Of a stretch of 64,000 nt of DNA, positions 1 to 64,000 are shown piece by piece; positions within the stretch are counted from its first letter, which is position 1; each line of letters begins with the position of its first letter. Under the pieces are notes generated by a model. That model searched no databases. It was not told where the DNA came from and saw nothing but the letters and a program-made list of their open reading frames with translations. The DNA is from Isoetes taiwanensis (Eukaryota; Streptophyta; Lycopodiopsida; Isoetales; Isoetaceae), in the NCBI GenBank assembly GCA_021234155.1, contig JAJEKV010000004.1, positions 8,000,109 to 8,064,108 on the forward strand, read 5' to 3'. The translations under genes were made by a program, and so were the position numbers.

Positions 1-48
1 CCAGGCCAGAGGAATCGAACCTCTAGCCCGCAAATGGCCTCACCAGAG
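1..48 (-). other. tRNA-like T-arm / pol III B-box at window edge
   Basis: On the minus strand this reads as a T-stem and loop (AGAGG-TTCGATT-CCTCT) followed by GGCCTGG, like the 3' end of a tRNA or the B box of a tRNA-derived SINE. No D arm or anticodon arm can be drawn at the correct distance inside the window, so it is not called as a tRNA gene. It may be a remnant or a chance match. Confidence 0.2.
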
Positions 49-784
49 CCAACATAACAAATACAAATAAAAAACAGCAATTCTTTGCATCTTGCAAGAC
101 CACCGGAAGAACGAGTCCTATGCTCCAGCAGAACTTTTGGGAGCAATAAATTCGACCATTTCGATATTCTATTCCTACACTATTATCAGATCTACAGATT
201 CTACCGTCCCCTATGCCAGAACCCAAGGACCCAGTCAGAAGCATGAAGCTCTGCCGTGAACAGAGCATGAAGCACTGCCGTGAGCTCCACTAAACCAGCC
301 TTGCAAAATGGATCGACCAAACCAAAGCCCTGCCCAAACATGAACATAGTATGAAGCCCTGCCGGTAGGAAGCTCTGCTAACAGATTTGCCGTCCTCACA
401 ATAGATATCCCATCTTGGCCATCAGGCATTCAGGAGATTCTTCAGCTTCAGGGCATTCTTTGGTTCCACTTTCAAAGACCAGACCTCAGATCTGCGACCC
501 AATTTTCGCACTAAACATCACGAATACAGAGCCCTCACCTGCACAATCCATGGCGTAGCAATGATCTCAGCACTCCACAGAAACTAGCCGATCCAATCGG
601 CATGCGCATCAGCAAGCGCAATCGTGTCTTCACCTGCATTCCTTCCCAATTTGTTGGCTACTCTTTCCAAATTCGAGCCATTGACAAAGATCGATCTCAG
701 CCAGCCCGGAAATAGCAAGAACCTAATAAAAACAAACAAGCAGCTCAAATGCTCCAAAACATACGAAATTGAATAGAATAGAAT
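49..784. other. No gene recognised
   Basis: Only short open frames are present and none resembles a known protein. At 240-385 a phrase like GCATGAAGC..CTGCCG recurs about three times as a degenerate short repeat. The right edge, 770-800, is an (AATAG)n-like run that belongs to the LINE tail described next. Confidence 0.4.
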
Positions 785-1245
785 AGAATAGTTTTTTTAA
801 CGTCCACGGAGACCAATAGGTCATGGGACCCATACAATGGGCTAGTACAATCATTACTACTAGGATTAAAAAACCCCTGCCTCGAAAGGTTTTCAAGGGA
901 AAAACCTTTGCAGTAATGATGATACTAGACAAGCTTAGATAATGACTACTGAGGGCTCAGTAATTGCAGACGTTTATCTAGAACCTCAAGTATGTATAAT
1001 GCCAAGTCATGCACAGATGGTGCGCTGAGAAGTTGTGGAAGCGTGGAATGGAATGCTAAGGTCGAAAAATGATTCCGGACTATCTCAAAAGCAGGGCAAC
1101 TCAGAAGAGTATGGCTTTCATCTTCAATAACCTGTAACTGGCAACAGGCACATAATCTCGCTTCTCGCGGCAATTGCGGCCGCTCCCATCTACCTGTCTC
1201 AATCCGTAGCCTGTGGGACCCCGTGCGAATTGATGCAATACAGAT
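785..1245 (-). mobile_element. 5'-truncated LINE, 3' end only
   Basis: The minus strand encodes the C-terminus of the same LINE found at 13186-15811. Residues RTGSHRLRIETGRW and then RLCACC..IEDESHTLLSCP match RTGAHHLRIETGRW and RLCQCC..IEDESHTF there, a Cys/His finger at the end of the RT protein. The 3' UTR also matches: the + strand phrase CGTCCACGGAGACCAATAGG recurs as its complement near 15770. The copy ends in a run of TTAAAAAAACTATTCTATTC type, a pentanucleotide tail. Homology stops near 1245, as expected for a 5'-truncated insertion. Its ORF of about 75 residues is a remnant and is not expected to be functional. Confidence 0.8.
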
Positions 1246-1534
1246 TAAGAATCATATTCCCAACCATGGCAAGAAATACCTTTCACAATAGGAAACGGAT
1301 TGGGTAAACTTAATGGCAAGGGGTTCAAATCCCCAACCAGAAATGCTGTAAAATGGAGTAGCCCAGCTTGTTTTTTTGCACCATTGGTTTAGTATTAATT
1401 TCCTTCATAGTCTTCAAGTATCGTAGGCTTCGCTTAAACCATCCTCAACCATTTTTTATGGAATCGGGCATAAACTTCTGCTGGGATTGAACCATCTACC
1501 AATTTTTCCTCCATGCTTGTAGTTATTACTCCAG
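1246..1534. other. No gene recognised
   Basis: AT-rich sequence without a convincing frame. About 1255-1325 weakly resembles 41240-41335 (shared phrase around GGTAAACTTAATG), so both may derive from one old repeat. Confidence 0.3.
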
Positions 1535-1873
1535 GTGATTCCTTCCCGAGGAATAGTACGTGGTGATTCCACGGGGGAGAATATTTATGCAGTGATCCCA
1601 CGGGGGAGAATATTTATGCAGTGATTCCACGGGGGAGAATATTACGGTATACGGTGATTCCACCCCGCAGGATCAGTTCCATGTGATTCCGTCGCGTTGA
1701 ATAAAAAGGTGGTGATTCCGTCCAGCGGTATCTTGCAGATGTGATTCCGCTGAAAGGTATAAAATGGAGCATGTCAGATACGGATAACGGGGCAGGTACG
1801 AAAAACGGGGCAGGAGGGTATGGATAATGGGGCAGGAGGGTATGGATAATGGGGCAGGAGGGTTAGTGATTCC
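1535..1873. repeat. GTGATTCC array with ~29-bp period
   Basis: The octamer GTGATTCC (once GTGATCCC) starts at 1535, 1563, 1592, 1621, 1653, 1683, 1712 and 1741, spacings of 28 to 32 bp, with a ninth at 1866. The sequence between octamers is partly conserved (ACGGGGGAGAATATTTATGC in neighbouring units) and partly unique. No spacer uniformity or adjacent cas-like gene is present. I see no coding function. Confidence 0.8.
1776..1862. repeat. 22-bp tandem repeat
   Basis: Units reading approximately GGATAATGGGGCAGGAGGGTAT are repeated about four times, with the first units diverged (GGATAACGGGGCAGG, GAAAAACGGGGCAGG). It is nested between the last two GTGATTCC octamers. Confidence 0.75.
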
Positions 1874-1875
1874 AC

Positions 1876-2197
1876 GGGAGAGTAGTCACCGCGACAGAAT
1901 CACCATAACCAGGGTAAAGTTATTTTCACCCGTCATGTTTATATATGGTTTTCGTGTTTCAGGGATTACATGTTGATCTTAGTCTAGCCCTTGCACTTGT
2001 ATTGTACAACATTTATGAGGTTAGTTGATCTCACAAAAACCACTTTCAAGCAAATTTATATCGTTGAACTTGTTACTCTGCACGGCGTGGACGAAGATGT
2101 CAGACTTTTATAACAGTGTCTGATATTCGTCTTATACCAAAATCGCAGTTGCCCTGCTACTTTATTTTGCAAGTGGAAGGTCATATTACTTATGATA
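1876..2197. other. No gene recognised
   Basis: No supported frame, RNA gene or repeat seen. Confidence 0.3.
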
Positions 2198-2275
2198 CTA
2201 ATAAATAGAATCGAATAGAATATATTTTATCATCAACAGAGAACTATTAGCCTATGGGACTCAAACAATATACCA
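2198..2275 (-). mobile_element. Degenerate LINE 3' tail
   Basis: AATAGAATCGAATAGAATA is followed by CATCAACAGAGAACTATTAG and CCTATGGGACTCAAACAATA. This is a diverged version of the LINE end at 785-840 (tail then CCACGGAGACCAATAGG and CATGGGACCCATACAAT). Only the last ~50 bp of the element and its tail remain. Confidence 0.5.
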
Positions 2276-2339
2276 CCAAATAAATATTCATACATATGTC
2301 CACCTAGCAACATAATGAGCGGTGTTTGACAAATAGTAA

Positions 2340-2709
2340 ATGGTAGGGTTTTTGAGTTGCAACACTGGTCTTGCTGAACCGTTGGGAGTCATTCTAGTTG
2401 GTAAGGACATAAATAATTTTAAAAAGGTATTGGACTTGGTTTCATTTCGTTTTGCATTTGGGCCTTACGTGGTGGCAGCAATTTATTGCAGACATACTAG
2501 AAAGGGTCGCTTTGGTATTTCTTACTCTCCACGAGATGCTGCCGTTGGCATTTCAGTATGCTTGTCATCAAGGAGTTGTGGCTGCTATCTTTGTTGGCAT
2601 GGCTCTAATGTCCATCAGGTACATATCGACTTCAAGAACATTTTTTGATATATGCGCCGAGTTGCTTATGACCTTTGAATTGAAAACTGTTATAGTTTGC
2701 AGCTCTTAG
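2340..2709 (+). CDS. Possible exon of an unrecognised hydrophobic protein
   Basis: Two overlapping frames are open. The frame from 2452 contains a run around TWWQQFIADILERVALVFLT and HQGVVAAIFVGMALMS that looks like amphipathic and membrane-spanning helices. I do not recognise the family and see no clear start or splice frame. It ends about 130 bp left of the Copia insertion at 2843, so it could be the edge of a host gene the retrotransposon landed in or beside. It may equally be a chance ORF. Confidence 0.2.
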
Positions 2710-2837
2710 AGATGAGCTTAACTGGAGTGTAAAAATCACTACTACTTACGTCAGTACAATGGGGCTATAAGTTTAGCAGTGTTTGTTGGAAAAGCTAGTG
2801 TCTTATCTAAAGCACCTCTTCACAAAAGATATGGTTC

Positions 2838-2842
2838 AATTA
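2838..2842. repeat. Target-site duplication AATTA, left copy
   Basis: Identical to 21987-21991 on the far side of the Copia element. It marks the left end of the nested block. Confidence 0.85.
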
Positions 2843-2862
2843 TGTTAGAAATATGAGGCACA
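2843..2862 (-). repeat. Terminal 20 bp of Copia 3' LTR, severed by LINE
   Basis: Matches the outer end of the right LTR at 21789-21808 with a single difference (GAGGCACA against GAGACACA). The LTR resumes at 15812. Confidence 0.85.
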
Positions 2863-3980
2863 GAAAGGTCGCTGACATGTGGGCCCGCCTAGACTCTGTG
2901 TTCATCACTCTGGACACCATGACACAGGAGAGGGAGCGCGCAATGCAGGAGACGATGGTCACGGTGTCTCGGCTTCAGTCAGAGGTGGAGGCAGCCACCA
3001 CCATGGCACGGGAGCCTTGTTGGTCTTGCGCATGACCCGCATTACGGCCGGGATCTTTGAGTAAGATCGGAACAGCAAGCCCGGCCCTCGGCGGTGTCTT
3101 TGGAGCTCGAGCACGCCTCGCTACTCGAGAGCACGGAGCTCCGGGGTTGCGGGCAACCATCCTGAGCATTGCAGCGTGGTCTCCCTACCGAGGTTCATAC
3201 AACAGAAGCAGGCGTGATGGGAGATGGCCAAGAAGGCAGGCCCCGCAAGCCGGGCCGCCCCGCCCTCCAGCCACTCCACGCCATCCCGGCCACAATCCAG
3301 CCACTCCACGCCATCCCGGCCACACCACCACCACCCCCCACGGGATGGACCCGCCCACCCACCCTTTGACCCGCACTCAGAACTCCAGGAGCGCAGCGGA
3401 GAGGCCACAACGGTAGTTTGAGGCATGCCGTAACAGGCCCGGGGAGAGTTCGCCCACAACATCCGAACACACATTCTCGATCGGATGACATTCCGGGGCA
3501 TTCACATTTTTCAGCAGCCTCCGTCATGGGGCTCGGCGCTGGATCGTGACCGCATTGTCATATTCGCGGTTGCGGATGCACAGTGCGTGATGCCATATTG
3601 CGCCGGGGCCGATGTCAAGGGGACATCCCCCATGTGGACCGGGACCTCACCCGTGCAAGGGGAGGCACCTGGGACAGAGCTTGTCGGGGTCGGGGAGGCA
3701 TTCGCCACCGGGGGTGCCGCGGGGATTGGTTCGAGGCGGGGATGCACATTTTCCGACAACACGCTATCGCTGCGAGACCCCGCGGCCCCAACCGCAAGGT
3801 GCCGCAGCGGCCCTCGCTTCTCCTACCACGGCCCCCCCCCTTCTCCTGCTCCTACTCCCGCTCCCTCACGGCCCACCCTCTCGGCCACATGTGCCTCCGC
3901 TCCATCTACTTCTCACTTTCGACCTCGCTTCCGTCCCCCCCGATTTCCAGCTGCGATACCATCCCTGTGACAAATAGGAA
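2863..3980 (+). other. LINE 5' region
   Basis: GC-rich sequence with a short open stretch (2853-3035) predicting a coiled-coil-like segment containing DTMTQERERAMQETM, which may be the remains of an ORF1-like region. At 3270-3330 a ~27-bp unit (CCACTCCACGCCATCCCGGC) is repeated twice. No zinc knuckle was found. The many overlapping long frames on both strands reflect GC richness, not genes. Confidence 0.45.
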
Positions 3981-3982
3981 TT

Positions 3983-4858
3983 GTGTCTCGGGTGGTCTCA
4001 TGGAATTGTCGAGGCTCCCCTTGGCGAAGGGGGGACACCGAACTTCAGTGGCGGCCGATATGGATCTCATCTTTCTCATGGAGACATGGGAGCATCTTTG
4101 AGCACCCGAGGCTACGATCTGTAGGGTTACCAACATTTCTCGGTCTTCAATACATGCAGGGGCGGGAGGGTCATGGTGGAGTGGCTTGCTACACCTGGGA
4201 CAACCTTGGCACATTGGTTACCCTCCGAAGATTGCATTGCAGACACAGCGGTACTTGTGGGTTCGTGTGCATAATACCCAGTGGCAACCCTCTTTTTACG
4301 GCGCTGTTATTTCCCTCGCCAGAGGCGGCACCTTCTATCGCAGCCACCCCGATGCGGATAGGATGGACCCTTATGTCGATCTATATGATGACATACAAGC
4401 AGCACCAACAGTTGGGTAGGGTCGTCCTTCTTGGAGATTTCAATGCGGACGGGAGAGTAGAGCAGCCCATGCGACTTGACCCCCTCGACGATGTCCTGCA
4501 GCCTCGCCCTAGAAACAACCTGGCCACAAGGGTCGGATGACGGCCTGTGTCACTCGCTTTGTGACGGTTGCTCCTGCTATGTGGCATTTTGACTTGATAA
4601 TTTGCAATGGCCTTTCACAAGTGGTCCGATTCTCGCCAAGTGCACATCATGACGGGACTATCGTGGGGAGGGTCTAGTGTGGTGGACTATGTGCTCGTAG
4701 TTGCGCAAGATATGCATCTCATCAGTCGTTTCCGGGTGGGCACAGACAGTCGGGATGAGGTCGACTCAGATCACCTCCCACTTTATTTGGACCTGGTTTG
4801 GCAAGCCGCCAGAACCCCCACTATGCCAGCCCCTCACCGTCCTCAGTTGAGACTAGAT
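3983..4858 (+). pseudogene. LINE endonuclease domain (APE type), frameshifted
   Basis: The APE-like endonuclease of LINEs nicks the target site. Its motifs appear in order in two frames: VVSWNCRGSP near 3990, FLMETWE near 4070, VVLLGDFNADG near 4425, and DSDHLPLYLDL near 4770. At least three frame changes are needed to join them. The coding region runs directly into the CACTA-like insertion: the codon TAT at 4859-4861 is duplicated at 13183-13185, where the same reading frame continues. Confidence 0.8.
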
Positions 4859-4889
4859 TATCACACTCACCCCGATTTTTGGTCCACTG

Positions 4890-5445
4890 TTGAAAACATC
4901 AGTTTTGGTAGGTCTACATGTCCTGTTTTCAAAGAATCCTACATGTGAATTTGTGGAGGTATGGTTTTGTTCGATAATGGTGTTCTTTTTTCAGTGGACT
5001 AAAACATCCACTGTTGTTTTGTAGTTTCTTCTATTGTGACATGTCATTTTATAATACAATCCACTGTAGGAAAGAATACTTGAATTTCTACATGTCTAAT
5101 ATAATTCTATTGTCACATGTCTTTATAGATGTAGGAAAGAATATTTGATTCTCTACATGTCCTATACTTCCATTCACATGTCTTTATAGTAGTAGGACAG
5201 AGTACTTTATTTGCTAAGGCATTGTAGGAAAGAATACATGAATTACGACATGTGTATTACTTCTATTGTCACATGTCTTTATAGAAGTAGGAAAGAATAC
5301 TTGATTCTCTACATGTCCTATCCTTCCATATCACGGGTCTTTATAGTGGTAGGACAGAGTACTTGATTTGCTACATGTGCACGATTTGCTGCACGTGCAC
5401 GATCACATGTCCTTATACTAGTATTCCATGTAAGACAAGTTACTT
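4890..5445. repeat. Left subterminal repeats of the CACTA-like element
   Basis: Motifs TACATGTCC, CACATGTCTTTATAG and GTAGGAAAGAATACTTGA recur in roughly 130-bp units. CACTA transposases typically bind such subterminal arrays. Related ACATGT/ACGTG-rich sequence is present near the right end (12440-12850). Confidence 0.6.
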
Positions 5446-5483
5446 CAACTACTTCAATTACTTAACACCTATTTTTGCATAAC

Positions 5484-5975
5484 AAAACCATCGAGAATTT
5501 GCTTTGTATTCCTTGAGGGAGTGCAGGACCGCTGCAACAAATCCCTAAGCATTAATGTCATAGGACCACGCAAAATCCTAACAATATCCTAACATTTTGG
5601 ATATTGTTAGAGAAAGACCATTAAACCACGCCTACAGTTTTGCATAACAAACCATTAAGAATTGTGAGATGTATTTTTTTTATGGAGGATAGGACCATTG
5701 CAACAAATCCCCAAGCATTAAAATGGCAAGACCATGCAATATCCTAACATTATTCCCCCATTTTGGATATCGTTAGTGGAACACCATTAAACCGTTCCTA
5801 CATCTTGGTATAATTTAAACCATTAAGAATTTGAGATGAAATTGTTTATGGGGAATAGGACCATTGCAACAAATCCCCAAGCATTATAAAATGGCAAGAC
5901 TATGCAATATCCTAACATTATCCCCCCATTTTGGAAATCATTAGTGGAACACCATTAAACCATGCCTACATCTAG
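5484..5975. repeat. ~165-bp tandem repeat, three units
   Basis: Units start at about 5484, 5649 and 5817. Each begins AAACCAT(C/T)(G/A)AGAATT and contains GGACC.(C/T)TGCAACAAATCCC and CAATATCCTAACATT. They are diverged from one another. Confidence 0.65.
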
Positions 5976-6126
5976 TTGGTACTAAGGTTCGCTATAGACA
6001 ATCCAATAGTTATCCACGTCATCCAATGGTTTTAATTGTATCTAATTTATCTTATCCAATGGTTCTTTCTAAGAATGCAATGGTTCTTTGAAAAACAAGA
6101 TAACTTATTGCACTTAGACGATTTGC

Positions 6127-9100
6127 ACTAAGAACATATCAAACCGCAAAGTGTCCTGTAGTCGACCGTGTAGAAACCCAAGTGTTTTATTGTTCGGGCA
6201 GTACAAAGGCTCCGGAATGGAGATTTGACTTCGCCATGTTGTCCGAAACAGCGAAATTACCCTAGGGACCAAGTTATACGGTCATTTTTTGCAGCAAAAG
6301 AAACACAAACCCTCTACATGGCAGTATTCTGCACCCTCCGCTAAGGCCAATTCACTACGAGCGTGTTGGGCATGAGCTACTTTGGCACTTCCTGGAGCAG
6401 GGGTGGTCTTCTGCCCGCGAAACTTGGTCTCCAGAGTAATGTCGATGTTTCGAGTCCGTTGGCAGAGTCAGATCACAGTTACGAGGTGGGAGAGTTGCCC
6501 GTCCGTGGCCAAGGACCTTCCAGAGAGGACCTTTTGGGTCGAGCTGCTTCTGGAAGGTTTTAGGGCTCCATCTTCTGGCATCAACGCCCTCCCACTACCT
6601 CATGACATTATGCAAGCTCTTGGTCCAATCGGGCTAGGGTATGGGCTCCAAAACGTAAACCCTGTGCCTTGCCAGGTTATTGTAGGGTTTACGTTATGGA
6701 GGTCGGGCTTTGGTCCGTTGCACTTGAGACATGGTCGAGCAGCTGCGTTTGAAAACACGAGGCAGTAGAAATTGCAAGAATGGGGTTTGGATTTATTCTC
6801 CTCCTAGTTTTACAATTAAAAGTGTAGAGCGCCTTATGCAGTAGCAAAATTGTTTGGGGTCACTCGGATTGGCAAATAGATCGAAACTCTGTTATTTCAG
6901 TTCTCATGGCTCCCCATGCATGTTTAGAAATGGTCCACCTAGTTATCAAAGAAGTCGACCACGTTTTGGCCTCCAAAACGTAAACCCTATGCGTTGCTAG
7001 ATTATTGTAGGGTTTACGTTATGGAGGTCTAGTTTTATTCAGTTGCACTTGAGACATGGTCGAGAAGCCGCAGATTGAAAACAAGAAGCAATAGAAACCC
7101 ATTTAAATGGGGTTTGGATTTACCGAGGCAAAGGCTTTCCTACGGTGCTCCTCGGGAGGGCAAATGCCAATGCCTCCCTTAGGAGCCCGGTTTCCCTATC
7201 CGACCGTTGAATTCTCCATTCAAGTAACTTGCTTCGGCAGGTTCAAACAAATTCAAGATCCATGCGGGAGAACATATCAAACCGCAAAGTGTCCCGCAAT
7301 CGTAGGCGTAGAAACCCAAGTGTTTTGTCGTCGGGCAAGCATACAAAGGCTCCGGAATGGAGATTTGACTTCGCCATGTCATCCGAAACAACGAAATTAC
7401 CCTAGAGACCAAGTTACACGGTCATTTTTTGCAGCAAAAGAAGCACGAACCCCCACGTGGCGATTCGCGCACCCTCCGCTAAGGCCAATTCACTACTGAA
7501 CGTGTTGGACATGAGTTACTTTGGCGCTTTCCCGGCTGGGGTGGTCTTACGCCTACCGAAACTTGGTCTCCAGGGTAATGTCGATGTTTCGAGTCCATTG
7601 GCAGAGTCAGATCACAGTTTTGGGGTAGGAGAGTTGCCCGTCCATGGCCAGGGACCTTCCAGAGAGGACATTTTGAGTCGAACTGCTTTTGGAAGGTTTT
7701 AGGGCTCCGTCTTCTGGCGTCAACGCCCTCCCACTACCTCAGGACATTGTGCAAGATCCTGGTCCAATCTGGCTAGGGTATAGCCTCCAAAACGTAAACC
7801 ATGTGCCTTGCCAGGTTATTGTAGGGTTTACGTTATGGAGGTCGGGCTTTGGTCCGTTGCACTTGGGACATGGTCCAGCAGCTGCGTTTGAAAAACACGA
7901 GGCGGAAAGCTGCCGGAATGGGGTTTGGATTTAATCTCCTCCTAGTTTTGCAATTAAAAGTCTAGAGCCTTATGCGGTAGCAAAATTGTTTGGGATCACT
8001 TTCGGGTTGGCCAATAGATCAAAACTAGTTATTTCGGTTCTCGTGGCTCCTCATGCATGTTTAGAAATGGTCCACCTAGTTATCAAAGAAGTCGACCCGC
8101 GTTTTGGCCTCCAAAACGTAAACCCCGTGGTGTTGCTAGGTTATTGTAGGGTTTACGTTATGGAGGTCGAGTTTTATTCGATTGCACTTGAGACATGGTC
8201 GAGAAGTCGCAATGAAAACAAGAAGCAATAGAAACCGATTTAAATGGGGTTTGGATTTACCCCTCCCGATTGTGTCGCAATTAGAAGTCAAGAACACATT
8301 TTGTAGTAGCAATTTTTTTGGAATGATTCGAGATCGCCAATAGATCCAAACTCGTTATTTCGGTTGCCATGGCTCCGCATGCATGTTTGAAAAAGGTATA
8401 CCGAGGTCCCAAGTGCAAGCCCGACCCACTTTTTGGCCTCCATAACGTAAACCCTACAATAACACGGAAAGGCACCGGGGTTTACGTTTTGGAGGCCATA
8501 CCCCAGCCGATTGGACCAGGATCTTGCATAATGTCATGAGGTAGTGGGAGGGCGTTGGACGCCGTAAGATCTTGAGCCCTAAAACCTTCCGAAGCGGTTC
8601 GACCCAAAATGTCCTCTCCGAAGGTCCCCGGCCCGGACGGGCAACTCTCCCACCCCGAACGCGTGATCCGACTCGCCAACTAACTCAAACATCAACATTA
8701 CCATGGAGACCAAGTTTCGTGGGGCGAAGACCACCCCCCGCCCGGTGAAGCGCCAAAGTAGCTCATGTCCAACACGTTCAGAGTGAATTGGCATTAGCGG
8801 ACGGTCTGCGTAATACCGCCATGTAGAGGGTTCGTGTTTCTTTTGCTGCAAAAAAATGACCGTGTAACTTGGTCCCTAGGGTAATTTTTACTTGTTTTGG
8901 ACGACATGGCAAAGTCAAATCCCCATTAGAGCCTTTGTACTTTTGCCGAACGACAAAACACTTGGGTTTCTACACTGGCCGACCGCAAAACACTTTGCGG
9001 TTTGATATGTTCTCCGGGGACAGATCTTGAATTTTTTGAACCCGTCAAGCAAGTTACTTGAGTGGAGAATTCAACGGTCGGATAGGGAAACCGGGCTCCG

Positions 9101-9165
9101 AGAAGGCATGCATTGGCATTTGCCCTCCCGGAGGAGCACTGGTAGGAAAGCCTGCCTCGGTAACC
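6127..9165. repeat. Large direct and inverted duplications inside the CACTA-like element
   Basis: Segment P (starting GAACATATCAAACCGCAAAG) is at 6127-6760 and 7269-7905 in direct orientation, and at about 8405-9012 inverted. Segment Q (containing GGGGTTTGGATTTA) is at 6770-7025, 7900-8165 and, truncated, 8225-8400. The sequence of 7120-7265 recurs inverted at 9035-9165. The direct-to-inverted switch is near 8400. Short frames here are by-products. No protein family was recognised. Confidence 0.75.
6646..6702. repeat. Hairpin CCAAAACGTAAACCC (1 of 5)
   Basis: CTCCAAAACGTAAACCCT is followed ~20 bp later by AGGGTTTACGTTATGGAGG, giving a stem of about 17 bp. The same hairpin recurs at 6970-7027, 7784-7841, 8108-8166 and, inverted, 8437-8495. 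Confidence 0.75.
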
Positions 9166-9191
9166 TTTGTGATGTCCGCCTCACGGGTCGG

Positions 9192-10205
9192 CCTCTCCAA
9201 CATGCCATGTGAGCTCCAACATGCCACCTAGGCTCCAACATGCCTCGTGAGCTCTAGCATGCCACCTAGGCTCCAACGTGCCACCTAGGCTCCAACATGC
9301 CACCTAGGCTCCAACATGCCAAGGTGGCTCCAACATGCCACCTAGGCTCAAGCGTGCCAAGGTGGCTCAAACATGCCACCTAGGCTCCAACATGCCACGT
9401 AGGCTCCAACATGCCACCTAGGCTCCAACATGCCACTTATGCTCCAACATGCCACCTAGCATACCACCTAGGCTCCAACATGCCACCAAGGCTTCAACAT
9501 GCCACGTAGGCTCCAACATGCCACCTAGGCTCCAACATGCCTCGTGAGCTCTAGCATGCCACCTAGGCTCCAACATGCCACCTAGGCTCCAATATGCCAC
9601 CTAGGCTCCAATATGCCAAGGTGGCTCCAACATGCCACCTAGGCTCCAACATGCCAAGTAGGCTCCAACATGCCAACTAGGCTCCAACATGCCACCTACG
9701 CTCCGACATGCCACGTGGGCTCCAACATGCCACCTAGCATGCCACATAGGCTCCAACATTGCCACCTAGGTTCCAACATGCCACACGGGCTCCAACATGC
9801 CACGTGAGCTCCAACATGCCAAGTTGGCTCCAACGTGCCACCTAGGCTCCAACATGCCAAGGTGGCTCACAACATGCCACCTAGGCTTAAATATGCCAAG
9901 TTGGCTCAAACATGCCACCTAGGCTCCAACATGCCACCGTGGCTCAAACATGCCACATGGGCTTCAACATGCCACCTAGGCTCCAACATGCCAAGGTGAC
10001 TCAAACATGCCACATGGGCTCCAACATGCCACCTAGGCTCCAACATGCCATCTAGGCTCCAACATGCCAAGGTGTCTCAAACATGCCACGTGGGCTCCAA
10101 CATGCCAAGGTGGCTCTAACATGCCACCTAGGCTCAAACATGCCAAGGTGGCTCCAACATGCCACCTAGGCTCCAACATGACAAAATGGCTCAAACATGC
10201 CACCA
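9192..10205. repeat. 19-bp minisatellite, ~50 copies
   Basis: The unit is approximately GGCTCCAACATGCCACCTA, repeated for 1 kb with variants such as CAAGGTGGCTC and CACGTGGGCTC. Many unit junctions form the palindrome CACCTAGGCT. The repeated Met-Leu-Glu-Pro-type frames on the minus strand are a consequence of the repeat and not evidence for a gene. Confidence 0.95.
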
Positions 10206-10740
10206 GTTTAAAAAACATAGTTTAATGTAAAATCTAGCAAATTTATATCTTGTTATATATTAAATCCAGTAAGTACATATGTCATATGGGCGACAAATTA
10301 TCAGGTAGAGGTTAAACATTTTTCGAACCCTGATCCCAATGGTTTCTTGTGCAAGGTCGTGCATTACACACATATATTGAGTTCAAATGCTAGTAATAAG
10401 TCTTGTTTGTTAGACTCTTAGTTTGGTTGAACCGCATAAAATAGCAGCTTGGGGGAATTATAAATCGTTTAATCGTAGCCTTTAGGTTGCACCAAAAAGG
10501 GTTGCTATCCCCATCGACAGGCACCCTCTCTTAAGAAAAACTAAAATGCCGGTATACTTGTTTAGTTTGCGATCCTATTGTTTTAGCTTAGTATGAAAAA
10601 TCTGAGGCCGGCCACATCCAAGCCATTTTGGCCATGATCATATGACCCGAATATAGCAGAACCTATAAAAAAAATACCCCTGCAAAAATAATGAAACATA
10701 TGTTGAAAATTAAATCTAAAACTTAATATATGTAGTGAGA
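10206..10740. other. No gene recognised (CACTA-like interior)
   Basis: AT-rich filler inside the transposon. No frame or repeat supported. Confidence 0.3.
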
Positions 10741-10915
10741 AAAGTGAGCCAAGATGGATGGCCTAGATTTTGAGCGAGATGGACGGTTGAGATTGTGATC
10801 CTCTTAGTGTAATCCTATTGGTTGCACTAAGGAGATGGACGGCATAGATTTTTGCCAAGATGGACGGTTGAGATTGCAATCCTGGTACTCTCATCCTATT
10901 GGTTGAACGAAATGC
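10741..10915. repeat. Two-to-three-unit tandem repeat with GATGGACGG
   Basis: The phrase AGATGGACGGTTGAGATTG followed by ATCCTATTGGTTG occurs twice, with related starts at AAGATGGATGGCCTAGATTTT and GAGATGGACGGCATAGATTTT. Confidence 0.6.
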
Positions 10916-11458
10916 CGTTTTCCCCTTCGCCGATTTCCTCTTGCCTTGCTTGGGCGGACAGGATCTGCGCCCACGACGTTTAAGCGGCCGCTAGATCTAA
11001 GCCATGGTGATCCTGTAGGAGCCCATGGTTAAGCTCCTTGTCTTCTGGTGGCAATTCTCGATTATCGTGGCAGCTCACATTTTTTCGGTGGAGACGCGGC
11101 ATCAGCCCTCAAATTTTCGGCGGTGCTTTCGGTAGCAGCTCTCGATTCTCGGTGGCTCAAGTAGCAGCTCTTAAATTTTTGGTGAGGTAATGTATTTGTG
11201 AACTTATTTGAAGTTTGATTTTAGAAGGCGGTATGATATGATGCAACCGGGCAGCGACTATGGTCTGCGCTTTGTTTCTTTTGCGAAACGTAGATTTCTT
11301 GTATCGGCCAGATCCCACTGGCTTTGTTTCTAAAGGGCATTCTTGCTTGCAGGATATTATTCTTCGCTTCTTCTCATTGTTGAATAACAGGCTCCGCCTT
11401 GAATCCTTGGTTTTGAAACTTGGAAAGTGAGAGCATGTCTGGCTGCGTTATGATCTTG

Positions 11459-11861
11459 GAGCCCGACCACGAGGTTCATATCCGGAAAGGAGAGGAGGGA
11501 AAAAAATGAGAGGAATGTTTGTAACACTCTATTCTATGCTTCCCAAAGTCTCGACAAAGGTATTTCTTTTATGCAAAACCATAAAACTGTGTTTTTGTGC
11601 CACGCACAATGATCGAACTAGAAACACTACTTTGGTCCGGATTTTTGTAGTCAAAACTGAATTATTCTTCTTCTTTTTTTATCCAAAAGAGTTATGCATC
11701 TAAATGCAAACTGATTTTTTGGGTTTAACCCATGTTTCCAAGCAGACAAATCGACCATAGTTGATAACGCAATCGTGTGTATCAAGTCTCTGGAGCAAGA
11801 TTTGCAAAATTTATTGAAGAAGGGAGTTCAAAACAGGGCTATCGCAAAGTATCGAATATAG
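11459..11861 (+). pseudogene. Captured bHLH fragment, bHLH95/ZHOUPI-like
   Basis: Two exons of a plant basic helix-loop-helix factor sit inside the CACTA-like element. Exon A (11459-11559) reads EPDHEVHIRKGEEGKKMRGM then FVTLYSMLPKVSTK, which matches the basic region, helix 1 and loop of the bHLH95/ZHOUPI type (typically H-E-x-H-I-W-T-E-R-E-R-R-K-K-M). It is followed by a GT donor at 11560 and an intron. Exon B (11745-11861) reads DKSTIVDNAIVCIKSLEQDL, the second helix, and stops at TAG. The basic region has lost key Arg residues, and one base appears lost at the acceptor, so it cannot make a DNA-binding factor. Retained intron structure indicates capture of genomic DNA rather than of an mRNA. 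Confidence 0.7.
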
Positions 11862-12045
11862 CAGGCCAAGAAGGCACATCAAATCGAGTTGTCTCCAAAT
11901 CCGAGTTGTCTCCAAAGGCTAGCAAGCATAGTAATCATAGTTTTCCTTGTTTTTCTAGATCTTACAAGTCATTTGGCAAATAGCAGATCCTAGTTCCAAG
12001 CTATTAAATATTGTCCTACTTTGCACTTTATGATGCAAAATAAAA

Positions 12046-12172
12046 AATTTCCTGTATTAAAAGAGAACATATTGTATTGAATTTCCTGTATTAAAAGAGA
12101 ACATATTGTATTGAATTTCCTGTATTAAAAGAGAACATATTGTATTGAATTTCCTGTATTAAAAGAGAACAT
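12046..12172. repeat. 34-bp tandem repeat, 3.7 copies
   Basis: Near-identical units start AATTTCCTGTATTAAAAGAG and are followed by AACATATTGTATTG. Lack of divergence suggests recent expansion. Confidence 0.9.
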
Positions 12173-12439
12173 CCGATGAATGGCCGAGGAACTCTGCATC
12201 TTATGTTCACTTTTCCTTAAATAATATAAAAAATTTGATTATATTGTCTCTTTATGTGCAATTAAGTACTAAATGAAATGTTGCACCAAGAAATATGTAA
12301 CAAATTCTAAAAGTGACAAGAATACAATACTAAGAAACACTTGTACAAAGCAAAAAAACAAGTGATCTTTTCTCGATCAATAGGTAATAACATCACATAC
12401 TTTTAAATTAGAAACCACAATGTTCTTATTTGTAACATT

Positions 12440-13150
12440 GTTTCCGACGTGCAGTATTGCATTATTTACACGTAGACATTTATTTTCCGACGTGCAGTAT
12501 TGCATTATTTACATGTAGACATTTATTTGATTAGCTAGAATAATGTTTTTTTATTTAAAAAGTATGCCACGTGTCAATATCTCATTAGTTAAACAACCAC
12601 ACTAGAAACTCACGTTTTTTTCTATGTGTTATTATATTACTTTTTACATGTCCTCATTTTAGGAAAACAATAGCTAGATTTCAATAACACATGTAGTGTT
12701 TCGTAAATTTAAAAAAGGCCATGCGTGGTTTTCTTAATTTTGCAAAAACAACACTTGAAACGACGTGTCCATATTGAGGAAAAGAACATTTGAAAATATT
12801 ATTTTTCTATTTCCTACGTGTTTTTTTTTATAGTTCTTTATTTCTAGTGTTGTAATTTAGTTTTTCAGGTGTAGTAAAATTAAAACCTATGCGTGCTATT
12901 TTAAAGCTAAACAACGCGTGATTTTACAAAAAACAACAGCCAAGGAAAAAAGTACACGTTGACAAAAATTCACAAAAACTATATCAATTTTTTCTACGCG
13001 TGGATTTTTCTGCCAAAAGACCACCGTGGAATTTTTTTGCCAAAAAACCACTGTCTCTTTGTGCAAATCCGGATAAACGGGCCACGTGGACTTTTGGGGC
13101 CATTTCGGTGTTGTTTTTGGCATAAAACAACACTTCCGTACAACTAAAAA
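12440..13150. repeat. Right subterminal region of the CACTA-like element
   Basis: TTTCCGACGTGCAGTATTGC followed by ATTATTTACA.GTAGACATTT occurs twice (about 12446-12530). Further ACGTG- and ACATGT-containing pieces follow, and near the end repeated TTTTGCCAAAA(A/G)ACCAC phrases. Confidence 0.55.
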
Positions 13151-13182
13151 ATAACTGTGGACCAAAAATTGGGGTCAGTGTG

Positions 13183-14149
13183 TATGAGCAGGCAGAGGAC
13201 TACGCCGAGATGCTCATGGACGCCCTTCCAGTAATTCCGCGGACCTCCACACTAGAAGCGTGCCCGGACCCGACTTCGCTATTACGAGATCGTGGACGGG
13301 TGCTTTTGAGACACCCCCGGCGTGCGTGGCCGCTGGTCGACAACATTCAGCGTAACCGATGGTTTGATGCGAGTGTAAAAAGCATAAAGCTTCGTCACAT
13401 TCGGATCCAGTTGCAGCTTGCGGGCCACCACGATCTGGCGCCCATCCGAAGGACACAAAGGTGCGGTACCTTGCCCGGCATCGGGGAGATGTTGACCTGC
13501 TAGACACTCATCCTCTCCGAACCTTTTGGCGAAGAGTGCTTGAAGGCCGACCCTACTGAGGGGACATCACATCGAGGCGGTGGGAGCGGTACTTGCAAAG
13601 AAGCACTATGACCCGCCAGGGACGCGTACGCCCATACCCCCACAGGATGGCCCCCCATTGGTTCTCGTGGACGAGGATGTTGAGGAGGGCCTGCAACGGC
13701 TGGCTAATGGGAAGGCAGCTGACCTCGATGGTATGCAGGCCGAGTTACTCAAATGGGCAGGGCAGCCGCTTGTGCCGGTCCTCACTACCCTGTTCAACAG
13801 AGCATTGCAGGAAGGTCTCCCCCGACAATGGACCACAAGCAGGGTTGTTCCCATTCACAAGGCGGGCGACCCACCACGGTCGCCAATTCTGGGGACGATC
13901 ATGGTCAGTTCAGTATTTGCCAAACTGTTGGCTGGCATTCTCGAGCAGCAGTTGACCCGCTGGGCAGAGGCAGCAGATGTGCGAGCCCTCACACAGGCAG
14001 GCTTTAGACCCCGCCACTCAACGATTGACCATATCTTTACACTGCGGGCACTGATTGAAGACAGCCGGAATCATCGGCAGGACTTGTATTGCTGCTTTGT
14101 GGACTTCGCGAAGGCTTTTGATACGGTTCCGGGAAAAGGCGTGGGCTAG
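13183..14149 (+). pseudogene. LINE reverse transcriptase, N-terminal part
   Basis: The frame continues from the endonuclease at the duplicated TAT codon (YEQAEDYAEML...). After a frame break it resumes at 13580 with an RT: GLQRLANGKAADLDGMQAEL, then ARALTQAGFRPRHST-like residues (VRALTQAGFRPRHSTIDHIF), then the catalytic block A CCFVDFAKAFDTV near 14090. The frame is lost at about 14143. The family polymerises cDNA at the nicked target. Stops and frameshifts make this copy inactive. Confidence 0.85.
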
Positions 14150-15402
14150 ACTGCGTCAGCTGGGGCTCCCGCTGTGCGCGTAATGCCATATACTGAGTTG
14201 TATGAGAGTTGTTTTGGCGGGGATCACCCGGCGGGCCAAGCATTCACCAGTAGTATCGGGGTCCGGCTGTGGTTGCCCCCTCGCCAACACCTTTTGGCCT
14301 CTACATTGATCGGTTAGAGCCCGGCTTCGCGAGCATGGGGATGGCATACGACTTTTGCACCGGGTCATCCGGCTCATCTATATGCGGGACGATGTTGGCT
14401 GGCTTTGGCCCACACCCCGAAGCTATGATCTCACACGGATGCCCTAGACACCTTTTGTCGCTACTGAGACATGCGCGTCAATCGGCCAAGACCGGGGTGG
14501 TTCTCATATCCTCTTCACGTCACCCCATGCCTCCCGCACTCACATATCGGGGGCGGCTGTGGGCGTCACGCCCACCTACAAGTACCTAGGGGTGGAGTTC
14601 CCCTCCTCGCTCTCTTTGGGAGGCGTCTATCCGCTATGGGTGGGTGAAGCAGGCTGGAAAGCGCTTTATGCCATGCGGAACAATGATCTACCGTGCAGAG
14701 CTCTATGATTGGGGCCATCGGTCACATCTTTAGGACAACCGGTCGAAATTGTCCTTCCATGCGGGGTCGAGGTTTGGGGCCCTACGCCTCTTTGGCGACT
14801 GGAATGACTTGGAGCAGGTGCGAAGGCATTTTGGCACGGGCACTTGGGGTGAAACCTTCAAAGTCCCCTATCGATTACGCTGCAGAAATCGGATTCTTGC
14901 CGCCCGCCGGGCAGCCCTTGATAGACACATCGTCTATTTTGAGTAAAGTGGTTACTATGGGTGATGCTGGCTCCCTTTGGGCTTACACCGCGTGGCCATG
15001 GGTCCTTGATGGCTTAGGCCTGTTGGAGGGGTAAGAGATCGATGGTTCGCCGGATGGAAGCGGCAGAAGCACAGATCGTCGCGGTGTGGTACGGCCGATC
15101 GTGACAGCCTGCGGGAGTACCTAGACGCTTGTTTCCTTGGCAAGCTCTGGGACCCCGGCGCTCTAGAGCAGGTCAAAATGGCCCATTACAAGGAGCACAT
15201 CAACCCCGTGTTAGCCCGGGGCCCACATCTCTACCTGCGTTCCCAGCTGCCCCTGAAAAAGCGCAGACTCATTGCCTCCATTCGCACAGGTGCCCACCAT
15301 CTTCGCATCGAGACGGGCAGGTGGATTGGGGAGCCCCGCCAGGACAGGCTCTGTCAGTGCTGTCAAACGGGTGCCATTGAGGATGAGTCTCACACTTTCT
15401 AG
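14150..15402 (+). pseudogene. LINE RT C-terminal part and Cys/His finger, degenerate
   Basis: RT remnants are scattered over three frames (LYIDRLEPGF near 14300). A more open stretch at 15178-15402 ends with HHLRIETGRW and RLCQCCQTGAIEDESHTF, the start of the terminal Cys/His motif. An in-frame TAG follows, and the rest of the finger (SCPALIRI) lies beyond it. No YxDD catalytic block was found intact. Confidence 0.7.
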
Positions 15403-15811
15403 AGTTGCCCAGCGTTGATCCGGATCGGGGCGAATCGCTCCCTTGAAATGCGGGTAGGACTTGCCCTTGCATTTCTTTGATGAACACACCGTCGATGCGT
15501 GCGGCTCCGGGTCGCATTACATTCGAGGTAATCTTGGACTGCGAGGTCACCTTTGCCCTTTGGCTGCCCCGTGATTAGGCACTACCAAAAGTGCGGTGCA
15601 TGATTTGTATATATTTGGGTGTTTACGCATTTTATATGTTAGGCGGTTTGTCGGCCAGGCTGATTGCTGCCACGGTTTTTCCCTCGAAAACACTTCGGGG
15701 CGGGGGTTTTTTAATCCAGGCAGTAATCCGCTTGCTGCGTTTTTGTATTGGGTCCCATAGACCGATTGGTCTCCGTGGACGATAAAAGTACCTTCCTTCC
15801 TTCCTTCCTTC
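15403..15811 (+). other. LINE 3' UTR and (CTTC)n tail
   Basis: Homologous over its last ~130 bp to the LINE ends at 785-940 and 2225-2275. It ends with CCTTCC repeats abutting the Copia LTR at 15812. Confidence 0.75.
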
Positions 15812-15977
15812 CACAAGACAAGATCAAATTTTATTCATATGAGATACATATTTATACATCAATATGAGCCACTATTGGACTAGTGCCACAATAGGCAAGA
15901 GTACTATATGTGACATACGTGCCATACATGGCAAAAGGTAAAGGTGCACGTCTCCTATAGAAAGGAGATTCCAAACA
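15812..15977 (-). repeat. Copia 3' LTR, main part
   Basis: Nearly identical to 21821-21986. The missing outer 20 bp lie at 2843-2862, and about 12 bp between them were lost at LINE insertion. Confidence 0.92.
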
Positions 15978-15992
15978 CCCTCCCTGCAACTT
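15978..15992 (-). other. Copia polypurine tract
   Basis: The minus strand reads GTTGCAGGGAGGG directly upstream of the 3' LTR, the expected plus-strand primer. Confidence 0.6.
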
Positions 15993-16129
15993 TAGCCTTT
16001 TGAACAAAATAATTGTATTCATATTTAAAGATGCCTCCAACCATCCCTCCCTGCATCTTTAATCTAGTGCTTGGATCAAAAAAACCTTTTGTGGGTTAAA
16101 AGGAAAAAACCCAAGCACTTTCAGAACAC

Positions 16130-17052
16130 TCAAGTAACAACAAAAGATTCAACAATTCCAAGAGCTGCTTTGCACATCTCTTGTTTCTGAAGTCCTAATG
16201 CTTTGGTGAAGATGTCAGCAACCATCGTAGATGTTGGACAATATTTAAGCACAATAGTCTTCTTTTGTACTTCCAACTTGATATAATGATAGTGTATCTC
16301 AATATGTTTAGATTTAGAATGGAAAACCTCATCTTTTGTTAATGTAATCGTACTTTGATTATCACACATGAGTAGAGTAGGCAGTAGGCTCCACCTGAGT
16401 TTAATGCAAACAATCCATCAACTGTCGCAACCAAACCAATTCTCTGCTGGCAAACTGATACAGCAACATACTCCGCTTCTGTGGTGGAAACATAAACACA
16501 TCGTTGCGTATCAGGACAACTACCCCAATCAACATCTGTATAGCTTAGCAAAGTCAATATATCAACATCATTCTGCTTTGCGTACAACAATAAACCACAG
16601 GTAGAAGTGCCTTTCAAGTATCTCAAAACCCTTTTAGCAGCAGTCCAATGAACCTGTCCAGGATTGGTCATGAATTGAACAAGGGTATTAGCAACATAAC
16701 TAATATCAGGGCGAGTTGCATTGGCAGAATACATCAATGCACCAACCAAACTAGCATAAGGACATTTTTGCATTTGCAATCTTTCTTCATCAGTGCAAGG
16801 ACTTTGTTTTTGAGAAAGTTTGAAATATCTAGAACTAGCAACAAGAGGAGTACTTTCTGATTTTGCTTCAAGGAGGCCAAACTTTTCAATGAGCGTAGAG
16901 ATATATGTGCATGAGTGAATTGCACCCAAGTCTACCATCTCAAAAACTGCAGATAATAAAACTTTCATGTGATGTAAGTAGGGTAAATCATTGCAAACAA
17001 AGAATGTATCATCGACATATAAGGCAATGAAAACATAATAAGACCCTTCCAT
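16130..17052 (-). pseudogene. Copia RT (C-terminal half) and RNase H
   Basis: Reverse transcriptase residues YVFIALYVDDTFFV (YVDD catalytic motif) are followed by the connection region (LVGALMYSANATRPDISYV, LRYLKGTSTCGLLLY) and then RNase H. The RNase H is in two frames and ends CDNQSTITLTKDEVFHSKSK and ADIFTKALG, the typical Copia terminus. A frame break lies near 16370 and part of the RNase H core is missing. The hAT-type element at 17130-18852 cuts the RT just upstream. Confidence 0.88.
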
Positions 17053-17129
17053 TTTTGAAGTAAATATTCAAATCATTCACACTAGAAAGGAATCCAAAAA
17101 CCAAGTCCTCTTGTCCAAGTGTTCTAATG

Positions 17130-18852
17130 CAGTGTTGTTTACGTACCCGTATTTTACGTTTACGTACGTCCCGTACCTTCCTCACAGTACTATACGTACT
17201 ATACCTATAAGTTGACAGGTCAAATTGAGCTCTTGTTTTATTAATACCGTACTTAACGTATTAAAAAAAAAGGAAAACCCAAATCCTTGTAGGAAAATAA
17301 AAAACCCCAAAACTTCCCTCCTCTGACCTTTTACCCTAGCCGCCGGATTCGAGCCCCAAGAGGTCTGTCATCAGCTTCGAAGGGCCAAGAGCCAAGAGGT
17401 CTGTCATCAGCTTTTGAATGCAGCTTCGAATGCAACAATCAGCAACTACTTACATTAGTTTATCTCTGTGTGCAGATTGCAAGTGGAGATAACTATTCTT
17501 ACATCAGCTTTGCTCTTGCTTCCTGTGTGTTTTTGCTTGAACCGTCCTCATTCCTTGATCTTAGAGATTGCAGTTGTTAATAAATAATTGTTTTGTTTTT
17601 GCATCTGTGTTTAAACCGTCCTCTATTAAATTTATTATTCTGTGTTCTGTCCATTTTTTACAACTTAGCTCACAGCTACCCGAAGCAGGAAGCAACAACC
17701 CTAAATACAAAATCACCTATTGTATTTCAGGTCTTTCCTTTCTTTATTCTTGTAATTCATTTAGACCTGAAAGTATACAACATTTATGTGTCTGATTTTA
17801 TGCATTCTTGGCTTGCTTTGCATCCACGATCTTCTGTTGTGCTCTTTGCACATCATCCTTCTATTTGGTTTTGAGTATATATGTGTGATTTATAGCAGTA
17901 TTTAAATAGAATAGAGGCCCTTTACTAGGGCGTCAGAATTTATATCATTGTACACTACTGTCAACCTTGGAATAATTGTATCTTGATTGTTCCCTCCCCA
18001 AACTTCTCTATTACATTGTATAGGACAATAAAAGCAGGCTTGAAACCATTGTGTAGGACAATAAAAGTAGGGCCTGAAACCTGCAACCAATCTTATAATG
18101 TTGTAATTTGAGAAGTCCGGGTCTTTGAGAAGTCTAATATTGCTGTCCCGTTGTTCATAAGATCACACCTGGTTTATAATCTGCCATGTTGTACGGCACG
18201 TGGCAGAGCATGATAGGGCTGAATTGCACCTAGCTGTTTTTTGCCCAGTATTGCTAATATGTGCCTTTCTCCTAGAACCTTATGTTCATCTCGTTATTCA
18301 TTCCCTTCCACAAGACCACAACATAGACATGTAAATTCAAATTTGGATGGAGCAGGTGTATATTGTTGTTGGTATTGCTTCTTGCTAATGGGAACTTGTA
18401 ATAGAACTACGACAATATAGAAAAAAATGAGAGGAATGCTTGCAAGCAGGCAAAACCCATGGATGCAAAAAATAACTTAGTTCCAAAGACAGAAATGCTA
18501 AAATTATGAGGAGATATAACTCTTAAATAGACATATTTCGATTTCAAAGCTTTGAGAAATACTTAATTTTCTAGAGTAATATATTTTGGTTCAATTATTT
18601 AAAACTTGAAGTTCTTCATATTAGTTGTTATTGCAACTATTTTAAATGCAATACAAGAATTTATAGTTTTAAAAAATTACACGAAGTATTTATCGTACTA
18701 TACGTAAAGTATGTATTTTACATATTTAATAAGTATTTTATAATTCTAAAAAACGTATTTAAAGTACTTTTTAAATGAGAGGTATGCATACGGTATGAAT
18801 ACGTTAAGTATGTATAATACCCGTACCGTACTTAACGTACCTGACAACACTG
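17130..18852. mobile_element. Non-autonomous hAT-type transposon
   Basis: The left end is CAGTGTTGT and the right end ACAACACTG, a perfect 9-bp inverted repeat. The 8-bp target duplication TTCTAATG is at 17122-17129 and 18853-18860. An 8-bp duplication with CAGTG termini is the hAT signature. Subterminal regions are rich in TACGTAC/TTAACGTA motifs on both sides. No transposase frame is present in its 1.7 kb. Short ORFs at 17.6-17.9 kb resemble nothing known. Confidence 0.92.
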
Positions 18853-18860
18853 TTCTAATG

Positions 18861-19967
18861 TTAGAGCATCCTCCATAGAAATCATCAGTAAGATATTCTA
18901 ACATCCATTGTGTCGGCTTTCATGCTCGACGTGCAATAACATCATCATGAGCAACCTCATGAATAATCTCATTAAGACCAAAATGATCTTCCTCATCAAT
19001 ATTAGCAAAATTATGAACAAAGTCAAGGACATCAAGAGCAAAGGCAGATTCAGTAATAGGAGCAGGGGCAGTAACAGGAGCATGATCTCATCAGTAGAAT
19101 GAAGATAAGTAAATGAAAAGCTGTTTCCCAAATTGATATATTTTGGCATTATAGGCGTATCTAATAAAATAGCTTCCTTAGCAAAATCATCATTTTTACT
19201 CTCTTCAGGAGGAATATGAACATAAGCAGTACAGCAAACCAAAATCATACAAAATTGGCAATATTGGGTTTAATAGGACCAAGCTTCTAATGAAATTTTG
19301 CCTTTCAATAAATAAGTAAGCAATTTTGCAGGTACACAGCGGCGCCAACAACTTCTGCATAGAAACACATCCAAAATAATATGAGTAAGCATGCAATGCA
19401 CCACATTCATGATGGTGCAATTCTTCCTCTCAGCAATACCATCCTGTTGAGGAGAATAAGGTGCAATGTATTCAAGAACAATGCTTGAATTTGCACAAAC
19501 GTTGTCAAATACCAAGGACTTAAACTTGCCACCATTATCAGTTCACAGTCTCTGAATCATTGTTCTAGTTTGAACTCCTATCATCTTTACAAAAGACTGA
19601 TAATACTTCAAGTTTTCGAGTAATAAAGTACATAAATGTATAACCAAAGAGAATCGCAGAATTATAGAATGGTCCACAAAGTTTAGAACGGACCAGTTCT
19701 AAGACTCGCGTAGCACGATATCTTTCCCCAGAGAATGAGTGGCAATACCAATAACATATGCCTCACAAGCATTCAATACTCCACAAGGTTAGCACAGCTC
19801 ATGTCCAAAAGAGCTTGAAAGCCAGCATGACCAAAACGTCGATGCCACAAAGTACTGATATCATCACCATGAGATATCACAACATTAGCAAACCCATCAT
19901 TCATCTTGAGTTTATAAAGATTGTCTTTGATGAAAAGCTGTGAAAGGTCTTCATATTTGGCGACCAT
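18861..19967 (-). pseudogene. Copia integrase and GAG-pre-integrase, degenerate
   Basis: ISTLWHRRFGHAGFQALLDM at 19773-19967 is the GAG-pre-integrase zinc-binding start (LWHxRxGH). SIVLEYIAPYSPQQDGIAER at 19270-19515 is the integrase core around its catalytic Glu. The segment down to 18861 continues as fragmented coding sequence towards the RT. Multiple stops. Confidence 0.8.
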
Positions 19968-21775
19968 ATCTTAAAAGAGGTTTCCATGTATTTTCAAAGA
20001 GCCATAAAGAAGTAGCATCACCACCACATAGTGTTAGACCAAATTTTGCACGAGGTCATACAAAAGGAAACTTATCTAGATGCCAAACAACAACATGACA
20101 AGCTTTGACACAAAAAGTATGTTGGCTTGTTAAATTCAATAAGAAAATCTATAACATTGAGGCAAAAAATAGAAGGGGGCACGCGCATTGAAATTCAACA
20201 CTAAAACCAATATCCAATACATGCAAAATTTCATGCCTCCTCAACAATCATCCTTATTTAACATTCATGAAAGTGTTAGTTTCAAGCACATTATACATAT
20301 CTCTTACCAGGTGGACCTCATGATGAATTCCAAGAAAAACTTTATGTTGTGTAGCAAACTTCCTGTAATAACATTCATCTTCCAAAGTCAATCTTTAAGA
20401 AAACTTTCCAATTAGAGATATTCAATCAGTCAATCTCCAATGAGATTTTCCAATGTCAGTAAACCAAAACTCCAATGAGAGTTTCCAATGTCAGTAAGTC
20501 AAATCTCCAATGAGATGTTCAATTAGATACTGGCCAATTTTCAAGCAAGCTCCAAGGAGATTGCTTTACCAAATTTCTAGTTTGCAATTATATATTTGTC
20601 AATTTTGAATAACATATCTTCTAGTTTGCATCTCCAATGAGATTTTCATTACACACTAGCAAATCGTAAATTCGTCTACAACAAGATAGTAGAACGACAA
20701 GACATATGCCAAAATATGATATTTGTCATCACCGCATGTAGTTACATGTACAAATACATCATTCAATGTACAAATACATCATTCAATGTCAACCCATACG
20801 TATATGTATACTGCAATGCCAAAAGACACATCCATTGTAAAGAAATTAATCGACACATCAGATCATTGAATACAAAACCAATAAACATAATACCTGTCGT
20901 TCTTTACCATAACTTGTTCATGCACACAACCAAAAATTAATCCACAATTCAAGAATAATACGCACATGCAACATCAAATGCGATTTCAACAGTGTAGCTA
21001 GCAGATAAATCGAACTGCTAAAATTCCTAAGCACATGATAATCAAAACTTGCACACCTTCATGCTATCATACTTAACTTTCATACGTAAGTTCCATCATT
21101 TAAAACTTCCATGCTTAACTTCCATGTAATTTAATAGGTATTTAACATCCCTGGGATATGGCTAAAGGCAATGCATATCCAACTAGTTAAGAGCAAATTC
21201 TTAGGCAAGGAAATTAATGGTAGGCAGGATTTCAACACCCTGAATCCCTCTTCAACGAGCAAGAGATGACAAAGTCTTCAGTTTCAAATCAGAGGTTTTA
21301 GACTACTACAGCATGCTACCAATAGCTATTAGGAATCATTCTGAGGCAGCTATTAAAAAGCTAGTTAGGCATATATCTTCAGGATCCATACAATGATGGT
21401 CTAGAAGATTCACAGATGCATTAAAAGGATATAGTTAATCATCAACAAGTAATACTACTTTTTATCTTCAACAAATAACAAAGAATTAACTACCACTCTC
21501 CATCCTTTCTTTTCCTCCTGCAGTCTTAAAACAGGGTTAGTCACTAAAATTTCGATAACTCAAAAACTAATTATCCTTTTTGGCTGATTTTTGTTCCCAC
21601 TTAAACTAGACTTTAAGATCTTTCCAGAAAGCTTTAGATCGAATGAATCTGATCTATATTAGAAACGTTATGGCCTTCCAAAGCAAGGCTATCTTTTTAC
21701 TCCATAGCTGTGACTTTCTACTTCTGCTTTTGTATCAAACATAAAACTAATGCTTATAGACTGTACAACGAATCT
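19968..21775 (-). other. Copia gag/leader region, degraded
   Basis: This is where gag should lie. No zinc knuckle or long frame survives. Around 20400-20640 the phrase TCTCCAATGAGATTTTCCAA recurs in short degenerate repeats. Confidence 0.5.
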
Positions 21776-21788
21776 GGCTCTGATACCA
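21776..21788 (-). other. Copia primer-binding site
   Basis: The minus strand reads TGGTATCAGAGCC directly after the LTR end, complementary to initiator tRNA-Met as in most plant Copia elements. Confidence 0.9.
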
Positions 21789-21986
21789 TGTTAGAAATAT
21801 GAGACACACAAAACTTTTCCCACAAGACAAGATCAAATTTTATTCATATGAGATACATATTTATACATCAATATGAGCCACTATTGGACTAGTGCCACAA
21901 TAGGCAAGAGTGCTATATGTGACATACGTGCCATACATGGCAAAAGGTAAAGGTGCACGTCTCCTATAGAAAGGAGATTCCAAACA
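21789..21986 (-). repeat. Copia 5' LTR, intact, 198 bp
   Basis: Ends TGTT...AACA. Followed by the AATTA duplication at 21987-21991. Confidence 0.93.
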
Positions 21987-21991
21987 AATTA

Positions 21992-23106
21992 TTTATCAAC
22001 ATCAAGCATACCTAAGCCCCATTCGCTGCTATTTTCCGGTGGGTCTTTTTTGCTTTTGGATATGAAGGAGGCCACTCCATCGCCTGACTTCCCTGAGTTT
22101 AGGATGATCTGGAATGTAAAAAAAAGTAGCAAAAGAGTAGCTTTGGGTCTTATGGTGCACATTTTTCCCTTTCTCAAATTTTTCCTCACAATCAACATTT
22201 TTCTCATATTTCTTCATTCGGCAACCCTTTGAGCAACATCACTTTATTATACCAACCCAAAGGAAGTTCTTGCCTAATGCAATGATTTTCAGCACTTTGG
22301 GAAGTTCGTCTTCGTATGCAACCAAATGTATTCAAGGGTGTTGGTGCTCAATTGCATCAATTTGTCATCAATGGGGTTATAATCCTACCTTTGCATCTTT
22401 TTCTTTTTTTTCCTAATAAAGTTAGATTTTTTTATTACAAAAAAGAGGGGGAAAAAATGATATTTTAGTGTTCAAAAACACAATGGTGCTCATGTGTAGG
22501 CAAGTCTACACAACCATGCCTTATTAAAAAGTAAGGATCCAATTCCTTTGAAGATTTTTTTGCTTGAGCTCACTGATTTTAATACACGACTCCATAAGCT
22601 TCCGACTATATCCTCTAGCACTTCTTCCACATCCACTACCTCAATAGCTGGAGAAGAGGTGTCACCCATTAAACTGCGTGGGCAATTAGGGTGATGGCGG
22701 TTTCCATAAGATTGTTTTGTACGTCACAAGTATAGGATGGGCATAAAACATACCAAACGATCCTAGATTATGTCATTGCTCAGGACATAATCCATTCCTA
22801 AAGCCTATTGCTGGCCACCACTTCAACTTAAAATTGATCATGAAATTAAATATAATAGATTGGAAAACCACATATACACACGTTTGTACAGTACCAAATG
22901 CCTTGCGCATGCACGCTGTTTCTAACATTATCTGATTTCTTGAGTAAGCTCAAAGTATGTATCAGATTGGAAGAGACTCATATATATATATATTGAGAAA
23001 GAACATGTAACTTGAGAAACCCAATAAGAGAAAAGGGAATTCAAAGTATGAGAACAAATTGAGTATGGGCAAATCCAAAAGAACCTGGAAACTCATAACT
23101 GATCAA
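21992..23106. other. Intergenic, no gene recognised
   Basis: Short minus-strand frames at 21989-22217 match nothing known. The rest is AT-rich and includes a (TA)n run near 22980. The part next to 23106 is presumably the 3' UTR of the CAP gene. Confidence 0.4.
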
Positions 23107-25531
23107 TCAACCACCAGAATGTGCAACTGGAGTAGTCACGAAACGTCCATCTTCAAAGACATTTACGAATTGTTCAGGCAATGCATGCTCCACCTGTGGA
23201 GAAGTAAACAGATAAGATACAGTTTATTAAAATAATAATAAATAATAGTGATGTTAACATTACTCACATAATCAGCATCACTTGTTGCCCCAGGTACAAC
23301 CACGTTGATCTCACTGGATTTTGCAGTGGTGATGGATGTCTTTAACGAATCTTTTCCCAAATATAGCTGGCAACCATTTGTATTATCTATTGAAATTGTT
23401 GGCGCAACTCCCTGAACAAGTTTGGAACACTTGAAAGCATAAAAGACATGCACCAGGTCTTCTCGAATAGGAGAAGGGGAATGAATACCTGACACTGGAC
23501 TTCGACACTGGTACAATTCACTAGTTCGCATGCCGCCACAACATCCTACATGCATCCACAATTACAAATTCTGGAAAAGTCTAGAAGAAGAAAATCTCTC
23601 ATCAAATATGATACCTTGAAAACAATGGCAGTTTTGGTGCACTTATCCATGGTGATGTTGTTAACTTTTCCTAATGTTGCCAAACAGGAAAATTAGTTGT
23701 TACAGATCAGACAAGCATAAGCATGCATACCACATACCTTGAACTTGGATGATAGAACCTTTGCATCCAAATATGTACACAGTTTGACGGCCATTACACT
23801 CGCTTATGATAATATTCTTGTTATCAATCTGGTTCTCTATGACCCATCTGTGTAAATCCATTTCAACATTTAGAGATGCTGTATAGCTGAAAGTTGTAAA
23901 CGTTTACTTACTTCCTGTCCATTTGGAGCTCAAATACCGGAGGGGCAACTTTTTTAGGTAAAGGTTTAATCTCACGTGTCTCAGCAACTTGCCCAGACGG
24001 CACTATGCCTACCTTATCTGGCCTATTCTTTGCTTTCATATCGTCTGTGACCTTTCTCAGACCTGCAACATGCATTTGCTTATAATCATGGTATATCAAA
24101 AGATTGCCAAAAACGACAAAGGGTACCAGATGTTACAGCATTTCCTCGGTTGATTTCGTTAAATACTGCACTCATGGCTGGTTTTGAAACAGCAGCTGAT
24201 GCTGAACTCCCAGGTAAACTACTTGTTGGTGCTGGTGGAGGTGGAGGAACTCTAGGACCAGCTGGAGGAGGTGGTGGAACTCTGGGACCAGCTGCTAGTA
24301 CTGGAGCAGCCATAGAGAGTAACTGCTCAAGCAGGGCACCCCCAGAATTCCATGCTGGTCCAGTCATGTGAAACTTCTTTACATACTCTCGCAATCCTGG
24401 CATATACAACTCTTTGACAGCTTTGGCCCACTCTAAATGATTGACATCCTTATTTCGATGTTCAACTAAAATCTGATGACATAAGGGCAAATACGGATAA
24501 AATGACTTCAAGGAACAAATGCAATTAAGAAGTATGAATCTGTTTTAGCGACCTTATTATTGTAAAACTCTGCAGACTGCCAACCCTCCTCAACAAGAAC
24601 GATTGGTTTGCTGAGTCCTGAAGCTAAGAAATGTAAGAGGACATGAACATTTACACAAAAGCAATTGTCAAAGAGAATTATATACCAGAATCCTTGGTAT
24701 AAAGCACCCAGCATAATGCCTGCATACTTTCTGCAACGACCTTTAAATGATTGTATGCATCAGTCCTCCTTCCTTCAGTAAGCGAATTTGCCTTGATCAT
24801 CAGATCAGCTAGCGGTTTTATTAGCTTCTGTAGGCTTTCTGCATCGGGTTGCTGCATTTTTGCATGAACATAATAAGATAAGGGAATATAGCTTATAACA
24901 AGGATATGGGGGAAAAGAAACAGTTTGAAAAACATACATGTTGCAACTGTTCTTATACAACATACATAAAATAACGGATTCTTGTGCAGTTTTGTGAAAA
25001 TATAATGGAAGCGTTTATGCAATAGGTAAAAGAGATAAATCGAAACTTCGCCAAAGCAGAATTTGCTTGAGAATCATCAGCACACATGTAGCCATCATTA
25101 AAAATTACTCTATTTATCATAATTCAGTTCATCTGGACGGCATAATTTTGACAGATCAGTAAAGATAATGTGTGACACTGTATCTAAAGAAGCTGTATGG
25201 CAAGATCTATCAAATAAATTAACAGTTACTATACCTTGCATTTTGCAATAATTTCTACAATACGTTTCTCCTCCTCAAATGCACTTTTGAGAAGCTTAGT
25301 GGCCTCCAAGACCTGGCCTCCAATCTTTTCCGATGAAGCCGTCAATCGGCCTATCCTTTCTTCTATTAATTCCTCAAATGCGGCCACAGATGATGGCTTG
25401 ACTTCTGTCTCTTGTGGCTTGAGTTTGGCGGCAGGGGATGGCGCTTTGTTGGAGTTTGAGAGGCCCGAAGATCTATCCAGCATCTCTAAACGAGAAACGG
25501 CCGCCTCGAGACGAGATAACAAATCCGCCAT
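23107..25531 (-). CDS. CAP1: Adenylyl cyclase-associated protein (CAP), actin-monomer recycling factor
   Basis: CAP binds cofilin-actin and G-actin and recharges monomers for filament growth in the cytoplasm. Ten exons on the minus strand join in frame to 492 residues: 25531-25235, 24851-24686, 24617-24553, 24472-24127, 24062-23912, 23847-23738, 23670-23615, 23545-23489, 23411-23268 and 23193-23107, all with GT-AG borders. In order: N-terminal oligomerisation helix (MADLLSRLEAAVSRLEML), helical CAP-N domain (LTEGRR, WAKAVKELYMPGLREYVK), proline-rich linker near residue 230, WH2-like segment around 275-305 (FNEINRGNAVTSGLRKVTDD), and the C-terminal beta-helix (WVIENQIDNKNIIISECN, VQCQGVAPTISIDN). 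I chose the third in-frame ATG because family members start just before RLEAAV. The first ATG (25588) would add 19 residues. The length is normal (plants ~475) and the gene appears functional. Confidence 0.95.
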
Positions 25532-25588
25532 TGCTGTTGGATCGTTCCCCCCCATAGCTCTGCTACTGGAAACAAGCCTTGCACACAA

Positions 25589-25676
25589 CGCAGCCTTTTG
25601 TTTTATATATTTTTGATAAAATATTGATAAAAAAATCGTGCTTTTTACTGGCCATTGTCTATGTTTAATTAGCAGA
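25589..25676. promoter_or_regulatory. Upstream region of CAP
   Basis: Minus-strand promoter side. The minus strand here contains TATCAAAAATATATAAAAC, a possible TATA-like sequence roughly 25-40 bp upstream of the first possible ATG. Confidence 0.35.
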
Positions 25677-25995
25677 CTTGCCTAAACTGGATGTAAAAGA
25701 TTTCCTTGTAGTTCTAGCACACCTAGGTTTATCCCTACATCATGCAAAATTTGACACAGTGGCCATCATTTCTGTCGGCAGGCTTGCCTAAATAGAATAG
25801 AATAGAATAGAATAGGCTGGAGGTAGAAAATTTCATTTTAATAATTCTAGCATGTGAACGTGTATGCCTACATCATGCAAAATTTCATGTTAGCAAGCTT
25901 GCCTAAATGGAGGTAGAAGATTTCATTTTAATTCTAGAATGTCTAAGTGTATGCCTACATCATGTAAAATTTGATGCAGTGCAACCGTTGCCGTT
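25677..25995. repeat. ~110-bp tandem repeat, three units, middle one with (AGAAT)n insert
   Basis: Units start GC(A/G)GACTTGCCTAAA, GCAGGCTTGCCTAAA and GCAAGCTTGCCTAAA, and each contains CCTACATCATG(C/T)AAAATTT. The middle unit alone carries an extra AGAATAGAATAGAATAGAAT run. Confidence 0.7.
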
Positions 25996-27640
25996 AGATT
26001 CTTATTTTTCGATCCTATAGCCAGAAAATCTAGAAACTTTTGGAGATTTTGTTAGAGATTTTCTATAAGCTAGCTTCATATTTTGCTATATATATTAGGA
26101 CATGTTGAGTCCCCCCCCCCCTTTTGCTCGAAGAACATAAACTTTATTAATCAGAATACACCAGGACTGCATAATATGTCTAGTGATACAAGTGCAAGAA
26201 GGTGCCTTTGAACTACAGCCTCAAGCACAATGCATTTACAAGGTGGTCTAGCGGTAAGAACAATCTTCTTGTGAACTAAGGGTTCACAGTTATTTGTACT
26301 AAGACATTATCTAGGTTGTAAATGGATGTTCTGCAATGTCTCTAAAGACGTGATTTTAAAGACTATGAAGATTCAATTCTTCACCAATCAGCAATTTGGG
26401 TAGCCAAAGTTAAACATATTAATCTAGAATTAGTGCAAGTTGTCCACAAAATATCTCAAGTTGTCAGGAGGGTCAACTCGACAAGCTTGTTAAAATTAGC
26501 AATTACTTCGAAAAGGATAATGTTCTTGAAATTGCCTATTGAGTATTCCCTTAGCATAACATCAACATTGTCAGGTTTTGTGATGTTGGTGCATCTTATT
26601 ATCTACAATGAATTTGCACATTCCAATATCAATTGCACAAGGAAAATGAATTGTTCTGGGCATTTGCCCTAATAAATTACAGTTGCAATTATTTATTCAA
26701 CTTAGTGGCAATTTCTCCTATGTTTTCAGTTGGATGAAGCACAGGCGACATCACAAGCTGCGAAAAGGTCTGTAACCCCATTAGTAAGTGCAGATCCCCT
26801 GGATACAAGGGAATCTACAACACATCAACCATACCTTTGTCTCAATTGAGCACGGGGAGGGTGTTAGGAAACTCCATATGCCTCAAAGATCATTACAAAC
26901 TTGCATAAAATGCAAATTCAAACCCCTAAGCTGATTTTAATTACGGGATGAGGGTGGTCTTGTATGCCAGGTTATATGAACATCGCTAATCAAACAAGAG
27001 GACAAGCATAGGTAGAATGGAACAAGGATAAAGTTAAATGCAGGAATTAGATGAAGCCATGGTTCACCAAATACAATTAATATAGTATTGGCTTAGCCAA
27101 ATCAGACTAGCATCTTTAACTTTGGGAAGATGAAATCAAACTGTGTTCAACTTGACAAGATATCAGATATGTTTCTTTTCTATACGACGAATGAAATGTA
27201 CACAATCAATGGCAAATATTTCAAACAATTGATGCGAGTAAGCAGATTATGGCAACTCCAATTATTTAGTTTCCTTGAATTCATGAATTTCTGGTAGACA
27301 AGATGTTGAGGAAAAACAGATACATCTTTCTACAATTAGAGCTATGCATAGAAAAAAGAAAGCTATCAAAATTATCCACTTGTCTTGTGATTGCATTAGT
27401 CAATTTTTTATCATTGATTAGCAAATAATTTACTCAAAAAACATAATGTTAGTGTAAGACTCCTCGTGCTACGGTGTTACACGGTCCCTTTATCAGTCAT
27501 TTGATGGTCCTCTTATTAGCCACCGCCTTTCTTGGATGGATTTAGAGGAGATTACCACGTATGTAATCCCCCACTATGGTGGTGAATCTATTGCTAGCTA
27601 AGTCTAAATGTATGTCCAGTTTATGAGTCTTTAAGTATAT
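25996..27640. other. Intergenic, no gene recognised
   Basis: A homopolymer C run lies at 26111-26121. Nothing else resembling a gene, RNA or transposon end was identified. Confidence 0.35.
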
Positions 27641-27718
27641 AGGAAAGCCCGTTTAGTGGGCTTTCCTGTTGTGTCAACAGTGCTCCACGCACAGCAGGAA
27701 AGCCCGCTAAATGGGCTC
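27641..27718. repeat. Strong hairpin, ~29-bp arms
   Basis: AGCCCGTTTAGTGGGCTTTC and CTGTTGTGT form the left arm, and the right arm is its near-perfect complement ending CCGCTAAATGGGCT. The loop is about 14 nt. Each arm also contains a smaller palindrome (GGAAAGCCC..GGGCTTTCC). It could be a miniature inverted-repeat element or an RNA precursor. Confidence 0.7.
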
Positions 27719-28610
27719 TCATCTAATGCGGAAACCAGTAAAAAACCATTCTGCGATCAAGAATGCGGGGTGAACGATTTGAATGTAGGGTAAAACTGCA
27801 GGAATGGCTGGGTAAACGGCAAGAATGCAAGTATAATGCTAGAGCGATAGGTAACAGCCATCGTCGAAGCATGAAGATATTTCTAATAACATTCTTGGGA
27901 TTGAAACAATGCCACGAGGCATGGCGCTATAGGACAGGAAGGCAGAATGATTTGTAACTAGTTTTTACGTTTTTTGGGATGAATGATAGTTAAAGGATGA
28001 TCTTCCATTTCGCATACATGGAAAGATACTTCTCTAAAGTAGTTATCTTTTGGCCAAAAGAGTAGTCATGCACTACTAGTATGCTTCTAGTATTAGCGGC
28101 CATTCAACCCTATTCACATGGATCGAAAATAAAGGGGTTTTTCCCCAAATCTTGCTCATTCTTAAAAATATCCGACCATCAAAAAATGTTTTTGGCAATT
28201 TTCCAGCCTTAAAAACAAAAATAATCCGGCAGAATGCACCAAAAATTGCACTTTTAAATAATTTTGTCGGTATTCTGAAATATAAAGCGGCATTTTTACT
28301 GGTTCAGGGCATCACTATTTTCGAGTCTTGCCTATTCGGCTCTCAAGTCAAGCCTACATGTGGTTTTGATATTAGACATAAAGGACTGGTCAGGAGTTGG
28401 GCACCAAACTAGTACCAATGAGCGTATTGTGATACTTGCCTCAGTGGGTTTAGGGCACGTTTGAGGGGAGGACACAGGGAGCGTTTCCGACTTATTAGAA
28501 GATGTCAGGCTTTGTAGATCGACGTTCCTCACCCATGAGCGGATTGTATGGTGGCATGGAACGTGGGGAGAGGATTCCATGAGGGTCCCGTGATCGGCGG
28601 GAGCCGGTAG
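27719..28610. other. Left flank of the Gypsy element, no gene recognised
   Basis: No supported coding frame. The last five bases before the LTR are GGTAG. Confidence 0.35.
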
Positions 28611-30145
28611 TGTGACGTCCCCTACTTCGCCTACGATGCTCCCATCGTATTGGAAGGCAGAGTTCATCCCCCTGGCAGCCAAGCTGACAGAGGCCGTCCA
28701 CCTTGACACCAATCCTTTAGGAAGGGGTCGATGAGGAAGAATGGACGGGTCATTTGTCCCGTCTTCCCTCGTGACCGTCCTAGCTGCGGAAGCGTAAATA
28801 AACATAAGCACATGACATCCAATACAATTAGATCCATCTCGAAGGATGGATGTACCATAGCATATATGTATAAGCTCATCAACATCATCATCATCATCAA
28901 ATGGGAGATCCTACCCAAGGCTCAGACTCCAGGGGTATGGACTGACAGCTTGGGTCTCCAGAAGCCATTGCAGACAGAACTCATGAGAGTAGATTGGGAT
29001 GGCATAGGAACATGGCTGTTGGGAAGTCCTCTCCATCCGTCTCTCCTGTGCACACTTTGCAGAATAGTTGAAGAGTCTTGGGACTGGACTGTAGCCTGTC
29101 GGGTGCATAGCCAAGGGGGCTATTAGTAGGTTTCATCCCCCCAACCCCGATGAGGCAGGAAGGGGATCACCCCCTCCAGAGGCATGCATGCCCATCTCAG
29201 GGGACTAGAGGGTCACTGCCCGTCTACGACGTGAACCTCATTAAGGGCGACGCATCACCCAAGAGGTGTCGAGCTCATGCCTTGCCCACATGCAGTGGCA
29301 AGCCATTAAGCCTAGCCCATTAAGATCCTCGGTAGGCTTTACACACCAGAGGGATCAATCTGTAATGGGACAAGTTCTCCTTATTCCACCGGTCTAGCCC
29401 CCCACTCACAACCAGGCGGGCTCTTATGCACAGGCCGCATTAATTGAGAATTAATGATGCTATCTAGATACATCTACTACTGAAGATTTCAGGGTCTCTA
29501 CCCCCCTTCCCAATACACAGGAGTGCGCATAGAATAGAACATCATCATCAAAGAACTAAAATACTGAATAATATCTAATCTATCTACCTAAACATACGTG
29601 GTTAGGTTCCTTAGTTAAGGCTTGTGATCTTAGGATCTATAAGGCCTCTAAGACTGATCTAACATGCTATCCCAGCTCATTGCTGGGCTAAAAGCCGGTA
29701 TTGCACAATAGAATCACATGTTACTTGATCCTTGGCTTGCTCCTGCTCCTCGAATCGCGTCCATGCCTTCACTTGGGTTGAAGGCAGCTGTTCCTGGAAG
29801 ATCTGTTGTGCAAAGGCGGCTTGGCGACGCCTGGCAATGTGAACTAGCAGCTTGGCTTGGCCGAAATGGCCCAAGGAAGCCAAAATGCGAAAATGGAAAA
29901 GGTTTAGGGTTTTCTCTTTTGTTCCATTTACATGACCTTTTAGGTTTAGGTTAAAAAGGACAAATGGGGTTTTGCCATGATGCAAAGGGGTTTAATTGTA
30001 AACGTTTATAGACATGTGCAACATACGAGGTTTTCCCCTAGGCGGAACCCTTTACCGTTCTCAAGTACTTGTCAAGGTGACATGTACACGTGGCATGGCA
30101 GTATAATATACGTATTCAGACTGTATATTATGCTGGAATGTCACA
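28611..30145 (-). repeat. Gypsy 3' LTR, 1535 bp
   Basis: Alignable along its full length to 37755-39254. It contains ~31 bp near 28660 absent from the other LTR. Confidence 0.92.
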
Positions 30146-30162
30146 ATCTCCCCACCTTGAAT
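30146..30162 (-). other. Gypsy polypurine tract
   Basis: The minus strand reads CAAGGTGGGGAGAT immediately before the 3' LTR. Confidence 0.65.
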
Positions 30163-30587
30163 TGATGTTGTCCTCAGCATCACGTGCCCCCCTCCTTGGA
30201 AACCTGCATGATCCCTGCAACACATTCCATGCATGCAATTTTATAACAATTGCCCAAGGTAATTTCTAAGTTTAAATTTTTATAATCACATCACTTGTTC
30301 TATAACATACTATGGTAAGGTGTCTCTCAACCCTTACATTATCATTTAATATTCATAAAATTTTATAATTTGCACAATTATCATTAACCCAGTTTTCAAA
30401 ATTCTATAATTTAAGGTCCATTTGGTCTCCTTACAACACATTATGACAAAACATGTGTTGCAAGTCTTCGCAATGCAACCCTCTTGCCGCTATACACTCC
30501 TATTGGCTTGCAGGTCCAACACTACGTTAGTAGTCATTTATTTATTGTAAAGTTGGTTATTAGGGAACCACCCATACACTTAATTAA

Positions 30588-31113
30588 CTATATGGATGCA
30601 AGAATAATTTCCCGGCGTAGGAAGATGATGTTTCTTCCATCTTGGCCGTGGAGACAGTGCCTTTCATACCTAAGATGATCACTCATGTGGTACTGCTTCT
30701 CCAAATCTGATTGTAGTACCCACGTAGCATCTTCCACATGCAAGTGCATCCATTTCACTAGGTATTGGAGAAATTGGGATCTTCTTGTTTTCTTGTAGGA
30801 CCTGTCAAAAAGAACCTCTGGGACGATCTCGAGTTGGTCATCTGTCATTTCTAGTAACTATGTTGTCTCCAATACTTCCTCTGGATTAGGAGTGTGCCTC
30901 TTCAAGAGACTTACATGGAAGACCCTATGGATTTTGAGATATGCTGGTAGGCCCAACTTGTAGGATTGGTTACCTATTCTTTTGGTTATCCTGAACGGCC
31001 CAACCCATCTTGGAGCAAGCTTCTTGCAATTGCCGATGCGGAGCTTCCCTTGCTTGACTTTGATCTTCCGCCACACATTGTCCCCTACTTAGAACTCTCT
31101 TACTGTTCTGTGC
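30588..31113 (-). pseudogene. Gypsy integrase C-terminus and chromodomain
   Basis: ELAPRW-type GPY/F module (KKLAPRWVGPFRITKRIGNQ) is followed by HRVFHVSLLKRH and, after a frame break, a chromodomain PEVLFDRSYKK...YLVKWMHLHVEDATW. The chromodomain directs chromoviral integration by binding modified histones. This is notable because the same element encodes a histone-like protein. Confidence 0.85.
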
Positions 31114-31956
31114 TTATCGGCTACACTCTTCTGCCGGCTTCTTGCTGCTAGAAGATATCCGCTCACTTCTTCCACCAATTGTTGCATGTCGGCTAGCATC
31201 TGTTGGGATACTTATACCTTGGACACGAGATTGTGCCAAGTGTCTGGGGTCATAGCCGTAGTTGATCATAAACGGCGACATTTGAAACAACTCCTGCTTG
31301 ATGCTATTGTATGCAAACTCCACCAAGTGAATAAAATCGTCCCACTTTGATTGCTTGTTCCAGACGTAATTCCTTAACATATCTTCAAGTATCCGATTCG
31401 TACACTCCGTCTGCCCATCAGTCTGAGGATGATATGCCATGCTCATCGACGGCTTCATCTTGATGGTGGTGAAGAGATCTTGCCAAAATGCACTCATGAA
31501 CTTCGAATCTCTATCAGAGATTATCTCCCTTGGCATCTCGTGGAGTCGAAAGATTTCCTTTGTGAACAACACGGCGGTATCCAACGCCGTATCCATGGTC
31601 TTGCATGGCACAAAATGCGCTATTTTTGACAACTTGTCGACTACTACCATTAAGGCGTCCTTGCCCCTTATGGTTCTTGGGAGCCCTGTTATGAAGTCCA
31701 TGCTTATTATTTCCCATTTGGCATTTGGCAATGGCAATGGCTCCAACACTCCTGGAATTCGAAGCTGCTCTGCCTTCATCTGCTGACATAGCTGATATTC
31801 TCGAATGTACTTGGCTATCTGCTTCTTCATGCCGGGCCAATAGTAGCTACTTCTTATCTTGAAGTAGGTTTTCATGAAACCTGCATGGCCGGCTATTGGG
31901 CTATTGTCAGTATCATGGAGTATTAACTTCCAAGATTTTAGATGACTCTGGGACAC
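31114..31956 (-). pseudogene. Gypsy integrase core
   Basis: An open frame of about 280 residues. Zn-binding H-H-C-C region near the start (DNSPIAGHAGFMKTYFKIRS, then CQQM where the last Cys is lost). The DDE core has D in SMDFITGLP, D in ISDRDSKF and E in HPQTDGQTECTNRILEDML. It lost its start to RT-RNase H by a frame break and runs into a different frame at the 3' side. Confidence 0.88.
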
Positions 31957-32725
31957 ACAATTTGTTCTTATGGTACAATTGGTTGCCTTTCTTCTTAAAA
32001 TGCTTGAAGGTTTCCCTCTCTTTGTTCGTTCTTGCCTCCTTAGAAAGGCTTGCCCATGCTTCCTTGAAGTCTCGGTCCGTTGGCAACATTTCTTCTATCT
32101 TCTTGCCAAACTCATTGGTGAGTGTTGATATGGCATTGTAATGGACTCTCGTCGTCAAGGAGTGACTTGAGAGTGCATCCGCAACCACGTTGAGCTTGCC
32201 TGGCTTGTACACGATGACAAAATTATACTCCTCCAGGAACTTCATCCATCTCCTTTGTCTCAAGTTGAGATGTGGTTGGGTGAAGACATACTATAGACTT
32301 TGATGGTCCATATCTAATTGAAACTTCCTTTCCAATAGATAATGCCTTCATATTCTTAAATCTATCACTACTGCTAGTAACTTCTGATCGTTGGTTGGGT
32401 AACGCGTTTCGGCGTCCTTCATCTTCCTTAAATCATACACTACCACCTTCTCCTCCTACATTAAGACCGCTCCTGTTGCAATCTTGCTAGCATCGGTTGC
32501 CACCAACTTATCTTTCTCTGGGTGGGCAATATTAAGACTGGGTCAGTCGTTAAAGCTTCCTTCAATGTCTCAAACGCTGCATGGCCCCTTCCTTTGCCAA
32601 TGACTCGCCCAATCTTTTATCTTCTCCGCTTTGATGAGATCCATTAGTGGAGCTGCTACTTTTGCAAAGTTCCTGACGAACTTTCTGTAATACCCTGCTA
32701 AGACGAGGAAGCTCCTCACTTCAAG
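31957..32725 (-). pseudogene. Gypsy RT remnant and RNase H
   Basis: The block starts abruptly with VRSFLVLAGYYRKFVRNFAK, the last part of RT. RNase H follows: VATDASKIATGAVLM, a stop, ETRYPTNDQKLLAVV, and WMKFLEEYNFVIVYKPGKLN VVADALS (written here with a break). Several stop codons are present. No YxDD block precedes it. Confidence 0.8.
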
Positions 32726-33663
32726 CCTTCAATGTACCCCTCTACTGCATATCTTTCGCTCAATTTTGGCACATAGAGCCTCAGCCTCATAAACTCTTTG
32801 GTGTACTTCTGCACTATCTTATTGCCCTGCTCCAACCTGTAAAATTATTGCATCATATGACACTTATGTTCCCTCGGCACGTAATGACGCTTAAATGCCT
32901 TGAAGAACTTCTTGAATCCTGCAGCTATCTCTGCTTAACCCATGGGCTTTGGCATAGCCTTTCCACCAAATTCTGGCTGCTCCCTTGAGGTTAGCTAGCG
33001 CTACCCTGCCCTTGTCCTTATCTTTCATACTATAGCATTCCCATATTCTCTCATTTCGTTCAACCAAGCCTCGGCTTCTATCCCTGACCTGTTGTCTCCT
33101 GAGAACTGTTCTAGCTTCTTGGCTTTCCACATATTGCTCAGTGCAGAGTCGACTTTCTTCTGGTAGTCGGCTTCAATCCTGCCCTTATCACGGTTGAGAC
33201 CCTCCCGGTGGTCCTACCGATCGTCGTCCTGCTCCTCAGATTCGGAGTCGAAGACGGAGCCGGAGTCGGAGTTGGAACTAGTGTTGGAGGAATCCGTGCT
33301 AGGGGATCTCCTTCTCCGGTTTCTCTTCTTTGCCTTGTCTATTCTGCCAGCAGGTGTTTAGGGTAGCTGGACATTCTGGTCTGGTGCAATTGCTGCCCTC
33401 TCTGCCAGCAAGGCTCTTATCTCGTGGGTATCCGATCTCATTTGAGATATCTTCTCTTCTGAGGTTGGTGCCTCGAACTCTTGGAATAGGTTCCTTGGTT
33501 GAAACTGTCTTGCAGGTGTTTGCTCCTCCTGAGGTTGTCGATCTTGTTCTACATTCCTGGTTGCTCTAGCTGCATAGACATTATATTGCACTCTTATGAT
33601 TAGCTTTTGTTTGTTATTGCATTGGTTGTTTGATGACATAGATGTAGGAACAAAATATATCAA
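32726..33663 (-). pseudogene. Gypsy gag
   Basis: Gag remains include an N-terminal Gln-rich part (33358-33663) and the conserved gag core WECYSMKDKDKGRVALANLK with GAARIWWKGY at 32891-33130, followed by RLYVPKLSERYAVEGYIEGL. At about 32725 gag changes directly into the end of RT. The zinc knuckle, protease and RT catalytic core are absent. Confidence 0.75.
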
Positions 33664-33913
33664 AGAATATTCATAATGCCATCAATTATATTCATAAGGT
33701 ACAATATTATTACAATCAATAATAGAGAGAAGAAAAAAAAAATAATCTATTCTTGGAATCTTCCATATGCCGGATTGTCTTCCAAGAACTTTTTCACTTG
33801 GGCTGTACCAACTGTGCATCCCAAGTTCCTAAGAATGTTGGTGGACATACCACCTTGAAGTGCCATTACCAGGTCTTCGACTCTTCTATTCGACGTATAG
33901 GCCGCAGTGACAG

Positions 33914-35340
33914 TCAATCTGCCCTGCCGTCTGTATGGGACTCAAAGTCGAAGACGCTCAAGGCTATTGTCCTCTTGACCAGGATGACATTGTCGGTGTT
34001 CGAAGGCATTCGAGCATGCCTACCAAATCCCGAGAGGGCAATAAGTATGAACACTCCTTCTTCTCCCTGTGGGCTGAACTGGCGGTGCATGACTGCAATC
34101 CTTCCGTCGGTGAGGAGTGGAAGGTAATACCTGAGGGCCTTGACGTGCCCTCCCTCTGCTGCCTCTTCTCCGGTTCTGATCCTGGCCCTGTGCCTTCCAG
34201 AGTACTCTTCCACCAATACCGCTGTCAAGTCCCTGTAGTCTGCAAACATGGACCTGGAAGAGGTCAAGTTGATGCCGCCTCTTTCTAGCCCGACTGGCGC
34301 TACTGATGAGGTGCTGGGCAGGAGCGCGCTTGTTGTCGTTCCCCTAATGCCCATCCATTCCTGGATGGCTATAAATTTCTCCTCTGAGGACAGTTTTTGT
34401 TGCGTCATCATCTGCCAAATACCGCTGTAAGCCTCAATGTCGGATGATGATAGCCCAGTGTAAGTGTGGGCTTCCCTGATGCTGATGGAAAAGTCTTGCA
34501 TCTCCTAGTCGATGAAGTCATCGAGATCGGGATGTTGGCGCAGGAGGTGCATGAGTTTGTCCAACCTGAGCCTCTGTTCTCTACATTCCGGGAGGTTCTT
34601 TATATCGTGCAACATCAGGTACTCTTGGCCTTCGATGATGACCGGGGTTAGACTGGTGATGCCTAACCCATGTGGAGGAGTTGTCCTTGTCACCCTCAAG
34701 CCTTCTTCGAAGCCCTGAAGGTCTTCTTCTACTTGTTGCCATTCTTGTATGGGGTCGACGTCGATAATGTCTTCAATGTCGTAACCTTGTCCTTCCTCTG
34801 TCTCCCCCTCTTGCTTTGACCCTTCATACTCCAGGAGCAACTGCTCTTCTGCTTCTGAGGCAAGGGATTCAATTTGGGCTCTATGGGACAAAAAGAAGGC
34901 TACAACAGCAGTGTAGGAAAAGTACCTCTTCTTGTTTATGGATATGGTCATGTAGTCGGGCATGCGAGCAACTCTATTTTCTAAATACTTGTCGATGTTT
35001 GGAACATCATTGAGTGCTACACGAAGGGTTGTTTTAGGCGTAAAGTATCTTATGCATAGGGGGAGTTCTACTAGTGAAGGGCCTATCTTGGCTTGGAACT
35101 ATGTCATGATGCCTTGGTAGAATAGTGTGGCATTTATAGTAGCATCCACATCGATCTTCTTCTGAAAAACAGTAAAGACCGAGTTGATGTCAGCCTCGGC
35201 CACATAAGCAGTGGCGTTGTACCATCGCCTGAATGATGAAGTGGCCAGAGTGCTGATGTAGATGGGGTTAAGAAACAAATGTATGAGCGTCTCTGTGAGC
35301 TAGAAAATTGCCTTGGAGTGAGGAGTGATAGTGTAGGATG
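33914..35340 (-). pseudogene. Unrecognised ORF2 of the Gypsy element, three nonsense codons
   Basis: One reading frame runs on the minus strand from about 35340 to 33914 (~470 residues), interrupted only by TAG at three places (near 35289, 35104 and 34502). Segments include FQKKIDVDATINATLFYQGI, VALNDVPNIDKYLENRVARM, an acidic stretch (EYEGSKQEGETEEGQGYDIE), TYTGLSSSDIEAYSGIWQMM and a C-terminal part with RARIRTGEEAAEGGHVKALR. No known domain, signal peptide or membrane segment is recognised. It is preceded by its own TATA box (35360-35367) and an inverted-repeat pair, like the H3 gene. The true start is unclear; no ATG is in frame before the second TAG. Confidence 0.65.
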
Positions 35341-35359
35341 CAATTGAGGGTGGTGGTCA

Positions 35360-35367
35360 TATTTATA
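35360..35367 (-). promoter_or_regulatory. TATA box of ORF2
   Basis: TATAAATA on the minus strand, just upstream of the ORF2 frame and matching the box before the H3-like gene. Confidence 0.6.
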
Positions 35368-35550
35368 GGCAGAACCCTGATTTGAGAAATTTTTTGGGTT
35401 TGGGAATGTCTATCATTTCAAGGTCCTATTAGGCATTTTATATGTAATCTAGGGTTATAAATGTCTAAAGTACTTCCTAAGGATCCTATTGCAACAAATT
35501 TCATCTGATTTGGAGGTAGCTGGGGTGAGTTAGGGCTATTTGACTTGGAC

Positions 35551-35622
35551 CACTCACACAGTGCGCGAGAGGCACTTTCAAAATTTTTTAAAAGGGTCCT
35601 GGCGCACTTTGTGAGAGGTGGG
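35551..35622. promoter_or_regulatory. Inverted-repeat motif, copy 1
   Basis: CTCACACAGTGCGC pairs with GCGCACTTTGTGAG (one mismatch) across a ~35-nt A/T-rich loop that itself contains TTTCAAAA..TTTTAAAA. It lies ~185 bp upstream of the ORF2 TATA box. Confidence 0.8.
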
Positions 35623-35753
35623 CTTCTGTTTGGGTCCTAGATGGCTCTAAAATTATGATATAAGGGCAGAATCCTACTTATCTCGCGGAATAAGCCAGGC
35701 TATGCCTTTAGTTTCTGGTTTTGGACAAGTCTAGGCATAGATCAGTGGCCAAA

Positions 35754-35826
35754 CACTCACACAGTGCGCGAGAGGCACTTTCCAAACTTTTGAAAAAGGC
35801 CCTGGCGCACTCTGTGAGGGGTGGGA
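35754..35826. promoter_or_regulatory. Inverted-repeat motif, copy 2
   Basis: CTCACACAGTGCGC pairs with GCGCACTCTGTGAG. It sits 203 bp from copy 1 and ~140 bp after the H3-like stop codon. Confidence 0.8.
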
Positions 35827-35965
35827 GTCTATTCAGTCACTTTTTAGCCAAATTAATTAATTCCAATTATACATGCCATTACTACAACCACATTAAATAC
35901 ATTATTATACCTTGCAATTTAATCAAAACAGTTTTTATATTTACAAAAAATTTATAAGTACATAT

Positions 35966-37096
35966 TTAGCAATCTTCTTTCTTTATGAATCTGGCCAGCT
36001 TCATATCCCTGGGCATGCACGTGACTCTTTTCGCATGGAGAGCATATGCTAGAGAGTCTTCAAAATGTTGTACCAGCTTATGCTCGGTTGCCTCCTGCAA
36101 TGCAAGCAACATATCATCTGTCACCCGCTTCTCCTTGTCGAATTCTTGCAAGATCTCACGTGTTAATCTTGCAAATGCAGTTCTTGGAACCAGAGGTTCG
36201 TAGCTCCTCTGGAAGTGCCGAATCTCCCGAGCAGCCTTTGCAAAGTACGAATCCGACTTCCTCTTCATCGGCTTCTTTGGTGGTACAGGTCTCTCTGTAT
36301 GCGGCTTCAAGGTGTTCTCTCTTGTTGGCCTTCCTCCTTCCACGTACGTCATCTTATTTGCTTTGTAGTACTTGGAGTATGCCTCATACATCTTCATGTA
36401 CTCCTTGTACTCCCTCTTCTTCTTGTTGTACTCCCGCTCATGCTTGAGTACGTATGATTCCAGTGCCGGCTTGACCTTCTTAGGATCTGTTGTTGCCTTT
36501 GGCCATGTTGGGTAGGGAGGTGGTGCTGCAGCTTCTTCATTCTCGTGATTGGAAGGTCTTGATCCTTCCGTTGGGCGGGGAATTCTCCACAACTCATCGT
36601 CCGACTCCGCTTTCGGTGAAGAAAAAGGTGGCCTATCGGGCTCTCGCTTCGTTATTGTAACCCCTTTGCTCGGTGTTGTCTTTGTTTTCCTCCGGGGTTT
36701 CTTTGGCAATTCTGGGTTCTTCCCTTTGGCCTCCTTTTGCCTCTTGCACTCCTCCTTCTCTGCAAGTCTCCTCCTTTTTCCTGCCTTCTTCATCTTGTCG
36801 ACTTTCCTTTATCGATGCGCCAACTTCTCTGTTGCCGCCCGGTCCTCCTCATTCTCCTCCTTCTTGTGCCCATTGCCATGATTCTCCAGGGTTTCTTGGT
36901 TATCAAGGTTCTGTTGTTGCTCTTCTTGGTCCTGATGATGCTCGTTATCCTCCTGAGTGTCCAGGTTTGGGTTTAGATTTTCTTCATCTCTGGCTCGCTC
37001 TCGAGCCTCCCTCGCCTTCTTTTCTGCTGCAAGAACTTGGACGCTTGTCGATCCGTCTGGTATAACCACTCGAGCAGTCTATTTGGTGCGGGCCAT
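35966..37096 (-). pseudogene. Retrotransposon-encoded histone H3-like protein
   Basis: A 377-codon frame from ATG at 37096 to the stop at 35966, broken by TAG at codon 6 and TAA at codon 96. Residues 1-9 read MARTK*TAR, the canonical H3 N-terminus (ARTKQTAR) with Gln5 turned into a stop. Residues ~10-95 are acidic and Gln/Asn-rich, ~97-140 are Lys/Arg-rich, and ~205-250 form a Tyr/Lys-rich helix (REYKEYMKMYEAYSKYYK). Residues 290-376 are an H3 histone fold: REIRHFQRSYEPLV, FARLTREILQEF, ALQEATEHKLVQHFED, ALHAKRVTCMPRDMKLAR. By hand it aligns to canonical H3 (REIRRYQ to the C-terminus, 87 residues) with no gap and about half identity. Loop 1 has canonical H3 length, so it is not CENH3-like. 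Context is the same strand as gag-pol, with its own TATA box. The family normally is ~136 residues, so this is H3 with a ~240-residue insertion after the tail. Confidence 0.9.
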
Positions 37097-37200
37097 GTTT
37101 TGAAATAAGTTGATCACCTTCCGAGCGCCTAGAAATCACTTTCTTGGTCGGAGAGCAGCAAGCTCGAGGAGTACGGAGAAAATGAAGAACCCTAAGGGTC

Positions 37201-37208
37201 TATTTATA
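37201..37208 (-). promoter_or_regulatory. TATA box of the H3-like gene
   Basis: TATAAATA on the minus strand, ~105 bp upstream of the ATG at 37096. It suggests transcription independent of the LTR. Confidence 0.65.
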
Positions 37209-37320
37209 GGTTTAGGAGTTTTAGAGTTTCGGCCTGCAATTTCATGTTATGCCATTATGTAAAACATTAGTGTTTGTTGGGTTAAGGCATTAGGTTCTTT
37301 TAGACAAAAAGTACTGCTAT

Positions 37321-37390
37321 CACTCACACAGTGCACGAGAAGCACTTTCAAAACTTTTGAAAAGGCCCTGGGCGCACTCTGTGAGGGGTT
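37321..37390. promoter_or_regulatory. Inverted-repeat motif, copy 3
   Basis: CTCACACAGTGCAC pairs with GCGCACTCTGTGAG. The loop contains TTCAAAACTTTTGAA, a perfect small palindrome. It lies 113 bp upstream of the H3 TATA box. Confidence 0.8.
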
Positions 37391-37532
37391 ATTCCCTTTT
37401 TGCTCTATTTTTTGTTTTCTAAATAGTTTCTTAGTGTTATAACATGCTTTCCTGGCTTAAATTCAAATTTTAAGCTACTCTGAGCTATCAGATTACTCTA
37501 ACATGCATTTTTCTAGGTCAAAATTGGTCAAA

Positions 37533-37603
37533 CACTCAAACAGTGCACGAGAAGCTTGTTCAAAAAATTTGAAAATTCCCTGGGCGCACGCTGTGAGGGG
37601 TTG
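37533..37603. promoter_or_regulatory. Inverted-repeat motif, copy 4
   Basis: CTCAAACAGTGCAC with GCGCACGCTGTGAG, the most diverged copy, 212 bp from copy 3. The short sequence before copies 2 and 4 is also similar (TCTAGG..ATTGGTCAAACACTC and TCTAGG..AGTGGCCAAACACTC). Confidence 0.75.
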
Positions 37604-37740
37604 CTCCCTAATGGCCAGAATTTTTCAGGGTTTCTACTATTTCTTTCCTGATTAACATTTCCTAATTTCCAAGGCTGAAGGTCTACTGTTAGTCCTATCA
37701 GGGAAACGGTCAGTGCCCCATCTTGGTCTACCAAGATTAT

Positions 37741-37753
37741 GGCTCTGATACCA
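37741..37753 (-). other. Gypsy primer-binding site
   Basis: The minus strand reads TGGTATCAGAGCC, one base inside the 5' LTR end, complementary to tRNA-iMet. Confidence 0.88.
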
Positions 37754-37754
37754 C

Positions 37755-39254
37755 TGTGACGTCCCCTACTTCGTCTACGATGCTCCCATCATATTGGAAG
37801 CCAAGCTGACAAAGGCCGTCCACCTGACAACAATCCTTTAAGCAAGGAATCGATGAGGAAGAATGGACGGGTCATTTGTCCCGTCTTCCCTCGGGACCGT
37901 CCTAGCTGTGGAAGCGTAAATAAACATAAGCACATGACATCCAATACAATTAGATCTACCTCGAGGATGTACCATAGCGTACATGTATAAGCTCATCAAT
38001 AACATCATCATCAAATGGGAGATCCTACACAAGGCTCAGACTCCAGGGGTATGGATTGACGGCTTAGGTCTCCAGAAGCCATTGCAGATAGAATTCATGA
38101 GAGTGGATTGGGCTGGCATAGGAACATGGCTGATAGAAAGTCCTCTCCATCCGCCCCTCATGTGCACACTTTGCAGAATAGGTTGAAGAGTCTTGGGATC
38201 GGACCGTAGCCTGCCGGGCGCATAGCCAAGGGGGCTACTAGTGGGTTTCATCTCCCCAATCCCGATGAGGCAAGAAGGGGATCACCCCCTCCAGAGGCAT
38301 GCATGCTCATCACAGGCGGCTAGAGGGCCACTGCCCGTCTACACTTGAACCTCATTGAAGGCGACACATCACCCAAGAGGTGTCAAGCTCATGCCGTGCC
38401 CGCACGCAATGGCAAGCCATTAAGCCTAGCCCGCTAAGATCCCCGGTAGGCTTTACACACCAGAGGGATCAATCTGTAATGAGACAAGTCCTCCTTAGTC
38501 CACTAGTCTAGCCCCGCCACTCACAACCAGACGGGCTCTTATGCACATGCCACATTAATTGGGAATTAATGAGGCTATCTAGATACATCTACTACTGAAG
38601 CTTTCAGGGTCTCTACTCCCTCTTCCCAATACACAGGAGTGCGCATAGAATAGAACATCATCATCAAAGAACTGAAATATTGAATAATATCTCATCTATC
38701 TACCTAAACATACATGGTTAGGTTCCTTAGTTAAGGCTTCTGATCTTAGGATCTATAAGGCCACTAAGACTGATCTAACATGCTATCCCAGCTTATTGCC
38801 AGGCTAAAAGTCGGCATTGCATAATAGAATCACAAGTTACCTGATCCCTGGCTTGCTCTTGCTCCTTGAATTGCGTCCATGCCTTCGCTTGGGTTGAAGG
38901 CAACTGTTCCTGGAACATCTGTTGTGCAAAGGCGGCTTGGTGACGCCTGGCAATGCGAACTAGCAGCTTGGCTTGGCCGAAATGGCCCAAGGAAGCCAAA
39001 ATGCGAAAATGGAAAAAGTTTTTCCTTTTGTTCCTTCTACATGACCTTTTAGGTTTAGGTTAAAAAGGACAAATGGGGTTTTGCCATGAGGCAAAGGGGT
39101 TTAATTGCATATGTTTATAGATATGTGCAACATACGAGGTTGCCCCCTAATCGCAAACCTTTACGATTCTCAAGTACTTGTCAAGGTGATATGTATACGT
39201 GGCATAGCAGTATAATATACGTATTCAGACCATATATTATGCTGGAACGTCATA
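37755..39254 (-). repeat. Gypsy 5' LTR, 1500 bp
   Basis: Pairs with 28611-30145. The terminal CA is mutated to TA at its outer end (GTCATA). Confidence 0.92.
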
Positions 39255-39294
39255 GGGAGCGGGTCCTGAAATCGTCGACCCACTTTTCAGTCGC

Positions 39295-39400
39295 CACAAC
39301 ATGGCAACTGCGAGCTTACCTGCGCGTGACCTGTTGAGCGGAATCATGCTGCCACTTTCCATTCCGGAGGCAGAACCAGCGGGCCAGTTGCCATGTTGTG
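39295..39400. repeat. Perfect 16-bp inverted repeat
   Basis: CACAACATGGCAACTG at 39295-39310 and its exact complement CAGTTGCCATGTTGTG at 39385-39400, 74 bp apart. Confidence 0.7.
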
Positions 39401-39655
39401 AGCCAGCTACAAAGAGCAAAGGATGGAACTTCGATACTTACCTCCCTACTTCCAGGAAACCTAAATCCATAAAGGAACAGATGGTGATATTTCTTATGAT
39501 TACAGCCCATTTTATGTCCAGCAATAGTCCTCTTGATAGTCACCTGATTTCTAACATCCGGGCCGAGGAATTCCTTGAATGTTTCAGCTTCTACGATCAA
39601 GGAGGAGCCCCGAAATATCGTCATTTGTTCCTTTACGTAAAGGCCAACAGCAGGC

Positions 39656-39746
39656 CCTTTCGCTTGGTAAGGGCCTAACACCATTTTGCCTAGCTCGGAC
39701 CTGGCTCGCCCTAACGGGCTCACTAGGCCCTTACCAGGCGAAATGG
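39656..39746. repeat. ~22-bp inverted repeat
   Basis: CTTTCGCTTGGTAAGGGCCT and AGGCCCTTACCAGGCGAAAT are complementary with two mismatches, 46 bp apart. The surrounding 39255-40500 holds no recognisable gene. Confidence 0.65.
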
Positions 39747-40504
39747 CTTGCTCTTGGCTTTACTATTACGAAGCTTGCCAAGATGGATGCTGGCAAGCTC
39801 CCTAGACTATGGAGCAACATTATAGGCTTTGCTTCGAGCGTCGCGGCCTCCAAGCCCAAAAGTCTGCCTTCAGCTATGTTGCAACTGATTAGCCAACCTT
39901 AGTCGGAATGGCCCCTCCTCAGTCCCAACACCTTATTTTCTAGAAGCACTAAACATTTAGGTAGAGTATTCTCAGCCGTGGATCTGGAGCATATCCTGGG
40001 AATGATGCCAGATCGGAGGCCAGCACCTTTTTGCTGAAAAAATGTCTTGCCATTTCCTAAGGTCTCGATCGACTCGTGGTCGTAGGGCAGCAAAAAACAA
40101 ATAAAAAAAAGGGTCAGCAGACCATGATGTTGGCTGCCGGAATGTTAAAGGGGGGAATAGATAAGCAAATGCAGGCGATGGAAGCTGTGGAAGCCCAAAA
40201 ACCAGACGTAGATGGAACTGGGTCGGACAGAACCAACTCGAGGGAGCAAAGCATGCCTCTGATTTCTAGAACCCGATAGCAAAAGCCTGCCTCCATCATC
40301 TGATGCGAAAAGCTATATTGAATCCTATGCAGAATATCGTTTGCAGAGCAGTTCAGATCACAGAGATGTTTAGTCGCAATTTTGAGTTGGCTTATAATTA
40401 GAGAATGAACAGAGGATCAACACAGAGAGGTTCAAATTAGTCTGTATCTGCATAATACTATGGTTCTTGCAAGTCAAATCAAGTCAAAAAATCTTGTACG
40501 ATGC

Positions 40505-40935
40505 CCCCCACACCAACCTTTGCTGGATTTAGTACCTCGGAGAGAGTAATATGGAATAGAAATTGCCAATATGAAGGCAGTCATGAAGAAAAATCCGAGC
40601 AGCTGGATGGGTTTTCTTCCAATTCTGTCTACCAATGCAATTGTCACAAAGTAACCTGGAATTGTGGCACAAAGGGCAATCAAAGCCTGAGCTTTGGCTA
40701 CTCTATACAACTCCGTTAAAGCACTCATGGTTTTTGCAGGTGGAAGCCAGCCTGTAGCAGTCAGCACGTCTTTCTCGAACAATATCCAGAAAGACCCAAG
40801 GGGATAATCTATGCCGATTCCAAAGCCAAGCCGGAATCTGAAGAAACAGAGGATTTGGCAGTGTGGCCGAAGGATAAAGCAAAAGCAATCGACATGACGA
40901 CCATCAACATGACCGTGATTCCGTAAACTTTTTTC
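40505..40935 (-). pseudogene. PHT1 phosphate transporter fragment
   Basis: PHT1 proteins are 12-helix H+/phosphate symporters of the plasma membrane. The minus strand first gives [20 protein letters not shown] with FGHTAKS in one frame. After a frameshift it gives [16 protein letters not shown], then jumps to [20 protein letters not shown] and [20 protein letters not shown] and [18 protein letters not shown]. The block from GIDYPL to EKDVLTAIGW normally lies ~200 residues further on, so an internal part is missing. No introns are visible. Frameshift and deletion make it a pseudogene. Confidence 0.85.
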
Positions 40936-41676
40936 TACCCAATTTGTCGCTCTGGGAACTTGCCAGAAGCCCATTTGTGCCAGAAGCCTCCATTGATGCA
41001 TTTGCTGTATGAAGCCGCCCTCTCCGCCTAAATGCCCTCTACCTCTGCTCCGCTGCCCTTGCCAAAAAAAGAAGGGAGCATCCTTTCTTATCCACACCCT
41101 AAAAAAAGGCCTCCAATTTTTATTCTATTCTTCTTCACCTTTCCAAAGATAACTTATCTAAAAATCCAAAAAAGCAACATGACCTCTAAATGACCTCTAA
41201 ATGACATTAAGCTCCTCAAATATGGCAATATATACGGTTTTCTATACAATACAATACCAAAATCATAGTTCCCACCATTGCGAGAATACACTCCCGCAAT
41301 ACCAAACGAATTGGAATTGGTAAACTTAATGATCAAGGTAAGAACCTCTACCTCTTCACTAATGTATGCGCTTGGCGGTGGCTTGCAAATGTCAGGCACG
41401 CCTCAGTCTCTTCCTCGCAGAGAGATATCTTATTTGGCGTCTGTCTACATCGAGGGGTTCGAGCGAGTTTTATGTAGGAACAACAACACATCCCATTTTA
41501 AAACGTGTAATGAACTCAACAAGAACTTTTCAAGCAAAGCCATCGGATAGCTCTCAAATCCCAAACCGATGAAACTCATCATCTAGATACGACCAACATA
41601 CGGCTGTAAAACAACCCAAGGATGTGCCAAGTCAGAAATCATAACAACAATAGGATGCCCAAATTCAAAACGATCA
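40936..41676. other. No gene recognised
   Basis: A minus-strand frame at 41154-41399 is unassigned. CTCTAAATGAC is repeated in tandem near 41185. Confidence 0.35.
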
Positions 41677-42155
41677 TGTATCTCACGACTTTGAAGCAAG
41701 AAAAATTTCTCAAATCAAGAAGATGGAGCTAAAGATCTTCTAAAATCTGCAAAAATGGGTCGTTCTGGCCCTCCAATCGTGCAAGAATGACTTGTTCCGG
41801 CCCAGGGCATGATCAAAAGCTGGAACTTGACAAATGAGAGCACGGTCACGGCAGCAAATCCGATGTGAATCGGCCCCGAAATTCAGCCTTGATCTAGTGC
41901 AAAAAACGAACCCTGAATTTTGTGCCTAGGAGTTCTTCGTTTTTCTGTTCCACAGCGCCAAATCTAGTGCACGTCCCATGAATTTTAAAATCTTGGCTAT
42001 AAAGAGTACTCTAATTTCAAGTAGTTGAGAAACCGAGAATCCGTTTGTTATCGCACAAGTGTGATTCCACCCTTATACAAGTCAACACATTTAGGCCCAG
42101 ATTCTACTATAGCGGCAAATTGAGATCTTGCCCGCAAGAAATATCAAGCTCTTGG
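41677..42155. repeat. Dispersed repeat, copy 1 (~480 bp)
   Basis: Nearly identical to 56647-57135 in the same orientation, from TGTATCTCACGACTTTGAAG to AATATCAAGCTCTTGG. It contains GGCTATAAAGAGTACTC, a TATA-like box at about 41997. Copy 1 ends exactly where the NPF exon begins. The identity of the element is unknown; a solo LTR or promoter-carrying segment is possible. Confidence 0.88.
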
Positions 42156-43150
42156 GGACAGTTACATTGCTATCTCTGGTTGGAGGCTTCATTTCTGATA
42201 CTTACACAAGCAGATTCAGTACGCTAATGCTGTCTGGAGGATTAGAAATTGTGGTATATACATGGTTGCACACTTTTAAGAAACGTGATCAGAAACTGTA
42301 CTCTAAGAAACTAGATTCTATGAGTTTCTTATTCTTTTAAGAAACGACATTGTTTAAGAAACGTAACTTTACAATTCCTTTGAACGATGATATCTGAATG
42401 AAGGAAATACCAGATGACACCAGAACATGAGTATAAGAAGCCTTCCATCTGGCGCCAAAAGCAGTTACAGAAATCCTTAATCACATTGGTTTTGATTCAT
42501 GCCACTACTCCTGTCTTGATTCATACAACAGAAATCAGATTCGGCCACTTTTCTTCATGTTTTTGGGGACGAAATAAAGGAACGACTGCGATGTGTAGGG
42601 TTTGTCTTTTCTTAAGACTAGCTCTTTTTTTGCTCTTTTTTTTTTAACGTATCTATTTCAAGTACCTAAGGTATCGATCATGTTGGTTTCTGAAAGTTTC
42701 GGAAAGAATAGAAACGCGAATCTATTCTTCCATGGGTATATATTAAGATGCATTGCAGAACCATCCTATGATGGCACATATATGCTACTTATTAACTTGA
42801 AATGTTGATTCATATGGTGCAGGGTTACACTTTGCTAGTAATATCAGCAGCAATTCCAAGTCTGCATCCTCCTGCATGTATTCCCTACTTTACACCATAT
42901 CAGAAGCCAGACAAAATCCAGAAAGCGGTCATGTATGTTGCCCTTTGCGTCCTGGCCCTTGGAATGGGTGGAGTGAAGCCCAATTTGCTGTCTTTAGGAG
43001 CAGATCCGTTCAATGAACATGACCCAATTGAAAAAAGATCTATATCTGCATATTTCAACTGGTTTTACTTCAGCATATGTGTTGGAGCAGTTCCTGTTGT
43101 GACCGTGTTTACATATCTTCAACAAGATATAAGCAGAGAATGGTCTTTTG
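42156..43150 (+). pseudogene. NPF (NRT1/PTR) transporter fragment, two exons
   Basis: NPF proteins are 12-helix H+-coupled transporters of nitrate, peptides or hormones. Exon 42156-42253 reads GTVTLLSLVGGFISDTYTSR and ends LEIV before a GT donor. Exon 42823-43150 starts at an AG acceptor, continues GYTLLVISAAIPSLHPPAC, and contains LALGMGGVKPNLLSLGADPF and ISAYFNWFYFSICVG, ending WSFG at GTAAGC. The splice phases fit each other and the family. The first exon and the large last exon are not found upstream or downstream, so only helices ~2-6 remain. The upstream boundary coincides with the dispersed repeat. Confidence 0.85.
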
Positions 43151-44564
43151 GTAAGCTTTTATTCTGAGGTCCTATTGATCGAAGCATCAGAGGTTCTGTG
43201 GTTGCTCATTAAATATTGTGTTTGGTCGTTGGGCAATCTGCTTATGAGCGTCTACATTCCATTTTCTGTCGTAGTCTCAGCTGCAAACCTCAGGATTGAT
43301 TTTCAATGCCAGGGTGCGACCTTGTAAAATTTGGGGCTTTGTTTCATGCATCTTCTCTGCCTCGACCTCGATCAAGAAGAGTACAAGCGATTTTGCAAGG
43401 TATCGATCAATGCTTTCACCATATTTTTGCCCGTTCTTTTCTAAGAAGTTACAGTTTCTCAAGTTTTAAAGGCAAGCTTCTAATCATTCAGGTAAGACAT
43501 CACCAAATTTTCCTCTTGTTATTCAGACGAAAGCACCAAGCAGATTTCGGCTCGCTCATGTTGTTAAGATTGCTTTCTTTTTTATAGGGCTGAGCTATTA
43601 TGCTCATGGTTTCCTAGGCTCAAGTAAAACTTCCAATGTCTGCTTCTATAAAAGCAGCGATACTGGCCCACATACTAGTATGGTTATGATGTTCATATTT
43701 ATTTCCTTCTCTTATTACCATGCCAGATCATATTTGCTTTCTAAAGGGTACATATATCCGACCACTAATCAGAAATTTTTTGTAATATGAGCACTTGTAC
43801 CAGCACCATCTATCAAATCTTGGCCCAAAAACAACTCTCTTGACTTGTCCAAAATTTGCTTATCTTGGATAAACCACAATCTTATATAGATAATCTTGAT
43901 GTGCTTCCCAATGTTGCTACATCCGTTTTCATCTTCAAAGCTTGTGGCAGTTGCAAAACAAGACTCAACAAGATGCATTGTTGGCAGTGCCATGATCCAT
44001 GTGCATGTGTTTCAGTTGTGGAGGCACATGTTGTCATAAGCTGAAATTGGGAAAAATATTTGTCACAGGAGGTCCATCTGTCTACAGTTCTCAACTATTC
44101 CCTTTTTTTGCTAGGTGTTTTCGTAAAGAAGCTATTTCTGACAGGTATCATATTTTAGCAATTTATTTAGTCTTTCAAGTGATGATGATGTGTAAGTTTG
44201 TCTAGTGAATTTATCTAGTAGGCTATCTAGCATGTTTCACAATGCTTTTTTTATTGTAAAGGCCGGGGTACTTTTAAGGTTATTCTTCTTTACCAAGTTC
44301 GGAGCATATTGTCATATAAATAGTTTCCCATGGTTGCAGCTTATGTCTGCTGTAAAATAAGCTGGAAGAAACCTGGGTTATACTTGACAAAAACCTGGTA
44401 GGATTATGGCCTTTTGAAATGAAATGCTAATAGCATTTGCAGAGATTGAAGAAATTGATCTAGATTCTTTGAAAAAATGCACTTTGAAGGCTTTATATTT
44501 GCTTACAGTCATGCAGGCAATCAGATGTTTCAGCTTTGCAGGTTCTCATGCTCCTCCGCAAAAG
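43151..44564. other. No gene recognised
   Basis: No exon of an NPF C-terminal half could be found here, although this is where it should lie. AT-rich. Confidence 0.4.
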
Positions 44565-44655
44565 AATATTGCCATCAAGATTCAGAGTGATGTAGAATAT
44601 TGCCGTCGAGATTCAGAGTGATGTAGAATATTGCCATCGAGATTCAGAGTGATTT
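44565..44655. repeat. 31-bp tandem repeat, three copies
   Basis: Units contain GCC(A/G)TC(A/G)AGATTCAGAGTG followed by ATGTAGAATATT. Confidence 0.9.
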
Positions 44656-44995
44656 ATTTTCTCTTTAGCATAAACAAAATGTTGCAAGAGATGCCTTTAT
44701 GAGAAGTCTAGTTTGTATATAAGACACGAAGGCATAATTCCAACTTGTGATATGGCATAAGGAATAAAAATGCTTCTATAATACCATTTTCTTTGTATAT
44801 GTTACTTTATATATCATGTAACTATGATCATGATGCTATCACACTACCATTTATTAGGTCATTATGCTAGACAGTTAATGAATGAGCAACTCGTTCTTCA
44901 TTTAGATGTCGAGGAGGGTTTTGCATTTGTTTGGCAAAAGCTTTCCACTTGTGCAATGACTAAGGATTTAGTTTAAGCCTCCACAACTTTGGTTT

Positions 44996-45225
44996 AGATC
45001 TATATGCTCCCCTTTAAGCTTCTAGTTCTTGAGTTGCATAGCAAGCCATCACTTGTGTTGTGCAATGTACAAATTTTAATTAAGCTACAAGTTTCACCTT
45101 TGAAACCATTAGATCTATATGCTCCCCTTTAAACTTCTAGTTCTTGAGTTGCATAGCAAGCCATCACTTGTGTTGTGCAATGTACAAATTTTAATTAAGC
45201 TACAAGTTTCATCTTTGAAACCATT
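44996..45225. repeat. Tandem duplication of 115 bp
   Basis: 44996-45110 and 45111-45225 are almost identical, each starting AGATCTATATGCTCCCCTTT. Confidence 0.95.
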
Positions 45226-46605
45226 TAATAATGCATGAATGTAGATCCTTAAATGATGGTAAGATGCAACTTTTGAGGCAACTTACTAAGAGACAACGCT
45301 TTTGTTCTCATGTGTGATCATTGGATCACAAAATAAGCCCTGGAATATACCAAATCAAGGATGGAGGAATTTACACCTCACACCTCTGTATAGCACAACA
45401 CTACCCATACGGCATCAAATATGTATGGGGATATCTCCCAACAAGTAAACGTTGCAACCATTGTTGCCAAAGCAAAGCTGCAGAGCTTTGGTTTCATTGG
45501 CATAGAATGTGTAGCACGTGGTGCATCGGACAAATTTAAAGAAATGGAAAGAGAAAGAACCCAAACCATTCCACAATATATTCCTACAACTCTAACACAG
45601 AGTGGCATACAAAACAAATGCAGCACAACAGATTACAGGGAAGATGTCCACGATTGCTGAAGGATGATTTAGGTATTACAATGCACATAAAACACATGGA
45701 AGGATGCATGTTTGTCGCCTCTCTAGGAAGCGACATTGTGCAAGCTGGTGGACGCTATGTACTCCAAAAATCCAATCCTGCCTTTCGACATCACGAACCT
45801 TACTCCCCCTTTTCGTCCTCGTCCTGGGGTGGTTCATATGCATCAATCATATATCAAAATGGCTTAAAATATTGTGAGTACTGAGAACTGTTGTGATTGT
45901 GCCTGCAAGATATAAAACACGTACAGACATTTCTACAACATTAAACTAATTGAGGGGCACTTGTGGACGGGCTTGTACATGAATGTAGGGGACCTACAAA
46001 CTGATTGTAAGAACATGGTAGGAGTCTACTTTAATTTAAATATAGATTGTGAAAACATGACTTCACGGTTTGATTTAGGCCACTTCACCCTCAAAAAACT
46101 AGAGGGCAACCCTCCGTGCGCAGCACCTTGTTTCTTCTTTTTATGGTTTCAAACTATTTTGATGCTTTTTTTTTCTTGCATGCAGGTCCGGGATGTTGTT
46201 TCGTGCACGCAGGTGGGGATACAGGTCATGCAAAGATTCAGAAAGTTATTCTTGGCAAGTTATTCTTGGATATAAGATGCGAGTTTGCTTGCTTCTGCTG
46301 CAACGGAGAAGGGATACAGAAAGGCCAGGCCGGACTTGCAGAAGTAAAGTGAAAAAAGAAAGGGAAGCCAATGCTACATTTTCATTAGAATAGCCTCCGT
46401 TTTTCTTCTTGTATCTCTCTATTTTCTTCTTTTTCTGTTTGTATCTCTCTGTTCCTTTCTGTATACAGACGCTACTGTGTAAGATTTCTGTGTAAAAACT
46501 AGTGTTTATTTTTGGAACTGTTGTAGCCTGTAAATATCTGTATGTGCGGAATTGGCTTCCCACTTTCCATTCCGGATTGTAGGGATATGCCACATATCTT
46601 CAGAC
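45226..46605 (+). other. Unassigned transcribed-looking region
   Basis: Frames at 45421-45660 and 46116-46393 are unrecognised. From 46390 the sequence is T-rich and ends in a run of 18 A at 46606-46623, like the 3' end of a polyadenylated transcript copied into DNA. No retrogene body was recognised upstream. Confidence 0.3.
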
Positions 46606-46752
46606 AAAAAAAAAAAAAAAAAACCCAGCCTGAACTAGCAAAAGCTAGACCAGCCATCTGCCTTGGTCAATCCCTTAACAGTATTATCAATCCAGACGAA
46701 GATAAATCCAAGTCTTTGGTACTTGTGATCCAATAGTCAAATCCCTTTTGTC

Positions 46753-46898
46753 ATAGAACAAATACAGCCAATGCAAAACCATGTTCCATTAAGAACCATG
46801 TCTAAATAAGAGGACTTGAAGACAAATAGAACAAATACAGCCAATGCAAAACCATGTTCCATTAAGAACCATGTCTAAATAAGAGGACTTGAAGACAA
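46753..46898. repeat. Tandem duplication of 73 bp
   Basis: 46753-46825 and 46826-46898, each beginning ATAGAACAAATACAGCCAAT. Confidence 0.95.
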
Positions 46899-48319
46899 AG
46901 TTTATCTCTATCACAAGAAAGACAAGCTTGCATACAAGCCAATGCTACAAAAACATATTGAACAACTGCAAACCAAAGCCAGAGTTCTGCCCAAGGGTAA
47001 TTTCCTTTCAATCATGCATGGTCAAGTACATGGCATTCTGGTTTTATTTTTGCATCACAATGCAAAGTAAAGCTACATTTCCTCCTTCACTGCTCTGAAC
47101 CACAGTAATTTTTCCATTACACGCTGCTTGCCAAGTTTGCCTGCAACATTATATCTTCTTCTCTTCAAGTATATAAATAGCAAACATGCCTATAATTCAG
47201 AAAATGCATGTATCACTCATGTGCCATGTTTGATTAGGATGCTATATTTTCATGCAATGCACTACTCAGGAGATAACACATGATACAACCTGTACAAGTT
47301 GATATGACTAGATATACTGCAACACCAAGATATATTTAAATTTATGCACATCATTTTTTCAGTACACATTACTTATACCTCAATCTTTTATCTGTTACAC
47401 CTCTTAATATATGCAGCATAACACATTTGCATAGGATGCTGCCCTTTTTTTTAAATACACATCCTTAGGATAATTTTCCTTTTTCAATCATTCTCTATAT
47501 TACATGCTCAATGGCCAAGCCCATGCATTTTAACATATGCTGCATGACGAATTTGCATGCATGTTTAGAAATTTTGCATCACCCATGACCGCCTACAGAT
47601 CATGTAATAAACTTATGCTGAGATCTATGTCCAGAGCCAGTTTCAAAGAAAATCTATATTCCTTACCATATATGACAACTTGCTTTTCACAATATTATGC
47701 AATTTAAGTAGCAATTAGATGTATAGCCCATCCTTCAGAGACCTGTCCTATTAATTTGTCTCAGCCGGTAGGCTTTTCCGACCTTGCTTATTATCTCATA
47801 AAATAGACTAGATACAACCTGTGATTTCTTTTGTAAAAATGAAGTCATAAAGAACCTTTTCAAAATGTTGCCATGTCTTGAAATGTAGAACTTGTCTTCA
47901 GCTTTGTAACTCCATTCCATATTCTAGCAAATCCATCAAACTAGCAGCAAAAAAATGACAAGGGTAGGAGAGGTCCGGTACCTGCAGCCAAACATCATGA
48001 CATTAGCAATAAATTGGTAATGCATGAAGGGCCAAAAGGTACAATGGAGCCTCTCGGTTTATAGCCGATCAGCCCTTGTAACCTTTTTGCCCAGTTAGTA
48101 GAACCTGCTAGAATTGTATTTAAACTTCATAAGTAAAGAGTGCAGAATGCATTGGTGAAGAAACTAACTTGTACTTCCTTTTAGCATATTGCAAACAGAT
48201 GTATTACATTTGATCAACACTGTTGTAGCTTAGATAATGCATAGACTCTACAAACCATTAAAGAGATACCTGGATTTCGTCCTTGATATGAAGAAAATCC
48301 TTCATACTGTTGTATTTCA
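46899..48319. other. No gene recognised
   Basis: AT-rich, no supported frame. Confidence 0.35.
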
Positions 48320-48934
48320 TCAGGAATAGTCAAATCTTTTGTTGTAAGATACTCCAGTATCCAGATCTTTAGCACCAGATCTGTTGGCATAAGATCCTTT
48401 AGATGCACTTGTTTTCCTACTTAAATATGCAGCATTTTTTTGTAGATCTCTCATTGTGCAGAGGCTCTCAAGGTAATCAGCCAGGGAATACAGGCAAATA
48501 ATTCTTCCTCCCAAAAGGGGCGTGCCGTCTTTCAATGTTCCTCCTCTGGGCCGAAATTGAAGGGCATGCAATCTGGAACATGTTCCTCCCTCATTTTTAT
48601 GGCGTAAATGTAAAAATGGATATCCAAATGCTTGTAATATCTTTGAAATCTTCCATTTGTGCTAAACTGATGTTTCAAGTTGATTCCTTACTCCATTTTC
48701 GACCTGTGCACAAGGTTTGCACAAGGTTTTGACTAAGAGCAATGGATCAAAGACCAGCCAGGGAATGTGCTTACCATACTTCTGGAATAGATAACGACGG
48801 TCAAGCGTGAGAGTAAAGTCCTCAGATTTCTTCCAGAGATCCACTGCCCTGTGGTAGTTCGCTGTTGTATTCCCCCCGTGTAGGGTTCGGCCAGTGTACA
48901 ATTTGAAGCTCAAGCATATATCTTCCATTTCCAT
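48320..48934 (-). CDS. Unrecognised minus-strand exons
   Basis: Two frames, 48934-48662 (ICLSFKLYTGRTLHGGNTTA, DLWKKSEDFTLTLDRRYLFQ) and 48571-48320 (LYSLADYLESLCTMRDLQKN), have protein-like composition. I do not recognise a family. They lie downstream, in transcription direction, of the RT gene at 51656-53734 and might be further exons of that locus or of the same mobile element, but no splice chain could be proved. Confidence 0.25.
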
Positions 48935-50679
48935 ATATTAAGTTTTTACACAGCCTTTATCACAAAGGGCTTTTAGTGCTACACATTTTAATGGTTCCTT
49001 TTATATTCTACATGGGGCAATCCTCACACAGGGTCTCTGGAACACAGGTCATTCCTCAATTTTCTTTTTGAAACAAGCTCCATTATAGCCTCCATAAGGG
49101 GCATCTAAATATAATCTATAGTATTTCCATAATAGTTTCTTATTATTTAAAATAGGCATAGTAGATAGCTTATTATAGTGGTGTAGGCCATATATATAAA
49201 TATGAAGCTACATCCATACCCTGGTTTGCAATAAATGCCCTACTACAAATTCCTGTATCATTGTTTGCAATAGCAAAATTTATGGAAATGATATCTAGAA
49301 ATTTCCTATCATATAAAATAGGCATATTCGTAATTAAAAAAAAAAAAAACCCTTAATCTGTTCAACGAACAGACTATCATCCGCTATAGACCTTAGAAGG
49401 TAAATAGTAGATCCATTTGCAGCCTTAAACATATTCAGGTCTATGTTTAAGCCAGGACATGATATCATGCAAAAAAAATCTATTTATGTCCATACCAATA
49501 AGTTTACCTTAATAAAAGAAATGCATATCTGATCAGTTAATGTACATTCAATCATTCATTATATCTTTTCTGCAGAATACAGAACTGCTAATGATAGTTA
49601 TGATATTAAATCACAATGTGCTAAAGAAATGAACAGATCATGGTATTTACCTTGTGTTTGCTGTCATAAATCACAATATTTACAAATCTTACAACAGTTT
49701 TTACAATATAACAAATGTACCATCCTTTGTCATCCCAAATACTTGTCCAACAAGAACAGAATATTGAGTATAGAGCAAAGAAGCCAGTTACCTGCAGTAG
49801 AACCAAAGGACAGTTAGCCTTAATCAGGGTAAGAGCCTAAGCTACTAGCAGGTAAGCAAAGGTTTCTTTGAGGTTATCCCCCTTCACTATAACAATATTC
49901 CAGCCAAATGCAAAATGAAAGGATCTCTATTAGTAGACTAGCTAGTTAGGTCTGTGCAACAAACTTTACAAAACCTCCATCCTAGTCTATGGATGTTTTT
50001 ACATCAGATCTACTTCTATCAGATCTAAATCAGAAAGTACTATCATACTAATGTCTACCACATATAATAGCTCAGATGTAGTTCAGTTTCCAGCTTTAAA
50101 ATCTAATGGCCAAATGCCTCTATTAACTATATTTATCTTCAAGCATTTTTATCAGCATACACAAAAGAAAGGGTTTCGAGATCACACCCTGCCAGATCAA
50201 AACCAAAATCAGAGGTACTTTTCATCACCCTGCTAAGTCCCTACTACTCCCATGAAAAAAACATAATCATAATTCTAGACAAAAATTAACAGTGAAGCCT
50301 ATGGCCAAATGTTATCATGTGCATTATTCATCTTTATCATCATAAAGAGCAAGGTTAACAAATCAGAGATCTTAATCTTACTGCATCTAAATCTACATCA
50401 AATGTATTTTACAACCTCTTGCCAAGCCACTTAATAAATCCTAGAAAAAACAATTATAGAGCTAGAAAAAGATATCAGTATTTTCTTTCTTGATATCAGG
50501 CCATGAATCAGACTTGAAACTTCCCTAATATACCAGATTTCAAGATTAACTAAAGGTTTAAGAAGACCAATATCCTTTCCTAATTTTTCCAATCATGGGC
50601 TTAAAGAACATCCAACTCTAACAATAAATTTATTCCTATGTATTTATCCACTAATTACTATAGGTATTTAGAGATTAGA
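48935..50679. other. No gene recognised
   Basis: Contains an A13-type run near 49339. Otherwise nothing identifiable. Confidence 0.35.
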
Positions 50680-51251
50680 CTATCCAGACCTTAGATGGAT
50701 GCCCAATGGCAATAGGATTTTCATGTTGAGTCGCTCCATTTGAGCTGCAATTCCATTGTTGTATGTGAAATCTTCCCCTGTTTCTTTGTATGAAGATTTG
50801 CCATTGTTCTCCTCTTCAGTGTAAATCCCTTTGCCAATGGCTATGCCATCAGCCACAAAATCACTCTGCTTATCCTCCTCATGCTCAGCCCCTTTACCCA
50901 AATCGCTTCCTATACATCTTTGCAGAGTAATAAACAGATTTATGGTACTGAAAAATCTTCTTACCTCCACTTCCCTTCAATTTTTCCTCAGCTATCCTTT
51001 TCTTTGTGGCATTATTCAGATCCCCTTTCTTTCTGCCCATTGATAGGGCCTTTATGATCCGCCAGCAAGAGTATGGAACTATCCCTGACCATGCCATCCC
51101 TTGTGAAATCCGAAGTCTTATAAGGACACAGCGTGTCCTTAATACCGACTGTTCCAGTCTGGTAGGCATCATGCCTTTGTAAGTCCTCTACTCTATCGAT
51201 CACTTCTACGATCACTTCTGCTGATCTCATCCTTTCCCTTGTCGTTCTCAT
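50680..51251 (-). CDS. Unrecognised minus-strand exons next to the RT gene
   Basis: A frame around 51040-50966 reads MGRKKGDLNNATKKRIAEEK before a GTAAGA donor. After a short intron 50920-50680 continues with an acidic segment (SDLGKGAEHEEDKQSDFVAD) and ends RLNMKILLPLGIHLRSG. A second frame, 51251-51012 (RMRSAEVIVEVIDRVEDLQR), overlaps. Composition suggests real coding exons, but the family and splice pattern are unknown. Confidence 0.3.
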
Positions 51252-51655
51252 GATTTCCTTGCCAGGTATTTTGCCCTAAAAATTTTTTCCGAAATGTTAA
51301 CCTTGCATTATGCCCTTTACGTCATTGTTTGCCTTCATTATGCAAATGTCTAGTAATGTCTTTAAAAATTAAACTAATTAACCCATATCATGAAACCTTT
51401 ATAGTTAGCTTTTATTTATACAACATCCTTGGACCATATAACCCATTACAATGTGTTCATACCCTTGCAGATTTACCCTGCCCATATTGATAGCATAAAG
51501 CCAATTTCAATAAAAAATCCTGCCTCCTACCGTAGGTCAGGTGGGCCAAATCATTTACAAATTCCTGGTATCAACAAGGCGAGTAGGGCCTTGTTGAACC
51601 CAAGGCCCTACTCTACCTATATTGCTAACCTCTTCAAGAAAAACAGCGAACAGTA

Positions 51656-53734
51656 TTAACCATGTACTAACCTCTTAAGGAATCTGATCATGTCCTGCAG
51701 GTCATATAGTGTACCTGGAAAGCATTCCTCTTGCAGAGTATTTAGTACCATTTGTGAGAGCTTGACCTGATTAAAACCATTATTTGCAAACGTCTCAATC
51801 AAGTTATATATGTCCCCAGCTGCTGATAGAGCATCCGAATGTGCATATACGTATGGCATAACTTGGGAGATAATCACCTTAGAAGCCTGTTTGAAAGGTC
51901 TACAGCTGTGTGCCCATATGAACTTATTAACTGTAAATGGTAGCTTGCTTCTTTTATCATACCTACTCATGTGGAAAATACCCCTTCCCTGATCTGTTAC
52001 AGAAATTGAAAGGTTGAGGAAACTGCACTTACTTCCAAACCGAGAGTTATCCTTCGTGCTTGTTTGATACTTGGTTTCATCTTTGATTCCTAAGAAGTTC
52101 AGATTATATATTGTGTGTTCAGCACCAATGGTTAAAAACTCCATGACATTCCCACCATTTATGACATTAAGGTCATCAATATACCTCGCAGCGTTCTGGA
52201 ATCTATATATATCTGAATATTTACCAGCTTGAGCAAGTCCAAGAATAAATCTGAGTTCAAACCATGCCAAATATATGTTGCACCATGCTGGGCTACTGGA
52301 GAAGCCCATCGGTATTCCCTTGGTTTGCCTCCAGATGCTATCACCCATTTGGATAAAACAATTACTGAGGAGCCAGGCATTCATCTTTTTAAATAAGTCC
52401 CTAGGGATTAGTTTCCAACTCACATTTTCTTTATCCTTGGACGATCTTACCCATTTAACGTTGATGCCATCTTTCTTGTTTTTGACCAGCAGGTCAAAAA
52501 GTCTGTTTTTCTCCATTTGGAATTCCCAAATAATATCCGCAGTTTCATTGAGAATTTCAATTATTCCTTCCTCTCCATAGAGTGGTATATTCTCGTAGCA
52601 TTTCATGATGTCTGCAGCAAAGACATCATGTACTCTTTTTGGCATATTCAAGACCACATCATAAGCTGATTTGATCATCCAGCACGCATTGATCTTTTTT
52701 ACACTCCATAATCTGTATTTGGCTGTCATGTGAAAGCATATATCTGGCCATACCCTGATGAAATCATTCAAAATAGCTGTGATTAAACTTGCTATTTCCA
52801 TATACATTGTGTTATGCGCATTCGTCAGCCAACGGTACTCACCCTTGTGTTCCTTGTATATGGCCATTAAATATGGCAAAGTTTTATTCTCTATCTGTAT
52901 ATCCCCAACAAGTTCGGTAATGTCCTGTGCACACTGATTCTTTACGTTTTCTGGAGAAAAGTTAACTTTTTCAAAGTCGTCACTCATTAGTCTTTTCAAT
53001 GCCATGTCAAGAATGTGTCTTGGACATATGAAAACAGCATTATTTGCTGCCTTGTCCAGGCCAGCTACATACAGGTTTTTATTTAGCCAACAGATGTTTT
53101 TTGCCACACCTGGGTCCTGCCAGAGGAATCTCTTTGTCTGTAGATTATTTTTGAGGTCAATAACCTCAGTCCTGGCAATTGTCACTAGCATGGTGGTGAT
53201 ATTCTTGATATCCAGATCATTGAGATCAAGCAGGTCATATTTATGTGCCGCAAAGAATTTTCCACACATCTTTTCAAATTCATATGTGAATTCCTGGAGG
53301 TTTAAAGCCTGGTCTGGTATATGGTTAAGGCCATATTCAAATGCCATTCTGAGTTTTGGACAATGAATAATGTCCAGATTCGTTGTTCTGATGTGGCCAA
53401 TCCTGTGGTCTATAAATTTTGCCAGATTAGGATTATTGCATGGGCACTTGTTGGCATTTCCATTGGCGAATACCATAAAGGGCTTATACACTTTATCCCT
53501 TAGCTGCTGTATGTACTTCCATGCAAAAATGGTTCTGTCCACAATGTCAGTTCCTTTGTCTTGTAATACCTCGTACATAACTGTATGGAAGATTCTTCTG
53601 GTATTAAATCCATCCAAAGCTTTGGATAAAAATTTCATGTGCACAATCTGTGCGTCCATCTCCCTTGTTTTGCTACTTAGATGCCTTGTCTTATTAATGT
53701 CCTTAACTATCGATCTGGTCACCATATTCGTAAC
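51656..53734 (-). CDS. Penelope-like reverse transcriptase without visible endonuclease
   Basis: A single open exon of 689 residues from the ATG at 53725. The exon starts at an AG acceptor at 53735-53736. N-terminal CPCNNPNLAKFIDHRIGHIR-TTNLDII block at 94-120, DKAANNAVFICPR near 224-236, RT block 1-2 YKEHKGEYRWLTNAHNT (290-306), block A VFAADIMKCYENIPL (368-382), block B QTKGIPMGFSSSPAWCNIYL (467-486), catalytic block C ARYIDDLNVI (513-522), and FLGIKDE/KCSFLNLSI (544-574). Y-x-N-I-P in block A and K-x-H-K with R-x-L are typical of Penelope-like and rvt-type RTs rather than LTR or LINE RTs. No GIY-YIG endonuclease is seen. All catalytic Asp are present and no stop occurs, unlike every other RT in this window. 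The C-terminus could instead splice out at AG|GTTAGT near 51671. Confidence 0.75.
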   Translation of the reverse strand, partial: VTNMVTRSIVKDINKTRHLSSKTREMDAQIVHMKFLSKALDGFNTRRIFHTVMYEVLQDKGTDIVDRTIFAWKYIQQLRDKVYKPFMVFANGNANKCPCNNPNLAKFIDHRIGHIRTTNLDIIHCPKLRMAFEYGLNHIPDQALNLQEFTYEFEKMCGKFFAAHKYDLLDLNDLDIKNITTMLVTIARTEVIDLKNNLQTKRFLWQDPGVAKNICWLNKNLYVAGLDKAANNAVFICPRHILDMALKRLMSDDFEKVNFSPENVKNQCAQDITELVGDIQIENKTLPYLMAIYKEHKGEYRWLTNAHNTMYMEIASLITAILNDFIRVWPDICFHMTAKYRLWSVKKINACWMIKSAYDVVLNMPKRVHDVFAADIMKCYENIPLYGEEGIIEILNETADIIWEFQMEKNRLFDLLVKNKKDGINVKWVRSSKDKENVSWKLIPRDLFKKMNAWLLSNCFIQMGDSIWRQTKGIPMGFSSSPAWCNIYLAWFELRFILGLAQAGKYSDIYRFQNAARYIDDLNVINGGNVMEFLTIGAEHTIYNLNFLGIKDETKYQTSTKDNSRFGSKCSFLNLSISVTDQGRGIFHMSRYDKRSKLPFTVNKFIWAHSCRPFKQASKVIISQVMPYVYAHSDALSAAGDIYNLIETFANNGFNQVKLSQMVLNTLQEECFPGTLYDLQDMIRFLKRLVHG

Positions 53735-54106
53735 CTACAAATACAGCAGTAGTTTAGAATTTGTTCAGTGTGTTCATGTGTGACATAATCCCAATGCACA
53801 GGGGTATTTTTATGGGGCCAATTAGCTTCCATCAAATTCTATATTCATAAAAGAAAGGCCAGACCTGTCCATATAACGGTACATCCCTGAGGTTCTACAT
53901 CAAGTACCTAAGGATAAGAATATATGAAACCCAAATAGGCTTTCCTATAATTCTGGTTTTCAAATAGTATACTGTTATTGCAAGGTTCAGATGAACCTAA
54001 TGGCCGAATGGCATTTTGTATTTCTTATAGCTTTTATATTTTCCAGAAAAGGCCCTTGGCCTTGAACAAGTATAAGTTCATACATCGGGATTATCATCCA
54101 ACTTAC

Positions 54107-54212
54107 CAGCATCAAATCCATAATCTGATTTAGCTACAGAATGCCCTTTGCTGCTTATATGCCTCTTCATGTTAATATCCTTTACTATCAGTTTGGTCAC
54201 CTCGATTGTAAC
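54107..54212 (-). CDS. Repeated 5' exon of the RT locus, copy B
   Basis: Bounded by CTGTAG|GTTACA and |GTAAGT. Reads VTKLIVKDINMKRHISSKGH and SVAKSDYGFDA, closely matching the start of the RT exon (VTRSIVKDINKTRHLSSK). Confidence 0.6.
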
Positions 54213-54460
54213 CTACAGACACAGTAATTGTTAGAAAGGATTTTCTGGTAGGCATATGCTCCTCAAGACTAAATACTACGAATTAAAACTCAGTTTTCAT
54301 AATCGCAAGCTTTAAGAAAACAGAAAACTATTGCATCAAAAGGTTGAGTTCAAATGAATCTGATGGCCTCTTGGCAGTTTACATTTCCTACCAATCATTA
54401 TATTTCCTACACAAAGCCCATGACCATGCAGAAGTAAGTACAGAATACCAATCCAATTAC

Positions 54461-54584
54461 CAGCATCTGAGCTAAATTCTGATTTAGGTAAGGACTGCAA
54501 TTTTCTAAGTAGAGGTCCTACGTTATTAGTATTCTTACTCTCAATCAGGTCATCCAACAGATAACCTATAAGAACTTGTCTCAT
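54461..54584 (-). CDS. Repeated 5' exon of the RT locus, copy C (diverged)
   Basis: Reads MRQVLIGYLLDDLIESKNTN and LPKSEFSSDAG before GTAATT. The end (KSEFSSDAG) matches the ends of copies B and D. Confidence 0.5.
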
Positions 54585-55280
54585 TCTATTTTGTCCATTG
54601 TATTTAAGACCCTATTCTGAGGTACAGAGTTTTTCTGGTCACTATTTGCCACTTTCCTGATAGGTATCTATTGGGGAGGGAGACTAGATGCTTTGTTATA
54701 GTCTATATCCCTATCTCAACGCAGGTCTGCATCATGCTCCTCAGAAATAGCTTTCATACAATGCAAATTTTCAGCAAAACAGCATATTATTGCATAGAAT
54801 CGCTGGGTTCAAACAAACCCTAGGGCCAAATGTCATGGGATTATCCTCTAACTTATCAAATTATGTCATTCGTCTGATTCAGCCATAAACTCCAGTTTGT
54901 TGGTCATATCGCATTTTGCCTTGCTATTAGAGCTCTCAACAATTCATGCAGTCTGTTATTGCAAACAGGGGTGGCAGGTTGTCCCCTAGTTTCCCAGACT
55001 CCTCTAGGGCCCCATTTTGCTTCCATCTACTCATGTACTCATAAAAGGGGAAGTGCCAGGGTAGTCTATATAACAGTATATCCCTGAGGTTCTACATCAA
55101 GTTCTTAGGGAACAGATTAAAGGAATCCTAGATAAGCTTCCAAATAACTCTATTTTTCAAATAACATAGTGCTATTATATGGGTCAGATGGCATTTTCTT
55201 CTAACATTTATGTTTTGCAGAAAAATCCCTTGGCCATGAAAAAGTATAAATTGACATGTTGGGATAATCGTCCAACTTAC

Positions 55281-55377
55281 CATCTTCAGATCCATATTCT
55301 GATTTAGCTACAGAATGCCGTTTGCTATTTAGATGTCTCATCATGCCAATTCCTTTCCCAATCAATCCGTTCACCAT
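55281..55377 (-). CDS. Repeated 5' exon of the RT locus, copy D
   Basis: Reads MVNGLIGKGIGMMRHLNSKR and HSVAKSEYGSEDG before a GTAAGT donor at 55280-55275. Confidence 0.55.
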
Positions 55378-55450
55378 AATTTTTACTAACATAGAAGAGG
55401 TGCCATATTGATCTGTAAAACCTTGCCAAACCTTGCCAAACCTTGCCAAT

Positions 55451-56610
55451 GTCACTTATATTTGGAAGTTGGTTACTAGGGGTATACGATGATGATCCCC
55501 GACGTGGTAGAACTTAAAAGCTTATACATGTCCTCCACTTTGGCTGCTCGTTGGCAGTGGGACAAAAACTAGCTAGTTTGTAAAAAGACTAGTCTAGACC
55601 AGTAAAAGTTGGTTTCTGATTCGTGGTCGGTTTCATCGTTTCTTGTAAAAAGCCCTCCGGGTCCTAGGATGCCCAAAAAGTCATACGCGGCGGGCGGCAC
55701 TAGGTTTTGGTGGACGTTGGGTTCAACGATGCCCCTAGTGTTGCCCCTAGGATCCGAAAACTTCCTCAAGGTGGGATTGTATCCTGCCTACAAAGTGTGC
55801 ATGTATGGCTAAAGTTTTGCCCAACGGATGTGTGGTGAGTTGGTATAGGCCTAGTAATGCCAAAATAAGTGTTCATTTGGTCATGGGTTCAAACCTTGCC
55901 AATGTCACTTATATTTGGAAGTTGGTTACTAGGGGTATACGATGATGATCCCCGACGTGGTAGAACTTAAAAGCTTATACATGTCCTCCTTTTTGGCTTT
56001 CGTTGGCGATGGGACAAAAACTAGCTAGTTTGTAAAAAGACTAGTCTAGACCAGTAAAAGTTGGTTTATAGATTACTGTGGCTGGTTTATGGTTTCTTTG
56101 TAAAAGCCCTCTCGGGTCCTAGGATGCCCAAAAGTCATGCACGTGGCGGCGGCACTAGGTGGTGACGTTGGGTTCAACGATGCCCCTAGTGTTGCCCCTA
56201 GGATCAAAAAACTTCCTCAAGGTGGGATTGTATCCCGCCTACAAAAGTGTGCATGTATGGCCAAAGTTTTGCCCAATCCGGATGTGTGGTGAGTTGGTAT
56301 AGGCCTAGTAATGCCAAAATAAGTGTTCATTTGGTCATGGGTTCAAACCTTGCCAATGTCACTTATATTTGGAAGTTGGTTACTAGGGGTATACGATGAT
56401 GATCCCCGACGTGGTAGAACTTAAAAGCTTATACATGTCCTCCACTTTGGCTGCTCGTTGGCAGTGGGACAAAAACTAGCTAGTTTGTAAAAAGACTAGT
56501 CTAGACCAGTAAAAGTTGGTTTACAGATTACTGTGGCTGGTTTACTGATTACTGTAAAAAGCCCTCTGGTCCTAGGATGCCCAAAAAGTCATACGTGGCA
56601 GGCGGCACTA
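55451..56610. repeat. 454-bp tandem repeat, 2.5 units
   Basis: Units begin GTCACTTATATTTGGAAGTT at 55451, 55904 and 56358. Units end TCATGGGTTCAAACCTTGCC, and CAAACCTTGC is additionally triplicated just before 55451. The last unit is cut off by a ~21-bp A run at 56610-56632. Confidence 0.95.
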
Positions 56611-56646
56611 GTAAAAAAAAAAAAAAAAAAAAGACCATTTCCATGT
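56611..56646. other. Poly(A) tract
   Basis: About 21 A residues between the tandem repeat and the dispersed repeat, compatible with a retroposition tail or a simple-sequence junction. Confidence 0.7.
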
Positions 56647-57135
56647 TGTATCTCACGACTTTGAAGCAAAAGAAAAATTTCTCAAATCAACAAGATGGAG
56701 CTAAAGATCTTCTAAAATCTGTCAAAAATGGGTCGTTCTGGCCCTCCAATCGTGCAAGAATGACTTGTTCCGGCCCAGGGCATGATCAAAAGCTGGAACT
56801 TGACAAATGAGAGCACGGTCACGGCAGCAAATCCGATGTGAATCGGCCCCGAAATTCAGCCTTGATCTAGTGCAAAAAACGAACCCTGAATTTTGTGCCT
56901 ACGAGTTCTTCGTTTTTCTGTTCCACAGCGCCAAATCTAGTGCACGTCCCATGAATTTTAAAATCTTGGCTATAAAGAGTACTCTAATTTCAAGTAGTTG
57001 AGAAACCGAGAATCCGAATTGTTACCTGGGCAAGCACAAGTGTGATTTCATCCTTATTTAAGTCAACAATTTAGGCCCAGATTCTACTACAGCGGCAAAT
57101 TGAGATCTTGATCGCAAGAAATATCAAGCTCTTGG
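56647..57135. repeat. Dispersed repeat, copy 2 (~490 bp)
   Basis: Same segment as 41677-42155, including GGCTATAAAGAGTACTC. It lies just beyond the 3' UTR of the TSO1-like gene, in antisense to it. Confidence 0.88.
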
Positions 57136-57443
57136 AAGCAAATTGCAAGAAGAATACATTTTTTTATTAACAGTATACAAAAATGACAATCACTTGTCTC
57201 GCGTAATTCCGAACTGCTAGTACTGGGATCCTTTTTTATTTAGAACAGAATCCCATATATTACATGTCAAACATCATCCTTCCCCCTTCCTTAAACGTAC
57301 AGTTTGAAATCCAGCAAGAACGTTACATGCATAACACAGCTAGCTCGGTTGTGCGTCGGCATTAAGATTAGATCGAATAACTTAAACGAATAGCTGTCCT
57401 GAAGCTCGATCTTATAGCAGGTCCTGCTAAATGAAGTACCCTG
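57136..57443 (-). other. Probable 3' UTR of the TSO1-like gene
   Basis: Non-coding sequence directly after the stop codon. Polyadenylation site not resolved. Confidence 0.4.
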
Positions 57444-60400
57444 TTAAATCTTAGAGTCCAGATTGCGAGGAGGTGTAACCCTCTTTCGTTTAGGCGAGCA
57501 AGTTATCATTGATGTTCTCAAAGGTGATTCTGATACTACTTCTTCGATGCTCTTGAGAAATCCTGGGCGCCGGACATCTTCTGCCATATCATCACTCACA
57601 CTGAATTGTGATGCAGACGGCAGAGGTGTTGTGGGAGTGTCCTGTAAATTTGGTTGTCGAAAGGGCATTGCATCTTCAACAACATAGACATCTGAAGTCC
57701 TTGTATTCTGACTATAACATGATGCAGTCATTCCACTGTCAGCAGTGGATGGAATGGGTCTGGTTGGATGTTGAGGGAGGGGAGTGAGAGTGCAAATATC
57801 ATCTAAAACATCCCAACGGGGAGAGAGTTGTGATATCTTGGAGATAGACCTGGGGGACATGCTGCTCTTGATTAACGAAGGTGCCTCTGAAATGCACCTG
57901 CTTATAAATGGCGTTGACACAGCATATGAAAGAGGAGTTAATTTTGTACTTTTTGATGGGGATCTAGGAAATTTGGGAATGCTGATGTTGGACAATGGTG
58001 ATTGTAACTGCTCTGTTGATCGTTTCCTTCCGCATTTTGTACCCGTGCTTTTGCCATGCCTGTAAAATGTTAAGCTATCAATAAATAACTACAAGGCCTC
58101 TTAAAATACTGGCATACATACCACACTTTTTCAAATGTGGGAGTGATTGGGGATAGTTCTTTGCAAGAACTTTTCTCAGTCTTTGCCAAATCACTTTGAT
58201 CACTGCCATGGTCCTTGTCACAGACATCAACAGCATCTTTCTCCTCTTCTTCTTCGTCTTGACCTACATCCAGGAGTGAGGGTGCATACAGAATTAAAAA
58301 ATTTCATAAAAAAATTGATCATCACCTTCTTTCTTGCCATAAACATTTTTACATCCTTCACATCTGCAGTCTTCAGAACATCCAACACCAGCCTATAGCA
58401 TGAGTGTCTATGTTATAAGGTCAATTTGTTTCAAGAAAAGACTACTCTGAAAGATAGATACTTACCTGGTAGCATTCACAATATTTTTTCAAGCACAATG
58501 ACTTTTTACAGTTGCATCCGCGCTTATGACGAGCTGATGCTGGAGTGTTTGCAGAATCGTCCTGAATTGAAAAGGGCTAGTTAAATACTTTAAACCTCCA
58601 TAATTTCTCACATAGATTTTTACCCCTTCAATAGGAGAAGGCTCAGCCGCTCGTATGATTTTAGGGGCAAAAGCTAGTGGATTGCGAGATTCTATTTGTT
58701 GACGTGTTCCAAGAACAGTTTCTTCATAGTCGGGCTTGTTAAAGCAATCGCGGCAAGTACAAGAATCCACACAATAAACACCAGCAGCAAAACACTCACA
58801 GTACCTGGATCCAAAGTAAACTTTTAGATCTTACAAGTTGATTATAACATGAGTCTCCTCAGAATAATAAACTAAAATTTAACAATATGACAAAAAAGGA
58901 GCTTCATGCAAAGGGAAGCTTGACAGGTTAATCCTAAACGCAATAAATGATGAGATTCCACAAACATCACACATACAGCTTGAGACATCTCGATTTCTTG
59001 CATTTGCAACGTTTGCATCCATCTCCAGGCTTCTCAACAGTTGTAGAAAGTTTTCTTTAATAGAATAAATAGCAAGGGCAAGGGCAAAGTATCAGCACAA
59101 GATTAATTCAAGATGCATACTTGCTAAACTGCACCAAGCTATTACCGTCTTTTTGGACTATCTGGACTCTCAGCCACTTCATGCAGACTTGCAGGACTCT
59201 GATTATCAGGTCCACCTTGGGATTTTCCATCCCATTCTTGGATTTGCAAGCCCACTGACAAGCTATCCAGATGTAAACCAACATTGGAGTGAATTTCTGA
59301 TGATAATGAGCCCCCAGAATGCTGGTCAGCATCCGCTAAAGTCTTGCAAGTTATAGGTTTTAATATCAAACCCAAAGCTTCCTCTGACAGTGGAGATGTA
59401 ATTTGATCCTTCGGTGATGTTCCTCCAATTTCGAAAGTACTGTCAAACATAGCTGATCCTTTTACTAAGGAGTACTGAGCTGAACTTGGAGAGTACTCTG
59501 CTGCATTATCCATACAACCGCTCAGTCTTCTTGCTTCAGATGCTGCAAAGTCTAAACATCTCCTGCGGACGACACGATGGTTGAGATTGCCGCCCTGTTG
59601 TGATGGTAGCAAAATCAGTTAATGGCCAAATTGTGAACAGCAACAAAAAGGTTATAACTGATTAAGAAGTACTCAAATACCATCAAAATTAAATACAATA
59701 CCAAGTTTGCGAGAATATTGACATACACATACAATGAATTCACAAACAATGAACTCCCAAAAAGGTTCTGGACCTTGCTCTTTGTTAAAAGCATATTACT
59801 CTGATGCCTAAAACATTGAACATTCCAACATTTTATCTCAGTTTGTGTCTTTGAGATGAAATGGTTTATCAGATGGTACAACAATTCTCTGTTTACCTCA
59901 CAAACTGCATATCATTAAATAATTGATAACATTCTATATGTCTATACCTAAACTGCTGAACAGATATTCAGAAGTTACCTTCTCAGCATGCACATTGGGC
60001 TCAACATTTGAACTTTCATCCAGTGTCAAATCTGAAGTATCATAAACCATCTTCATCTCTAATTTTTTAAGATCAGTTTGCTGGGAGGCAAAGCTGTTTC
60101 CACTTGAACAAGGTTCATCATTAGAAAGAGACAAGGAAGGAACCAGGATCTGAGAATCCTTTTTCTCATTCCCCAAGTCTCTGGCATCTGATGGCTGAGC
60201 AGATTCCAGATCAGAATAATGAGCAAGAGATCTGTGGATACCAATTTTTTCACCAGAATTCCCCTCCGATATGCTGCAATCTAGGTGGTGAGTGGTTAAC
60301 CTATCATTATCACCTAGAATGGTTCCGACAAAGGACACATCATATCCCTTTGTGCAAGCAGCGCTAGCAAATTCAGAAACATGACCAAAAGATGACGCAT

Positions 60401-61557
60401 GTTGCACTTCAGATAGCGGTAAAAATAATCTTTTGTTGTGTTCTACCACAGAACCTGCAACAAGTATTTGCTGTTTTCCATCTCCTAGAATCACATCCTT
60501 CTGTGATGACTCATGCGCCTTATAGCTGCAGCAACCAAAGAAGAAAGGTCAAACTACAAAATCCAATAATGCATTTCAACGTCAACCACCAACTACTTAC
60601 TTTCTGTAGACGCCAACTGCCTTTTGCAAGGCTAGCGGAGGAGACACAAAAACAGTAGGCGGAGGAGGAAAAGTCAACTCAGAATATGTTTGAGCAACGT
60701 GCACTTGTTTTGCTTGCTTGATTGGTGAAAGACTGCATAAATACTTGAAAAAGGGAGATCCCTGATGCACGCAAATCAATTAAGCAAATTAATATACTTG
60801 GCTCATAATACATTTGGCTACACACAATGTGTCCTATACTAAATAAATTAAACAGATAAACGGGCCACTCAACTATGGTATGCTTATAACGGCATCACAC
60901 TTTGCCCAGTCCTAAGAATGGACATATCTAAACTGCAATAACTCCAATATCCGAATCGCCGTTCTTCTAGTCCTTGGATGGTCTAACAATTAATTTAGTT
61001 GCTGTATTGACACATAAATACTATGCCATTTTGATCTTCCCAGATTGACTGTTCTTGATAGTGCTGTAGAAAAATATGGCATTTTTGTGTACATGTGTTT
61101 AGGATATTAGTGCATACATGTCTCTGCTTTCTATTTGCCTCAAAACTGGTAACTTTGGTGTGAAAAGAATGCAGGTGTCTTTGAAAGGGAGAATGCATAC
61201 AAGGGAGCTTAGAATGCATGTCCGGGAACCCCAAAGGCATGATTTAGATATCCATCTCCTTCTCCTAAAGAGAAGACACTAAATCTTTTCACCATACAAC
61301 TGTGGCCTCCAGCACTAGTTGTCCAATTTCTTTACTTCGTAAGCCCAAACAGTCCCATTCCTCCAATACCATGTCAGGTAAGCACGGATGTAGTACCCCA
61401 GTAATGATGGCAGATGAGCCCCCGAGTTTTAAAGCACAATGGTTAAGCCAAAGTAACACGCTGAACACAATACAACAGCAGCTTCCTATAAACAAAGACA
61501 AACCTGCAGATCGTTAGTCGCAGCAGACACGCCCTGGTCCCTGAGTGGTGAATCCAT
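57444..61557 (-). CDS. TSO1/CPP-like CXC-domain transcription regulator
   Basis: CPP proteins (TSO1, SOL, LIN54/Tesmin family) bind CHR promoter elements via two Cys-rich CXC domains and regulate the cell cycle in plants as DREAM-type components. Ten exons with GT-AG borders join in frame to 796 residues: 61557-61504, 60761-60601, 60525-59979, 59594-59146, 59054-58977, 58804-58624, 58561-58466, 58392-58326, 58263-58122 and 58059-57444. The N-terminus has the family signature [20 protein letters not shown] (residues 19-38) and [19 protein letters not shown] is near 265. CXC1 is [20 protein letters not shown] (~416-435) with ..[16 protein letters not shown]. The [10 protein letters not shown] spacer follows, then CXC2 [20 protein letters not shown] (~503-522) with [19 protein letters not shown]. 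All metal-binding Cys appear present, and the gene looks functional. Confidence 0.95.
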
Positions 61558-63170
61558 GACTAACTTGGTCCCATGAATATAAAAAACTGTCCCCACAGCA
61601 AGAATGCCTTGGGTTTACATGCTGAAGCCTTTTGTCAAATGCTGCAAAATATGCAAACGCAACTTGTTAAGCAATGCTATAGTTCCTTCTGCAATATGAC
61701 TCTGTGCATTCTAAGAACTAAAAACCTGGAGAGTTACCGCGAAAGCTATGGCCATACATTGCATCCGCATACCTATTGAAGTCATCTGGTTGCTCCAATT
61801 TGAAGCTCCAAAAATGGGTTTGGCTTGGCATCATTTGGGAGTCGTCGGCGACGGGCGGTGAGCGCCAAAACCTTCACTTGTATTTTGCCTGCGCGGGAAG
61901 AAGCTTTCATTGTTATGTCACTGGCACTTGCCGGTAACAGGATTAATCTGCTAACCGGGTCGTTATTAGGCTATTGATCAAATGAAATAATATAGTTAGT
62001 TTGTTTCTAATAAAGAAGCTTTGAGCAATGACGTGTGCCTGCATGATGAACCGCGTAGTGATCGTGAAAAGTATAAAATGCAACGCTTCAAAAGTCTTTT
62101 ATTGCAATATTGACCCGATTTGAGTTAAAATTCTAGAAATGGAAACCCTTTTCGGCTTCATGGTTTTAAATTTAGGAAGGTTTTCCTATGTTAAAACCAA
62201 AACGGTTAAAATAGAATCAACTAGTGGAAATGCAGGCTTGGGATGAAGGATAGGGTGGGGATAGAGAAGTTACATTCATGAAGCTTATTTTGACATGATT
62301 ATCTAGTAAAGTGATGGTGTGCTTTTGCTGTTGTTAGTGCTATATGATGAAATGTTAGTTATATGGGCTTTATACAAGTGTCATTTGAACATGGGAGGAA
62401 GCAAAATGAATGTATGTTTAAATCTACAGAGCTTACGTTTAACTTAGTTACTTGGTATTAGTAGAGATTATGACGATTTTGCTAATGAGTTTAAAACTAT
62501 ATGCAGTTTCTCTAGTTGTTGGACGGATTTTGTATTGTTGGTTAAGAAGAGGTTTATATGATGTATAACGAGTGAATTCCTTTCCTCTTTGTCACCTCAG
62601 TGTGACATTGAGAGGCACGAACTGAAAGTTGCTTAGCGCTTAAAAGTAATGCAAACTATACATATAGAGGTGCGATAGGGAAAGAGTGTGCAATTCTAAT
62701 TACTTGGTGTTACTAAAGATTATCACGGTTGACGAGTACACTGAACTACAAGCTTAGTAGTAGGTGTATTTCAGTACTTCTTTTTCATGCGGTTTCGAAT
62801 ACCTCCTGCCTTTGATGAAGAATGAGAACAGCAATGTTGGTTTAGTATGCGAATTTGGAATGCGTTTTTAGCAATAAGCATGTAATGCTTACCTCACACG
62901 CAATTGTTGCTGCAGTAGTAGTGTTTTGTTTGGCTAACGTCCTCAGTCATGATTGGCGACACAATCGACAATTGTTTCCTGTCCTTTATTCGTGATAGCA
63001 TTATGTATAATAGACCTGGGTTGAATGCCCTTCTCACAGCCATTATTGTGTTGCCTTCTATCATGGAGCTTTGGCTCTTGTGTCATGTCATGGTATACGC
63101 CAATGCAAGTGGGAATGTTCTCTTGAAGATGGTCTTGGGCCCTTGATGTTTGTATTCAACTAGTATTTAT
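61558..63170. other. Upstream of the TSO1-like gene, no gene recognised
   Basis: 5' UTR and promoter side of the minus-strand gene at the left. An unassigned 65-residue frame lies at 62949-63146. No RNA gene seen. Confidence 0.35.
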
Positions 63171-64000
63171 TTGGCATTGATGTTTTGGAAAGAGTTGACC
63201 ATGATTTCTGTTTCTCAAATTCTACACCTTATTGTAGTATTAGAACAAGTATTACACGATATGCATGTTATACGTAGCATGAATAACAAGAGGATATGCA
63301 AATTCTACAGCAGAAAATGTACTGCTTAGCAAGATTACTAAATTTCTATGCATATACAATGAAGAAGGTTCCCCAGAAAATCTATATATAGGAGCACTCG
63401 ACGAAATTTGTAAAGTCAAGTGCTTGACAAAGGTAACAATATGCTATACCTTTAGAAACAGCTAAGTTGGTTTTGTTCACAGAATAACAACTATAGAGAA
63501 TGCAGAGAACCATAAAACATGTAATTCATACATCGTAACAATAGTCAGATATAAAATCCCATGAGTGAGTATGAGCACAAATTTGTAAGGGTAATAATAA
63601 TTTGAGTCACTTAGCATGTGTAATTGTCATGGCTGCAATATTTATGGCTTTGAATCCTGCGAGACCAATAATACAATATAGTCTTAAAGTATGAACATCG
63701 AAACTATTCATTAAAGTTGCAGTCTCGGCAAGCAACATATAGAAATGCTAAGAGCCATTAGCAAAGCTTATCATAACAAAAAATGTACATCTCAATGTCC
63801 GTTTGACGTTGATTTGTTGGAGAGAGTTGTCAATGTGGACATGATTTTTGTGTCTCAAATTCTACACCTTATTATAGTGTTAGAACAAGTATTACATGGT
63901 ATGCATAGATACGATGCATGAATAATAAGATAAGATAAGATAAGATGATATGCAAATTCTACAGCAAAAAGCAAAAAGGGTATTGCTTAGCAAGACTACT
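63171..64000. repeat. Direct repeat ~170-200 bp, copies 460 bp apart
   Basis: 63171-63340 and 63802-64000 share TCTCAAATTCTACACCTTAT and TTAGAACAAGTATTACA through to CTTAGCAAGA(T/C)TACT. The second copy has an extra (AAGAT)n run and reaches the window edge. The arrangement resembles a tandem repeat or a terminal-repeat miniature (TRIM-like) element, undecided. Confidence 0.75.

Follow-up and report, generated by a model that had tools for sequence, protein, structure and literature searches.

The genome of Isoetes taiwanensis harbors a chromodomain-bearing lineage of Ty3/gypsy retrotransposons that, as we show here, captured a histone H3 and kept it as a gene of the element just downstream of the 5' LTR. 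That this H3 is borne by the element and maintained by selection is, in our judgment, close to certain. What it does for the element is a matter of weighing several readings, among which we tentatively prefer interference with host silencing through an H3 that lacks lysine 9.

Architecture of the element and its histone frame

The window, by which we mean the whole 64,000-nucleotide stretch of DNA analyzed (contig JAJEKV010000004.1, positions 8,000,109 to 8,064,108), contains one such element on its minus strand at 28611-39252 (Table 1), with the H3 ORF placed between the 5' LTR with its primer site and gag. Paired LTRs, a primer-binding site TGGTATCAGAGCC that we take to match the initiator Met tRNA, gag and reverse transcriptase (RT) before the integrase (as seen in family 2, the sister kind of element described below) and a chromodomain after it are the features of a Ty3/gypsy chromovirus; the chassis is that of an ordinary chromovirus, and what is new is the histone with its tail. 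The two LTRs are 91.8% identical over 1,495 aligned bases (K2P 0.088), and the reference for the gag remnant was the gag of a family-2 element, which matches PF19259/PF03732. The original prediction, made from the letters alone, had placed the frame inside the LTRs on the gag-pol strand, in agreement with the strand that it shares with integrase and chromodomain, and had called this copy decayed, as borne out by two stop codons and a largely deleted RT.

Two hairpins and a TATAAATA motif precede the H3 ORF, and two further hairpins and a second TATAAATA precede the next ORF; among the 30 copies of the same kind compared below, the motif lies at a like place before H3 in 21/30 and before the next ORF in 19/30. 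This layout suggests that H3 and the next ORF may each have a transcript of their own, arising from hairpin-TATAAATA modules. Elsewhere in the window, a 689-aa open frame on the minus strand (51656-53725) has a weak RT match (PF00078, E 0.00023, below the cut-off) and may belong to a different retroelement.

Table 1. Features of the H3-bearing element, in window coordinates
Feature	Coordinates	Strand	Remarks
5' LTR (TG...CA)	37755..39252	-	direct repeat with 28611-30143
Primer-binding site TGGTATCAGAGCC	37741..37753	-	one base past 5' LTR; from sequence
Hairpin 1, upstream of H3 ORF	37530..37610	-	-20.7 kcal/mol; repeat D3
Hairpin 2, upstream of H3 ORF	37318..37398	-	-34.2 kcal/mol
TATAAATA, putative internal promoter	37201..37208	-	about 105 nt before H3 start codon
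ORF1, histone H3 frame	35966..37096	-	two internal stops in window copy
H3 tail MARTK*TAR; residue 9 Val	37070..37096	-	
H3 histone fold, 94 codons	35969..36250	-	PF00125 3.1e-20; PDB H3 1.9e-19; selection
Hairpin 3, 3' of H3 stop	35750..35825	-	-37.2 kcal/mol
Hairpin 4	35548..35622	-	-34.6 kcal/mol
Second TATAAATA, putative internal promoter before next ORF	35360..35367	-	
Extra-ORF remains between H3 and gag	33914..34963 (34505-34963, 33914-34501)	-	no Pfam domain
gag remnant	32710..33350	-	tblastx to family-2 element, 71% and 49% aa in two main pieces
pol remnant	31957..32700	-	RT mostly deleted; RNase H part remains
Integrase	31114..31956	-	PF17921 1e-15; PF00665 6.8e-9
Chromodomain, after integrase	30588..30848	-	PF00385 6.6e-8
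3' LTR	28611..30143	-	direct repeat with 37755-39252

The minus-strand frame 37096-35966 comprises 376 codons and a stop, is interrupted by two in-frame stops, and reads MARTK*TARVV, followed by some 270 residues, most of them charged, and by an H3 fold that runs to the stop. Pfam assigns its C-terminal part to the core histones (PF00125, E 3.1e-20, 73 bits where the cut-off is 26.4), and the H3 chains of solved structures match it at 1.9e-19. An AlphaFold model of the 275-aa stop-free part, computed from a 27-row alignment of that part with database histones, reached block means above 90 at residues 201-270 (overall mean 68.6), and the matches that Foldseek listed for it were nucleosomal H3, superposed at 1.2-1.3 A in alignments of 85-91 columns and at 7-15 A in longer ones extending beyond the fold. 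The frame is confirmed as a genuine H3. The C-terminal fold had been recognized in the original prediction and scores as such in the profile search; the N-terminal MARTK*TAR, which is the H3 tail with one codon turned into a stop, had been overlooked.

Two families of H3-bearing elements and the selection on them

We call the window's kind of element family 1 and a sister kind family 2; candidate numbers throughout are first-look counts, not copy numbers. The original prediction hinged on the H3 frame not being single-copy in the genome, and a query with the 275-aa part yielded 10,922 first-look candidates, 140 of which were scored as matches, with identities as low as 58%. Among the best 30 of these 140, which include the window's own locus and were oriented by H3, 16 lack a stop, an LTR end lies upstream in 19/30, the tail is found in 19/30, the linker in 27/30 and the next ORF in 14/30. 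A primer-site motif lies within at most a few bases of an LTR end in 14/30, relatives of window 34505-34963 follow H3 in 14/30, and an LTR end or primer site occurs together with linker or next ORF in 17/30. Misses within the 30 are an unsorted mixture of truncated copies, foreign flanks or relatives too distant for BLAST, and the loci are not wholly independent, with L014/L018 and L019/L022 forming near-identical pairs.

Family 2 came to light with a canonical H3 query, whose 150 scored matches (of 9,022 candidates) comprise 15 host genes at 96-98% identity and 135 other loci at 71-86%, 6 of the 135 with an internal stop. All 15 loci fetched from these 135 (L046-L060) end in an H3 fold, which in 8/15 belongs to a frame of 431-567 aa with a shared N-terminal domain beginning MAITKSAPDP or similar; in the frames read, another domain takes the place of an ARTKQTAR tail. 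Two longer stretches (L061 and L062, 9.9 kb each) carry, all on the same strand, ORF1-H3, ORF2, an additional ORF and pol, and in L061 Pfam recognizes gag (PF19259/PF03732), RT (PF00078, 4.8e-39) and integrase (PF17921). No direct repeat was found inside L061 or L062 alone; with its neighboring stretches, L061 has a primer site and a 610-base LTR match between two ends at 96.6%, a length bounded by the end of the fetched stretch. Its gag, pol, integrase and chromodomain regions match those of the window element, the longer tblastx pieces on the same strand being 39-76% identical in amino acids (the chromodomain region at 73% over 140 residues), and since they do, the two families probably belong to one lineage. 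ORF2 and ORF3 of L061 gave no tblastx match to the window element.

A sample blind to H3 was obtained through ORF2. The 338-aa query (L061:5489-6505, minus strand) gave 119 scored matches of 6,227 candidates in the genome, from which 20 copies were taken about evenly down the ranking and 420 bases upstream were read. An H3 match lies about 200 nt upstream in 20/20, as an unbroken piece of 98-99 residues in 10 (one with a stop) and split, gapped or shortened in the other 10. ORF2 itself had no homologue among 5.8 billion proteins at E 0.001, no histone or other convincing match in Pfam or PDB, and one weak NCBIfam match far below its cut-off, while H3 gene models dominated the result of a protein search with family-2 ORF1 (23-42% query cover among the 120 matches listed).

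With changes assigned by parsimony on nucleotide trees, the nonsynonymous/synonymous ratio on internal branches was 0.082 in family 1 (27 copies; terminal branches 0.25), 0.025 in family 2 (33 copies; 0.10) and 0.060 in 18 H3-blind family-2 copies (0.135). Every stop, eight in family 1 and one in family 2, fell on a terminal branch. Such a pattern is expected if the elements are under selection while they move and decay after insertion. Nei-Gojobori pairwise medians were 0.068 for family 1 (27/30 loci, after removal of three that were short or gapped, with 285 of 351 pairs usable), 0.023 for family 2 (15 loci picked by H3 score, hence biased low) and 0.012 for host H3 (n=15). Pooled pN/pS was 0.044 for host H3, 0.042 for family 2 picked by H3 score, 0.078 for H3-blind family 2 (18/20 copies, two gapped ones dropped and broken ones represented by their first ungapped piece) and 0.128 for family 1. 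Apart from the H3-blind copies, these samples lean toward high-ranking matches. Codon positions 1+2 of family 1 differ at 0.096 and position 3 at 0.376; the linker differs at 0.216 (23 loci), a low estimate covering the BLAST-aligned part only.

LTR elements can carry gene pieces, and the window copy has two stops, as a functionless piece of a host gene carried along, or a one-off insertion, might. Such a passenger is scarcely credible for a multi-copy frame at the same place in the element with internal-branch ratios of 0.025-0.08 and stops on terminal branches only, and we reject it on copy number and selection. Capture and retention of an H3 gene by an ancestral element, as the original prediction proposed, instead fits the shared position, the many stop-free copies and the purifying selection on internal branches; the evidence that it had named as supporting element-borne function (several copies with the ORF at the same place, some stop-free, and a ratio below 1) was found in 17/30 loci, in 16/30 and, for internal branches, at 0.082. 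Hardly more tenable is a family of host H3 variant genes that spread in some other way, the neighboring elements being coincidental. Host H3 genes do exist (15), but scattered copies of the frame come with an LTR end, primer site, hairpins and next ORF at comparable spacing, and neither H4 (69 candidates, 43 matches, 16 full-length genes) nor H2A (106 candidates, 78 matches, most over part of the query) has multiplied alongside; H3 is amplified, H4 and H2A are not.

The two families differ in their distance from the host. The three family-2 folds examined share 86-89% identity with host H3, beside which the 15 family-2 copies cluster as one group (support 1.0). In family 1, whose branch is long, the four folds examined have an identity of 49.5-51.6% to host H3 and are about equally distant from family 2. 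These kinships agree with two captures as well as with a single one followed by rapid divergence of family 1. The H3-H3' contact residues, which we number on the assumption that H3 numbering applies, are nearly invariant in family 1 (His113 26/27, Asp123 25/27, Leu126 27/27, Ile130 26/26). At residues 87-90, presumably the H3 chaperone site in the same numbering, 11/15 host genes have SAVL, the 15 family-2 copies FAIL and most family-1 copies DMLL. We rejected capture of a CENH3, as loop 1 is not longer, having H3 length in the alignment of both families, and no closer kinship to CENH3 is seen; the source of family 1, however, whose four folds are 46.8-50.0% identical to Nyssa CENH3, nearly as to host H3, and whose branch is long, may be either. 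The 150 scored matches to Nyssa CENH3 (of 7,902 candidates) are element copies and host H3s; one at C1050:7232534 (query 22-153, in a 180-aa open frame) could be the host CENH3 gene.

The H3 tail, residue 9 and possible functions

Tails were read in 50 family-1 loci, the 30 best and 20 further hits of the same list with 430 bases upstream of each of the 20, and accepted at 6 or more of 9 matches to MARTKQTAR, as found in 42/50. Residues 1-8 are conserved partly through this criterion; residue 9 is free of it. There, valine (14), methionine (14) and isoleucine (11) make up 39/42 tails, with lysine in 2 (L089 and L094) and alanine in 1, while K4 is present in 42/42 and residue 10 is valine in 39 of 42. 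An ARTKQTARK tail with Lys9, as in histone H3, thus characterizes neither family 1 (2/42) nor the tailless family 2. Constraint on codons 9-15 as a whole is weak (pN/pS 0.56; codons 1-8, 0.17), and a single step separates M, V and I from one another, so that descent alone could be the source of the set at residue 9. Among database H3-like proteins, P0005, P0007, P0008 and P0013 (jgi or ena) have the tails MAKTKQTARVV or MAKIKQTARVV, also without Lys9.

Our preferred reading, which we hold as quite possible though somewhat short of probable, is an anti-silencing mechanism through the K9-less H3 of the element. Since the H3 fold and the H3-H3' contact residues are kept, the element H3 would most likely pair with host H4 and enter nucleosomes or the H3 chaperone pathway; for family 1, entry into nucleosomes is less certain because its identity to host H3 over the fold is only about 50%. 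With Lys9 replaced by Met, Val or Ile in family 1, and with another domain in place of the tail in family 2, it would be unable to take H3K9 methylation, and chromatin of the element kept out of that modification would be a gain for the element. Where residue 9 is Met, the element H3 may also sequester the H3K9 methyltransferase, by analogy with H3K9M in fission yeast. This K9 reading is limited by two family-1 tails with K9, by a family 2 without the tail, and by the 1,051 K9-bearing tail sites described below.

The same H3 could instead serve integration, by riding H3 chaperones and importins into the nucleus or by marking nucleosomes for the machinery of the element. Selection has kept the fold, and the element itself has a chromodomain, which according to PMC6317226 is assumed to give chromoviruses targeting preferences; the same work has type I chromodomains binding H3K9, the very residue that is replaced by M, V or I in 39/42 family-1 tails, and we consider this targeting role unlikely. 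We give a small chance to a structural role outside nucleosomes, with the H3 fold as a dimerizing nucleic-acid-binding module in the particle or on cDNA and, in family 2, as a fusion partner. The placement of the H3 ORF upstream of further ORFs and gag speaks for it, as does the joining of H3 and another domain in one family-2 ORF, open over 431-567 aa in 8/15 loci. However, the 86-89% identity of three family-2 copies to host H3 and a constraint on family 2 close to that of histones argue for partners in the host, H4 or chaperones for example, and family 1 keeps a tail that would be needless for packaging.

The tail also occurs well beyond family 1. The exact pattern MARTKQTAR followed by an I, M, L, V or F codon has 753 sites genome-wide, and that followed by a Lys codon 1,051, with 0 in reversed controls; the Lys sites far outnumber the 15 full-length host H3 genes found. 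Downstream sequence was read for those Lys sites that belong to the 15 host genes and to the family-1 loci L089 and L094. Because Lys sites stand at 1,051 against 753 hydrophobic ones, K9 loss is not a rule for all tail-bearing repeats, and we ruled it out as a universal one. The first 100 of the 753 hydrophobic sites show 44 different encodings, and 10 sites picked among these 100 for different encodings were fetched. We rejected the idea that such sites are all family-1 H3, the 10 being other frames, one of them a decayed H3: L115 (C35:87294-88593), whose tail encoding is the commonest (27 of 100 sites), continues into H3-like pieces in more than one frame and has a 481-aa H3-bearing open frame about 1.9 kb upstream on the same strand. 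L116, L119, L120 and L124 carry MARTKQTAR and V, M or I on another protein, L121-L123 carry the tail on charged frames starting MARTKQTARV(P/S/H)RGD, and L117 and L118 on other frames with stops. The L120 type (C162:84157-84606) is a repeat family of 1,312 candidates, many with open frames, and the L123 type one of 2,192, with open frames up to 489 aa among the matches listed. The first 150 aa of L120, L121 and L123 gave neither a histone nor any other convincing match in Pfam, and L120 no convincing match by sequence in PDB. The original prediction was right about an H3-bearing element, named targeting, mimicry and packaging as putative functions, and missed the replacement of K9, the existence of a second, better conserved family with H3, and the presence of the tail in further repeats.

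These repeats are a ground for viewing the tail as a decoy, which on any protein would occupy readers or writers of H3K4 or of the tail, the fold being secondary. The numbers of L120-type and L123-type candidates, K4 in 42/42 family-1 tails and the 44 encodings in 100 sites point the same way. In family 2, however, a strongly kept fold without such a tail implies that there the fold matters by itself, and beyond their first 150 aa the frames of L120 and L123 might include a histone fold; we find the decoy rather improbable as an account of the element H3. Returning to the anti-silencing reading, we also propose, as a more speculative and on balance doubtful extension, that the element H3s and the other repeat-borne tail proteins are natural "oncohistones", in which Lys9 has become Met, Val, Ile or Leu with K4 kept, and which would resist and block H3K9 methylation. 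If true, mobile elements would have in histone-tail mimicry a general means of countering silencing, present in several repeat families of a single genome. The K9 idea is directly testable with peptides and would make these natural H3 variants shaped by conflict over silencing. With near host-like selection acting on a family whose first-look candidates number in the thousands, the implication would be that nucleosomes themselves can be altered by mobile elements.

Comparison with known systems

Searches of open-access PubMed Central turned up no retroelement encoding a core histone, and the accessible text of a review of viral histones (PMC9145170) contains neither "retrotransposon" nor "retrovir". 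Plant Ty3/gypsy chromoviruses (PMC6317226) and the present element share LTRs, primer site, gag, RT, RNase H, integrase and a chromodomain after the integrase; the latter differs in the region from 5' LTR to gag, which holds the H3 ORF, other extra ORFs and recurring hairpin-TATA modules. That work describes chromoviruses with extra ORFs and eight polyprotein domains, and the part consulted has "histone" once, as the target of the chromodomain.

For the tail, the nearest known form is H3K9M, which traps Clr4 in fission yeast and as a peptide (ARTKQTARM...) binds G9a with SAM, in a solved structure (PMC5030085). The shared feature, ARTKQTAR followed by Met at residue 9, is present in 14/42 family-1 tails. 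H3K9M is an introduced mutation, whereas family 1 is natural, also has Val or Ile, and is a long, divergent H3 with a putative effect; the main text of that study, as far as accessible, reports trapping for Met and stronger binding for norleucine, and is without K9V, K9I or "isoleucine". Proteins of viruses and mobile elements that act against plant transcriptional silencing include geminivirus TrAP, which inhibits SUVH4/KYP to escape silencing (PMC4606454), and VANC of VANDAL elements, anti-silencing proteins encoded by plant elements (PMC5735166, PMC10398659). Neither is a histone, and the anti-silencing effect of the present element is putative.

Single viral H3s are known from xenomavirus, the phycodnavirus DSLPV1 and sylvanvirus (PMC9145170). 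Each is one H3, with a fold 73-87% identical to that of the host and in some cases an extended tail; in the present genome H3 is amplified and H4 and H2A are not, and the element H3 is of host type in family 2 and divergent in family 1. A search of viral contigs with peptide patterns gave no match. Those H3s reside in DNA viruses, whereas ours is carried by a retroelement, has first-look candidates in the thousands and, in family 1, bears a tail with K9 replaced. An m6A RNA demethylase domain is carried by Ty3/gypsy elements of orchids (PMC9289625), which are likewise LTR elements with a gained and kept domain; in the element described here that domain is a histone.
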